Below, piece by piece: positions 1-64,000 of a stretch of 64,000 nt of DNA; within the stretch, counting starts at the first letter, position 1; each line of letters begins with the position of its first letter. The translations under genes were made by a program, and so were the position numbers. The notes beneath the pieces were generated by a model, which was not told where the DNA came from, did not search any database, and saw nothing but the letters and a program-made list of their open reading frames with translations. The stretch is taken from NCBI GenBank assembly GCA_033032175.1, contig CM065318.1, forward strand, positions 1,302,001-1,366,000. Reading direction: 5' to 3'. This stretch comes from Saturnia japonica. Its lineage: Eukaryota; Arthropoda; Insecta; Lepidoptera; Saturniidae.

Positions 1-440
1 GATAATCCTGTTGGTTTATAACGGCACTCTAGGGGATGTTTATATTCCGGTTTAATGTTATTATTTAGTTTTGAAGTTTAAAAAGCAATTTTTCTCATTG
101 TCGACAGATACATTATCCACTTTTTTAAGAAGACAATCATTATCGTCATCATATCAGTTGAAAGAAGTCTACTGCTGAGCATAGACCTCTCCGAAACACC
201 TAAAGATGCCTTAATCCATTAGTCTAAGCTCTATTTTTGATAACTTATTAAAAGTTAAATCCGTTTATACCGATTTTGAGTCAGTCACGTTTTTTTAATC
301 TCAATCATTTATTTTATCCCCTCCAATGTATTTTAACCGCGATAATAATAATCCTCAAGATACGCTTTAACTTCGGCCTATCTAATACAGTCATCTACAA
401 AAATAGATATGTATTTTTTTTATAAATATTTTTTTTTTAA
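1..440. other. AT-rich unique DNA, no gene
   Basis: No open frame of interest. About 145-195 holds a weak trace (CTACTGCTGAGCATAGACCTC) of a wording very common in lepidopteran LINE remnants on their non-coding strand, probably related to the remnants at 61770 and 63160. The rest is unrecognised. Confidence 0.4.
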
Positions 441-535
441 TCTTCTGTATAATTAATAAAATTGAAGTGTATTTTTGTAATGTCAAAATAACAGCTTTTT
501 ACTAAATGCATTTGAAAGTATATATACGGTACGGA
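441..535 (+). mobile_element. Hel-1 Helitron-like 5' end fragment
   Basis: Begins TCTTCTGTATAATTAATAAA and continues like the 5' end of the complete Hel-1 copy at 47759-48275 (AATTGAAGTGT, then TAATGTCAAAATAACA and TTTACTAAATG). Only about the first 95 bases are kept; the 3' CTAG end is missing. Non-coding. Confidence 0.65.
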
Positions 536-599
536 ATCTAAATAGTTTGTTTGACTACTGCAGATCTTAGAGCCATAACGTGAAGTTATTTAACATATG

Positions 600-718
600 G
601 TCTTCCTCAATAAACGAGCCAAGTAACGCATGATTTTTTTTTTTAAATTTGAATAGTCACTCTAGAGATTAGCACTTTTAAACAAACACTTGAGCTTCAT
701 CATATTGTAATACTACTC
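600..718 (-). mobile_element. Hel-4 Helitron-like 5' end fragment
   Basis: On the minus strand it carries the degenerate 5' segment of Hel-4 (compare 19310-20066): a TTTGTTTAAA-like stretch, then GCTAATCTC-like words, then a CGAGGAAG-like word. Diverged, with no 3' end. Confidence 0.5.
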
Positions 719-739
719 TATAGGTTGTAGTCCCTTAAT

Positions 740-776
740 CGCTCGTCCCCAAGCCCGCTGAAGCTGTAAAAGCCGT
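740..776 (+). repeat. LINE-A 3' UTR fragment
   Basis: CGCTCGTCCCCAAGCCCGCT followed by GAAGCTGTAAAAGCCGTA matches, with few changes, the segment just upstream of poly(A) in each unit of the LINE-A array (for example 2607-2645). Only about 37 bases survive. Confidence 0.65.
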
Positions 777-1800
777 ATGAGACAGTTTAAAAGAAAACTA
801 CAGATTTTCCACTGCAATAAATTGATTCTAATGGAGTATTGTAGATTCAGGTGATATCAAAAGTTTTGTATAGAAATAATAATATCCATATAGCTACTTT
901 ACATTGTAATCTATTTGGAAAAAAATATTAAAATAATCTTATTTTTGCTTATGACTGTACATTATGTTATTCAGGCCACGTAACTGGTTTATTACTCGAG
1001 GCGACGTCTACTTGCGTACCCAATGTATTAAAGCTTTCACTGCTTACTCTACATTTGGCGATGTTTATTTGTATATTCAATAATGCGTGATAAGTTTGCC
1101 CGCTGTAACGCAAACGCCATACACATGACGAAAAAGTCATCTAACTAAATAAATGCATCATATACATCTCCCGAGGGATAGAACCAACTTAATTAAAACG
1201 TATTTGCGATTTCATGCGCTTAAAAATCTATTGCTCTGGTAGGAATCTGTACCTGACTGGGTACACGGTGATTAATTCGTCATATTGACTCTTTTGAGTT
1301 GTCGCGTTTTGGAATCAGTCAAAGTATATCTACGGGTCACTGTTGCTTTTAGACTGTACTGTGTTTATCTTTATAAACTGTTAAAAAACCCACTACATTA
1401 TGGTATTGAAACAAAATTTCTTCACTGGTTGCCACTTGGCCACCACCACATTTTTCCTAATGCTTTATTGCTTCACTTCAGTATTTGCTTGTGAAACAAC
1501 GACGTCTGTTAGGTGATCAACTGACAATTCATTACATGCAAAAAAATTGAATACTTTGATAGAATGTGTGCAGGATAGCAGGAAAACAGCGCAAACGCTG
1601 CAGTAGGCGTGGCCTGCCACAAGAGCAAGATCGCGTCACAAGTGCGAGCGAGACGCACTATATGTTTAGTTTATATCATATTTATAGCCTTTATATGTAT
1701 TGTTTTTAAGTTATTGTTAAATTATTAGAAAACCTTTTAGTTTCAACACACGAATATAGTTTTGTATAACCAATAGAGATATAGATATTAAGAAACACAT
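777..1800. other. Unique DNA upstream of the LINE-A array
   Basis: AT-rich, with a more mixed-composition patch at 1570-1665 (GCGCAAACGCTGCAGTAGGC, GCGAGCGAGACGCAC). The longest open frame (1285-1494, 69 codons) shows no domain, signal peptide or family resemblance and is not called. 1801-1900 turns GC-rich but is not recognised; it may be a further decayed part of the array. Confidence 0.4.
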
Positions 1801-1906
1801 TTTGCCATGGAGGGGACTTCGTACTCACGCCGCACTGTCGCCCTTCCAACAAGACCCGCTTAGCCGCCCCGTCGAGCGCCATAAAAGGCCGCGCTCCGCG
1901 GTACCA

Positions 1907-2178
1907 ATTCTCCAGCGGTACCTCAAATAAAAGCGGCAGCTTCGTATGTGCCCGACCCCAACGCCTGCCGGAGAAAACGCCGGCCGCGTAATATATTCAC
2001 TGAACCGCCCGACCAAACCGAAAAAGCTAACGCGTTCTACGCCGCCACCGTCTCTCCAAACAGAGCGTGCCAGCGCCCACGCCCGCGTAACCACCGTTCT
2101 CTCCGCAGAGGGCGGGCGGTCAATTTCGCTCCAGCACACCCGTCACGTCCACCCTCTCTAGCGGTAACCCAAGCCTAG
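1907..2178 (+). pseudogene. LINE-A unit 1: C-terminal tail of ORF2
   Basis: In the frame that reads KAAASYVPDPNACRRKRRPR from about 1935, the sequence stays open to a stop at 2176-2178. This basic, Pro/Arg-rich tail is the extreme C terminus found after the reverse transcriptase domain in jockey-clade elements of moths. The upstream part with the LTLYKMCIRP block, present in units 2 and 4, is missing, so this unit starts further downstream than the others. The 3' UTR follows (2179-2681) with a T-rich stretch at 2333-2351 and a poly(A) of about 22 at 2682-2703. Non-functional remnant; the clade assignment is by wording of the C-terminal region, from memory. Confidence 0.7.
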
Positions 2179-2703
2179 GTCCGTTCCTCGGTGTGAAACC
2201 CTTGGGTCAGGCAACCGCCCGCGCGATACAAGTGACACTGTACGTGCATCACTTAGCTACCAACATACAACACTACACACGTATGAACATACACACGTGC
2301 ACACCACACAGGTACATAGGTTCTGTGAGGGACCTTTTTTTTTCTTTTTTTACGCTAGTTAGTTAGCGCTAGTTAGTGTAGAAACATTCCGATTACGAAT
2401 ACACATACGCATGGTTCCTTCCTTCCTCCCAGGAGGAAGGGAACATGCCTATGTGTATATTTAGTTAGCTCGAATCGTAGGTGTAGGGATTCGATTAGAT
2501 CGCGACCCATTTGCGAACGCGACGACCGCCCGAGCCGAGGTCCGGCCACTTTGGCACCCTCGTGCGAGTCGTCCACAAAACTTTCGCGGCTGAGTGCCCT
2601 CTGCGCTCGCCCCCAAGTCCGGTGAAGCTGTAAAAGCCGCAGCGGCTTTAGGGCCCCTATGGCTAACAGTGTAGTCAGTTCTAAAAAAAAAAAAAAAAAA
2701 AAA

Positions 2704-3604
2704 GTACCAATTCCCTCGCCCGATTGCATCCCCTGTTATGTGCTGCAAGCAAAATGTCCACGAGACACAAGCTTACGCTCTACAAGATGTGTATCCGACC
2801 GATCATGACATATAGCTGCGTTGCGTTCGCACATATGTCAAGATATAACTGGGAACGCTTACAAGCCATCCAGAATAAGTTTCTTCACCGCCTTACCGGT
2901 GCCCCCTGGTTTGTTCGTATGGAGGATCTCCATAGAGATATGGACCTTCCCTCGATACACGCATATGCCAAACACCTTTCTCGCTCTTATTTCGACGCCA
3001 TCGACCCGCGAACCCTAAAAGCGGCATTTATGCCCGCCCCAACCGCAGAGAAAACGCCGGCCGCGAATTTCTCACCGCCGCCACCCAAAAGCACGCGTTC
3101 ACCGTCTCTCCCAAGGCGGGCGGCAATTCGCCCACCCCCGTACGCCACCCTCTCAGGGACCCAGTCAGTCGTTCCCGAAACCTTGGGTCAGCACGCCGCC
3201 AAAAGTAGCCGTCCGTGTACCCTTGTCAGCAACCCCCCGATACAAACACTGACCCACGTCTAGGTCAGACCTTTTTTTTCTTTTTTTACCTATGTTACCA
3301 GTTAACAACACGGTACAAGTCTAGATGTTCTTCCTTCTTCCAGAGGAAGGGAACGCTAGTTTATTAGTACTCGTTAGATAGGATCGATTGTCCTCCTTCT
3401 CCCGAAGGAGGAACGCCAGGAGTCATTGCCATCGTGGTGTGGATATTCGCGACCCTTGCGACGCCAAGCCGCCGAGCCGAAACCGGCCACTTTGGCCCTT
3501 GGCTCAACTTTGGCGTCCCAAAAAAAAAAACAAAAACGGTAACCTTAAAGCCGCACGCTTTAGGCCCTGGCAACAAAATGTCAGTACAAAAAAAAAAAAA
3601 AAAA
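2704..3604 (+). pseudogene. LINE-A unit 2: RT C-terminal region and 3' UTR
   Basis: Starts right after poly(A). From 2724 the frame reads LHPLLCAASKMSTRHKLTLY, then KMCIRPIMTYSCVAFAH and LTGAPWFVRMEDLH, the conserved post-catalytic region of jockey-like reverse transcriptases in moths. To about 2997 it is intact. After that (to the stop at 3261-3263) the protein is a scrambled version of the tail seen in unit 1, because the DNA lacks many short pieces; the run of P, T and S residues there should not be read as a real domain. The 3' UTR is also riddled with short deletions and ends in A-rich DNA at 3589-3604. The catalytic reverse-transcriptase motifs are not included, so the unit cannot be autonomous. 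Confidence 0.75.
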
Positions 3605-4486
3605 GTCAATTTCCCGCCGATTGCATCCCGTTGTCGCAACAAAATGTCAAGAACGAAGCTTACGCTCCAAAAGTTTCCACCGCTACTGCCCCGTTTGTTC
3701 GATGAGGTCAAGAATATGGACCTTCACCATCAGATAATTTCTCACCCCTTCCGTCCCCCTTTTGTCGATGGAGGATCCTAATAGACGCTTCTGTCCGACC
3801 CAAACCCTTCCGAAAATTCGCAAATCGAACCACGCGAACCTAACAAAAGCAGCGTTCTACGCCGCCACCGTCTCTCCAAACAGAGCGTGCCAGCGCCCAC
3901 GCCCGCGTAACCACCGTTCTCTCCGCAGAGGGACGGGCGGTCAACTTCGCTCCCGCACACCCGTCACGTCCACCCTCTCTAGCGGAACCCAAGCTAGGTC
4001 CGTTCCTCGGTGTGAAACCCTTGGGTCAGGCAACCGCCCCGCGATACAAGTGACACTTACGTGCACACTTAGCTACCAACAACAACATACACACGATGAA
4101 CAACACACGTGCACACCACACAGGTACATAGGTTCTGTAGGGACCTTTTTTTCTTTTTTTCGCTAGTTAGTTAGCGCTAGTTAGTGTAGAAACATTCCGA
4201 TTAAATACACATACGCATGGTCCTTCCTTCCTCCCAGGAGGAAGGAACTGCCTATGGTATATTTAGTTAGCTCGAATCTAGGTTGGGATTGTTAGATCGC
4301 GACCTTTGCAACGCGACGACCGCCCGAGCCGAGGTCCGGCCACTTTGGCACCCTGTCGACGTCACAAACTTTCGCGGCTGAGTGCCCTGCGCTCGCCCCC
4401 AAGTCCGGTGAAGCTGTAAAAGCCGCAGCGGCTTTAGGGCCCCTAGGCTAACAGTGTAGTCAGTTCAAAAAAAAAAAAAAAAAAAA
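3605..4486 (+). pseudogene. LINE-A unit 3: heavily eroded copy
   Basis: Begins GTCAATTTCCCGCCGATTGC, a shortened form of the same junction. Words from the reverse-transcriptase segment survive (AAGCTTACGCTCC, CCCCGTTTGTTCG, AATATGGACCTTC) but most bases between them are absent. From 3850 the C-terminal tail and 3' UTR are nearly complete, though one or two bases shorter at many places than in unit 1. Poly(A) of about 20 at 4467-4486. No usable frame. Confidence 0.7.
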
Positions 4487-5594
4487 GTACCAATTTCCTC
4501 CCCGATGTCCCCTGTTATGTGCTGCAAGCAAAATGTCCACGAGACACAAGCTTACGCTCTACAAGATGTGTATCCGACCGATCATGACATATAGCTGCGT
4601 TGCGTTCGCACATATGTCAAGATATAACTGGGAACGCTTACAAGCCATCCAGAATAAGTTTCTTCACCGCCTTACCGGTGCCCCCTGGTTTGTTCGTATG
4701 GAGGATCTCCATAGAGATATGGACCTTCCCTCGATACACGCATATGCCAAACACCTTTCTCGCTCTTATTTCGACAGCGCATCGAACACGCGAATCCCTT
4801 AATAAAGCGGCAGCTTCGTATGTGCCCGACCCCAACGCCTGCCGAGAAAACGCCGGCGCGTAATATATTCACTGACCGCCCGACCAAACCGAAAAAGCTA
4901 ACGCGTTCTACGCCGCCACCGTCTCTCCAAACAGAGCGTGCCACCGCCCACGCCCGCGTAACCACCGTTCTCTCCGCAGAGGACGGGCGGTCAACTTCGC
5001 TCCCGCACACCCGTCACGTCCACCCTCTCTAGCGGCAACCCAAGCCTAGGTCCGTTCCTCGGTGTGAAGCCCTTGGGTCAGGCAGCCGCCCACGCGATAC
5101 AAAGTGACACTATACGTGCAACACTTAGCTACCCACACACAACATTACACACGCATGAACAACACACACGTGCACACCACACAGGTACATAGGTTCTGTA
5201 AGGGACCTTTTTTTTCTTTTTTTGCGCTAGTTAGACTAATGCGCTAGTTAGTGTAGAAAAACCATTCCGATTATTAAATACACATACGCATGGTCCACTC
5301 CTTCCTCCCAGGAGGAGGGGAACGTGCATATGAGTATATATTAGTTAGCTCGAATTCTCATAGGATTCGGGAATTAGTTAGATCGCGACTTTTTCGCATT
5401 CGCGACGACCGCCCGAGCCGAGGTTCGGCCACTCTGGCACCCTCGTACGGCTCGTCACAAACTTTCGCGGCTGAGTGCCCTAAGCGCTCGCCCCCAAGTC
5501 CGGTGAAGCTGTAAAAGCCGCAGCGGCTCTGTTTTAGGATAGGGCCCCTAAGGCTAACAGTGTAGTCAGTTCAAAAAAAAAAAAAAAAAAAAAA
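4487..5594 (+). pseudogene. LINE-A unit 4: most complete unit
   Basis: GTACCAATTTCCTCC is followed by the reverse-transcriptase C-terminal segment (4533-4775), which by eye is base-for-base the same as in unit 2. A frameshift near 4775 separates it from the AAASYVPDPNACR tail (from about 4806), and further single-base losses break the tail. 3' UTR from about 5040, with T-rich stretch at 5208-5223 and GCGGCT near 5522, then a poly(A) of about 22 ending at 5594. At 1,108 bases it is the longest unit and the best template for describing the repeat. Confidence 0.75.
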
Positions 5595-5605
5595 GGTACC
5601 AATTC

Positions 5606-5981
5606 AGTCATTCTCAAGAAGTCGGCAAGAAACAACATAGCGACAAGTGCATCCGTTCTCAAGAAGTCAGCAAGAAAATAAATAGTGATAAAGACATTGA
5701 CACAGCAAGTAGATAGTAACAAGTGAATATTGTAAATAGTGATCAATAAAAGTTAAATTTATAGTCATCGACGTATTTTTACTCGGCAATCCAGTAATAG
5801 TTTTCAAAGTACGGAAACCACGGAATCAATAGTCCGTAGTATAGACCAGAGCTATCGTCTGGTCACTTGATAACCCGCACAGAATGACTACTTATTTATT
5901 CATGGATGGTATGTAATTATGATATGTACTTACGCTCCAAGAACAAGAACGACTGCTGAGATATAAGTAGTTATTAATAGA
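5606..5981. repeat. Flank of array with a 45-base direct duplication
   Basis: TTCTCAAGAAGTC occurs at 5611 and again at 5656, each followed by similar GCAAGAAA... sequence: two diverged units with a period of 45 bases. The remainder to 5981 is unique AT-rich DNA without a gene. Confidence 0.55.
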
Positions 5982-6470
5982 CTATATGTGCCCGCGGCTT
6001 CGCTCACGTGGTCTACAGAATGCCATCACGTGCGAACTTTGCTCCAGCTCCCTGTTAAAAAATGGTGACTGTGGCTATTCCTTAAAGTAGGTAGGTCTTT
6101 TTAAGATCAACAATAATTTAGTACATTAATTTAATATGTATCTAATGGATTACTCAGCATTTAAGCATCCGAATTGATTCACCATGACCAGTCTTTTTTT
6201 AATTAGCGTAGCATCCTAATTTTATTTCTAAAATAAAATTAGCCTAACGTACTCCTTACAATATCAGCTATCGGTAGAAGCTACTGGTAAGTGAAAGTCC
6301 TATTAAAATCGGTCCTACCGTTTCGGAGGTTATCCGGAACAAACAAACAGTCAAAATTTTTTTTTAGTTTCTTTATTATTATAAGTATCGTATATATTTT
6401 CAATTGTACATTTAGTAAAAAGTTCTTATTTTGACATTAGAAAAAGACACTTCAATATTATTATTTGTTT
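5982..6470 (-). mobile_element. Hel-1 Helitron-like element, near full length
   Basis: Minus-strand copy of the family defined by 47759-48275. The plus strand shows the complement of the 3' end (CCCGCGGCTTCGCTCACGTG at 5991), the middle (AAATCGGTCCTACCGTTTCG) and the complement of the 5' end (TTTTGACATTAG, CACTTCAATATTATTA). The CTAG terminus is mutated (ACTATA). Non-coding, about 490 bases. Confidence 0.7.
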
Positions 6471-7409
6471 AAAGGATAAATGTTATAGATAGATAGATAC
6501 TGTAGCCATGCTAGTCTTAAAATGTAAAAATCGTGAAAGACGTGAGGCGATACCCAAAAATTTGAAAAAAAACTTGTTAAAATTGCTATCACACGAAAAA
6601 AATAACCCTTTAAAAAGATATCAACCCAAAATGCCCCGAATGTAACTTTCAAGTTGTTAACCTAGGGCAATAAAAAAATTACCTACATAAAAAAAATGAA
6701 TGATATTTTAACAAACAACGACAAATAACCAGGCGACACAGTCACTTATCTTAATGTGTTCCTAAATCTAAGTAATAAATTTATACAACGATAAAAAAAT
6801 CACGTAAATAAACTAAATATGCAGTGTTTATATAATACGCTAATTTTAAACTTGCGTGTTTTAAAATAATTAGAAGAAAATGTGAATATGAACTTAATAA
6901 AAAGGACAGATTTTTAAAAAATATTTTTATGAAAGGTTTTTTAGACGGTTCTGAATTGTAAATAGTCGATTGTAATTTCAGATAAGTCGGGCCTTTTTTA
7001 TGATGGTTAATATTAAATTTCAACCACTGTTCAGTTGTAAGTTATAAGTGTTAACTGTTAGGATCAACATTGAATAAATTATTTTAGATTTTTTATTATA
7101 AGCTTCTATATAACTTGCTTTGTTAGTATGTTCCGAACTATGCAACTAAATTTTAAAACAGTTATTACCAACTGGTTGAGCTGAAGTTTTGCATACACGT
7201 TTATTTTAGACGACAATGTATAGTTAGCTAAATGACGTCATTCTAAATCCAAAATTGCGGACCAGTTATGTTTTATGCACCCCCGTGATATGGGTATCAA
7301 ATGAAAGGGTTTACTGAGCAGAATACGTAAAATAGATATTAATAAAAAAAGTGGAATTAAAATTAAATAAATTTCTAACGCATTACATACCTATATGTTT
7401 TTAAAATAA
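6471..7409. other. AT-rich unique DNA
   Basis: No recognisable gene or repeat. Short open frames here are lysine/phenylalanine-rich products of AT-rich composition and are not called. Confidence 0.4.
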
Positions 7410-7777
7410 CTAACGATCGCCCAATGGTCAAAATTCGACCTGTGACTTTTTAATCATAGACTACTTATATTCTGTTTGACATTTGCAGTATTCATGAACC
7501 TAAACAATGAGTATTATCTACATCACTTGCTGTCAATTTTCATTGAGTGACAATGTCAATATTTTGGAAGGTCTAAGTTCAATGGCACTGGTAAGTTTAG
7601 GATTCATAGTATTAATTTATTTTATTTAATATATTAGTGACACATATTATAGATAAATTTTACCTTTATGCACTCTTTCTACATCTATACTTTAACCATG
7701 CCAAATCTCAGATTTCCGTGTACGCACTATGCTTAAAAAGGGACAGAAAGTTGTTGCTTCACGTATTAATATAATGA
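7410..7777 (-). mobile_element. Hel-2 Helitron-like element
   Basis: Plus strand starts CTAACGATCGCCCAATGG (complement of the Hel-2 3' end, CTAG mutated to TTAG on the element strand) and ends CTTCACGTATTAATATAATGA, the complement of the 5' TC end. The body shares GACATTTGCAGTATTCATGA and TCACTTGCTGTCA with the other Hel-2 copies. Non-coding, about 368 bases. Confidence 0.75.
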
Positions 7778-8394
7778 TTTATAAGTTGTTGAATAAAGAA
7801 GTTCAAATATTTGTCCATCAATCACGCTCAATCGGTTAAACGGATTCAATAGTTAAATAGGAAAACAATAATTATGACCAGAAACTGAACATAGGGAAGT
7901 CGTTGTTAATTATTATTAAAGTTTAATTTATGTTCAGCAAAGCGGATAACGTCGAGGTATTTATAAACGTAAATCTGAGGTATTCGATACCGCTTGTAAA
8001 CACGATACAAAAGACAGCAAAACCTTCGATACTCCAAACCTATAGTAGGGTATTATACGCACCCACCATTCATCTAACGGCTAACCAATCGATATCGGTT
8101 TGTTAGGTAAAATTCATAGTAAGCCCTGAGCGTAATAAATCATTGAAGTTTGGACAACTGTAACGGTGAGATGCTGCCTCCTATTGAACTCGGAGAGTGA
8201 ATCCCTAAATTTTGTACATAGGCATCGGCTTCACTTGCCTATTGATAATGGAATGTGTTCTTATAAATGACATTTATAGAAGTACTTGCTATGCCCGCGA
8301 CTCTACACGCGTTTATTACACAGTAATTATTTATGTATATAATCGAAGTAACAATTTCTTTATGCATATTAGGTGACTTTTGGATGGGTAAAAT
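7778..8394. other. Unique DNA
   Basis: Nothing recognised on either strand. Confidence 0.35.
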
Positions 8395-8975
8395 CTTATG
8401 AGTTAATAATGGAAAAATAATTTATTTGTTTGAAATTCTTTTTGTATACGATAGTCAGACTCACGAGGAATAGTATAGGTTATCTAGCATTAGGCTACAA
8501 CTTTCAGCTAGCCTCAAATATGGATTTTTGTTAAGTAAGTCGGAAGTGGAGCCCTGCCGTACTGTATCCGTATGTGCTGCCGAAATGGTTAATGATACGT
8601 AAATATAATGTTATACAAAAATATTTGTCCTTAGTACATCTAAAGAAAAATCCATGATAGTATATGATTATCTGTTGTACATAAACCACAGTAAAGTATG
8701 TATTTTGTAACAAACATTTGTTGGAAATTTGAGCATTATTTTTAGGCATCCACATATTAACCCTTACGGAAAAAAGTTACTTCATTATAAATACAGTTTT
8801 ATAAATTTAAGCCTTGCCCTTTAAAAAATGTTATTTAGATACTTAGTTTAGGGAATAATGATAAATTAAAATAATTTGTATTCGCGGTAAGAACAATTAA
8901 ACCTACACGGGTGCGTTGGCGGCGCGGTGTTTGTTCGATAAAACTAACACGGGTGTAACCTTGTGCCATAGCTAG
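8395..8975 (+). mobile_element. Hel-3 Helitron-like element, 5' end diverged
   Basis: Colinear with the complete Hel-3 at 31326-31951: CTCACGAGGAATAGTATAGG, GTTAATGATACGTAAATATA, AAAAGTTACTTCATTATAAA, then GGGTGCGTTGGCGGCGCGGT and a terminal CTAG at 8972-8975 followed by T, as expected for insertion between A and T. Non-coding. Confidence 0.75.
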
Positions 8976-10062
8976 TGCTAACAATAAATCTGTAGACTTA
9001 AGTATGATGTAGGTATTGCTCGGAGTTCCGATAGATTTGAAAACACATCGATTTAATATACTTGAAAACCAGACTGATGTTAAAGATTTCAATATAGGAA
9101 TTATGAAGTTATTCACTTCTATCAATAGTTCTCAATGACTTATAAACTATGTTGTCTGAACGTACTACCTATTAGAAATGTTTATAGTCTGTCAATTGAG
9201 AAATAGCACATACCATCATACACCGTACATTTAATAATAATCAAGTCGTTTCGAGTTAAATCCTGACAAACAGACAAAAAGATTTAAAGTCATATTCATT
9301 ATTAGTCTATATTATAAAATAAATGGTATATATATGGAAATAAAAAAACACTGTTATAACATTTGTAAAATTAAAATCGTTTTGCAAAGAAAAATAAAGG
9401 TAGGTACAATTACAAAACAATGTATGCTAATCTAAAATTAAAATACTTATACGAGTAGTTTTCTTAGACATGTAAAAAACCTACAAAAAGGTGCTGTAAT
9501 TTTACGAAACCGTTTTTTAGTTTCCGAAGAAAAGCTTCTCAAATGTTAAAACAAAGTTTTGTATTATTCCAATTCGCGATTTTAATTTTGGCTAAAATAT
9601 TTTGCATATTAGTTTCCAAAACATGCCTTGTAATACAACTGAAGACATTTTTAACAGTGTACATAAACAAAAAGAACGCCAAATTTATTATCATAGATAG
9701 AGAATGATCAACTAAATCTTATTTTGTCTAAGTTTTCAATTTAAAAATATACTCGAAAAAGGAAAATTATATTCGGAAACGTTTTATCGTAAAACGTATA
9801 CGGAGAATTCATTAATATCAAACGATATCATAAAATTTAAGATAAGGAAACAGATAAACATTAACGAATAAGTTAAGAAGAAACTCATAAAGGTCAATAC
9901 GGAGTTCTTAGAATTCATAAAATACTACGGTTTTGAGGGCATATTTACTTCTCTGATATATTTATATAGTCATTTGCCTTTGACAATCGTGTTTTCAAAA
10001 ACGATTTGAAAATATCCGTTTAGACCACAGTTTCATAGCCTGGGATTCATGGTCCCCCACGG
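8976..10062. other. AT-rich unique DNA
   Basis: No gene or known repeat found. Composition is strongly A/T-biased with many A tracts. Confidence 0.35.
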
Positions 10063-10540
10063 TATGACTGGTGGAGGTTTTTTTTTAAAACATGTAAGGT
10101 GGCAAACAAACATAAGGCCCTCCTGATGGTAAGCGGCAACCGTAGCATATGGAGGCTTGTAATACCATAGGTATCACTAACGTGTTTCGACCTTGAACCC
10201 AAAGACCTCCAGAAACCCAACTCACCACAGAAACACAACACTTGGTTATTTGGCTGCAAACTTCTGTAGAGTGGAGTTATTCCACCAGTTGGACTGACCC
10301 AAGTAGAGAGAATTCTCAAAAGAAATTTTGTCTGTCCCCCTACCAATCTTTGAACCCTCCGCTTCCATAGGGAGCTCTGGAAACCCTACTCATCGCTGGA
10401 ACACAACACTAGGTTCTATCGAGAACCTTTGAGATCGATCATCTGTAAAGTGGAGGTCGAACTGACCCAAGTAAAGAGAAATCTTGAAAGAAATTTATCT
10501 ATCCACTACCACTCTTTAGACAATTCCTCAATTTAACGTG
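10063..10540 (+). repeat. Rep-F dispersed repeat with internal duplication
   Basis: Starts with a T run and GGTGGCAAACAAACATAAGG, CCTCCTGATGGTAAGCGGCA, a wording found all over lepidopteran genomes. Inside, a segment of about 165 bases occurs twice in tandem: ACACAACACTTGG...CTGTAGAGTGGAG...GACCCAAGTAGAGAGAA (about 10195-10345) and ACACAACACTAGG...CTGTAAAGTGGAGG...GACCCAAGTAAAGAGAA (about 10365-10525). Related fragments lie at 21625-21755, 32233-32330 and 54970-55190. Class unknown. The open frame on its minus strand is not a gene. Confidence 0.55.
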
Positions 10541-10607
10541 CTGACTCAGTGCTGAGTGAATTGAATCAGTAGTAACCATATTACTATTGACCGTCACGCA
10601 GTGTATT

Positions 10608-11191
10608 TATACTATATAGAGTGTATATATATAATATAATAAAGCGGAAAAGTTTTTTTGTTTGTTTATGATAACCAAACTCTCGTGAAAGTAAGATTAG
10701 GCTACACCTCCCAGATAGCTTTGAAATATTGATTTTTGTTACGTAAGTCGGAAGTCGAGGCGCTCCCGAATTGCTTTATCGGCGTGCGCTGGCGTAATCG
10801 TTAATGATACGGAAATATAATGTTCTACAATAATATTGGTTCTTAGTATATCTAAAAAAAAGTCAGCGATAGCATATGTCATCTCTTATATATAAGTCAT
10901 AATAAGGTATAATGTATACTTACAAAAATTAAAAAGTGATTTATACGCATTATTTTTAGACATGGCATATTAATCCTTACAAACAAAAGTTACTTCATCA
11001 TAAAGACAATTTTATGAAGTTAAATTTTGCTCTTTCAAGTACGCTACTTAGATACATAATTTGGATATAATGAAAAATTCAAATAATTTGTACTTGCGGA
11101 AAGAACAATTATTAAAGGCTACACGGGTGCGATGGAGGTGCGGTGTTTGTCGAATAAAATTAACACAGGTGAAACCGTGGAGGCCAGCTAG
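10608..11191 (+). mobile_element. Hel-3 Helitron-like element
   Basis: Shares with 31326-31951 the words TTGAAATATTGATTTTTGTT, GCTGGCGTAATCGTTAATGA, CAAAAGTTACTTCATCATAA and the 3' end GGTGAAACCGTGGAGGCCAG followed by CTAG (11188-11191) and T. The 5' TC end is obscured by TATATA changes. Non-coding. Confidence 0.75.
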
Positions 11192-11219
11192 TCCTTAATA
11201 TTTACTGAGGTAATAAATA

Positions 11220-11318
11220 AAAAGTACTATTAGTACTATTAGTACTAGTATTAGTATTAGTATTAGTAGTATTATTAGTATTAGTATTAGTAGTAGTATT
11301 AGTAGTCTAGTAGTATTG
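11220..11318. repeat. (TAG/ATT)n imperfect microsatellite
   Basis: About 100 bases made of interleaved TAGTAT and TAGTAG units directly after the Hel-3 copy. Imperfect, so probably old. Confidence 0.8.
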
Positions 11319-13143
11319 CGCCGCGAGAATATCAAGTTCAATAAGTACTTTTCCAGAATTCCCTCTTTCAACTCTGAAAGCTTTCGTTATTGATTCTTTG
11401 AGCACCCGCAAACTACAGATATGTTTATTTTTTAGTAGCATAGCAATGTAATGGCGCTGTTCTTGATGGTATAATAAGTAAGCAGTAAATAAGAAGATGA
11501 GGAAAAGAAGAGTCTTTCAAATTTTTTATTTAAAGGAGACGGATACTCTTTCATACAGACATGGGCCAGGGTAAAAAGAGAGATGTAAAAATATGAAAAC
11601 GTTGTCAATTAATAGCTAATGCATTATCAAACAATCAATGAAGAAAAAGCGGATTTAATGCAATCTAAAAGCAGAGATTTAAGATATTTCGTAAAAGCGA
11701 AGTCATGTAATAAACTTTAGTTAAACTATTTTTGAAGTAGGATTAATATTAAAAAAGGGTTATAATTATTATCCTTTAAAGTTACTAGTTTACTTGTTTT
11801 GTTGATTGTGAATTTTAATGATATTGTACGATTTTAAAAACAAAATATATAGTTGATTTTATGAATCATATTTCGATATTCTGGGCTCAGAAATATCCGT
11901 CCCCTGTATGTTTTGGTAATAATAATATTTTACATTTGTATTTTATTTCAACGATGTTTCTCTAGATACGTTTCCTGCTATCTATAAAGGTTTATTGGCA
12001 TGGTAATAATACCATTAATGAAGTAGCAAGCAAGGCTGGTTCCCTTATCGCTCGCTCCCCTTTCGCTTAAGAAGCGGAAAGTGTTTGAGATTTATTTATA
12101 TTTAAACAGAGCCGAGATCTCTTCGAACGCCAAAGGAATTTTAGTAATTAATTAATAAAGTTTTGCTTCCGCAACATAAAGCAATTGTAAACAAATAAAA
12201 AATGTACATATTTCTCTATATCTTATAGTTTCAGAGTTCCCCTCATGGACCCAGCGGAAGACCAGCACTGTTAATTTACAACGATTGTTATGCTGAGCTG
12301 GGACTGTTTTGTAACAACTGGCATTTGATATTTTGTTACTGTAAGTAATTGTGAAGTATTTTTAATTGTCTATAGTCTATCAAAAATGCCTTTGCTATAA
12401 ATGATTCTTTCTTTCTTTCATTTAAATGTAAACATTCCTCTTTTTTTGTGTAAATTATGTTAATTCGCATGTAGTAACTAATGTTGGCGAATTATTTACC
12501 AAGGTACCTTTAAGTTATAATTTTAAGTAGTATCAATAATAATGACATTTATTAGCCAATTCAATGCCACTATTTCACATTTGAGTTATGTCAATGGGTA
12601 AATTATCGGCTGTTTTCAATAATATATCTGAGATCACTAACCCCGATAAGTATATATTTGAGCAGAGTAATAACTTTCTTTAACTTAAAAGAAGTATCGG
12701 CTTCCCTCTTATCTATCCGAGGTATAGGGTATGAATATAATATGTAGATATGAAATACTATCTATAAATAGATTATTTAAAATGTTAGTAAGGACAAAAG
12801 GATAGATTTAGTAAGTGAAATTTAGTAAGAAAGCTTACTGAAATCGGCCATAAATGGAAATGTTAACCTTGGCCCTAGAGTCAAGGTTTGTGAAGAGTCG
12901 TGAAGCCGTATAGTCATATACGAAATGGACATACGCAGTTTTCCTTACGGTTATTGTTTATATGTACCTATAACTCGGATGATATAGAAACGTGCAATGT
13001 TTGCGTAATATAGTCTGAAGTATAAACATCTATGAACTGGTATAACTGCTACATGTACAGTCATAAAGTTCTTATGTCCCTCAATATCTAAGCCACTGTG
13101 TAAGTATAAAGTATTCTAGATTATCTAGATATGATTAGTAATA
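11319..13143. other. Mostly unique DNA with one LINE 3' UTR trace
   Basis: No gene. About 12228-12420 (CCCAGCGGAAGACCAGCACT, TGCTGAGCTGGGACTGTTTT, ending in TTTCTTTCTTTC) resembles the 3' untranslated tail of a lepidopteran LINE. The rest is unrecognised AT-rich DNA. Confidence 0.4.
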
Positions 13144-13202
13144 CTAGCGATCGCCCTAAGCTCGATATTAGACCTGCCACTTTTTGATCATAGACCTTTT
13201 TC
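13144..13202 (-). mobile_element. Hel-2 3' end, joined to a Hel-1 fragment
   Basis: CTAGCGATCGCCCTAAGCTC on the plus strand is the complement of the Hel-2 3' terminus. The match stops abruptly at about 13202 (after GATCATAGACC) where Hel-1 sequence in the opposite orientation begins. Confidence 0.7.
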
Positions 13203-13375
13203 GGGCGGCTAAATGGCTGACACTGAGTAAACCAAAAGATATATTAAATTAATATAATACATAATTGTATATCTTAAAAAGACATATACAACAGTCAGCG
13301 ATAGTATAATAATATTTTTATCTTCTTAGGATCACCCACAATAAGTTTTTTGTTTTAAAATAAACATGACTATGC
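13203..13375 (+). mobile_element. Internal Hel-1 fragment
   Basis: GCTAAATGGCTGACACTGAG and TAAACCAAAAGATAT are the Hel-1 middle in element orientation (compare 48055-48100); GGATCACCCACAATAAG matches 46015-46032. Both Hel-1 ends are missing. Confidence 0.65.
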
Positions 13376-13379
13376 CTTA

Positions 13380-13625
13380 AGAATTGCTAGATTTAAATGG
13401 CAGTGGAAGAGGCACGTAGCTTAGTTGAATGAATGGTTGATGAGACCATAGAGTTTTCAAGTGGAGACCTCATTTCGAAAGGCGCAGCGTGGGTAAACCC
13501 TCTACAAGGTGATCAAGGAGGACCGACAACCTTGTGAGTTTTGCGGGAAATCGCAGAATATGAGTTGGGCAGAACCGGTCATTGTGAGACGATTTTTTCG
13601 AGAGGCCTATATCCAAAGCAGTGGA
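13380..13625 (+). pseudogene. LINE remnant, RT C-terminal region
   Basis: Broken frames give IARFKWQWKRHVA, then VETSFRKAQRG, and finally EAYIQSSG. These match in order the C-terminal stretch common to one abundant insect LINE group (a KWQWAGHIAR-like block, WRPRTGRR-like block, and a closing EAYVQQWTSFG-like block). The last block is shifted by one base. Several stops and frameshifts; no function. Clade not certain (RTE-like is my best guess). Confidence 0.6.
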
Positions 13626-13711
13626 CGTATTTTGGCGTATATTACTAAAAATGATGTAGTTATAACGTTAAATTTAAGAGCAACATAATAAGTTTATGAT
13701 TTCAAAGAAAT

Positions 13712-13922
13712 TTTTTAACAAAAACGAAAACTGACTTCAATGGTTTTGAGAAGTTCCTTGGTATACCTTTGAAGTCAAAGGTTATCATTAAAATGGCATC
13801 CCCTTTCCAAGAAAAAAAGAATCATCCAAATCGGTTCATAAACAAAGAAGTTATAGCTGAACATATATAAAAATATACATTGGAATTTAGTAACCTCCGT
13901 CTTTTAATGAAGTCAGTTAGAA
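13712..13922 (-). mobile_element. Rep-E MITE-like element
   Basis: Starts TTTTTTAACAAAAACGAAAA and ends CTCCGTCTTTTAATGAAGTC on the plus strand, with AATCGGTTCATAAACAAAGA in the middle. This is the complement of the copy at 17392-17640. Both ends carry an AACYGACTTC-like word in opposite orientation, which suggests terminal inverted repeats. Non-coding. Confidence 0.6.
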
Positions 13923-14984
13923 ATAAAAACACTGAATTGTGAATAGAGTGCCCGTCTATAAGCTCAAATTGTATGATATTTTAAAAGTAAAAGTAAACGA
14001 AAAAATTCACTCGAAATCTAAAACCTACACGCAAACAATGCCCCTACATAACCTTCAAATTTTTGTTAGCATCACAAAGAGGGTAGTTTGTTGAATTTTC
14101 TAGAAAGGGTCCGCTTTTCCCTTTAGCCAAACACAATGTGACCAGAATAATAATAAACTGGAACGAACAAGTATCTCTAAGTAGGGTATTACAGTGATAT
14201 TGAAGGAGCAGCCAATTTCATAAAGCAAAAAAAAATGTTAATGTCTGAGAAAGTCTCTTCAATACTTATAAAATTCAAATGAACGGTGTTGAAGAATTAC
14301 TTGCCTTTTGCTTATTTGGTGGGCCAACCTCTAGTATTCACCTGATTAGCTATCACCCTCAAGTCTATTACCTTCGTTAAGGGTGTTCCGGCAGTGGGAT
14401 TGACAACAAACTGTCCGTCTAGGCTTAGCGTTATATTATCTTCACTTAACAAATGAGATGTGGTCAAAATGTTGGAGTAAATAATTAAAAAAAGAAATAA
14501 TAAAAACTTTCTAGATAAAGCTACGTAGATAAAAAATATTTTTCACAATGTTAACATCTCTCTTATTTCTTATAAAACTCTAGACGTACCTAATTCGATA
14601 AAAAATATTGTTAAAGAAACAATAACTATAAATTTCTACATAAGTGAATCTCCTCTAATGGTATCATTAAAAATATTGCATTAGGTACAACTAAATATTT
14701 TTTTACCTTTTTTTCATAAATCGTTTAATGGTATCTAGAACAGGTATATAAAGGTATAAACAATGTCGTTTAGTTTCATAAAATGTACATTAAAGCTTGT
14801 TTTCTAATAAAAGCCGGTGAATGAACTGTAATTTGTTTTCTAGCTTGTTTTCTTTTCTGCTGAAAAGTCGTAATTTGGAACTTCAATCGAGTTGCAAAAG
14901 AAACATAAATATATTATCTTTTTATATAGGTATTTCGATTATGATGTTGGTAGTCTAGAAAATTGTGTAATCAATGAAAAGTTC
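13923..14984. other. AT-rich unique DNA
   Basis: No gene recognised. 14370-14410 (GTTAAGGGTGTTCCGGCAGT) has a faint likeness to Rep-G at 26232 and 61555. Confidence 0.35.
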
Positions 14985-15130
14985 GAAACGCCTGTTAATT
15001 CCCTTCTTGAAGAACTCTCATTTTGTAATCCTCTAGGAAAACTGTAGAAGGGAGCTCATACCACATCCTGACCATTCGCGGGAGGAAATTCCTTTGAAAC
15101 CTAACCATCCGTGTCCATTTAGCCTACAAG
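14985..15130 (-). pseudogene. LINE remnant, jockey-like RT C terminus
   Basis: The minus strand gives VRFQRNFLPRMVRMWYELPS then TVFPEDYKMRVLQ, the pattern (RFxRxFxPRxxRxWxxLPxxVFPxxY) that closes the reverse transcriptase frame in many jockey-like elements of insects. Only about 45 codons remain, with no catalytic motif. Followed on the minus strand by unrecognised AT-rich DNA. Confidence 0.6.
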
Positions 15131-15534
15131 GTGTGAGCATAAACTCCTTGTTTCTGCATATTTATTTATTTATACATTTGCATCATGTGTGTACAGTTGT
15201 TCTTATATCATAAAGTAACTGAATACCCAGACCGTAAATAGGGTATGGCAAATTATAACATTTGTTTTTCAAACATACATTTTTATTTATCTAACTTTCT
15301 AATTATATATTTATTTACACATAAAATTTGTGTGTGTCACTGCACACATTTCATACATTGTCATACATTTATTTATATTTGTCATTTATCTCTATAAATC
15401 ATATCATGTCAAATATTTATTACATAACTTTAATAAGTTAGTCATATTATTTATATTAATGTCAAATATTATTCTTCAAAATTATTCTATGTGGTTATAT
15501 CATTCATTCATAAATTCTGTTATTGAGTAGAAAG

Positions 15535-15655
15535 ATTTATTCATCAGATGGGTCTATAATTTCTTTTTAAATATATTGGCATTTTCTTCTTCCCTTATAT
15601 GATCTGGAATTTTATTGTAGACAGTAATAGCTCTGTAATAAGATAATGAATAATA
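15535..15655 (-). pseudogene. LINE remnant, short RT C-terminal piece
   Basis: On the minus strand: AITVYNKIPDHIREEENANI then FKKKL. The xVYNKIPxHIxx...FKKKL pattern is the usual end of reverse transcriptase frames of several LINE clades. A stop follows directly. The family differs from the fragment at 14985. Confidence 0.5.
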
Positions 15656-16144
15656 TAATATCCCTAGCCACTAAAAATAAATAATAAAAATTCATTGTTT
15701 TTACGGGATAATCTTTCCAACAATGCGGTAAGATAGCGCATTTTCATCGCAAATTACATAAAAATGTTTCCGAGCACGGGAGTATGATTATTTTGCACAC
15801 ACGCTCCACGGATAATCGGGATGCGACCGCCGCAAATGCATTTTACAGACTTTAATTTTTAATGCTGAATTTTTATAGAACATTGTTAATGTGTTCTCTT
15901 TTTTTATATTGTGTTTATTTTTAATGTTAAATATGAGTATAATTATTTTAAAACCATATTCTATTTTAAAATAATACAATACAATTTTTTTACAGATAAT
16001 CAATTTCGCATGCTGAATTTGTCCTCGTGAAATTGCTATTTTTATTGCATCTGCTTTCTCCCTTTAACTTTATTTCTGCAAAAGCGATAATATACATATT
16101 CCCTTGTAATATCTAACCTGGAAATTATCATGTTTTTAGTTTTA
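15656..16144. other. Unique AT-rich DNA
   Basis: No gene. The 71-codon frame on the minus strand (15788-16003) is a lysine/isoleucine-rich by-product of composition. Confidence 0.35.
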
Positions 16145-16475
16145 CTAGCGATCACCCTAAGGTCGAAATTCGCCCAGTGACTTTTTGACATAGATAATTT
16201 TCTATTTGACATTTGCAGTATTCATGAACCTAAACAATGAATATTATCTACATCACTTACTGTCACTTTTCGTTGAGTGACACTGGTCGGGTTAGGATTC
16301 GCAGTATTAATTTATTTTATTTAATATATTAATAACAGATATTGTAGATAAATTTTAGTTTTCTGCACTCGTTCTCCATATAAACTTTAACCATGCCAAA
16401 TCTCACAGTCTTCCGTGCTCGCAATATGTTTAAAAAGGGATAGAAAGCTTTTGCTTCACGTATTAATATATACAT
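16145..16475 (-). mobile_element. Hel-2 Helitron-like element
   Basis: CTAG at 16145-16148 preceded by A on the plus strand (complement of CTAG|T), then GCGATCACCCTAAGGTCG; ends CTTCACGTATTAATATATAC. Full length apart from small changes. Non-coding. Confidence 0.8.
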
Positions 16476-16559
16476 AAATGCTGCGGCTCCTAATCAAAAT
16501 TCACACTTTTTTTAACGTAGCAAGTCAAAGTGACTACACTATAACCTGGTGGTGAGCAC

Positions 16560-16975
16560 GATGTAATCCAATAACCTTCAGGTATCATGGTAGCTTGCTT
16601 CGATGTCTTTTCAATTTATGCTAACATGTTATAAGAAGGAGGGAACATGGAACACTTTGGTCGAGAAACAGTTTCACAGCTTCATAGTATGGGAAAGATA
16701 AGACGTAGCAAACTTCTTTGTTCGTGCCGAGGTAGAGGTAATCGTAAAGCTATGGTCCCGGAGTCCAGTACGTGTGGTTCTGTTTTGAAAAAAAAGAAAC
16801 GGGAATTAAGTTGAACAGCTCTTCAGAACACTCCCCGTGATACAGACGGTAGAACTGGCTCAGCGAGGAAATGTCCCTGAGCAGTTATAGCGGCTTGATA
16901 ACTTAGTAACGTTTGCATCATTTACAATACGGACAGCCCATCTCTGCAACCTGTCTGTGCCTAGCCATATTTTGA
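16560..16975 (-). pseudogene. LINE-C remnant, jockey-like RT C-terminal region
   Basis: Minus-strand frames give FYRLYHGECSEELF-like residues (from about 16850 downwards), then a stretch with SARTKKFATSYLSHTMKL. The same order of blocks is seen in the better LINE-C copy at 28095-28735. At least two frameshifts and several stops. The HGECSEELFNLIP block identifies the abundant jockey-like family of Lepidoptera. Confidence 0.65.
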
Positions 16976-17391
16976 GATATTTTGCGGATTTGGCCCAAAG
17001 GATCTGTGTCATAAAAGAACTCAATGTACATTTTCAAGGTCAAATTTTATCGTTAATTTTTGTGACTTTGTAAAAGGGCAGGGTCTAACGTTGGTCACAG
17101 TACAACCCAAAAACAACAGCTACCACCTAGAGATAGCAATCCATCGTCGTTCGTTGCTGCAAGCCTCTCAGCTAGATACACACACACACACACACACACG
17201 CGCGCTAATCCTGAAACGAGATCAACTAAAAGAAAGTCATTATGACGAGGTTGTCACCATGTGTTTGGTGGAGGCGATCTAGTCCGACACAATAAAAAAA
17301 AAACAAATAGTAATAATAATATTTAAAAAATCTATTACTTATTAAGTAACTTTCAGAAGACATAAAAATACTTTCTTTAAAATCTATTTTT
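16976..17391. other. Unique DNA with a (CA)n microsatellite
   Basis: A (CA) run of about 14 repeats at 17175-17205 ending in CGCGCG. No gene. Confidence 0.6.
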
Positions 17392-17640
17392 TTAACCGAC
17401 CTCAAAAAAAGACAGAGGTTACTCTGTTCGAATGTATGCTATTTTTTTATAGATATTAAGTTAACTTCTTTGTTTATGAACCGATTTAGGTGTTTATCTT
17501 TTGTTTGACAGGGAACACCTCAAAGGTGGTCCCATTTTAATTTCATTGGAATGGACCTTCAACTTTAAAGATACAACAGGGAAATCTTCAAAAATCATTG
17601 CCTTCTTCATGGCTTTTTTTTTAAATTGTCTTGAAAAAAT
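17392..17640 (+). mobile_element. Rep-E MITE-like element
   Basis: Begins TTAACCGACCTCAAAAAAAG, then CTTCTTTGTTTATGAACCGA in the middle and CTTCAACTTTAAAGATAC before the far end, in the same order as 32337-32543 and 48312-48497. Non-coding. The ATG frame at 17501 is not a gene. Confidence 0.6.
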
Positions 17641-17745
17641 TCTAAATCAACGAGACTCGAACTATCAACCACCTATACAATACAAACAATAGTACGTACA
17701 AATCTAGTGGTCACACCGCTAGACCAATTCGACGACGATCAAAGT
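17640..17745 (-). repeat. SINE-3, tRNA-derived head
   Basis: On the minus strand an A-box-like TGGTCTAGCGGT (about 17733-17722) precedes a B-box-like AGTTCGAGTCTC (about 17666-17655). The anticodon region is much longer than in a tRNA, so this is a SINE promoter region or decayed tRNA relic, not a tRNA gene. It abuts the Rep-E copy. Confidence 0.45.
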
Positions 17746-18199
17746 CGTGAAAATCATAACTTCCATTAACCGTGTATGCTATCTCATTCTGTCACAGATT
17801 AAATCCTATAGATGTATGTTTGTCTCTTTTAAGTGTCCCTTTTTACGTTTCATCGCGTTTCAAATTACAACGGTACATAAGTTTCCACTTCAAAAACTGT
17901 ATGAAAGTCTGCATTAAAAGTAAATTAATCTGGATTGTTACATATTAATTTGTTTGAAATCACAGTGTTTCACATTACGAACTTAAATTGTTTCCACCGT
18001 TGCGTGCTTGTTACATCGCTTTTGAAAACACATTGAACACGAATGACTAGTGCTATTTGATGTAATTTCAATTTACGCGTGCATTGTCGTGTTGATTATT
18101 TATTAACCTAGATTCTGTTGTTTAAATCATTTGGAATTTACTATATTATTTTATAAATACTTCTCTACAATGTTTATTACGCTAATTATATACAAAGTA
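17746..18199. other. Unique DNA
   Basis: Nothing recognised. Confidence 0.35.
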
Positions 18200-18480
18200 A
18201 ATAAGATAAATATTCATTCATCGGCAACGGTTTTTTGTAATACAGCTTGTCCTTCAACAAAGGCCTCCTCTAAAGACTTCCATCTTTCTCTATCTCTTGC
18301 TATTTGGATCCAAGTTGGGCTAGCTACTTTTTTAATATCATCCTCCCAACTTTTATTCTATCTACCTCGGCTTCTTTTACTCTCTCCAAGATATTATTAT
18401 GTTATTGTTTTAGTCAATTTCTCTGTTTTGTTTCTTATCACGTATCCTGTCCATCTCCATTTTAATTGCTTATATACTAT
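18200..18480 (-). pseudogene. LINE remnant, RT C-terminal region
   Basis: Minus strand: KWRWTGYVIRNKTEKLTKTI (about 18460-18400), then SWEDDIKKVASPTWIQIARD and RERWKSLEEAFVEGQA (about 18340-18250). The order KWRWAGH..R, RWxDDIKKVAGxxWxxxAxDRxxWxxLEEAF is diagnostic of a widespread insect LINE group. The two halves are in different frames, so at least one frameshift. Hydrophobic plus-strand frames here are shadows. Confidence 0.75.
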
Positions 18481-18489
18481 ATTGACATT

Positions 18490-19309
18490 TTAAAATTTTG
18501 TTGTTGTTTTAATTTTTGCTGGTTTTGTTCCTCTGACGATTGTCAAGAGACTTTGTCTATGGGTTTACTTATGTATATCAGGATATATTTTAATGTAATA
18601 TCTTCGCTAAGGGATTTTTATCTTTACTGATTTTAGAGGCTGTATTCATTCAGGGTGAAATATCTTTTATTTAGTACCAATTTATTACGCTTCTTATTAT
18701 TATGCATACTATATTTGTCTAGGGCTAGTCGATAGTCGATGTTGGTCGGTTGGTTGGTTGGTAATCTAAATTTACACTTATTTTTTACCTATTACCAAGT
18801 GTGTTTTGCGACGATTGCGTGCTAATATTAGTTTATCCTTTTTTCAAAATATTTCAAGCAATTTGACAATTAGTTAAAATGCAACCAAAGATATTGGTTA
18901 AACTTTAGAAACTTTAACAGCAATCTTTCACATTATAACAATAGGAGATATTTTGTTACTACCCTATGAAGAACCAAGGTAATAAGCTCCGAGTGACTTG
19001 TAATTTTTCTCCCTGACTTAATAAATACAAGTGTAGAGAAGTTTTTTGATCGTTTTGTATGCAAGAGAGACCCCGGGACCTTATTAAACGAACGTTCAAT
19101 CTCCGGGACGCATAACTTAACGTTTCTATTCATTTCTTTCTTGACTTTTTATATTAAAATGTATTTCAAGTTTTTATTCCTTTTTGTTTTCGAAATCTCA
19201 GTTTTGGTTTTGTTCTTATGAATTTTGATATTAATTAATATGATTGTCAACAATCTAAATTATTTTCATTATGCAATCTTAATATTTCAACAAAGGTTAC
19301 TGGAATTTA
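18490..19309. other. Unique DNA
   Basis: No gene. Contains a (GGTT)4-like run at 18747-18761. The minus-strand frame at 18933-19133 has no family signal. Confidence 0.35.
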
Positions 19310-20066
19310 TCTATACTAATATTATAAAGCTGAAGAGTTTGTTTGTTTGGTTGAACGCGCTGATCTCAAGAAATACTTGTTAGAATAGAAAAAAATATTT
19401 TAGTGTTAGATGTCTCATTTCCTTAGCCTTCATTATTTTCATTAGCCTTCCTATAAGGCTATAGATCATACAATATCACGCTACGACCAATAGGAGCGGA
19501 GCATCAATGAAAAGTTTTGCAAAAACGGGGGAAATTTATTCCTTTTGAGAGCTTACATTGCGTGCGTTGCGTAAATGCTTAAAGTTACACAACAATCGTG
19601 TATAACAGAATTGTGTCTTTTAAGAAGTACAAAAAAAAGTCCGGGATAGCATATGTCTATCTTTTAAGGTTTACTCAATATAACATTTTTTTATGGTAAT
19701 AATTTTTTTCTAAAATAATGCATTATTTGCGAAGGTGTTTTTATAAACAAGGTATTTAATACCATGTTATTAATTAATCCTTATTGAAATAAATACATTA
19801 TTCATCAAAAGTATTTAATTTTTAGCAAATTGCCCTTTACATTAATTGATTTAAACTAATATCTTGAGATATCACAGTTTTAAAATAACTCCGCTACAAA
19901 ATAATGGTCAAGTATGTACCGCGCGCGCATTTTTATTATGCGGAATGATGTGGGAGGTGGGCGGCACCTATAATAAAGTGCCTACGACACACTCAGTGAG
20001 AGTGTAACCCTCTCTCTCTCTCTATGTCTCTTAAGGGATGCAGACGAAGTTGCTCGGGTTAGCTAG
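19310..20066 (+). mobile_element. Hel-4 Helitron-like element, both ends present
   Basis: A|TCTATACTAATATTATAAAG at the 5' end (19310) and GCTCGGGTTAG-CTAG|T at the 3' end (20063-20066): TC start, CTAG end, insertion between A and T, no target duplication, no terminal inverted repeats. Interior has GCTACGACCAATAGGAGCGG and TGCAAAAACGGGGGAAAT, standard for this lepidopteran family, plus a (CT)n run at 20008-20025. 757 bases, non-coding, so non-autonomous; it would need a RepHel protein encoded elsewhere. Confidence 0.8.
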
Positions 20067-20211
20067 TTAAATATATTTTAATTCGGACTCATAATAATAA
20101 TACTTCTAGAGTCATGCTAATAATAAGCCGAGTATGTTTAAAGGTTTTATTATATTAAAATCTATCTATATCTTCTTATCTATATAATATAAAAACATCT
20201 GTTAATATGGA

Positions 20212-20432
20212 CACACAATTTCACACACGGCCATTTAATTCCAAACTAAGTAAAGCTTACTTATCGTAACTAAACAGCTGATATACATACATATATAGAT
20301 ATATAACAACCAGGCATAAAACTGATAATTATGCTCATCACACAACAGTCATTCACGGGCAGGAATCGAACTCGTGACCTCTCGGCTCAGTAATGGGGCT
20401 TACTACCACTACACCACTAGACTTGTCAACAC
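20212..20432 (-). repeat. SINE-2, tRNA-derived
   Basis: Reverse complement shows GTGTAGTGGTAGTAAGC (A box region, about 20420-20404) and GAGTTCGATTCCTGCCC (B box, about 20372-20356), then a body (GATGAGCATAATTAT, AGCTGTTTAGTTACG, TTTGGAATTAAATGGC) that matches the plus-strand copy at 28945-29170. Pol III internal promoter inferred. Confidence 0.75.
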
Positions 20433-20875
20433 TTATTGACACATAATCTGCATGTTAGCCCAGAGCATACATAACCTAACTCTCATGGGGTACGAAACTA
20501 GGTCAAGGTCAATTTCCGCAAGTATAATAAATATGTAGGTATCACCCGGTGTGTCAAACTATTGCGGTAACAGAACGTTAAATAAAATAATACCATATCA
20601 TCAATTTGCCTGCGGACATACGACATGAACCCAAAAAAACGATGAGAACATTGTAACAACGAACTGTTAAAAAAAAAACTTAAAACTTAAAATAAATAAT
20701 TTAATGTGTTCAGATTTACTTCTCTGGTACATCGTTCAATCGCTTGGAAAACTTTTATATGATTTTGATGGTCTAAAATCAGCTGAATAGAAAAATATAT
20801 CTTAACGTTTTGATGGTGCTAAGCTTTGAATATTTACACCATAAATACTGTCTAATTTTTTTATTTGCGTCTAAA
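20433..20875. other. Unique DNA
   Basis: No gene or known repeat. Confidence 0.35.
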
Positions 20876-21262
20876 TGGGTAAAATGTTTGCAAGACAGCG
20901 TTTGAGATGTGGTGTTTGGGAGGATGAGGAACATCAGTTGTTCAGAAAGGATTATAAATCAGGAAATGTTAAAGATGGTTGACGAGGAATGAAAGCTGTT
21001 GAGAAACATAGATAAACAGACGAGGAAAGATGATTGGACGCTTGATATGGCACAACAAGTCTTTTAAGACAATTTTATAAGGAAAAATTAAAGGAAATCG
21101 AGGAAGAGGAAGAACTAGAAGAGGCTTTTTCCAACGAGTAAAAAATACAGTATGAGTTGTGTCCTATCAAGTGGTTAAAAGAAAGACAGAGAATAGGGAA
21201 CAGTGACAGTTGCTCCATCAACAAGAGCCAAGTTCTTAAATGAAAGAAGAGGAAATAATTAT
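20876..21262 (+). pseudogene. LINE remnant, RTE-like RT C-terminal end
   Basis: Plus-strand frames give RREKMIGRLIWHNKSFKTIL, then GKIKGNRGRGRTRRGFFQRV and VVSYQVVKRKTENREQ, ending HQQEPSS followed by MKEEEI. The series RRxxxIGHLIRH, GKIEGKRGRGRPR and LHQQEPSS is the well known C terminus of an RTE-like insect LINE. Frameshifts and stops inside. The final sequence abuts a Hel-2 copy at 21268. Confidence 0.75.
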
Positions 21263-21267
21263 AGATA

Positions 21268-21522
21268 CTAGCGGTCGCTCAATGATCGAAAATCAACCAG
21301 CGACTTTTTAATCATAGACTTTCTGTTTGACATTTGTAGTATGACCCTAAACAATGGATATTATATCACTTGCTGTCACTGTTCATTGAGTGACAATGTC
21401 AATATTTTGGGGGGTCTAGTTTCAATGGCACTTGTCGGGTTAGGATTCGCAGTATTAATTTAATTAATTAAATATATATAAAATGTACCGAAAGCTTTTG
21501 CTTCACGTATTAATATAATCAT
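21268..21522 (-). mobile_element. Hel-2 Helitron-like element, internally deleted
   Basis: CTAG at 21268-21271, then CGGTCGCTCAATGATCG; ends GCTTCACGTATTAATATAAT. The segment with TTTCTGCACTC present in other copies is missing (gap near 21480). Non-coding. Confidence 0.75.
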
Positions 21523-21624
21523 GATGATGATCCTTAAATATATAGTAATCACATCTTGGAAACCAATATAATATAATATGCAAATGAAGTTATTTTCGAA
21601 AATAATTATTTTCTATTATAATAC

Positions 21625-21755
21625 AAAGGTGGCAAACAAGCATACGGCTCGCTTGATAGTAAGCGGTATTTAGCCACGATCTTCTGTAGGGTGGAGGAAT
21701 AAGAATAAAAAATCTTCAAAGAAATTTATCTGTTCATTTACCTCACTAATTGTTC
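21625..21755 (+). repeat. Rep-F fragment
   Basis: GGTGGCAAACAAGCATACGG, GATAGTAAGCGGTATTTAG, CTTCTGTAGGGTGGAGG and CAAAGAAATTTATCTG follow the order of the copy at 10063. Confidence 0.6.
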
Positions 21756-22715
21756 ATTAATAAGTTTTTTTTTTTTTGTTTTTAATAAACATAAATTTAC
21801 CTTTTAACGCATTCGAATTTTGTGATGTGACTAAGAGGATTGGAAACTGTTCTGCGCAAGTTATAACATTGTTACCAAGTTGGCAGGTTAGGTATTTCCT
21901 CAAAATACATTGCGCGTCCTATTTATTGATTTATGTACCGAGTTTGAGTTCTTGGCTCCGCTTCTGTATTTTAAATGAAATCTAGTATTTGATTATTTTG
22001 AAGTTTTGGGGAGATTGATTAATATTATAAACTTTATTTATTTAGATAGAATAACCGCGCGGTATTGATACTTTAATTATATTTGTCTTTTTTTTAAATC
22101 TTTTGAGGTTTAACGCTTGTCCACAAATTTATCTGATTTCAAGTGTTTGGGGACAGATTTCTATTTGAGGATTGCAGCTAATTAGAGGAGCAGTAGATGG
22201 AATCCTTGCCACCGTGCTATGGTTTTATTATGATGTTTTCCTTGTGGAAGTTCAAGTTCATTGCTTCATTGGATTCGAACGCACGTCAATCGACACACTG
22301 TCCGAAAACGATTCTAGTAACTAACACAATCAAGTATTATTCCATTGAAAAAATAATTTATAGGTACGCGCACAGACAGACATAAATTTATATTAGTGAA
22401 GATAAGAGATTGTTTGTCGTAGTTCGAAGCAGCGTTTAGTACGTGCCGGGAATCGTAAATAGGACCGGCGCTGCCGAGGCACGGTTAATTTTCAACTCGG
22501 TTAGTAGAACATTTCTTTTAAGCATTTATTACTGTTTGGTGAATCAGATCAAATGGATTAAATATATTATTATCAAGGGACCGAGTGAAGTTCTCTCTTT
22601 GTGTACATAAAACGGTGTATGCTTATCTGTGTGTTCGATTATTGTAATTTGAATGTATTTTTTAAATATATATTGTTATTTTATAGCATTACGGTACTAA
22701 TTTGCTTGATGAACA
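21756..22715. other. Unique DNA
   Basis: No gene supported. A more mixed-composition patch at 22425-22490 (AGTACGTGCCGGGAATCG, GGACCGGCGCTGCCGAGGCA) is not recognised. Frames at 21776 and 22197 show no domain. Confidence 0.35.
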
Positions 22716-22815
22716 GTGCTATATAAAAACAACGGCGACCACCGAGCGATCTCCAAAGGATCAGCAGTGGTCGCTGTCATGCCAGCCTGCAAGCTTCTTG
22801 ACAGTTGAATAAAAG
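22716..22815 (-). repeat. LINE-C 3' tail fragment
   Basis: Reverse complement reads GCAGGCTGGCATGACAGCGA, then GATCGCTCGGTGGTCGCCGT, which matches the LINE-C 3' end at 32103-32162 (GCAGGCCGGCAGGACAGC, TCTCGGTGGTCACCGTT). Confidence 0.6.
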
Positions 22816-23456
22816 TCACTGTAACTTGTATATAACCGTGTGTATTTTGGTCGCTATATGCAACCATGCAAAAGCAACAAAAATGCAATTTTTTTAAATA
22901 ATATTTTTAAAAGGAATCTATACTGTCGACGTTTGTACCCTTTGGGCTTGCCTTGCAAAAACTATTGGATAATTATTGATCTGGTATAAACTATAAGAAA
23001 TAGCGTAGAATTAGGTGTTTTTATATAGACCCGGAATCTGTTTCCGTAATTAACTAACTAAAACGTTGGCCTTGTATTATTGGTCAGAGTGAAATTAAGT
23101 TCTTTATTATCAAGGTTGCTTGTTACTAAGTAATTCGTAAGTAATTCGGCACTCAGGAACAATGTTAATTGTTTTCGACTTATTTACTGAGGTCTTTACT
23201 ATCCCACAGTTCAAGTGATAATATCTTCAAGTCGGTCATTGCTTGTTTATAATTGTAAATAATATAATCGAATATTATTGTGCCATTCCAGTTGACTGTT
23301 TGATCGAAACGAAAATGTATTAACAATTTGTAAACCTCTTTGTATTTGCCGAGACGGATACTATTGTGAATCAGCACTCGTGGTTCTGTAGTGCAAGGAA
23401 ATGAAGGTCAAACAACTCTTCAAAACTGTCGCAAAGGTACAGGCAACGCTTATAAT
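22816..23456. other. Unique DNA
   Basis: No gene seen. Short frames on the minus strand are unsupported. Confidence 0.35.
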
Positions 23457-24066
23457 TAAAAGCTGATTTATATGTAGCCAATCGCTAACGCAAGTCTCTC
23501 TGGCATGCCGCTGGCTCCGTATAAACACTTTACGGTTGGCAGCCACCATTGCACTGGCACGAAAAAATGTTTTCTCAAAAATGCAATGAAATATTGTCAT
23601 TATTTTCGAAAAAAGAACACGCGAATTATCGAATTTACGGACATACCAAGGATAATAAAAGAGATCCAATGAAAGAGTATTTAATAACCGCAGCACACCG
23701 TTTCATACAACATTGCTGGAAACGTTGTAATGTTTCATATTCAAGAACACTCCTATAATGGATTTGATTTTCTTTGTCCGTAAATTCGATACTTCGTCTG
23801 TTTTTTTTTTTTTTTTAAATAATGACAATATTTTCATGCATATTTGTAAAAAGCACTATATTATATGCCTCGGCGGAAATAGCAATTGCCTGTCTCGTAT
23901 TAGTAAAGTGCTCGCCTACGGCTCGGCCTTCAAACTCATACTCGACCTTCTATTGCCTATTTCATGGCCTTTGTAATAATGTACTATTACAAGCCAGTAT
24001 CTTCCCAGTGCTGGTATACCGACGAGACTGGCGCCAGCAAATGGATACGTATAAATCAGCTTTTAC
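23457..24066. repeat. Large imperfect inverted repeat
   Basis: Left arm 23457-23657 and right arm 23763-24066 are diverged reverse complements. AAAAGCTGATTTATATGTA at the left outer edge pairs with TACGTATAAATCAGCTTTTA at the right outer edge. Inner matches: ATATTGTCATTATTT pairs with AATAATGACAATATTTT, and ATCGAATTTACGGACA pairs with TGTCCGTAAATTCGAT. The right arm is about 100 bases longer (a stretch at about 23900-23995 has no partner). The spacer is about 105 bases. Overlapping short frames are arm translations, not genes. Confidence 0.65.
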
Positions 24067-24219
24067 GGCCATGTAAATAAGATTCCAAGTTAAAGTCTTC
24101 ACTCACTTATCACGCCGTGTGTCTATCTAGGCAACATTGCGTGTTAACGAATTGACAAGAAGTAGTCAGAGATTTTCATCAGTGGTGTCGCACCATCGAC
24201 ACATCATCTTTCCGTTGAC

Positions 24220-24960
24220 AACACAACATCAAAATATTATGTCAAAACACTACCACCGGTTCGGAAAACATCCCACTCATTGAAAAGAACCGACAAGAAA
24301 CTCGATAGGGTTTATCAACATCTTATTATCTTTTTTTAATTAGTTTTTACAGTATTTATTTATATACAGTTTATTTCGTAACCATAAAAGGTATTGAATC
24401 TGTCGCTTAATGTGATGGGATTCAACCAATAGCAGAGCGTTGTGAAGCGCTCATACGTTCCCGTCCAACCACAACGTCTTCGTGGCGCCGTTGTAAATGG
24501 CGTCAGTCAGAAAGTGTCGAGCTTCGCCGGCGCATGCAACTGCGTGCGACTCGAGGTGAATACGGAAAATACCTATCTCATCACACCACATCCAGGACGT
24601 TCCCATCGGCTGGACGAACGAGCGTACGTGGCTAAAGGTAAGAATTCCTGTCATAGGGGCGACAGATTCTTAAGCGCTAACAGCCTTCTAACTAAAATCC
24701 GGTGGCTGTTTCCCAATGTGCGTGGTGGTCCGCGCACACAGTTATTATCATTTTCAGTAGATTTATAGAGAGGGAATCACGTCCGGACATCACCATCATT
24801 CACGTAATCAGCAACCCTATAATAATACCCTTTCGACAATAAAATTTGCTTGATATGATTCTTGAAGTTATTATCCGGCAAATAGGTAATGTGCGTAGGT
24901 AGTTTATTAAAGAACCTAACACAATTTTATTTGTTTTACTAAGTCTAAAAGATGGAATAA
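24220..24960 (-). pseudogene. LINE-B 3' end, split by a GC-rich insert
   Basis: Minus strand from about 24895: VRFFNKLPTHITYLPDNNFK, then GYYYRVADYVNDGDVRT and a stop near 24780. The VRFxNKLPxxI...NxFKxxIKxxLxxKxYYxxxDYxxD pattern closes the reverse transcriptase frame of an insect LINE family (jockey/CR1-like). The 3' UTR continues at 24372-24220 (CGACAAGAAACTCGATAGGG on the plus strand is shared with 42150, 47520 and 62270). Frame and UTR are separated by a 370-base insert (24373-24742). No catalytic region. Confidence 0.7.
24373..24742. other. GC-rich insert of unknown class inside LINE-B
   Basis: In other LINE-B copies (45405-45425) ATATACAG runs straight into CTATTATCATTTTCAG. Here the two words are separated by about 370 bases; ACAGTT occurs at both edges (24367 and 24738), which may be a target duplication. 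The insert is far GC-richer than its surroundings and contains an open stretch on both strands (24442-24768 plus, 24451-24654 minus). GGCTAAAG|GTAAGAATTCC at about 24630-24648 looks like a good splice donor on the plus strand. No family recognised. It may be an unnamed transposon, an LTR-like piece or a captured exon. Confidence 0.45.
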
Positions 24961-24988
24961 CTATTTTGGCTAACTTATTAATTACTTA

Positions 24989-25518
24989 TCTATATATTAA
25001 TACGTGAAGCAAAATCCTTTTGTACCTTTTCAAGCATATTGCGAGTACGGAAGGCTGTGAGATTTAGCATGGTTAAAGTTTATATGGAGATGGAGAGCAG
25101 AAAGCTAAAATTTATCTATAATATCTGATACTAATATATTAAATAAAATAAATTAATACTGCAAATCCTAACACGGCCAGTGCCATTGAACTTAGACCTT
25201 TCAAAATATTGACATTGTCACTCAACGAAAATTGACAGCAAGTGATGTAGATAATACTCATTGTGTAGGTTCATGTATTGGGGCGGAGTTAATAAACAGG
25301 CAGGATTATACAGTAAACCGTTTATTCTTGTGAGCTCAACACAACTCACAATACAACACATGATACTTCGGAAGACATCGAAAAAAATACACGTACAAAA
25401 TAAATATAACTAATATTATATTGCCATCTCAACATCATGAATACTGCAAATGTCAAACAGAAAATAGTCTATGATCACAAAGTCGCTGATCGAATTTCAA
25501 CCTTAGGGCAATCGCTAG
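24989..25518 (+). mobile_element. Hel-2 Helitron-like element, complete, with nested solo LTR
   Basis: A|TCTATATATTAATACGTG at 24989 and CAATCGCTAG|T at 25515-25518: both Helitron ends with insertion between A and T. Without the nested element (25276-25439) its length is about 366 bases, as in the other copies. Non-coding. This is the best reference for Hel-2. Confidence 0.85.
25276..25434 (-). mobile_element. Solo LTR, copia-type, with 5-bp target duplication
   Basis: A 159-base insertion flanked by TCATG at 25271-25275 and 25435-25439. Uninterrupted Hel-2 copies (7490, 16220) have a single TCATG here, so the insertion and its duplication are directly visible. On the minus strand it starts TGTTGAGATGGC and ends CCCCAATA; TGTTG/CAATA ends are near-inverted, as in copia LTRs. 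AATAAA within GAATAAACGG is a candidate poly(A) signal. No internal retroelement sequence, so recombination between two LTRs is inferred. Confidence 0.8.
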
Positions 25519-26230
25519 TTATTATTAATTATTTGTTTAACTAATTTTGACTAACCGGTCATCCATTCACCATCAACATATGTACTGCTTGCGAACGAAT
25601 CGATGGAACTACATACAAATAAATCTCGGGTACCGGGTTGATAGGTGAGTCACGACTTTAAGTCAATCCGCTACCACTTGTGTTACGAGCCATCGCAATG
25701 ATTCTGAAACAGGGTTCTGTGTAGAAATCAAACAGTATTGTTGCGCGCGGCCTCCGTAACAAGGGAAACATTCCTTTGAGATCGGTTATAATTAGAATTC
25801 AACTTTTGTTCCACTGCTTATTTTTCTTTATACAGTTGGGAATGTTTGTTTACCTAATTAGGCCGACGGAAAATTTGAAAAGATTTATTTTAATTGCTTC
25901 ATTATTTTTTTACTATTTTACACAACAAATCTCACGACACGAGGACCGAAGGAACTCATGAATGGCTGCTAGATCAGTAATTAATCTGCAAGTATGTTGG
26001 TGCCAATAACTGAAAAAGCTGGATATAGGTACTTTGTTGATATACTATAGCGACATTTTGAATGTATTTTGTACTATCGCTTGACGTGCTTTTTATCTAA
26101 ATGGAATAATCTAAATCTAAACAGGTAGCTAAAATCATTTAGAAGCTTAAGTCCAGCAATGTACTGATAAAGACTGATGATAATGGACAGGCTAGCGTGT
26201 GACTATGAGGTCAATACACCTAAGCCTAAA
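25519..26230. other. Unique DNA
   Basis: No gene supported. Confidence 0.35.
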
Positions 26231-26231
26231 G

Positions 26232-26410
26232 AGGCTGATTCTTAAATGCTATTGTTTGAAATATGAAAATATGTTGCCAAGCATCTATATAGGCATGTTC
26301 CGGCAGCTGCACTTGAGAGCCATTCCTCCTACTAGGCTTAGCGTGCTCTCATCATAGGCCTAATCGTTACTTATCACCAGGTAAGATTGTGGCCAAACGC
26401 TAAACCTATT
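26232..26410. repeat. Rep-G dispersed repeat
   Basis: ATGTTGCCAAGCATCTATAT, ATGTTCCGGCAGCTGCACTT and AAGATTGTGGCCAAACGCTA match in order a shorter copy at 61585-61660. Class unknown. Confidence 0.5.
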
Positions 26411-27260
26411 AAAGAATAATAATCTACATTTACTTATAATAAAAGAACAATGAGTCAAAACCGGTACATTGAAGATATTTGAGAAAAAATAATACAGGTT
26501 GTTTAGAATGATGGACAGAAAAAATTTCGATAGTTTTTGAAATTTTGGTTTGCCTGTCTATCTGTCGGTATGTTTGAACGCCGACCATGCAAAACTACTG
26601 AACCGAATTTAATTTTTGGTATGATTGTAGTTTACACACTGAAGGTACATTATAATGCATTTTTACACATATGGATGTTGGTAAGATCTATAAATTGCGT
26701 TTAGGATATTTACATTTTTTTAAATGTGTGTATATAGTAATTTTGTAATAAATTTAAGTGAAACAAAGTGAAAATACACAAAAGTTAATCTAAATTATTT
26801 TATCTGTACATAATTTTCAAAAAAGCAATAGATCAATACGTGTTTTCATAGATGTCGCTGTACGGCTTGGTCCAAATTATCATGAATTTAATTTGATATT
26901 TATTGTCACACTTAAGGCTATTTGTAAGCATATTTAACGTTATTCCTAAATGTTTAAAATAATTAAAAATAACTATTCGATCTAAAATTTTCACTCTAGA
27001 TGTCGTTCTTTGGTGTTTGTGCTATCAAGATTTTTTATTAAATTACACTAAACCGAAAATAATGATTTATAAAAATAAAGTTATTAAATAAAATTAGCTT
27101 AACCTAAAGGATGATTAACATTTAAAAAGATATTAGTTGGGTATTCTCAAAGCTTATACCGGTAAAATATCGTAAAGTGAGATTGAGGTGAGGGGAGGTT
27201 TTCATTTAGACGCTATTTTTCAAACATTTTCTTCTATTGTTACATAGGTATAACCAGTCC
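26411..27260. other. Unique AT-rich DNA with a Helitron-like trace
   Basis: About 26550-26640 (TGTCTATCTGTCGGTATGTT, ACTACTGAACCGAATTTAAT) is worded like the 5' portion of lepidopteran Helitrons but has no clear end. Otherwise nothing. Confidence 0.35.
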
Positions 27261-27261
27261 G

Positions 27262-27400
27262 AGTTGCAGTTGTCTCTCTCGCGCGCTATTGACTCGTACA
27301 AACATAGCGTGACAGCATTAAATTTATGTTTAAACCGATTTCATGTCTTGCCAACCGCATTTCCTGTAAATAAAAACCTAAATAAATAAATACGATATAT
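27262..27400 (+). repeat. Rep-H dispersed repeat
   Basis: AGTTGCAGTTGTCTCTCTCG, CATAGCGTGACAGCATTAAA and GTCTTGCCAACCGCATTTCC recur in order at 49109-49215 and 54368-54500. Class unknown. Confidence 0.55.
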
Positions 27401-28094
27401 GCATCTTCGAACCTTACCCTACTTATATTCATAGAGGAAAATACCGAAAAGGAAATAAAAAATAAATCATTCCGAAAATACATAAGAAAGGCCGCACGGA
27501 GAGACCCTCTCGCCTGTCCACGACAAACTATCCAATTGCTAAACGGTCCTGACATATACAATATCAGATTCTGAACGATAATTAAATAATACAGAAGAAC
27601 GCGGGACGGATGCGAATGTCAGATTACGGTTCCAGAGGGTTTTAGTTTCAGTTTAGCCGAATCATAGAATATTGTTATAGTGGTCTGTATGAATACGTTG
27701 AGGTGGGTAGTTTTTTAATTTGCGTGTGGTCAGATACCACTTTCAAGTTATTTTTCTATAGAAGCTTTTGAAAGTCAGTATCACTAGGCTTAGTGTATCA
27801 CAGTCTTTTTTCTTGTCTTCGAAATGGGTTCCAATCTAAGAATTCAATATTAATATGATTTTTAAACATAAATTAAATAAAACTGAAGCCTTCTAGACGC
27901 AGATATAGCTTATATTCTTATAGATACAAAAAAAAAACGGTGGTCGAACAGGAAAAAAAAAGAAAATATGTATAAATAAAAAAAAACAACAATGAAAACT
28001 AATAAAATCTTCGACTACATCTTCTTTGGAAACAATCTTCGTTTTCTCCCCTCCCCATTCTTCAGAACGTCTCCCTAGCAATATCCTATATAAA
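27401..28094. other. Unique DNA
   Basis: No gene supported. Poly(A)/T-rich stretches at 27928-27990. Confidence 0.35.
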
Positions 28095-28735
28095 TATCCT
28101 GGGTGTGGGTATTCGCAGTGACCTCAACTCCAGGGAATAAATACATAGGGAATGTCATCTTATCTCGGAGACTCGGAATCCCGTACCTACAGGGTGCGAC
28201 GTTGTCTCATGCCCGGTCAACTGTATCTTATTTACAATCCAAAAGTGCTGCCGTGTATGGAATACTGTTCGCATCTTTGCGATAGATCCGCAAAATACCT
28301 CCCCGATGCTCCGGTCAGGTTGCAGAGATGGGCTGCCCACATTGTTAATGATACAGACGTAACCATATACATTGAGCTGCTTCAGTTGCCCAGGAACATA
28401 GCCTCACTGAGCGTGTTATATCGTCTATATCATGGTGAGTGTTCTGAAGAGCTGTTAAATCTAATTCCTTCCTCTCCTTTCCACAACAGAACCAACCGCG
28501 CTGGGCCTCGGAGTTATAGTTTTACGGCAACTTCCATCTCTGCACAAACTAAACAGTTTCCTATGTCTTATCTTTGTGGTACCGTGAAACTATGGGGACC
28601 ATCTCTCGGCCAGTGTGTTCCCTCCTTCTTGCTACATCGAGTCCTTCAAGCGTAACATGAAGAGATGTCGATGCAGGCCAGGATGACAGCGGTGACCACC
28701 AATGGATCTAGATCTCTTGTACTGTGCTTACCTTC
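28095..28735 (+). pseudogene. LINE-C remnant, jockey-like RT C-terminal region
   Basis: Frames give VRRCLMPGQLYLIYNPKVLP then MEYCSHLCDRSAKYLPDAPV, LQRWAAHIVNDTDVTIYIEL, LYRLYHGECSEELLNLIPSS and, near the end, SFKRNM. This is the typical order of the C-terminal half of jockey-type reverse transcriptases (QVRPHMEYCSHLW, QRRAARIVND, HGECSEELFNLIP, FKxxVxRH). The stretch 28152-28655 is open; a frameshift at about 28150 cuts off LGVxIxSD-like residues and a second one near 28600 detaches the last block. 3' tail at 28660-28735 (GCAGGCCAGGATGACAGCGG). Catalytic YADD region absent. Best LINE-C copy in the window. Confidence 0.8.
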
Positions 28736-28944
28736 AGGACAGTAACGTTCATAAGCAGAGCTACAAAAAAAATAAAATAAAAAACTTTGTTTCAAGATTC
28801 AACTGTCATTGATTAAAAATTCAGATGCAAATTCATTTTTTACCTAAGACTATAAATTGAGTTTCAAATAACAAAAGCACAGTGTCGTAACTACGAGTAT
28901 CACGTCATAAATAATAAATATTTTTTAAGTGATTATTTCAATTT

Positions 28945-29170
28945 GCTGCGTGGAGCAGTGGTAGTAAACGCTACTATTGAGCCAAGAGGTCGCGGGTTCG
29001 ATCCCCGCCCATGACTGACTTTGTGTGATGAGCATAAATGTTAGTTGTATGTGTCTGGGTGATAATACCTATATATGTAATGTATATTCGCTGTTTAGCT
29101 GCATTACAAGCTTTGCTTAGTTTGGAATTAAATGGCAGTGTGTGAAATTGTGTAAAAAAATATTTAATAA
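28945..29170 (+). repeat. SINE-2, tRNA-derived
   Basis: TGCGTGGAGCAGTGGTAGTA (A box region, 28946-28965) and CGGGTTCGATCCCCGCCC (B box, 28993-29010) head a body identical in order to the minus copy at 20212-20432, ending TGTGAAATTGTGTAAAAAAA. Length about 225 bases. Not a tRNA gene: the anticodon arm is wrong and no 3' acceptor stem pairs. Confidence 0.8.
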
Positions 29171-30150
29171 ACTGTTTCGAATCATAAACATGAATAAGAT
29201 TAATTAACAAATTAATCAAAAATTAAATTAAATTATTAACTGTAAAGAAGTTGATATTTATAGATAAATAATTAACTAAGAGAAGGAGTTTTTAGCGAGA
29301 TCTTGAAGTGACATGTTGTGGTTTTTATTTCTAATTTATTAACTTAGGTTTTTTGACCTTATGTAATATTAGTGGCATTTTGCGTGATATAGTTTGGCTA
29401 TTGTGCATATTATGTGAAGTAAATTATAAATATAAAGTACTAGTATGAATTCTGAGATGTCACGAAAACTCCCTAGATAGTTCTGGCCAGAACACCCCAC
29501 TTTGTATAAATATTAGAAAACTTCACGAAGGCTTTAAAATTGACACTGGCATATGCTTTATGAACTAAGAGAAATTTATGCGTAAAAATAATATTGTCTT
29601 GAAAAAGAAATTTAATGATTTGCCATACCCGATTAACTGTACATATATATCAAAATAATTAGCATATATGCACAATGTACATACATGACTGTAAATAGAA
29701 TAAATAATTTGGAACAAGCATTCCTTAAATCACGATAACAATGTGACGATTTCTAGCTGAATGTTATTATTTTTATATTTTTCTTTCAAAAACAATAATA
29801 ATTAATAAGGAAAACATGATACACTCGAAATTCCTTTTCTCAACGTATCGCTTTATGTAAGAAATAAGAAAACAGGCGCTTTATATTTTTCCTTCCTTCT
29901 TTCTGTTCCCTATATATTTTATTTTTATGGACGTACGTATAAATTGTATCTGTTATGGCGAATATACTGACAAAAATTCGTGAAATTCGTTCACGTTTTT
30001 AATAATTATAAATAATGTATACAGACACATGAATTACACAATTTTTCTGCATAGAAATATTGTCTCTGTTGTTGAATTTTTGGCTGAAACTTAAGGACAG
30101 ATGTATTACTTTTTTTTTATTCCAATTTTTGTGTCATTTTGTTATATTTT
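29171..30150. other. AT-rich unique DNA
   Basis: Nothing recognised. Confidence 0.35.
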
Positions 30151-30380
30151 TTATTTAGTGGATGCACAGAAAGGGAGTCACTTCCAGACATCACTATCAT
30201 TCACATAATGATCCGCCCTATAATAACCTTTTGACAGTAAAGCCCGATTGACATGGTTTTTGAATTTATTGTCTGGTACATCAGTGATGTACTGAAAGAT
30301 TTTATTATAGAACTTAACACTATTACCTAAAAACTTATGTTAGTCTTACTAAGTCTAAAAACAGTACCTACGATTGAATT
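30151..30380 (-). pseudogene. LINE-B 3' end fragment
   Basis: Plus strand GAAAGGGAGTCACTTCCAGA, CACTATCATTCACATAATGA, CAGTAAAGCCCGATTGACAT and TTATTATAGAACTTAACACT match 24767-24925 in order; the minus strand encodes remnants of the FxNKxP...DNKF...DYV end of the RT frame. Broken by indels. Confidence 0.65.
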
Positions 30381-31325
30381 TATGTTTATTTCTGTAGTAT
30401 TAGCATTGTGCCGATCTTTGACAAAATAAAATAAAACCTAACGCCCGAACATAATTTCTATGGAGGTATTCGTGACTTAACCCAAAATCGCTATGACGTA
30501 GGCCTGACGTACTAACCCTTGGCTTTAATGTTGTGATTAAGCGAAAACAGGGACATTTGAAACCAATAAACGACTTTGCGTAGAGTAATTTTAAAGTGCA
30601 TTTTAAATTGAATGTTTGTATGTACGGAGGGAATCGTAAATTTCGTTCAGATTAGTTAAATATTGTACAGTTAATTGTTCATGCTAAACGCAAATTGGAC
30701 ATTACGATACTAGAATCAACGATCCGTTATAAATTTGTTTCTCTATGTTGATAAATATTTTGTTCTTTATTCTTTTTTCAAATTTAATGACAGACACGTT
30801 TTAACGGATAATGATAACGAATATGATATTATTTTTTGTCTGTTTGTTTGTATGTCCAATTTTTTATCAAAGATAACTTGACCGATTTTTTTTTGAAATT
30901 TTGTACGCAGGAAGCTTCTACCTTGTGGAAAGAACTGGGACAAAAAGCTTTTAATAACAATACATATACAATATTTAATGTTAAGATTATCGTCGAATAA
31001 AATCCTAAGATCTTCTTGAAATGTCTCTTCATTGTGAATTGTGGTGACTAAGTTTCATAGTTCAAATTAAGATTCTAAAATGTAAATTACCTATGAAGCC
31101 TTACAATTCAGCAATTAGGCTTAGAAGTACAAAGCAACAAACATTTAGTTGAGCTTTATCACTGCGAACAACGTTATACGGGACCCTTTGTGCTCCGTAA
31201 TTATTCACTCTTAAATCTTCACCTCTGTAATATAATATTATTTTGAGAAATAGGATAATTTTTCAAACTATTGTGTTTATACGTACTATTACTATTTAAA
31301 CAAATATTTGCTAGTTAAAATCTAA
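30381..31325. other. AT-rich unique DNA
   Basis: No gene. TTTTTTATCAAAGATAACTT with GACCGATTTTTTTTTGAAAT (30856-30900) resembles part of Helitron 5' regions but is not assignable. Confidence 0.35.
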
Positions 31326-31951
31326 TCTATACTAATGTAATATAACGGAAAAGTTTTTTGTTTCTTTGTTTAAACACACTAATCTCTGGAACTACCAATC
31401 GGATTCGAAAATTATTTTTTTATAATATAGCCAGGCTCACGAGGAATAGTATAGGCTATTTAAGATTAGGCTACAACTCTCAGATATCCTTGAAATATTG
31501 ATTTTTGTTACGGAAGTCGAGGCCCTCCCAAACTGTTAACCACCATGTGCGCTGGCGTAATCGTTAATGATACGGAAATACAATGTTCTATAATAATATT
31601 GGTCCTTAGTATATCTAATAAAAAGTCAGAGATAGTATATAACTATCACTTATACATAAGCCAGAATAAGGTATTTTATGACAACGATTTATTGAAAATT
31701 AAAAAGGGATTTATAAGCGTTATTTTTATATATGGCATATTACCTTACAAACAAAAGTTACTTCATCATAAAGACAATTTTATGAAGTTAAATATTGCTC
31801 CTTAGAGTAGGTATGCTATTTGGAAACATAGTTTAGGAGATAATGAAAATTAAATTAATTTGTACTTGCTGGAAGAATAATTATGGGTGCGTTGGCGGCG
31901 CGGTGTTTGTCGGATAATATTAACACAGGTGAAACCGTGGAGCATAGCTAA
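31326..31951 (+). mobile_element. Hel-3 Helitron-like element, both ends present
   Basis: A|TCTATACTAATGTAATATAA at 31326 and GAGCATAGCTAA|T at 31948-31951 (CTRR terminus). Interior words shared with 8395-8975 and 10608-11191. 626 bases, non-coding, with the GC-rich 3' section GGGTGCGTTGGCGGCGCGGT shortly before the end. The 86-codon frame inside is not a gene. Confidence 0.8.
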
Positions 31952-31959
31952 TCTAATTT

Positions 31960-32190
31960 AATCTTTCCTCTTCTTGTCACAACAGGAGCCACAACTTTTC
32001 GGTAACCTCCATCTCTAAAAAGATCTCTCCATCTCCCGTCTAATGTGTTCCCTCTTTCTAACGACATCGGGTCCTTCAAGCGTAACATGAAGATATATTT
32101 ATGCAGGCCGGCAGGACAGCAGCGACCGCAGATGGATTTCAATCTCTCGGTGGTCACCGTTCTATTCGGTTTGTTTTTTGCTTATCATCA
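31960..32190 (+). repeat. LINE-C 3' end fragment
   Basis: CACAACAGGAGCCACAACTT, TGTTCCCTCTTTCTAACGAC, TCCTTCAAGCGTAACATGAA and GCAGGCCGGCAGGACAGC match 28485-28690 in order. A segment in the middle is deleted. It follows Hel-3 after eight bases. Confidence 0.65.
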
Positions 32191-32232
32191 GCATGAGTAC
32201 CGTCAATTTGTCGAGCTACTATATTACCGTAA

Positions 32233-32330
32233 CCTTACCGCAGGAACAAAACACAAGGTTATTTACAGAATTTCACCAGTCGGACTGCCCCAAGTAAAGA
32301 GACACCTTTAAAGAAATTTCTCTGTTGTCT
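32233..32330 (+). repeat. Rep-F fragment
   Basis: CAGGAACAAAACACAAGGTT, CACCAGTCGGACTGCCCCAA and GTAAAGAGACACCTTTAAAG resemble 10225-10335. Confidence 0.5.
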
Positions 32331-32336
32331 ATTTTT

Positions 32337-32543
32337 TAACTGACTTCAAAAAAGACGAAGGTATCTCAATTCGAATGTATTTTTTTTAATAGATGTTCAC
32401 ACATAACTTCTTCGTTTATGAACTGATTTGGATAATTCTTTTTTTTTGCTCGATAGAGGATACCTCATGAGTGGTCCTATTTTAAGTTAATTGGTTAACT
32501 TTTGGTAAAATCATGTAAGTCGGTTTTCTTTTCTGTTAAAAGT
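32337..32543 (+). mobile_element. Rep-E MITE-like element
   Basis: TTAACTGACTTCAAAAAAGA at the start and AGTCGGTTTTCTTTTCTGTT at the end; the two GACTTC/AAGTCGG words are inverted. Middle: AACTTCTTCGTTTATGAACT. Non-coding, about 207 bases. Confidence 0.65.
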
Positions 32544-32970
32544 TTATGTTAAATATATTATACCTGATTCTGGCAGTTCCGTTTACTAAGCCTTGGAAGT
32601 TATTTTAATTAGGTTTAGATTATTGTTAATCGATATATATAATAAGTATATTTATTTGTGAATGTTATCGACATAAGGAATCGAGGAAAGGTAAACATGG
32701 GACATTAAACCACAAAGAGCGAAATAACATAGCGTACTACAACTATTATCCCCCGGATTTTATGTATCGTGAATTCGGAACTATTTTACACCGTAATGTA
32801 ATTTATATACTTACTGTATTTATTAATAATACTATAAACTTGCATACATAGTTATTTTGTTTGCAATTTCTAATTTCTAATCTCATTGTTTAAATTATTT
32901 TTGCTTTTGTTAGCCTATTTACTGTAGAAAGTTATAAGCTGTATACGAGAAACATAGCCTCGTTTGTGTT
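32544..32970. other. AT-rich unique DNA
   Basis: Nothing recognised. Confidence 0.35.
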
Positions 32971-33235
32971 AGTAACTGCCTCGTTAGCCTAGTGGCCGTG
33001 AGCGCGACTGCTATGAGCGAGGTCCTGGGTTCAAATCCCAGGTCGAGCAAAGTGTTATTGAATTTTCCTATAAAATTCTCAGTAGCAGCTCGGAGTTTGG
33101 TTTCGTGCCCGATTAATGGCAATAGGCTCGCCCCATATTACATGAGACCTAAAAACATACTCGACGAACTGTGGGTTACATTAGTTCACCTCTGCCTAAC
33201 CCTTCGAGGAATACAGGCGTAATGGTTTGTTATGT
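32971..33235 (+). repeat. SINE-1, tRNA-derived, full length
   Basis: GCCTCGTTAGCCTAGTGGCC (A box) and CTGGGTTCAAATCCCAGGTC (B box) form a tRNA-like head at 32978-33047. The body CGTGCCCGATTAATGGCAAT, AGGCTCGCCCCATATTACAT, CACCTCTGCCTAACCCTTCG and the end GGCGTAATGGTTTGTTATG is a SINE body I recognise from several Lepidoptera. Pol III transcription is inferred. Short frames on either strand inside it are not genes. Confidence 0.8.
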
Positions 33236-34702
33236 GAGAAACATATTGCTACGATATTTAGGACTGAATAGTAACCGTGAATGTCAAACGATCTGGCAAA
33301 CTGTAGGCAATTATTGAAAGTGAAAACAATGACAGGCTACACCGATAAGTACCTAAGCATTGTATTGTAATACAAAATTATTTGAAGACTATGAAATTAT
33401 ACGCTTATATAGAAATAATACAACATTTATAAGTAACAGCGAACTCTTGGTAAACACACATTGGTGAGATATCAGCAATAGCTCTCAACGGGTGACTCCT
33501 TACGTGTTTTTGCTTTTAAATACTTAGGACATTAGGTTATCGCAGACCTGTCTAACAATATGGATAACGAACGAGAACGTAGGGCTATTGGCCAGTGAAC
33601 ATTTATCTTCTTAAAGCTTACTGCCAGACGTTGTACACATGCAGCCTATTGATCAATTATTAGCGTAAGGTTATAAATACATTAAGAGTATAATATAATA
33701 ACGCCTTCAGGGTGCTATTGGAGCTGGCGCGGCACTGTTTTGCATCATATATATGTGGCAATAATGTCACAGATGGATTCAACGCAATTGTGCCTAAACA
33801 AATTGCATCTGTGATGATCCGTTTGAGAGCACTAGCTCTTGGTACTGACTAAAAGCATCCTGCAGGTGATCGTAAATAGAGTTGACGGCCCGCTATTGCA
33901 GCACTGGGTTAGCATCCGTGTTGCGAGTGTTATTTAACGTAACAACATTTTTATTTTTAAGGACTACTAACATAGATGTATTGTCTGAATAAATAACTTA
34001 TATTATTAATATTATTGCTCAGAATAAACACTTCTAAAAACTAAGTGTTATAGGTATAATCTTTTTTCATAGCAAACTGGACGATATTAGACCATAATGA
34101 TTTGAATTCTACGAGTACACGCGACGATTGAGAGTTACAAAGTAATCGTTACAGCACGGTGTAACAGCAACCCAACATAATGGACCCTAACGTTCGACCC
34201 CTGCCCCCGAACAGGAAATTACCTCTCGCTTCGTCTCGGGGGCAGGAAAAATTTAACGATTGGTTTATCTCTGTACTTGGGTACTCTAGCATACTGGACC
34301 CAAGGATGTTGTATTTCTGTGAAGGATCTGTTGGATTATAGTGTGAGGAAAGTACACGAATAACATGAAAATAGGATTAGGGAGACGTATTCGTGAAAAC
34401 GTCTTTTAAAGATTCTATCAGATATAAAAATATATCATCTATTTCATCGTATTTATTGTTTAGTATTTCATATTTTCATAAAAGACGGTTCAGAACTCCA
34501 TTAATATGGTTGAAATTTTATAATTAATTCTAGACAATATAGACAATATTAGGGACATCTAAAATAAATATCATAATATGATGATGAAGATAATGTTTTC
34601 CTTACCTGAAAACTCTTTGAGTTTACCGCATTTTATTATTAGTAAATTATAAAGTTTACAGTTTGGTCTAATTAATAAGGACATTGTGATAACCAGTGAT
34701 AA
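33236..34702. other. Unique DNA with one strong hairpin
   Basis: No gene. A GC-rich hairpin at 34200-34246 is listed separately. A patch at 33820-33925 (GGTACTGACTAAAAGCATCC, GACGGCCCGCTATTGCAGCA) is more GC-rich than its surroundings and unrecognised. Confidence 0.4.
34200..34246. other. Perfect 11-bp hairpin
   Basis: CCTGCCCCCGA (34200-34210) and TCGGGGGCAGG (34236-34246) are perfect reverse complements with a 25-base loop, in AT-rich surroundings. No T run follows within a terminator-like distance and the organism is eukaryotic, so its role is unknown. Confidence 0.75.
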
Positions 34703-35049
34703 CTATTGTATATTAAAACGAGAAGCAAGCGCTTTCTAAACCTTTTTAAGCGTATATTTCGTGCACGGAAGACTGTGAGATTTGGCATGGTTTATATGGA
34801 GAAGGAGTGCAGAAAGCTAAAAAATATCTGTTACTAATATATTAAATTAAATTAATTAATACTGCAAATCGTAACGGGACCAGTACCATTGAACTAAGAC
34901 CCCCAAAATAATGACATTGTCAATCAACGAAAAGTGACAGCAAGTGATGTAGATAATACTCTTTGTTTAGGTTAGTGTAAACTGAAAACATATAATAGTA
35001 TAGGATCAAAAAGTCGTTGGTCGAATTTCAAGCTTAGGGTGATCGCTAG
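34703..35049 (+). mobile_element. Hel-2 Helitron-like element, left half of inverted pair
   Basis: TATTAAAACGAGAAGCAAGC near the 5' end (degenerate) and GTGATCGCTAG|T at 35046-35049. Body matches 24989-25518 without its insert. Non-coding. Confidence 0.8.
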
Positions 35050-35073
35050 TTATAAGTAAAAAGGCGTTATAAC

Positions 35074-35369
35074 AACATTTGCAGTATGAACCTAAACAAT
35101 GTATATTATATCACTTGCTGTCACTTTTCATTGAGTGACAATGTCAATATTTTTGGGGGGTCTAAGTTCAATGGCACTTCTCAGATTAGGATTCGCAGTA
35201 GTAATTTATTTAATTTAATATATTAGTAACAGATATTATAGATAAATTTTAGCTTTCTGCACTCCTTCTCCATATAAATTTTAACTATGTCATATCTCAC
35301 AGTCTTCCGTTCACGCAATACGCTTCAAAAGGGGTAAAAAGTTTTTGCTTCACGTATCAATATATATCT
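35074..35369 (-). mobile_element. Hel-2 Helitron-like element, right half of inverted pair
   Basis: Opposite orientation, 24 bases after the CTAG end of the previous copy. It lacks the last 60 or so bases at the 3' (CTAG) side: homology starts at ACATTTGCAGTATGAAC. It ends GCTTCACGTATCAATATATA. Non-coding. Confidence 0.8.
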
Positions 35370-36820
35370 AATATAATTGAAGTAACAGAATACTAAATCT
35401 CGACTCAATCGGACCTGTGGAACATACTCACATTTATTTATCAACTATAAAAGTGCTGATAATCTTCATACTGCTCAACAGATTTTTATGAATCATAGCT
35501 AAGAACATTCTCGAACAACTCACCTTTCCAACAAAAAAAGTGCGTGTGTACAAAGTACATAGGTCAGAAGTGAAACTTCATTGGCAAACTAATTTTTAAA
35601 TCTCGTTTATATTTATACTAATCTAAAGCTTTAGATTTCCGAAACTTAGAGGGATGGAAAAAGGAAGATATGTTAGGAATGTAATGAATTTAATTATTAT
35701 TAAAATATTAAGTAAGTATATTAAATTCTTAAATGACGAGTGGCAAATTAAAATGCCTCATGTTATTTGTAAATATTAAAACTTCCTAACCTTCAAACGA
35801 ATTAAAATAAAAAGTTGTATATTAACAAAAATATAACAAATATATTACTTACTCTGAACAACTGCTTAGTATAAGGCGATTTACAAATTTATCAGAAAAT
35901 GTTTATTTATAAATTTAACTCACTGTTTACACATTGTCTACATGGCTACGTGATTCATGCTACGTTCGCCCTTTCTCACTCTCTCTCAGTCGGTCTTAAT
36001 CGCTCTCTCCCTCTCTCTCTCAAAACGTTTCACTTTTTCGTTACGCGTTGCATCCGTAAAAATTTTACCCTCATGCGCGCAAAGAAGTTTTACTTCATAA
36101 ACTAGGTCAAAATCAGATACACAGATACGCACGTTAAATTTATAACACACCTATTTTTATGTCAGGGGTTTAAAATACTAGGATTGTATCCGAAAATAAG
36201 CCGCGTAATCCTCGAGGTCGCGTTGAGCCAATAATTTTCAAATGGTACTCCATCCATTAATATGTAAGGTCCATTATTATGATATTGGCTCTTATATAGA
36301 TCAACTTTTCGTCGTATACAACAAAGTTATTTGCAAATATTAGCTTGAAGTGTTTATACGCACTGCGGAGAAAATTTTGCTGAAAAGACACAATGAGGTG
36401 CTAATAGTTGAATTTATTTTTTAGGAATATGTGAGTATTTGGGTAATTTTTGTACAAGACTAAGATAAGCTGATAATATTATGAAATTAATAGTTAACAG
36501 TAGCAAATAAAGCGCTTAATTTAATAGTAAAGTAAATTTTCGAGAAATTTCATTCAAAGTGCGTGTCTTTTATATTTATTCAACGTAAAATACTCGCGGT
36601 GAAATTCCAATTCGTGTGATAAGCTTTACAGAATTTCAAATAACATCAGTATAAATCTGCCGGGTTTATGTTTGTTTTTGTTATTTTTGTTGGATTGGAT
36701 TACGTAAATACTAATCCAGATTGTACTCAGTAACATATTCTGCTTGCAGACGAGTCTATTTTAAAATACCTCGAATGTTGTATGGCGATTCAATTCACAC
36801 CTTAAGAAGGCACTAATGAA
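35370..36820. other. Unique DNA with a CT-rich patch
   Basis: 35965-36020 is CT-rich (CTCTCTCAGTCGG, CGCTCTCTCCCTCTCTCTCT), followed by CGTTACGCGTTGCATCCGTA and CATGCGCGCAAAGAAGTTTT. I have the impression of a known lepidopteran repeat there but no second copy in this window. The 68-codon frame across it is not called. Confidence 0.4.
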
Positions 36821-36821
36821 C

Positions 36822-37310
36822 GTTAAAATACTATCACCGGTTCGGACAAACATCCAAGTCATAGCTACGATCCGGAAAAAACTTCGAGTTTTTCAATTAT
36901 TTTTTACTGTGTAAAAAATGTTTGTGGTTAAAAAAAAAATTAGAGAGAAACGGTCACTTGCAAACATTACTATCCTTCATGCAATGGTCCACCTTTCATC
37001 AGTGAAACCAATTTTATATTGTCCTTGTATTGTACACCAAATCGGTAGGTAATGTTCGGGATCTTATTATAGAACCTAACACTATAAAAATATTTTATTG
37101 GCCTTAACGAGTCTAAAACATGGAACACCAATAATACTCTTTGTTTGTCCCCGACCTCACCGAAGATGTATGGTAACACGTGAAGCCTAAAGAAACTGGT
37201 CCTCAAAGACAAATGTCGAAACATACCTAAAAGAGCATCGACACAGATTCTCAATTTGAGGGTGGTAGCTAGCCTGTTGGACATCAGACAATTGCCCAAT
37301 CACAATTTTG
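36822..37310 (-). pseudogene. LINE-B remnant, RT C terminus plus 3' UTR
   Basis: The minus-strand frame 37299-36970 (109 codons) contains LLVFHVLDSLRPIKYFYSVR and RFYNKIPNITYRFGVQYKDN, the end of the LINE-B RT frame (compare VRFFNKLPTHITYLPDN at 24890), extended further upstream than in the other copies. The last dozen codons are out of step with the family. 36822-36900 holds the 3' UTR (TAAAATACTATCACCGGTTC). The upstream part with PYIFGEVGDKQR is not conserved enough to classify. Confidence 0.65.
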
Positions 37311-37761
37311 TAATACCATCACGATGTTTTTTTAAATCAAAAGATCAAAGATTCGTTGCAAGTAAGTGTGCACACCTGATTGTTCATGATATTTAACATT
37401 TAAAAAAAACTCAGTATTAGTTTTACGCAAGTGAAGTGAATTCGACATAATGACGCATCAACTGTATCTTCCCAGGATGTTTGAGTTAAGTTGCCACCAT
37501 TCATTTAGTGTAACATTTGGACATTGGAAATCCAAAATAATAAGAAAAATAACGAATAAATTTACCTTATATGTTACTAGCATTTAATTTGTAGGTCAGC
37601 ATTACTAGCCTGACAATTATCGGTAGATTTCATGGAGAGTCTAACTGTTCACCGCTATTTCAAACGCGTATAATTTAAAAGAAATCACAGATTAATCATT
37701 TTATTTCATTAAAGGCAATATTTTTATCGAGTTAGGCATCGCGGACTTTATTTATATATAC
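37311..37761. other. Unique DNA
   Basis: Nothing recognised. Confidence 0.35.
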
Positions 37762-38045
37762 CAGGGATTTTTGTTCAATACTGTATTTACGTATCATTAA
37801 CCATTACGCCAGCGCATGCAGATAAAAGAGTTCCAGAGGGCTTTCACTTACGATTTACCTCACAAAATCAATATTTAAAGCTAGCTGAGAGTTGTAGTAA
37901 AACTTGTAGTTGAATACCATGTAAGTCCAATTATCATATAGTTACAATAAAAAAAAAACAGATCCAACTGTTCCAGAGATGAGCGTTTTTGTTGAAACAA
38001 ACAAACAGTCGAAAAACTTCCACTTTATTATATTATTTATTATTA
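37762..38045 (-). mobile_element. Hel-3 Helitron-like 5' portion
   Basis: Plus strand shows the complement of Hel-3: TACGTATCATTAACCATTAC (compare GTAATCGTTAATGATACGGA), CACAAAATCAATATTTAAAG, then AACAAACAAACAGTCGAAAA at the 5' side. The 3' half is missing. Confidence 0.7.
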
Positions 38046-38811
38046 TAAATAAGTGTTAGCTTCATACAAAACTTATTAAATACTAACGACTTCCATTGTC
38101 AGTCGGTGTATCTGGTTTTAAATTATATTGTACCATAAGTTGTTTTAGCACGACATCTGTGCATAGTTTTGATAAACATGAATTGTAATATAAAGCATTG
38201 TCTAATAATGTTGAAGACAGTAATCGTATTTGGAATAGAACTGTAATTATTGTTCCTCGGATACTGAACCTGCTGTTGCTTAGGTGAAAGATTTCTCGGC
38301 GGTCGCCATTATTCTTACAATTATTTAACTTACCATTAGGTAAAATTATGTGAAAATGTGTTAGGTGACAAACATTACCTGCCATGCCGCCCGCCCACAC
38401 TCACAGACATTTCCTACTCGCCCACACTAAATTCTACAATAAATCGTTTGAGGTTCAAACTATTCGACTATGAAACTTACTTCTATAGTATTTATAGTAT
38501 AGTTTTACAGTAGATATAAGACAAGCGATATCTATACACATTTTAAAAAGACTATTGTTGTTTTTACTTCTCTCTGTTATTATACAAACGGTTTTTCTTT
38601 TTTTTTTTGCATTATTATGATACTATCAGTAATCATTGATAAAACATTGTATGTATTCATTAGTATTATTATTCTAGTAATTTTGTTACGTATGAAAACT
38701 TTATAATTTATTGTTTATGTAGTGTTGTGTATGCTATTGCTATGTATTCATTGTAAAATTTGTATGTTTTTCATTTATATTTTCCGCCACGAAATTTATT
38801 TCCATTTATAT
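38046..38811. other. Unique DNA
   Basis: The minus-strand frame at 38083-38400 (105 codons) has no recognisable domain and unremarkable composition; it is not called. Confidence 0.35.
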
Positions 38812-38950
38812 TTATTTATTTTTATGGTTGCCTCGAAGAAATCGCTCTGAGCGATAAGGCCGCCTAACTGTATACAAATATAGTAAATTGTTACATCATG
38901 TATGTTTTTTTTTTTCGTGTGAAGCAAAGTATTGTACTGTAGAAGTAATA
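38812..38950 (+). repeat. LINE 3' UTR fragment
   Basis: TTTATGGTTGCCTCGAAGAA followed by ATCGCTCTGAGCGATAAGGC and CGCC is the 3' UTR wording of an abundant lepidopteran LINE. The part ATCGCTCTGAGCGATA... includes a small hairpin (TCGCT/AGCGA). Family relationship to LINE-B or LINE-C cannot be decided here. Confidence 0.5.
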
Positions 38951-39164
38951 TTACCAAACATTTGAAAAATGTAATTTATTTTACCTAACAATACAATTTC
39001 ATGTTATTAAATATCAACAACAATACGGCTGTTAGCAAAAATGTTTAATTTAGAAATGTCTTGTATTCCTACAAAAACCCTTTCGGGTTGTCACTCAAAG
39101 GTTGCCCTTTTTGCTCAGTCCAATATACATATTTTGTTGTACGTAGGTACGTACACCTGGATGT

Positions 39165-39250
39165 TCAAGCAAATTTTCCACCTCGGCACGAACAAAGAAA
39201 TTTGATACATCTTATCTCTACCGTACTGTGAAGCTGCCCCCTCCAGTACG
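39165..39250 (+). repeat. LINE-C coding fragment
   Basis: CCTCGGCACGAACAAAGAAA, ATACATCTTATCTCTACCGT and ACTGTGAAGCTG match the reverse complement of 16675-16730. Confidence 0.55.
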
Positions 39251-39416
39251 TGGCTTTATTACTATACAAATTAAAATTATTAATTTCAAACGATTCTTAA
39301 TATTAGCGCGGTGTCTGTGGATTGTTGAATCAAGGATTTATTTGTGCTTTTATATAATTTTATATCCTGTTTTATACTCAATATAATCTTAAATATGTAT
39401 ATTGTTTTGTATAATA

Positions 39417-39905
39417 CTAGCTGTGCTCGCGGCTTCGCTCACGTGGATACAGAATGCCCACGCGAATCTTCCTCTTTCGCCCCCGGCTATTTTGATCACA
39501 AATATGCTTATTATAGGTATTTCGTAGAAGATAAATATATACTCTCGCCGACTTTTTTGTAGGTATTTTTAATGTGTACAATTATTTAGTACATTAATAA
39601 GCTATATTTCTTATGGTTTGTTCAGCGTAAGCCATTTAAACGCCCGAATTGATTCACCATGACCAGTATTTTTTTAAAGTAGCCTCTAAGTTACTCCGTA
39701 TAAAATCAGCTATCTACCAGTGAAAGTCTCATTAAAATCGGTCCAACCGTTTCAGAGATTACCCGGAACAAACAGACGAACAGAGAGACAAACATTTTAA
39801 AAATGAATTTTTTATTATAAGTAACGTATATCATTTCACACGCATTTAGTAAAACGCTATTATTTTGACATTACAAACAGACACTTCAATTTTATTAATT
39901 GTATA
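39417..39905 (-). mobile_element. Hel-1 Helitron-like element, near full length
   Basis: CTAG at 39417-39420 (preceded by A, so CTAG|T on the element strand), then CTGTGCTCGCGGCTTCGCTC; the far end CACTTCAATTTTATTAATTG is the complement of the 5' end. Non-coding, about 489 bases. Confidence 0.8.
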
Positions 39906-40127
39906 AATTATTATGTATTTGTATATTGAATTTCATTTGTTTATGCGTGCCCTCTTTATTTTACATTCATTTCTTTTGTTTATAATATAAAAAAAAATGC
40001 ATAGTTATAGAATAACTCTTTATGAATACTGTTAATTGGCAGTCTCTATTCTAAAGAAGCCATACGCAACCTTGCAATTATAAACGCATAAAGAAATCAA
40101 ATTTGCCCGTTTCTCCAACATTTTCAT

Positions 40128-40293
40128 TGTTGCTCCGCTCCTATAAGTCGTAGCGTGATGATATATAGCCCATAGCCTTCCTCGATAAATGGGCTATCCA
40201 AAACTGAATTTTTTTTCCATTCGAACCAGTAGTTCCTGAGATTAGCGTGTTCAACCAAACAAACAAACTCTTCAGCTTTATAATATTGGTATT
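40128..40293 (-). mobile_element. Hel-4 Helitron-like 5' portion next to mariner
   Basis: Plus strand: GCTCCGCTCCTATAAGTCGT, GATTAGCGTGTTCAACCAAA, CAAACTCTTCAGCTTTATAA, TATTGG, which is the complement of the first 165 bases of Hel-4. It stops within the last few bases of the Helitron terminus where the mariner begins. Confidence 0.7.
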
Positions 40294-40295
40294 TA

Positions 40296-41546
40296 CCTAT
40301 GAAATTGCCGTTTTGTATGAAAAAATTTAAACGAATTTTGTTCATGTATTTTTTATTTGTATTAATCGAAGTAATCACCCATGCAATCGATGCATCTATG
40401 CCAGCGCAGTGGTAGTTTATTGATGCCCTTCTTAAAGAAAACAGATGGACGGGAGGCAACAAATTCTTCAAAGGCATTTTGTACTGCCTCTCGGGTCTTG
40501 AATTTTATTCCCGCCAAGGAGTTATCCAAATTCTGGAAAAAGTAGTAGTCTGTAGGCGCAAGGTCTGGTGAGTAGGGCGGATGACGGAGAACTTCCAACC
40601 CCAGTTCTTGCAACTAGGAGACCGTCTGCTGTGCAGTATGAGGTCGCGCGTTGTCGTGCAGGAGCAGCGGAGACGAGCGATTGACCAATGCTGGTTGGAG
40701 ATGTGCCAGCTTCTCCATCATTGTGTTCAGTTCTTCACAGTACACATCTGCAGTAATGCTCACCCCGTTTGGTAAGAAGCTGTGATGAATCACACCGGCG
40801 CTAGACCACCAAACAGTGACCATCACTTTTCTAGGGGTAAGCTTTCGTTTAGGTGCTGAACCAGGATCCAACCAACTTGCTGAGCGCTTGGGTTATCAAA
40901 CAGAATCCATTTTTCATCGCAGGTAACAATGCAGTTCAAAATTCCTTCATTTGTGTGTCTGTTGAGCAGTGCAGGGCACGTCTCGACGCGTACTTCGCGC
41001 TGGTGATCATTGAGTTCGTGGGGCACCCATTTGTCAAGCTTTTTTACCTTGCCAATTTGACGCAAATGGACCAATATTGTTTTGACGCTAACGTCGAAAG
41101 CTGCTGCTAATTCAGCCGTAGATTGTGTATCATCAGCTTCCACAATCGCCTTTAATTCGTCATTGTCGACCAAAGTCTTCGGACGACCGCGAGGTTCATT
41201 TTTCAGATTGAAATTCCCAGAACGGAAGCGAGCAAACCAATAACAGATGGTGGGTTGGTTTGTAGTGTTAGCTCCGTAAACGTCGTTGATGTTGCGTTCC
41301 GCTTGTGCCGCGTTGCTGCCACGACGGTACTCATATTCCATAATTACTCGAATTTTTAACGTATCCATGATGATAAAAAGATTGAAATGCGATGGAAATG
41401 TAACACTAATCAATAAACAAATGACTACTTCTGGAAAAAGAATTCCATGTTTATAAAATAAAATTAATTTGAAATTAGAATTCTTAGCCAAACAAAAATT
41501 ATTTTGATTTGAAATGGCCGGTACTGCAGAACGGCAATTTCATAGG
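40296..41546 (-). mobile_element. mariner element with TA duplications
   Basis: Terminal inverted repeats CCTATGAAATTGCCGTT (40296-40312) and its complement ending at 41546, each flanked by TA (40294-40295 and 41547-41548). 1,251 bases, a normal mariner length. Encodes one transposase on the minus strand, now broken. The left end lies within the terminal bases of a Hel-4 fragment, but the right flank does not resume Hel-4, so a small deletion on that side is likely. Confidence 0.85.
40362..41368 (-). pseudogene. mariner transposase, one frameshift and one stop
   Basis: About 335 codons from the ATG at 41368-41366 (MDTLKIRVIMEYEYRRG) to a stop at 40362. The N-terminal half has the paired helix-turn-helix DNA-binding region (NINDVYGANTTNQPTICYWF; later AELAAAFDVSVKTILVHLRQ). 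The linker motif WVPHEL is intact. The catalytic D,D34D triad can be read: first D in CDEKW, second in LHDNARPH, third in YSPDLAPTD, exactly 34 positions after the second if the stop is counted. Damage: a one-base frameshift near 40870 (between PSAQQ and LDPGSAPK), and an in-frame TAG at 40614-40616 just before LQELGLEVL. A normal member is about 345 residues, so nothing else is missing. It cannot make active protein. Confidence 0.9.
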
Positions 41547-41548
41547 TA

Positions 41549-42104
41549 AAAACTTATTTATTATTAACATCACCTAAAGTAGCTAATTTTAAACACTAAC
41601 TTCAAAAATCATACTTTTCTTACAATTTCAAAAGTTCGACAGACTTATTTGCGATCGGTTATAACCTGACAGTATTGTTTTAAAATACTTACAATAGTAT
41701 TAAAAAAAAATTAAAATAGACTATACTTTTGAAAATTAACTTCAACGTCATGGTTTACCTTACGAGACGCTGAGAGTCGCGATCAGAAGAGGGATATATT
41801 GTGCGGTGTTCTACAGGGGTCGGTCCAAAATCGCCGTCTCATTTTCAGCACACCGTAAACTAACGAATAAATTCTAATTCCAGGTTTAAAATAAGACTTT
41901 CCAAAAATACATGTGATCTCCAGGGTTATGAGTGTCGTACTGCTGAGCAAAGGCCTCTTCCCGAGGGAAGGCAAGGGTTTAAATATCACGCCAGCCCATA
42001 ATGTATTGGCGTTGTCAAACGCTGAATAATCACTTCTATATTTTTCCCTCGTGTAATCAAAATTTCATAATACTTTTTATTCAACTTAGGTCCTATGAAG
42101 GGAC
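41549..42104. other. Unique DNA with a short repeat trace
   Basis: 41935-42005 (ACTGCTGAGCAAAGGCCTCT, CACGCCAGCCCATAATGTAT) is worded like a common lepidopteran LINE remnant. Otherwise no gene. Confidence 0.4.
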
Positions 42105-42195
42105 ATATCAATGTCAAAATCATTGATCGAATCATCGAGAAGAACCGGCAAGAAACTCGATCGAGTTTATAAATTGAGTCGTATAATATCAAAAA

Positions 42196-42386
42196 CGGCA
42201 ATCTCCACATTTGGCCAAAAATAAGTTATCAATGCCAAAATATTGTCTATTATCAAAGTTTTCATCTTGAATAATAACTTTCTTACAGAAACGGTAATCT
42301 TCCTATTAAAAACCAGTTTAAACTTTAAGGTAATTTTCAAAAGCGGCATTCTCCTAGTGTGTTGATTTCTAACATGGCAGTCTCCA
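42196..42386 (+). repeat. Left subterminal repeats of the Sola-like element
   Basis: Four copies of a 12-base motif: CGGCAATCTCCA (42196-42207), CGGTAATCTTCC (42292-42303), CGGCATTCTCCT (42344-42355) and TGGCAGTCTCCA (42375-42386). The first overlaps the inner part of the terminal inverted repeat. Probably transposase binding sites (inference). Confidence 0.75.
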
Positions 42387-42516
42387 TTTCGGCCAATCAG
42401 GAACTAGAATTTAGTATGGGATCGGAGTTGATAAATGGTGAATTTGCTCTTGGTTTTTAATGATTTTAGCTGTATATTTTTGATAAAACAAACAAAACTA
42501 TTGTTTCTTTTAAATT

Positions 42517-44762
42517 ATGGAACATCCCGTGTCACCGTGTCTACCCAGACAGTCAAGAAAACGGCAGAAAAATCCAGATAATTGGACAGTAAACATGAAG
42601 AAACGGGCGAGGTTCGTACGCAACGCTTACACAATTTTGATACTTTGAATTTTTTTTTGTATTTATTGGTTTTGTGATTTTTAGTTATTTAGATTATTTA
42701 TTACGTATGTAAATATAATAATATATTATATTTATTCCTTCAATGTATTTATAACAAACAAGTAAATATATGTTATTAGGAGCAATAATTAACTTAAAAT
42801 ATCTATGCTGGGCTTCTACGATAATCCTTAGTTTTTAGTTTATACTATTCCGATGATCAAAGCTTATTATCGGAGATACAAGTTTTAGCTATAGCTAACA
42901 TATTCTTACTAATATTATTAATGCGAAATTGTGTTTTTTCCCACATTTTCACGACTAAAACACTGATTTGAATTTCATCAGTATTTATAGGTTTTATCAG
43001 ATGCTGTTTCCTTACAGGTATTCTTCTAAGAGTTTACCAGTTCGTCCAGTCTGTCAACACAACACTAATGCTTTTAAATGTGGATCATTAACGATGGGGG
43101 ACATCAAGTACTTTTACGAAATGTTTTACAAAAAATCAGAAAAAGTATCTCAAGATGCATTTATTTTAAAATATTGCAAACCAAAAAATATAAAAAGACG
43201 CAGAGGGCAACAGAATTCTAATAAACGGAAACTACTACAGACTAAATTTAAGGTGTTTTGTTTAAGTCAGAAACGCATTATTCCTGTTTGTCAATTAGCA
43301 TTTCTTAATATATTGCAAATCACGAAACACAGAATTCTAACAATAATGAAACATTTTTTTAAAACTGGTTCTTTAATTACTGAACGTCGCGGAGGTAATC
43401 GCAAAGAATTTGTATTCAGAGAAAAACTTGCTGCTGTAAAGACGTTTATCGGTAGTTTCAATTGCGATGAGCCTCATTATTGTCGGGGTAAAACAAAAAG
43501 ATTTTATCTAGCAGCTGACCTTAACATTAATAAGATGTGGCGTATGTATAACGCTCCAGCAGAGAGTCATTTAAAAGTGAAAAAGGCATATTTCAGAAAG
43601 ATATTTAATACGCATTTTAATTTGGGATTTGGCTCGCCACGAACGGATGTCTGTTCAACTTGTTTGCAGTATGATGAATTATTGAAAGTAGAGAAAGATA
43701 CATCGAAACGAAATAATATAATGATAGAAAGAAGAGTGCATAAATTGCGAGTAAAAGCATTTTTTGATTTGGTTCGCGAAGAAAAAGATGATATGATGAC
43801 ATTTTGTTTTGATTGTCAAAAAAATTGCCCTATGCCTAAACTGCCTGATCAAAGCACATATTATTCTAGACAGTTATACCTTTATAATTGCACCATTGTT
43901 CAAGGCAATTCTAAAACCAAACTTTCACAAGAAAATGTATTTGCTTGACTGAAGATACTTTTGCGAAGGGCTCAAATGAAATTGCCTCATCTGTATTCCA
44001 CCGACTTTGTTCAACAGATTTTTGTGGGATGAAAACGGTACGGTTGATCGCGGATGGATGCGGTGGACAAAATAAAAATACGTCCATGATGACAATGTTA
44101 GCTAAGTGGCTGACAAACAATGCCCCAGACACCATAAAAAATGTTCAAATAGTATTCCCTGTAGTAGGACACTCATTTATACCGCCGGATCGAGTATTTG
44201 GAATGATAGAAAAAGATATACAAAAACGAGAAATAATCAAAAATCCAGAAGAATACTTGAACATAATAAAAAATTACAGTACTGTTTAATAATTTAATAA
44301 TTAGGAGTTGACTTTAAAGTTTATGATTGGAGAAACGCTACGAAAACTTTTGTCAAAGATGTCGGTCACTGGCATTTACAATTTCAAAAATGTAAAAGAT
44401 TTTTTATCAAAAGAACGAAGAGCAAAGATAATGTGGTAGTAAAGGGCGATTTGTTTTATAAAGTAAGTGAAGGAATATATAGAGCGATAACAAAAAAAAC
44501 AAAAACCTTTTATACGATGAGGGTTGGCGAAGTAAGTTCGTCTGGGCACGTGAACACAAATAAGATATTAGACGTCAAGAAATTATTAGTAAAACATTAC
44601 GGAGAAGACTGGACCGAAGATAAGGAATTGGTGTTCTACAAATCTTTAATAACAGCGTCTACAAATACAGAAGATGAATCTACAGGATCTAATGAAACGC
44701 ATGGACATGTAGATGAGGTCTTATGTCAATGTCAGAATGAGGAGCCTGTTTTGCGAATATAA
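42517..44762 (+). pseudogene. Sola-like transposase, two exons, two frameshifts
   Basis: Exon 1 probably runs from the ATG at 42517 (MEHPVSPCLPRQSRKRQKNP) to 42611 before a GTTCGT donor. Exon 2 starts at 43018 after TTTCCTTACAG; the phases fit and join KKRAR to YSSKSLPVRPVC. Exon 2 has a Cys pair (DVCSTC, about 43645), DCQKNCPMPKLPDQSTYYSR (about 43810-43870), then a one-base loss near 43945 (FA / TEDTFAKGSNEIAS). The frame continues with DGCGGQNKN (about 44055) and GHSFIPPDRVFGMIEK (about 44168-44215) until a second shift between 44285 and 44300, after which LGVDFKVYDWR and the C terminus follow from 44301 to 44762. About 610 codons in total. The acidic residues and GGQNKN block are typical of a DDE-type integrase core shared by many insect proteins annotated as uncharacterised. 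Host-gene origin is unlikely because the gene lies inside inverted repeats. Confidence 0.75.
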
Positions 44763-45096
44763 TTTAGTTTTTATTGTGATGATTAAGTACTGATTTTTTA
44801 TAAAAATTCTTATATATTTAAAAATGTACTTTTATTTTTACTGCCTAAATGCTATGGATATTATGTGTAATCATCAAATATAATCAATAAAATATAATAT
44901 AATAAAATAACGTACCCTAATGTAGTAATGTGAAGTATAAAAATTTCAGGATATTTTCAAGGTTCAATATAACAATTTGTGTACTATTTCTTGCGATTGC
45001 TTTATATTCCTAAACCTACCTGAATCTGCCATACAGTATCAAGATTACATGCTCACTTTTTGTATGATTTAAAGATGGCGTTGATTGTGTCAAAAA

Positions 45097-45345
45097 CGGC
45101 AATCTCCAACACAGTTACTATCAGACTCGGCAGTCTCCAAAAGTGCCTAACAAAGTCGGCAGTCTCCATTGGTTTTTTTAAGATTTCTTCATGTATTTTC
45201 TCCATACATCTATTTTAATTCCTTTAAATTATTGAAGATAATAGCTATGAAGTATAATTTAAAAAAAATGTTCCAAATTTCGCCTAAAGAATTAAAAAAA
45301 CAATTTTCCTGTTTATTTCAAATGTTACTAAAATGGAGAACGCCG
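45097..45345 (+). repeat. Right subterminal repeats of the Sola-like element
   Basis: CGGCAATCTCCA (45097-45108), CGGCAGTCTCCA (45128-45139) and CGGCAGTCTCCA (45157-45168) are direct; TGGAGAACGCCG (45334-45345) is inverted and belongs to the right terminal repeat. The first three point the same way as the left set. Confidence 0.75.
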
Positions 45346-45689
45346 TTTTTGATATTATACGACTCAATTTATTATTTAATTTTTTTTAATTAGTTTTTTA
45401 TTATATACAGCTATTATCATTTTCAGTAGATGTACAGAGAGGGAATCACATCCAGACATCACCGTCATTTACGTAATCAACTACCCTATAATGCACTTTC
45501 GATAAAACTTGCTTAGCATGATTGTTGAACTTGTTATCCGGAAAATCGGTAACGTGCTTGGGAAGTTTATTGGTAGTATTGGTACTATAAGAAAATTGCT
45601 CAAGCTTGTAGGTTTCCTCACGACGTATTCCTTCACCGCCACCCGTTGTTATTACTACTAAATTGAAATGAGTAAATGTATGAGAATTT

Positions 45690-46141
45690 CAATAAAATAT
45701 CAGATTTTTACTAAATGCACATGAATGCGGTACATAGAGCAAAACACCAATATGAAAAATATTACGGACTTACGGACTTTCATTGTCAGATAGCTGATAT
45801 TATGAGGAGAAATTTAAGCTACTTTTATTTAAAAAAAAAATTAAAGTTCCAGGCAAGGAAAAGATAACTGGTCATGGTGAATAAATTCAGGCGCTTAAAT
45901 GACTTACGCTGAGTAAACCATAAGAGATATTTCAAATTTATGTACTACATGATTGTCAATATTAAAAAGACCTATAAAAAAACTCATGGAGAGCATAATA
46001 AGTACATCTTTTGAGGATCACCCTCAATAAGCTTTTTTACCTTTAAAATAACCGGGAGCGGCGCGGCGGTAGCATGATTCTCACGTATGCCCGATCGCGA
46101 CATTTTGTAGTCCACGTGAGCGCAGCCGCGGGCACAGCTAG
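45690..46141 (+). mobile_element. Hel-1 Helitron-like element
   Basis: 3' end GTGAGCGCAGCCGCGGGCAC then AGCTAG|T (CTAG at 46138-46141). Middle GGTCATGGTGAATAAATTCA, GCTTAAATGACTTACGCTGA. The 5' end (about 45690-45715, TTTTTACTAAATGCACATGA) lacks the first 40 bases. Non-coding. Confidence 0.75.
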
Positions 46142-46528
46142 TGTGTGATAAAAAGCAACACTTCTCACATACACAGATTTAAGCTAACGTAATTAATTAT
46201 TTAAAGGGAACTTAAAGTGTCCATTATCATAACTCACTGGGTTTGATTGTGGTCGTATTATGTAAATAGAATCCTACAAGCGTAAAAATATTAATGAAAA
46301 GCTCCACTCAATTTCTTTACGAGGGAAAAAGGTGTAAGGGATGAAACCGTCCCATTACTGGCGGTATCGCAGAACTGGATTTTGGACTATTGAAAGGGTG
46401 TTGGGTAGGGTGACCCTAAATTAAAGCTGTTTTGAAGTTTGTATAAAATTTAAAACATAAAAAAATTTAAAATGTGTTAGACTAATTTTACTGAATTATT
46501 GATGATTCTTTATTACCGAATAAAACAA
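46142..46528. other. Unique DNA
   Basis: Nothing recognised. Confidence 0.35.
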
Positions 46529-46758
46529 TTTTTAACAAAAAAAAAACCACTTTCAATGATTTTGAAGAGCTCCCTTGTGTATCTTCGAAGTTGACAGTCC
46601 AATGCCAATTAAAATAAAATGGGTACACACTAAGACTTGAGGTATCTCCTACCCAACAAAAAAAAATTATCATAATCGGTTCATAAAAAAAGAAGTTATA
46701 ACTGAAAATCATAAAAAAAAAATTGGGTAAACTCCGTCTTTTTTGTAGTCGGTTAATA
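46529..46758 (-). mobile_element. Rep-E MITE-like element
   Basis: TTTTTAACAAAAAAAAAACC, TCAATGATTTTGAAGAGCTC, AATCGGTTCATAAAAAAAGA and CTCCGTCTTTTTTGTAGTCG: complement of the 17392-17640 copy, with the AACCGAC end at 46749-46758. Confidence 0.65.
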
Positions 46759-47507
46759 AAATACTTTTACTTAATCAAAAAAACCTAAAAAATACTATCC
46801 ATATAGTATTTAAGCGCATTTGAAGAAAAACTTCTTTGACCTTCTTAGCAAATAATATGATTACTAAAAAAATACTTATGTTAGTATTCAAGAATACTTA
46901 TTGATTAAATAATTTAAAACTATAATTACACCAAGCATTAAAATAATATATTTTTTATTTTGACGAGAGGGTTAGGGAGGGAGGTGAAACATATTACTTT
47001 CATTCTATTTAATTTACTTACTAATACATAATTATGTCGTTTTAATAAAATACTAGAATGAACCTGTCAGGAAGAACATAGAATTGTCTCAAAAAACTGA
47101 AGAAATAAAAACTAAAATATATATGCTTAGAAATAGAATTAAAAAAAATCGTGTCCTTACTATTTCATGCGTGACATGGTTACCCTCAAGCCACAGAGTA
47201 GGGTTAAAGAGATTTAAAGATACAGACAGCGAAACAATATTAGATATTTACGAAATTCGTGTGGACTTAACAAAACTAATATTTGCATTTATTACTTTAA
47301 ATTGAAAAATCTGACGACTGCATAATATGTGATAAAGTTTCGTAATAAAAGTATGTGTGCTTTAAATACTTAGCTATATTAGTAGTCCACCATGTTGAAT
47401 GCTACTAAATGAAGTGACTCCCTCTGTGTGCATTCGCTAAATTATTAATATGGTTATTATTATTGTGTTATATTAATATTATTGTAAAATTAAAAAAAGG
47501 GAAATTC
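46759..47507. other. AT-rich unique DNA
   Basis: The frame at 47084-47305 (73 codons, MSQKTEEIKTKIYMLRNRIK, ending EIRVDLTKLIFAFITLN) has a slightly protein-like charged start, but no family is recognised. It could be a piece of an old transposase or RT; not called. Confidence 0.35.
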
Positions 47508-47585
47508 AGTTGAGTTTCTTGTCGGTTCTTCTCGATGACTGGGATGTTTTTCGAAACAGTAGTAGTATTTTAACGTTCTTAGGCC
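47508..47585 (+). repeat. LINE-B 3' UTR fragment
   Basis: CAGTTGAGTTTCTTGTCGGT, TCTTCTCGATGACTGGGATG and AGTAGTAGTATTTTAACGTT are the reverse complement of the minus-strand copies near 24240-24305 and 42140-42165. Confidence 0.65.
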
Positions 47586-47758
47586 TTCTTAGAGATTCAA
47601 TTGAATGAAGTATTTATTTTGATTTTGAAACTCATGTAAGATATTTAGCGATCGGAACAACCTTTCTGTCATACGCTCAAGAACTAATACATTTAAATGA
47701 GAATTATTTAATAAAGTCACAACAAAAGACGGGAGTTTAATCAATTCAAATTTATAAA

Positions 47759-48274
47759 TCTCTACAATTAATAAAATTGAAGTGTCTGTTTGTAATGTCA
47801 AAATAACACCATTTTACTAAATGTATATAAAAGTATACATTATCTATAGCAAAAAGCCCATTTTTAAAATTTTTGTCTGTCTGTCTGTTTGTTCCGGGTA
47901 ATCTCCGAAACGGTTAGACTGATTTTGACGGGACTTTCACTGATAGATAATTGATGATATAGGGTGTAACTTAGGCTACTTTCATTTTAGAAAAAGATTT
48001 AGGGTTCCTCGCAAATATAAAAAACTTGTCATGGTGAATCAATTCGGGTGCTTAAATGGCTTATGCTGAGTAAATCATAAGAGATATAGCAAATTAATGT
48101 AAAACATAATTATAGATTTTAAAAATACCTGCTAAAAAGTCCGGGAAAGTATACATCTATCTTCTAAGGAACATTCACAATAAGCATTTTTGTCTTTAAA
48201 ATAGCCGGGAGCGGGGGAGCAGGATTCGCGCGGGCATTCTGTAGTTCACGTGAGCGAAGCTACGGGCAAAACTA

Positions 48275-48275
<1 letters not shown>
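47759..48275 (+). mobile_element. Hel-1 Helitron-like element, both ends present
   Basis: A|TCTCTACAATTAATAAAATT at 47759 and GAAGCTACGGGCAAAA-CTAG|T at 48272-48275. Near the 3' end, GTAG (48241-48244) and CTAC (48260-48263) can pair around TTCACGTGAGCGAAG, a small hairpin in the place expected for a Helitron terminator. 517 bases, non-coding, non-autonomous. Reference copy for Hel-1. Confidence 0.85.

Positions 48276-48277
<2 letters not shown>

Positions 48278-48311
<34 letters not shown>
48278..48311. repeat. (TA)n microsatellite
   Basis: About 15 TA units between the Hel-1 3' end and a truncated Rep-E copy. Confidence 0.85.
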
Positions 48312-48312
<1 letters not shown>

Positions 48313-48497
48313 ATGTTCCGCCATAACTTCTTTTTTTATGAACCGATTTGGATGATTCTTGTTTATTTGATAAGGGATATCTCAAGGGTAGTCTCAATTT
48401 AATTTCATTGTTATTGGATCTTCAACTTTGAAGATAAACAAGAAACTCTTCAAAATCTTTGAAGTTGATTTTCTTTTCTGTTAAAAATTGTCTAGTT
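48312..48497 (+). mobile_element. Rep-E MITE-like element, 5' truncated
   Basis: ACTTCTTTTTTTATGAACCG, TCAACTTTGAAGATAAACAA and GATTTTCTTTTCTGTTAAAA follow the order of other copies. The outer AACCGACTTC end is replaced by the (TA)n run. Confidence 0.6.
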
Positions 48498-49108
48498 GGT
48501 ATTTAACTATTTGGAATTTAAAAGGAAATACGCCTTTGTCCATACAAACGTGTTATTCTGTTTTATCACTGGATAACTAGAGTAAATATCTTTAAACGAT
48601 ATAATCTTTATCTGCCACTATTATATTCTTAGGGTGTGATTTTTTTCATAAATTAGTGATTATAAGGACTAGAAGTCTTTTAAAATTACTAAAATTGCAC
48701 AGTCATGGCGTTGTGATGAGACATTCAGCAATAAAATTTTACGAATATAACAAATATAATAAATACTTATAGGCGTAGCCGAAGTCCTTTTTATAAATAT
48801 TCTTGAAAAAAATATTATAACAGGCAATGACGTTTTATAAATAGACACGTTATACTCAAAAACCAATAAGAAAACGTACAAATTTTGTTATCAGCATGTC
48901 GGAACCAAAGAGATAGGAAATAACTGCGTTAAAGCGTAAACGTTGTTGTCAAAAAAGGATAAAAGCTTCTTCTCGCTCACGCCAGAATCAAATTGAAAGT
49001 GAAATGAATTTCCCACTATTCACGATTACATATAAAGAGCGTTAATATCGTATCTGCTTATATAATATCATTGATAACCTGTTTCGAAGCAGAAAACAGG
49101 TAATATGA
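48498..49108. other. Unique DNA
   Basis: No gene supported. Confidence 0.35.
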
Positions 49109-49215
49109 AAGAGTTGCAGTTGTCTCTCTCGCGCTCTATTCGATCGTTCAGGCATAGCGCGACAATAATAAATTTCTGTTAAGATTTATTCTTCAAATGT
49201 ATTCTCGATCACGTT
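49109..49215 (+). repeat. Rep-H dispersed repeat
   Basis: AGTTGCAGTTGTCTCTCTCG, CTCTATTCGATCGTTCAGGC and ATAGCGCGACAATAATAAAT match 27262-27330. Confidence 0.6.
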
Positions 49216-49829
49216 TCCTCATAAATAATAACACTATTGGCCGACAATGAGGTAACAGTGCGAGGAACCTAGAATGCTTTCAGAAATATTCTCACATTCC
49301 CTTATGAAATAATGAAAATCCTTTGAAATTAAGACGTCGTGGGTACCCTTGAGAAGGGACCTTTGTCCACAAGTAGATGATTTACAAGCTTATATTATTC
49401 TATTTACCTAAGGGGGTTCATGCAAGAAGGAAAAAACAATGAATAAATAATAACATATAGAACACTAAGTATAAATTTGAATTAACATAAATTCGAAAAA
49501 TTAAACCAATCATTTATAACATTAAGAATTTAGGAAATTAAGTAAAATTAATAAAAAAAATTAAATTATAAATTCAATTATTCTTAATTTATCTATCGCA
49601 TTTTGATTTATTTAAAAATATTTAATGAAATGTATATTAAAAATGTAATTAAATTAGCATGAAATAAAAGGCTTATTTATTTATTTATTATTTTTAATAT
49701 CCAAGAAACAGAGCTGAGCTCGGTGTCTTACTAAAAACACTTATCTAGGTAAACTTGGAATAAAATACATTACCTAAATACAAAGTTTCATCCCAATCGT
49801 TGTAGTCGTTTTTGAGACATCAGTTCCAC
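49216..49829. other. Very AT-rich unique DNA
   Basis: 49430-49690 is almost entirely A/T. 49765-49830 (TACAAAGTTTCATCCCAATC, GTTGTAGTCGTTTTTGAGAC) is worded like part of a common lepidopteran repeat; similar words at 59250-59280. Confidence 0.4.
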
Positions 49830-49857
49830 AAGTGAGCAATTCACGAATTGCTCACTT
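49830..49857. other. Near-perfect 28-base palindrome
   Basis: AAGTGAGCAATTC and GAATTGCTCACTT are exact reverse complements separated by two bases (AC). Confidence 0.85.
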
Positions 49858-49959
49858 AAATAAACAAAGAATGAGATAAAAACACTGTTTTTTTTAAATT
49901 GTATAATAACTTGCTTACAACTTGCCAGATTGCTTGACGTTTATGGTTACTGATCCGCC

Positions 49960-50115
49960 CCTTATGGTTGCAGCGTAAAGTTCTATAGCCTACGACCTTC
50001 ATCAATAAATAAGGTATAAAATGCTATAATATTCTTTCAAATATGATCAGTAGTTCCAGAGATTTGCGCGTTCAAACAAAACAAAAAAAATCATTTGTAC
50101 TTTATAATTTAGATT
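49960..50115 (-). mobile_element. Helitron-like 5' portion (Hel-4 related)
   Basis: Plus strand: TATAGCCTACGACCTTCATC, AGTAGTTCCAGAGATTTGCG, CGTTCAAACAAAACAAAAAA and ACTTTATAATTTAG, in the order of the complement of a Hel-4-type 5' end. Diverged; no 3' end. Confidence 0.5.
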
Positions 50116-50725
50116 ACAAATAACTGTTTAAAATACAACCATCGTATACATTAACAATAAATAATTCGGTGTGTTTCAATATATTCTTTAGATTTATTTT
50201 CCTTATTAATTTATGTAAAAAATACTAGCTATGCGTATGTATATATAAAAAGTTTCGGAACAAAATTAAGAGATTGCGTTACTTTCAACATGTTGGTTTT
50301 AAAAACGCAAAAGTTGGCCCTCTACTCCCTATGTATTACTTTACTCGTATGGTGTAATCCCATATTCATTTGTAGATAATATTATTATGTTGAGAGGTCG
50401 GTCGGCTGGATGCTCTGGTATGAATAGCACGGTACATTGTCCCTATCGACCTGTAATAAACAAGTAAGTAGGTAAATACAACAATGGTCATGGAACTCAA
50501 AAGCTGTTTCATTGTAACACACGTCTTTGTTTACGCCTACCCTTTGTTTTTCTGTATATTCTATTATATTCAAAATAGTGATATTTTGGAAACGACCTCA
50601 TTTGACGTTGCTATCTTTACTGGCTTCATAACTGTAGTTTTTAGTAAATGATATTATGATTTTTTAAGACAGGTTTTTGATATTTTCTGCTACTTCGGGG
50701 CATACATTGTGTTATTTACAAATTA
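50116..50725. other. Unique DNA
   Basis: No gene. The minus-strand frame at 50385-50573 is unsupported. Confidence 0.35.
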
Positions 50726-50975
50726 CTAGCGGTCGCCCAATGATCGTAATTTGTCCAGCGATTTTTTAATCATAGACTATTTTGACATTTGCACTAAAAA
50801 CGTAAACAATGAATTATATCACTTGCTGTCACTTTTCATAGAGTGACAATGTCAATATTTTGGGGTCTACGTTCAATGGCACTGGTCAGGTTAGGATTCG
50901 CAGTATTAATTAATTTAATTTAAGATATTACTAACAGATATTATAGATACATTTTAGCTTTCTGCACTCCTTCTC
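50726..50975 (-). mobile_element. Hel-2 Helitron-like element, 5' truncated
   Basis: CTAG at 50726-50729, CGGTCGCCCAATGATCGTAA, TCACTTGCTGTCACTTTTCA, CTTTCTGCACTCCTTCTC, then the homology stops and an RTE-like LINE remnant begins within ten bases. Confidence 0.8.
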
Positions 50976-50984
50976 TTGAAGTGA

Positions 50985-51410
50985 TATGTCACTTTCATGA
51001 ATGCTTATCGGTTTAGAGTACTCTTGACCTGCTTTTTCTTCAGAAAGTCCCCGATTTGTTCGAGGAGCGTTCATCTAGGCCTTCCTCTTCAGACGTTCCC
51101 ATTCTCACTCGCATTATAAATTTCTTTAGTCATTTTCTTTCATTCATTCTCTCAACATGCCCAAATCATCTAAGCATCCCTTTCTCAATCCGTGTGACTA
51201 TATCTTCTTCCACACCACAAAGCTCTCTTATCACACTATTTCTTATCCTGTCACTCAATTTCACTCCTAACAACCTCTTAGCGGTCTCATTTCTACTGAA
51301 TTTATTTGCTTTTATGATTTTTTTTGCCACACCCGGTTTTCACTTCCGTACATGAGTGTTGGAACTAATACTCCTATATGTGCAGCCAGATGAACTTTCA
51401 TAGCCTTTTT
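50985..51410 (-). pseudogene. RTE-like LINE remnant, RT C-terminal region
   Basis: Minus strand: AHIGVLVPTLMYGSENRVWQ (about 51390-51330), then RELCGVEEDIVTRIEKGMLR with FGHVERMNERK (about 51220-51130), then EEEGLDERSSNKSGTF (about 51090-51040). The series LYGSExWVWQKK, RxxCGLKEDVVTRxERGMLRWFGHxERM is characteristic of RTE/BovB-like LINEs. Several stops and frameshifts. The 99-codon plus-strand frame is its shadow. Confidence 0.75.
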
Positions 51411-52309
51411 TTTTAATTTTCACCAATAATTTAATTATGATTTAAAAAATTTATAATAAGAGTTAGTAATATTCAAGCGTTTATTTCCTTTATACCCTTT
51501 TGCCCTTTTACCTTTTTGATTTTCTCGGGTTTTCTGAGGTCAGTAATGAAATCACCCAATTTCTATTCAGAAATCAAATTCCCTAATTTCGTTTGAAAAT
51601 AATATATTTCTCTTACGGCTTAGTAAAATCATGATAAAATGAGAATTAATTCAACGAAATCGCCTCTTAATTAAGTCTGACATTTTCATTCTAAGCATCG
51701 TAATCGTTCATAGTGAATGCCGTGGCCCCGTTAGCCGTAGCGCCCGGTCCCCTCGTCAGGTTGACCCGACAGAAATTATACCCGGAATCCAAAGTGTTAA
51801 GACATCCTGTCTAGGCATATTAAATATTGGTCGTTCATTATTACTTAGTTGTATGTTTTTGTTGTTTACTTTTAATGAAATAAACTACGAATTACCTATG
51901 GTATTATTAACGTCCATAAATTAAGGAAGCCGTTACCGACTTTGCCTTCTAATGCATCTAATGTAAATGCAAATGCAAATTTTGAGCTAATAAGTTTTAG
52001 TGAAATACTAAATGCAATTACTTATTATTCCTTGTAATTCATCTAAATTTATCGCAGACGTTATTGTTGACAGTTTTGCAACTAAAGAACGAGAAGGAAT
52101 AGCTACCAGCATAGATCAATTACGGAGAAGTACCAACAGCATTCTGATACCAAATGCTGCAGGATGTGGCACCCCTTTCTGGAGACTTTGATCAAGGTTG
52201 GGTTCTAGAAATCTTAATTAATATTGCATTATCTTTGTATTGTATTTTCTTTCTGTACTTCTAAAGAAGTAAGTTAAATTGATTGATTTATGCCAACAAC
52301 AATTTTAAT
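51411..52309. other. Unique DNA
   Basis: A mixed-composition patch at 51715-51790 (CCGTGGCCCCGTTAGCCGTA, GCGCCCGGTCCCCTCGTCAG) is not recognised. No gene. Confidence 0.35.
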
Positions 52310-52605
52310 TTAGTTAAACATAAAGGGTCCTAGCTTCCGAAACGAGAGTATGCCACCTGTCCCAGTCCTGTGCAGTTTTTTGCCAATTATCGGCTTGAAG
52401 CTGATACGGATACTCTCTACAGTGTTACGCCAGTGATACTTGGGCCGACCAATCAGTCAACGATCGTTTAATCGCCTCAAGTATGCTTATTTTACTGCTC
52501 GATCCTTTCCAATTCTATGAGTGTTGTTCCGTCGTTGCTGTTGGGCCAGACATCAACTCCTTAATCTGAGTATTCTTTGGATTCTCCAAGTGTTATGGTC
52601 TCTCT
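52310..52605 (-). pseudogene. LINE remnant, RT C-terminal end
   Basis: Minus strand: RPKYHWRNTVESIRISFKPI then IGKKLHRTGTGGI, and SFRKLGPFM (about 52455-52320). Corresponds to GRPxxRWxDxVxxD...NWxxxAQDRxxWR in the common insect LINE C terminus, badly decayed. The remainder (52456-52605) carries GRTTLIELERIE-like residues. Confidence 0.5.
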
Positions 52606-54367
52606 TAACAATATGATGACTTTAATTAGATAATTGTTTGTTACAGAAAAAAAGAAAACCGATGAGATAACTATAGCCCATTAAACATACAGACGATACG
52701 ACAGTATTATTTAACCAGAAGTTACAGCGGCACGATAAATATCCCGTTAACTAAATTCACCTACAAAACTGTCATCCGCCGCCATAATGCGTACTTATGT
52801 GGGCCTTTTAGTTGAAACTAGGGACTCGGTAAGCGGATACGCATACATAAATCAGAAGTGTGCTTTCATTATTTATTTACCGTTGCAGAATATTAAACAA
52901 GGTTCTTTTACATAACGCTTCTGTTTTATTTAAGTACTAACTTTGTGTTGACTCATATTTTATGTTACATTATTATGTTGTAACCATGATGGAGCAGAGG
53001 AAATTTCTCAGCGAACGAGAAGAGTAGAATCTAATAATACAGTGTAGATATAGCATTTTTGTCATCATTGTTTACCAGCAAGTGAGATTTTGCTAACTTT
53101 ACAAAAAATAAAGGTCAAAATATAATTCAGAAATAAAGCAGGAAGTCGTTGTAAGTAATTCGGATGCCGATCGTTTTCGTTAGAATCCCTTCCTAACCCA
53201 TACGATAGCAACTCCTTTTGCGGTGGATCATGGAAGTGTTTTATCCTGTTTCAGTAACATCACTTTAGGCATTATCCTCTGAACTCTTTGGTGAATGTGA
53301 TAAGTTAAGTTTTAGCTTGCTTATTTAAGGTAAGTAGGTAATTTGAATTCAGTTTATAAAATACCATCACTGCAGCACATACCTAATCACAGTCATGATA
53401 GGCTTCGTAGTTAAAGAGAAAATGCAGGCAGCGTTTAATTCATGGAAACGTATTCCTCTGTTTTACCCTTGGATAATGACAATATTACATATACTTTTAT
53501 ACTATACAATCTATATCAACAACTAGTATATCATTGTTTTTATATTTCTATAAACTAATTATTATAGTAACTAGGAACCATCTAAAATTACCCAATTCTT
53601 CTGCTGTCATGGACAATTGATTTTGGACAATGTAAAAATAAAACAATAACATGTAGGCATAGCGATTGTCTTTCAATCATTATTATATAAAACAAAAATG
53701 GTCCAGTTTTGGAAGAGAGAAAGTTGAATACTAAATTATGATTTCGCCTATTTTACCTAGGTATAATCAGTCTGAGCTTGTTATATTGGAAGGTCTAAGT
53801 AATCAGCTTCTATATATATTTATCTTAATACCTCGTATATATGTACTTTTATTTACCTTGTATTTATTGTATTATTTCCTTTATATATGTAGGAATTAAC
53901 TATTTTATTTCTAGAACATCAAATTACGTTTTTATTACATTATTCTGCGATCCTTTTAGCTTATTATATAATGTTTTATATAATACAATGTTTGTTAATT
54001 TTTATGAGTGACAGCATGTCAATTTCTATTACGATGATAGTTTTAGGTCATGCGCTGTTAGTAGTTAGCAAAATAAATATTTTACTTTAACAAGTTTTTA
54101 TGTGATTAAATAAAACCCATGGTTCTATGATTCGGAAAGAATTTTAAATTTCAAATATTGAATTCAGTACAGATAGAACGTCATTATACGATAGTCTCGC
54201 CTAGACTAAAGCCGTAGTTCCTTAAATAGATATTATTATATATAAATTTATAATTTCACTCTTGTTAGATGTCTTGGAATTATATTTTTATCTAATTTAT
54301 CTGATTTCTCATTTCATAATCGCTTATTGGCTTATCTTATTCTAAATTCTTATGCTTTTGTCGAAAC
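52606..54367. other. AT-rich unique DNA
   Basis: No gene, no repeat with a partner in the window. Confidence 0.35.
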
Positions 54368-54500
54368 ACGACTAGCTGCAGTTATCTCCCTTGTACTCTA
54401 TTCGAACGTTTGTGAATAGCGTGATAGATGTAATAATAGTTTATATTAAACGTATTCTTAAGATGTCTTGCCGATTGCGTTTTCCCTTAAACACTGTTCG
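54368..54500 (+). repeat. Rep-H dispersed repeat
   Basis: CTGCAGTTATCTCCCTTGTA, CTCTATTCGAACGTTTGTGA, ATAGCGTGATAGATGTAATA and TGTCTTGCCGATTGCGTTTT match the 27262 copy in order. The 81-codon frame across it (54391-54636) is not a gene. Confidence 0.55.
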
Positions 54501-54969
54501 ATCCCCTGTACAGAATGGACCTTTGTATAGTGAATACAATGTACGAACATTTATATTATTTCTTTCTCCATTTCTTAATAGAAACACCTTGTCGTTCGTG
54601 ACATCATTATTCGACCTAATAACCGATCCTTATTAACATATCTTTCTAAAATTACACATATATTAAGCTACCTGTAGAATCAGATGTGACATAAAATTTA
54701 CGTTTTAAATTAATGTTGTACAGTCACGACAACGCCGTGCACACACTGTACACACCTATTTCGAAGTCAAGCCCGTCCTCTGGGTTTTAGGTTACGCCTA
54801 TAATTTATGATAATACAGGAAGCCATCATATTTGCATAGTATTATTTACACTAAAACCGTATAATATATAGGCTTATATGAATAGGTATTTAAATGGTAA
54901 TATGAAAACTAAATTTGTTACTGGCAATTGGGAACGACATACATCTATAAGAATACCCTTCATTGCTGC
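54501..54969. other. Unique DNA
   Basis: Nothing recognised. Confidence 0.35.
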
Positions 54970-55190
54970 CATGAGGATATTGTCTCTTTGGAGATTTATC
55001 TCTACTTGGAGAACCTGAGAGGATTACCTTATATATAGGAGGAGGAATACCTTCACTCTACAAAAGATCGTAGTCAAATAACCTTGCGTTATGTTCTTGT
55101 GGGGAGTAGGGTTGTAGAGCTTCTTGGGACCATAGGCCACGATAATCGTCTACCATCAGGTACTACCACCTTAGTTCTAAAAAAACGAGA
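54970..55190 (-). repeat. Rep-F fragment
   Basis: Complement of Rep-F: TTTATCTCTACTTGGAGAAC, CACTCTACAAAAGATCGTAG, GCGTTATGTTCTTGTGGGGA, then CGATAATCGTCTACCATCAG near the other end. Confidence 0.55.
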
Positions 55191-56230
55191 TTTCTGAGAA
55201 ATGGTGCACTATTTTTTCTGTTTACGCAAGTTGGGACATGACACAATTGAATCTAGATGGAGAAAGATCTGGACATAGGTACTTAAACACGATCAAATGC
55301 TTTGTTCCCTTCATACATTTACTGACAGCATTCCTGGTGGAAACGCAGTGGACCTAAGATTTCCATTATTAGAGACGAAAGGCTTCCTCGTGTTCGGAAT
55401 TACACAATGGAACCGCTTTTTAGATATAAATGTTATTATTGAACTTTCTGCACTTTTTATATTTTATTTTTGAAATTGGTGGGTAAAACACTATACGTCG
55501 TTCTAAGTATGGTTTATAATGAAATGGTTAGGACAATTACCATTGCAAAACGTTGCTTGATTAAGATGATGTATGATGAGCTGATTGTTCTAGGATACAC
55601 TTTCACTGCACTGAGCCGGCGCCGGTTTACTTATACTTGCTAATTTCGTAAAACTTTTTCACTGTCCTTGCAAGTCACGAGTACAGTACGTTGTCACAGA
55701 GCTGAAGAGAGAACCACTGACATTCGCGGTGACAGTGTTACCGTTTTCACTTTGAGCTGACTAACGTGACGTCATTCTGGCGTGATCATAAATCAATAAC
55801 CAATAATCAATAATCATAGTTTTTTATTGACTAACTATCTATATTTAATAATTAACTATCTAATACAAACCACTTTAAAATCTATTGCCTTGAAAACTGC
55901 TTTCCACATGCACCTTCGAGACGGATTAAATGTTTGAAAACTACCCATTCTATATATATGTGTAGAAGGAATTGGTATTGCTGAAAAACATACCTGAGCA
56001 TAGTTGATAGATTCCTACCAAGATTTGATTTGCAAACATCGTAAATCGATATGGGTTTAGTGGCAATGAACTCAGATATCACCTTGAAGTTTGATCGATA
56101 CCACCTGTCGAAATAAATGCGGAGTTTAGAATACAGAACAAGAATATATAGCAACCATAAAAAATAGCGTTTCGTGACATTTCTATCGCATGCTGTTATA
56201 CCACGTGGCAGAAAGAGAGAGAGAATTAGT
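55191..56230. other. Unique DNA
   Basis: A mixed-composition patch at 55605-55785 (CTGAGCCGGCGCCGGTTTAC, GACATTCGCGGTGACAGTGT) is unrecognised. The minus-strand frame at 55882-56292 (136 codons) is long for this DNA but has no domain, no signal peptide and runs into a repeat at 56231; I do not call it. Confidence 0.4.
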
Positions 56231-56335
56231 TTTTTTTTTAAATAATAGCACGGAACATTGACGATATATATCCCTGATGGTAAGCAAAACACAGTCCAAA
56301 GACAACGGTGACCACCGAGAGATCTTAATCCAGAC
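56231..56335. repeat. Rep-F head joined to LINE-C tail
   Basis: T run, then TCCCTGATGGTAAGCAAAAC (Rep-F start) followed by GACAACGGTGACCACCGAGA, GATCTTAATCCAGACTTA, which is the complement of the LINE-C 3' tail (compare 22730-22760 and 32140-32162). Confidence 0.5.
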
Positions 56336-56905
56336 TTAAGCTTTAGACCTTATAAAGAAGAAATACTTATATTATAATATCTGTAGTTAGTCAAATAAAA
56401 TACAAGTATACAGCCGCTCTTCGGGTCGTGTACTCGAAATGTTTTTATTTAAAATGGTTCCATATAGGAGCGGTTCTGATCGCCCAATCTATTAAATAAT
56501 AAACTAATACTATTACCTTTGGTCAGCTACGTTACCAGCATGAGCATTAGGTAAAAGAAATATTTTTGATGCAGATGTACCATTTGGCAAGCTGTCACCT
56601 TCTATTGGTTCAGATGCATTTTTTGTATGCTCGTTGTCATCTTTGGCCGGGACAAAAGATGAACCCTGTATGTATTATAACCAAATCACTATTAAATTAT
56701 ATATCACTTACATAATGCAAAATACTTCAGCCTAAAGCTTGTGACAGTTATAAAAACAAAAAGGTAAACAAAAATTAAATCTGTGAAACTTATTTATTGT
56801 ACTTTTGTTTAACTTTATGTTAAGTTAATCTTTCATAAGACACATATGGATAGATTCTCATTAAAATTCTAAGTATGAATGGTAATTATATTATGTGACA
56901 AGTCA
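56336..56905. other. Unique DNA
   Basis: 56520-56670 (GGTCAGCTACGTTACCAGCA, CTGTCACCTTCTATTGGTTC, TTTGGCCGGGACAAAAGATG) looks compositionally more complex than its surroundings. In one minus-strand frame it is open for only a short stretch. No gene is called. Confidence 0.35.
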
Positions 56906-57148
56906 ATTTTTAACAAAAAAGGAAACCTTCTTCAATGATTTTGAGTAGTTTCGTGGTGTATCTTCGAATTCGAACATCTAATGGCAATGGAATTGAAATG
57001 GAAGCACCATTGAGGTATCCCCTATCAAAAAAAAAAAAAAAAAAATCATCCAAATCAATTAATAAACAAAGAAGTTATGGCTGATCGGCCATAAAACAAA
57101 ATAAAAACATTCGAATTGAGTAACTCCGTCTTTTTTGAAGTCGAAAAA
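56906..57148 (-). mobile_element. Rep-E MITE-like element
   Basis: TTTTTAACAAAAAAGGAAAC, CTTCAATGATTTTGAGTAGT, an A run of about 19 at 57029-57047, CAAAGAAGTTATGGCTGATC and CTCCGTCTTTTTTGAAGTCG: complement of 17392-17640. Confidence 0.65.
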
Positions 57149-58213
57149 TGAAACTAAATAAAAAGTATTAATTACTTTATTTCCTTTAATTACTCTCGTA
57201 TTTAAATATCATTAAATTTTCATTCAGTATTTACACAACCGTATCCAATTACATATTTATAATGTATCATTTTACTCGCCCTTAACATTATTCTATTTTT
57301 AATGATGTACAATTAACTTCTTACTTCATTATACAGTATGTAATTACTTACTTAATAATCCATAATTTACTTTGTCGTGTTTTTTAAATATTTATTTCAT
57401 TCCGTAATACCAAATTATTATATAATTTCTTTTTCTTTCAAACATTATTGTATGGGAATTGTTTTAACTTAATCCCCACATGTATCATCTATGAAAAGAG
57501 ACGAATTATGTAGAAAATTAAAAGTGTCATTATCATGAACTTAATTCAAGAAATCAGTTCATTCGTAAAGAGAGTGAAAAATGTTTGCACCACATACCAC
57601 CAGCAAGAACGTAACTTATAATTATCAATTTATGGTTAGATTTTCAACTGGAGATAGAATCTCAGGATTGCGGATAAAGTATACTGGCGAATATATATTT
57701 CGTTTATTTATTTATTTAGTTTTCATTAGAAATAATACCAATATGATTTCGTTATTTGTAATCAATTTTCTCAGTTAATTTTTATTTTATTCATTCGTTA
57801 ATAAATCAAACATACATCATGGAAAAAAGAAATAATTCCGCATTGTTTGCAAAGTAGTTATTATTTTAATTATTCTTTGGATTAAGATATTCTTTCTAAA
57901 ACTAGTGTGATCTTTCATCATCCATTATTTCAAAAAAATAGTAAAAATGCCTTAACGTAACTTCCTTTTCCAGACTTGGCGTATTGACGGTGACTATCGT
58001 AGAATTGTCGTTTCTTATTACGAAAATCAAAATCCAATTAACTTATTAAAAACAAATAAAGAGACAATACAAAGAAAAAACACAATTAATACTAGCATAA
58101 AATAATGGATTAACGTCTGCATTCCGCAACAACACAGTGCAGAATTAGTGTGATGAGTTGTTGTTTTTTTTTTCGATCTGACTATACGTACTGTTAACCA
58201 TAAAGCGAAGATC
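57149..58213. other. AT-rich unique DNA
   Basis: Nothing recognised. The plus frame at 57581-57778 lacks support. Confidence 0.35.
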
Positions 58214-58427
58214 AAACTAACGCGTAGGCGTTGCGGTCGCGGTGGCGATCTAACTTGCGTACAAGCGTCATTCACACCAAGTACCCGATCTACGCGTTCA
58301 ATTTGTCTAAGTCTGGCGAAAAATGTACGACAGGGCTCGTGTTGCAATGGTGGTAATACAAACACAATTGTGTAATTTGATCGCTACCGTACACGCCACC
58401 GCGACCGCAAGCTGAACGCGTTGGTTT
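58214..58427. repeat. GC-rich inverted repeat
   Basis: Left arm 58214-58250 and right arm 58379-58427. TTGCGGTCGCGGTGGCG (58231-58247) is perfectly complementary to 58394-58410 (17 bases), and ACGCGT/ACGCGTT words flank the core on the outer side. The loop is about 130 bases. Minus-strand frames cross both arms; one has a well-placed ATG at 58477-58475 (MAGNSSPKPGEAVEVRTNQ). Confidence 0.65.
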
Positions 58428-61284
58428 GTACGAACCTCTACAGCTTCACCTGGCTTAGGTGACGAGTTGCCCGCCATTATGTTTTTATTTATAATATTGC
58501 GATACTGACGCACGAAGATATTTTCACTTCTACCCAATGATATTTTGTAAGTAGATACGGCATTGAAGCTCTTTACATGGCATTGTGAATGGTGGGTAGT
58601 TTGCCCTTTGTTCACTTTCGTTTTGATAACGGCGTGAGCGAGGAATTTTTTTTATCCTTTTTTGACAACAGAGTTTCCGCCTTACGCTGTGGTTTCCTAT
58701 CTCTATTGTTTCAACATATTGATAACAACATTTGTAACAGTTCCAAATTGCTTGTAGTGAGAGTATAACGCATCTATTTATAAAACAACATTGTTACTAC
58801 CCACATTATTTTACAATAAAAAATCCTATATCCATAATTTATATAATATTAAAACTCCGGACTTTTAACTTATATTTAATTACTTTTTGAAGTACCAACG
58901 TTGATCTTACAACCTATTAAACTAAACTAGATAAATGCTATGAAATAGATTTTATTTATTTATTTATAATCGCTGATTTCTATCAACGTAACGACAGCTT
59001 AACCTAACATGAATATTTACAATCGTATAATTTTCATTTTATGAATAGCAGCATCATCCATACTTTGTTTTAGAATAATCAGATATTTTGTTGATATACA
59101 AGTCGCACGTCACCAAAATAAGTAATAATTTTATCATAACTAGTTTTACTTGCGACTGTGTTCCCGTTCTCTTCGAAGTGAAACGACTCAGGTGCCATCT
59201 ATTATAAAATGGTTATACTAAATCGGAAACCATTACGGGTGCACAATAACTTTCTAAAGTTTCATTGCAATCGGATAAATAGTATAGGAATGCATACAGG
59301 ACAAAGAAAGAAAGATTCATTTTTACCCGACTGCGAAAAAGAAGATCTATGTTTTTGAGTGTATGTATTGTATGTCTATTTCTTTGGCACGCTCTATAGT
59401 CTAAACGGCTAGATGGATTTTAGCATACGAGGTGTCGTTAGATTCTTCCTAATTGTGGGAGTGACATAGGCTATATAATATTTAAGTACGACGTCTGGGA
59501 ATCAAATAAAAATCAAAAATATAAATATTTTTTTTAGTTAAATTTTTGATGCAGTCAGTTTTTTTAATTTTTATGTAATAAAGATAAGGTTTCGATCGCA
59601 GAAATAAAATTGCAAACAGAATATAGCAAAATATTAAAACTTTAAGTGGCAGAGACCCACGTAGCTGGCTCACTTTTACCACATTCGTGGGTCCAGGAAA
59701 CCACTTAGTAGTTAGTAGGTAGGTTGTAGTATAAGGCTCTTTTTCAAGTTTAGGACATTAAAAACTTTTTTTGTATAACTTTAACTCTTCTCATCAAGTT
59801 ATACTGTATTTGGTAAAACTACCACCTAAATACACAATATACAAGTTTAACGTTAAAAGTGATACATACTATGATAACTCAGATCGTGGGTTCAATAGTA
59901 AAATTTATGGCGGAATGGCATAACACTTCTATAAAAACTGTAGAGAAGGGGAATGTGTTGCAAACAATAATCAGTATCACTAATAGAATTTTAAACCTAT
60001 GTAAGTTTTTGTGATTTCCTAAAGTGACCTTAGATATCTTTTTTTACTATTTTAATAAAAAAAAAAAAAAATAATAATATTATGCTAGGTATAATTATGT
60101 TTAGTTACAGCCAAATATATTTCAGTTCTACTGCAAGTCGCTACATAACGCGAGAATTAATTTACAATGAATACATACATGACTCACGACATCATGTTCA
60201 TATCATAATTTTTTTAATTTCTTACAGTGTAGTGTAATTTGAATATACTACCAGTGACATTTATTTATTTAGCGGTAAATTTGACAATGTATATGATATT
60301 CACAGTAAACTTTGAACCCATCTTATTTTATTTTAAAATAAAATAAAATAACAAAATTATAGACAGTCAATAAAATTTATAAATATCCGTGCTGATATTT
60401 GGGATATTAAATTTTTATACTCGCGGATATAATAAAAAGCAAGCAAAAGGCTAAATGAAATGTGTTATATAAGGAGATATCCTTATATCATAATGTCACC
60501 CAAATTGAGATTTTTGTTTGACAGAATTAATTACTTGCGAGAGAAGTATCAGAGAACACTGTAGAATTAATCACATTTAAGAAATCGTTACTGATAATAT
60601 CGAATTGTAATAGAAAATGTATAAGGAAAACAAAATATTCAAGGAAGTTAGAAACAGGAAGGAAATTATTTATAATGAATCTGATTTATTTTGTCATGAT
60701 TTATAATTTTGTATTATGAAATTGTCATATACTACGATATACTATAATTAATATAATGTGAACAAAATCATATAAATCTTATAGTAAACCCAGTAGGAAC
60801 CAAATATTGAGGTTCTAATGAAGTGGAAGAAATTTTAATGAAATAACAATAAATATTTATGCAGATGAATGGTTTAAAATTATTGTAATTTTAACTGTAT
60901 GTAACTTCACAAAACGTAATAAGTTAGTTATAAAAATAAATCAAAATAAAAGATATTTAAAGTAGTAATTATGATATTATGCTGAATTTAAATTACTATA
61001 CATAATTTAAATTATTTTTTTACGAAAATGATAAATTGCAAATACGAAAAGAGAATATAAAATTATCAACCAATGTAATAATAATTCTAGTTAAAACGTT
61101 CACCGATTTCAACCAATCAGATGGAACCTAAGCCCTTCAACTCAGATTAATCTTTCATAATCGCCTTTCATACGATCCAAAAGTTCTGAATCGTCCTGTA
61201 CCACTGTAAAGGTCGTATTAGCTAGTTTAAGTTCGTTCAAAAACAAAAAGCTTCACCAATTTTATATGGTTCAATGAGAAATTA
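58428..61284. other. Unique DNA, mostly AT-rich
   Basis: 58428-58660 is moderately GC-rich and might hold a promoter or first exon on the minus strand (weak). 59330-59470 has Helitron-like words (GTCTAAACGGCTAGATGGAT). A two-part hairpin at 59644-59706 is listed separately. The rest (59710-61284) is AT-rich and empty. Confidence 0.35.
59644..59706. other. Two-step hairpin
   Basis: AAGTGG (59644-59649) pairs with CCACTT (59701-59706), and GACCCACG (59654-59661) pairs with CGTGGGTC (59686-59693), enclosing a 24-base loop with an internal bulge. Confidence 0.75.
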
Positions 61285-61415
61285 TTATAAAATGTCCCTT
61301 AAATCTTGTTTGTAATAGCATCCCATTATTGTCACAATGATGCTGAGCATAGCAGCTGATATAGGGTACTGAATGCGGAGTTGGCCACCATGTTGCATAG
61401 CCGCTGGGTGTTCAC
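61285..61415 (-). CDS. Candidate last coding exon of an unidentified gene
   Basis: On the minus strand TTTCTTTGTTTCAG (61429-61416) is a strong splice acceptor with a good pyrimidine tract. After it, in phase 2, the sequence stays open for 42 codons: EHPAAMQHGGQLRIQYPISA, then AMLSIIVTIMGCYYKQDLRD and a short end to a stop at 61285-61287. SAAMLSIIVTIMGCYY would make a hydrophobic membrane-spanning segment close to a short charged C terminus. Base composition in the exon is more balanced than outside. No family recognised, no upstream partner exon identified, and a second frame across the same stretch is also open for 27 codons, so coding status is uncertain. No clear AATAAA follows at the expected place. 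It might be part of an unrecognised repeat. Confidence 0.25.
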
Positions 61416-61554
61416 CTGAAACAAAGAAACTGCCTTGTAAAGATGCTCTTTGTGTGTGAAGCTTTTCGAAACAATTATGACAGTGTGAGTTTGAATCCCT
61501 GCAATGAACCAGAGCTTTCGATGAAGGAAGGCTTTTTCTAATGCCCACCTGGCT

Positions 61555-61660
61555 ATTTTCCACCCTGAACTTGAAAATCTGTCACCAAGCTCCAATAGGT
61601 GTATTCCGACAGCTGCACTTGTGATTCAGGTGGGATTATGGCCACAATGCTAAACATATA
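61555..61660. repeat. Rep-G dispersed repeat
   Basis: TGTCACCAAGCTCCAATAGG, TGTATTCCGACAGCTGCACT and TGGGATTATGGCCACAATGC match 26270-26405 in order. Confidence 0.5.
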
Positions 61661-61769
61661 ATGATAAAAAAGATTATGACACATGAATTATTGTAGTCGT
61701 TGACAGAAACTCGCGTAGTTCGGATTTCAACTGATTGTTGTACTGCTTTTACAGTTCATCCATTTAAGT

Positions 61770-61990
61770 GAACGATGTCCAATGGCCTATAGGCCTCCCC
61801 CAAAGATCATCACAACGACCAGTCTTGTGCTACTCGCATCCTTCCTACAATAGATCTATCAACGCTGCATCTTCTGGTGCAACGTCGTCACTCAAGAACT
61901 TTTCAATTCCATTTATCATCCGTTCTACGAGCACTATCCCCAACCCACTGCTACTTAAGCCTGGTCTCCTCATTTCTGATTCGATCATAC
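61770..61990 (-). pseudogene. LINE remnant, coding-end fragment
   Basis: Plus strand TCCAATGGCCTATAGGCCTC, CCCCAAAGATCATCACAACG and ACGCTGCATCTTCTGGTGCA follow the non-coding strand of a very common lepidopteran LINE (GGACATAGGCCTCCCCAAG..., CTGCGTCTTCCGGTTCG...). Related to 13380-13625 and 63160-63305. All frames broken; the plus-strand frames here are shadows. Confidence 0.5.
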
Positions 61991-62214
61991 AGAGCAAAAG
62001 CGAATATAGCTTTTACAATAAGGTATAATAGATTAGAAACCATTGGAAATCATAATAAAATATGCTTTGATTTTATTACCTACGTGAAATGTTACACGAG
62101 TATTAAGATTAAAGTAATTTAAAGATATATTGAACCCAAACATCAAAGCAGGTTGACTGTTACAGTCTAAGTACCAAATTAATGCAATTATACAATTTAG
62201 ATCCCGAAAGAGCG
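61991..62214. other. Unique DNA
   Basis: Nothing recognised. Confidence 0.3.
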
Positions 62215-62400
62215 CTCATAATATCAAAAACACTATCACCAGTTTAGGAAATGTACATTTAATCGACCGAGCTAGCAAGAAACTCAATAAAGTTTATCCT
62301 AACGTTTATTTTCCTAATATTATTTTATAATACGATTTGAATGAAGTGTAAAAAGACTAGCTTCCAGATATTACAATTATTTACGTAAAGAAATTTCAAT
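62215..62400 (-). repeat. LINE-B 3' UTR fragment
   Basis: AAAAACACTATCACCAGTTT, GCTAGCAAGAAACTCAATAA and AGTTTATCC match 24238-24315; TTCCAGATATTACAATTATT near 62362 corresponds to the end of the RT frame. Confidence 0.6.
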
Positions 62401-63159
62401 TCAAAAATACTGATCCATGAAAATGGAAAAATTGCAGTGATACGGCCGCACGAAGCAATAATTACGGAGAAGGAAGCGAAAGAGATTTTTCATCAAAGGA
62501 TGCATATTAAAAGATGGAAATGGTTTCATAAAGTAATCCTGTTTTACAGTGGGATTTAAATAATTTGATAAATGATAGACTTTTCAAAATGTTCTTTAGG
62601 ACACATAATTTTTATTGTATACAAGTGAACGTTTAAAAAAGAGTTCTGACGTATATTTTGCAATGTATACAGTAGATATTGAAATAGCTACCTAACCCCT
62701 ATAGTTATATTGCGGTATGACTCAACTATCATTAGAAACGCAAACATTGTGGTAAGAAATTTCTTAAAAAGCATTGCTAAGGTGTAAATAAAATATATGT
62801 TGAACTGTTTCTCAACTTTATGTCCTAAAATAATGTAATGTTAATATTAATTTCACCAGTGTCTTTACAGCCTCAAAAAAAAAAATAAAAAACATATTTA
62901 TAATAACTTTTATGTCAAAAACTTATTTTGTATTTCCTTAGAAAAATATACATCTTTGAACAAAAACTTACACGATTGTACCTTAACATTAATTTACTTA
63001 AAGTACTTTTAACTGCCAGTTAAGTGAACAAATTATTAGTTACATTTTGTAAAGACGACGAAAAGATTCGTAATATATGTGTAGCTGCCACTAATTCAAA
63101 GGAGTTCTGAAACTGTACTATAGAAGTATACATAAAAAAAAACCAATATTTTACTGGAC
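62401..63159. other. AT-rich unique DNA
   Basis: No gene or repeat found. Confidence 0.35.
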
Positions 63160-63305
63160 GTAAACGTCATCATTAATTCAGTCGAAAGTCATCAACTATT
63201 GGACGTAGGTATCTCCAAGATCGCCACAAGAACATCTTGTGACAGGTCTGCCCACGTTCCGTCTTCCGGTTCCCGGCTGCCACTGAAAAACTCTTTGGCC
63301 CCATT
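63160..63305 (-). pseudogene. LINE remnant, internally deleted
   Basis: TATTGGACGTAGGTATCTCC, AAGATCGCCACAAGAACATC, CGTTCCGTCTTCCGGTTCCC and GGCTGCCACTGAAAAACTCT are the non-coding strand of the same LINE as 61770-61990. No intact frame. Confidence 0.55.
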
Positions 63306-63336
63306 GATTATAAAAGAAAAAAGTTAAAAGTCATAC

Positions 63337-63878
63337 TTTTTTTTGTCAATCTGACCTTACTGTTAGCCTGAGGGGCCCTATTCATAAACAGAGCCGTTGA
63401 TGGCTTTTACAGGTTTACCGGGTACTTAGCGAACGCGTGGGCAACAAGCGCGCAGGATGCCAAAGTGGCCGGACCTAGGGTTGGTCTGTTGCCGCGATTG
63501 AAAAGAAGTCTCGATCTGACTAATTCCTTATCCGTAAAATTCGAGCTAAACTATCATATAAATATATACATGTTCCTACCTCCTGTGCGGAAGGAGCATG
63601 TGTATACATATGTATTTAGTGATCTGAAATATTGTCTACACTAAGTAGCGTAAAAAAAGAAAAAAAGGTTGTATGTATGTAAGGTGGTACGTATGTATGA
63701 ACATATTGTGGATAATGATGTATGTGGGTAGCTAATTGATTGCAAGTGCAGTGTCACCTGTATCACGCGGGCGACTGCCAGACTCAAGGGTTTCACACCG
63801 AGGAACGGACCTAGAATTGGGTTGCCGACAAAGACGGAGGTCGCGGCGACGGGTGTGCGGGAGCGAAGTTAGCCACCC
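63337..63878 (-). repeat. LINE-A 3' end, minus-strand copy
   Basis: T run (63337-63344) then CTGTTAGCCTGAGGGGCCCT, GATGCCAAAGTGGCCGGACC, GTAAAAAAAGAAAAAAAGGT (complement of the T-rich stretch), GGGTTTCACACCGAGGAACG and GTGTGCGGGAGCGAAGTTAG: the complement of the array units in the same order, up to the end of the ORF2 tail. Diverged from the array, so from a different insertion. Its A tail is only eight bases. Confidence 0.75.
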
Positions 63879-64000
63879 GTTATACTAAAACTTTATAGTC
63901 TTAACATTGACTACAGCGAGTTATAAAGTGGTAGAAGTAAACACGCTAAGCCTAGAAGATCTAGATCTCAATTACAGTTACCGATTTTTGAGGTGAAGGG
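63879..64000. other. Unique DNA at window edge
   Basis: Nothing recognised; the LINE-A homology ends near 63878. Confidence 0.3.

Follow-up and report, generated by a model that had tools for sequence, protein, structure and literature searches.

Truncated LINE 3' ends in probable tandem at one target site of Saturnia japonica, around a middle that looks mis-assembled

The telomeric chains of HeT-A, TART and TAHRE consist of non-LTR retrotransposon copies arranged head to tail and targeted to chromosome ends. In seven Drosophila species, tandem R1 elements are separated by a 14-bp target duplication, from which the authors conclude that new copies went into the duplication lying 5' of an element already in place (PMC2718515). 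In the same study, tandem-like R1 copies of D. melanogaster that share identical rearranged junctions are ascribed by the authors to amplification of one event (PMC2718515), so that both a serial insertion route and an amplification route are in print for R1. LINE 3' ends can also give rise to satellites, such as the common cetacean satellite, from L1, and the chicken HinfI satellite, from CR1 (PMC9659126).

Here we describe a block of LINE 3' ends in a stretch of 64,000 nucleotides of Saturnia japonica DNA (contig CM065318.1), hereafter the window, in which two clean parts enclose a middle that reads as garbled, and which is made up as follows, together with its one relative of any length in the window:

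1567-1910, plus strand: probable 5' part of a solo LTR, starting TGTGC (search for end pairs, moderate; the LTR identity is our reading)
1900-1910, plus strand: target duplication of the LINE, left copy of GGTACCAATTC, exact match
1911-2703, plus strand: unit 1, with a short filler containing GCGGTACC, LINE C-terminal coding end from about 1930, 3' UTR and A21; clean
2703-2996, plus strand: copy of the target word and head of unit 2, an open frame, clean, matching the head of unit 4
2997-3851, plus strand: probable artefact, a deletion-riddled consensus of unit tail, poly(A) and unit head
3852-4507, plus strand: probable artefact, the tail of unit 3 (3852-4486) and a slightly noisy next head (4487-4507), from alignments, the latter from those of the heads
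4508-5594, plus strand: unit 4, with head, coding end, 3' UTR and A22; clean save for a frame break
5595-5605, plus strand: target duplication of the LINE, right copy of GGTACCAATTC, exact match
5606-5881, plus strand: probable 3' part of the solo LTR as we read it, with AATAAA at 5745 and a GCACA end
63336-63880, minus strand: related LINE 3' end, 69.5% identical to unit 4, the match beginning at unit-4 position 497

The two exact copies of GGTACCAATTC flank the whole block, the left one at the place where a first-pass annotation had put its repeated word before the first unit. A third copy with one mismatch, at 2703-2713, forms the clean junction after unit 1, and with the outer copies at 1900 and 5595 it gives the R1 type of arrangement, in which units are separated by the target duplication. 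Matches to GGTACCAATTC with at most one mismatch number three in the 64 kb, and three or more occurred in 5 of 100 shuffles; what gives the three matches weight is where they lie, one immediately before the block and the others immediately behind poly(A) tails. Poly(A) runs lie at 2683-2703, 3588-3604, 4467-4486 and 5573-5594, and GTACCAATT follows each of them except at 3605, where a damaged GTCAATT stands, so that the poly(A)-ending blocks with a repeated word behind each, as claimed in that annotation, are indeed present. Since GTCAATT sits within a noisy stretch, it is no evidence of a sequence variant.

The A21 and A22 tails, the 11-bp duplication and three different 5' ends, if the diverged 63-kb copy is counted, are those of a poly(A)-tailed LINE, and the head peptide is one that we take to be from a jockey-like element. 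Pfam gave no match for the 97-residue head, and the protein database, in which we assume few insect proteins are to be expected, no homologue of it; tRNA and Rfam searches and an exact-pattern scan of viral contigs found nothing. The 63-kb copy is truncated elsewhere than the units of the block and lies away from GGTACCAATT. Diverged as it is, it argues against one fixed truncation codon and, lying at another site, lends no support to site specificity of the family. The LINE 3' UTR also contains a hairpin-forming palindrome of the CCTTCCTCCCAGGAGGAAGG type, at 2399-2458 (arms 2399-2423 and 2434-2458), 4205-4247, 5278-5337 and, on the minus strand, about 63555-63620, those outside unit 1 having been identified by eye; it is weaker in the diverged copy and may be a structural element that this region has retained. 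Within 714-783, a 47-base piece (729-775) is 87% identical to the LINE 3' UTR around AAGCTGTAAAAGCC, without poly(A) behind it. Elsewhere in the window, a minus-strand open frame of 238 residues (40823-41539) looks to us like a mariner-type transposase, a plus-strand frame of 168 residues (28149-28655) resembles the end of another LINE reverse transcriptase, and two long plus-strand frames of 329 and 153 residues occupy 42959-43948 and 44301-44762.

With the insert taken out, 1567-1910 and 5606-5881 join into a candidate LTR of 620 bases with matching inverted ends (TGTGC/GCACA) and a possible 5-bp target duplication, GAATG, at 1562-1566 and 5882-5886. This is one of 15 candidate end pairs, chosen for the 5-bp duplication and the matching inverted ends, and of 1000 shuffles 41 yielded a pair equally good. 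Once the two flanks are joined, ATAAAAG stands 29 bases before the A of TCAGT, the word that the insert splits. If ATAAAAG is TATA-like and TCAGT initiator-like, as we assume, the insert would have the TATA box on one side and the initiator on the other, and the insertion site of the block is probably within the core promoter of a solo LTR. No second copy of the LTR flanks was found within the 64-kb window. The whole block is further bracketed by an inverted 72-base repeat (437-508 and 6409-6480, 83% complementary), the right side of which overlaps a repeat with matches at about 39.6-39.9, 45.8-46.0 and 47.8-48.1 kb.

The block reads as ordinary DNA up to 2996 and again from about 4508, but not in between. 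The open frame of unit 1 runs to a stop ending at 2178, and we read the frame 1885-2178 as LINE coding; that of the unit 2 head is presumably the C-terminal region of a reverse-transcriptase type of protein. Alignment of unit 4 gives 89.9% identity with unit 1 (798 columns) and 89.3% with the unit 3 tail (691 columns). The match of unit 1 to unit 4 begins at 1930, which is unit-4 position 318, and the two therefore differ in their 5' ends. The heads of units 2 and 4, on the other hand, are identical over 268 bases (2729-2996 against 4508-4775), and over their entire length they align with 288 identities, 1 substitution and 4 missing bases. The truncation point claimed to be common to units 2-4 rests on this match and on the head of unit 3, which is noisy, and the two identical heads may be one stretch assembled twice, and hence one observation repeated. 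The open frame of unit 4 breaks between 4802 and 4876, where its alignment to unit 1 has three one-base gaps (between 4843 and 4874); break and gaps may be either residual noise or real. Tandem Repeats Finder did not list the block, the longest period in its list being 500.

Comparison of the unit 1 tail with that of unit 4 covers 741 sites and shows 41 differences, unevenly spread: 5 of 246 in the coding part against 36 of 495 downstream of the stop codon (Fisher p 0.003), a contrast that hangs on 5 coding substitutions and on an interval whose unit 4 part may hold residual noise. Had one insertion been duplicated in place and then decayed, the coding and downstream parts should differ alike; the coding deficit, few as the coding changes are, suggests that the divergence arose in working source copies before insertion. 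Polarised with the 63-kb copy, 23 differences are derived in unit 1, 14 in unit 4 and 10 are unclear, which does not discriminate between the explanations.

Compared with unit 1, the tail of unit 3 has lost 38 bases in 32 events, gained one and changed two by substitution. With the ends taken slightly shorter the count of missing bases is 37, and 33 of these are at most one base from a difference between units 1 and 4, against a background of 26% of positions; 650 circular shifts of the pattern gave a mean of 9.1, with top values of 33, 31 and 31 and a next best of 18. At the 41 substitutions between units 1 and 4, unit 3 is without the base in 20 cases, shares it with unit 1 in 19 and with unit 4 in 2. 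The tail thus looks like an in-register blend of units 1 and 4 that leans to unit 1, of the kind that a consensus step facing disagreeing reads could give, although an even blend would not mostly carry the letters of unit 1 wherever letters remain.

The stretch 2997-3851, aligned to the expected unit sequence of tail, poly(A) and head, gives 746 identities and 11 mismatches, with 480 bases deleted in 182 events and 98 inserted in 47. It scores 822, against 378-430 for 20 shuffles of itself, and therefore derives from the unit, chiefly by base loss. Because a global alignment could slide back into register, we confined the alignment to a band around a shifted path, with shifts from -400 to +400 in steps of 20. 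Shifts of +60, +80 and +100 scored 816, 856 and 810, and the other tested shifts of at least 40 either way 590-736. The second peak belongs to 3291-3851, the larger part of the stretch, which fits the unit again 80-100 bases away: 3291-3600 scores 276 and 281 at +80 and +100, against 167-238 at other shifts of at least 40, and 3601-3851 scores 303 and 276, against 161-220 at other shifts. The first part, 2997-3290, lacks this peak (225 and 234) and has a smaller one at -60 (305), so that one offset does not cover the whole stretch, against a fixed-offset account. Landmarks found once per clean unit and picked here by eye come in pairs with a spacing of 62-68 bases (3344 and 3406 for the hairpin arm, 3520 and 3588 for poly(A), 3575 and 3641 for AAAATGTC), and GGACCTTC and GGAGGATC are reversed in order. 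We read the stretch as two copies interleaved out of register, with an offset that shifts along it. Its tail part is slightly closer to unit 1 (584.5) than to unit 4 (567.5), which does not decide anything.

We know of no mutational process that yields either this pattern or that of unit 3, and the blend pattern fits disagreeing reads; for these reasons we take the stretch from 2997 to about 4507 to have been created by the assembly. The alignments strongly indicate a mis-merged consensus of reads from different units or registers, a stretch with no history of its own as a DNA copy. Of the four head-to-tail units that had been proposed, unit 1, the head of unit 2 and unit 4 hold up as clean or nearly so, while 2997-4507 drops out as a probable artefact. 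The case shows how a consensus that is blended and out of register may be mistaken for a middle repeat unit in decay. It also offers a simple test for such an artefact, which is to look for bases lost at places where two other units disagree and for landmarks that occur twice at a nearly constant offset.

We consider it moderately probable, judging from the assembled sequence, that at least two 5'-truncated copies of a LINE, jockey-like as we take it to be, lie head to tail at one target site through serial insertion, with the middle mis-merged. One copy would have been inserted by target-primed reverse transcription, and another copy, from a different source, would then have entered one of the resulting target duplications, in the manner proposed for R1. 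Unable to place the repeat reads, the assembler would have produced the blended and partly out-of-register middle. The spread of the differences between units 1 and 4 and their unlike 5' ends mildly favour two insertions over one that was amplified. The true number of units is two or more, and the assembled copy number is untrustworthy. Assemblers normally span a two-unit repeat of 2 kb without trouble, and their failure here may call for a longer array or for alleles that differ in length. We set aside the possibility that two alleles, one with unit 1 and the other with unit 4, had been joined, as the junction after unit 1 is clean and falls exactly at the target word. An age estimate from the pure poly(A) tails was also set aside as too weak.

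A rather unlikely alternative, and the conclusion drawn in the first-pass annotation, is that a single insertion, truncated at its 5' end, multiplied together with its target duplication, through unequal exchange or slippage, to form a short array. A recent duplication would equally give unit 2 and 4 heads that share their start and are identical over 268 bases, the target word or its damaged form is found at each junction, and amplification is also how identical junctions among tandem-like R1 copies are explained for D. melanogaster (PMC2718515). Against it stand the unlike 5' ends of units 1 and 4 and the uneven distribution of their differences, the blend-like unit 3 tail, and the possibility that the identity of the heads is that of one stretch assembled twice. 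What survives of that conclusion, on the clean left and right parts, is a tandem of 5'-truncated LINE 3' ends with the target duplication between units; that a single insertion gave rise to it by amplification, as a young satellite-like array, is a step that the sequence does not establish.

We are likewise doubtful that the site holds a far longer array, with unit-1-like and unit-4-like units mixed, which the assembly collapsed and of which the garbled middle would mark the collapse. At least two kinds of reads must be stacked to give a blended two-register consensus, and in both registers head-like words come after poly(A), but there is no second array within the 64-kb window. It is highly unlikely that 2997-4507, although present in the assembled sequence, is genuine DNA from old units decayed through many small deletions, given 182 deletion events against 11 mismatches in 855 bases, the loss of bases where the two other units differ, the second register and the lack of any mutational explanation known to us.

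Serial insertion at one site could be carried further, and we think it improbable that it should be: a poly(A)-tailed LINE would insert time after time into the same 11-bp target, which lies between TATA box and initiator in the promoter of an LTR, and would so build word-separated arrays, long enough in this individual to defeat the assembler. If the same-site tandem itself is true, it provides an instance, outside the rDNA, of LINEs inserting serially.

Unlike the HeT-A, TART and TAHRE chains, the block is internal in the window and has a target word between its units. Like the LINE-derived satellites (PMC9659126), it is a tandem whose unit comes from the 3' region of a LINE; it differs from those, which are established satellites, in having two clean units, with 41 of 741 sites different, and a garbled middle. 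The likeness to the R1 arrays (PMC2718515) lies in non-LTR copies standing in tandem at one site with the target duplication between them. R1, however, targets the 28S rDNA with a 14-bp duplication, whereas at this locus the word is of 11 bp and lies in a probable LTR promoter, the units have lost their 5' parts, and nothing supports site specificity of the family.
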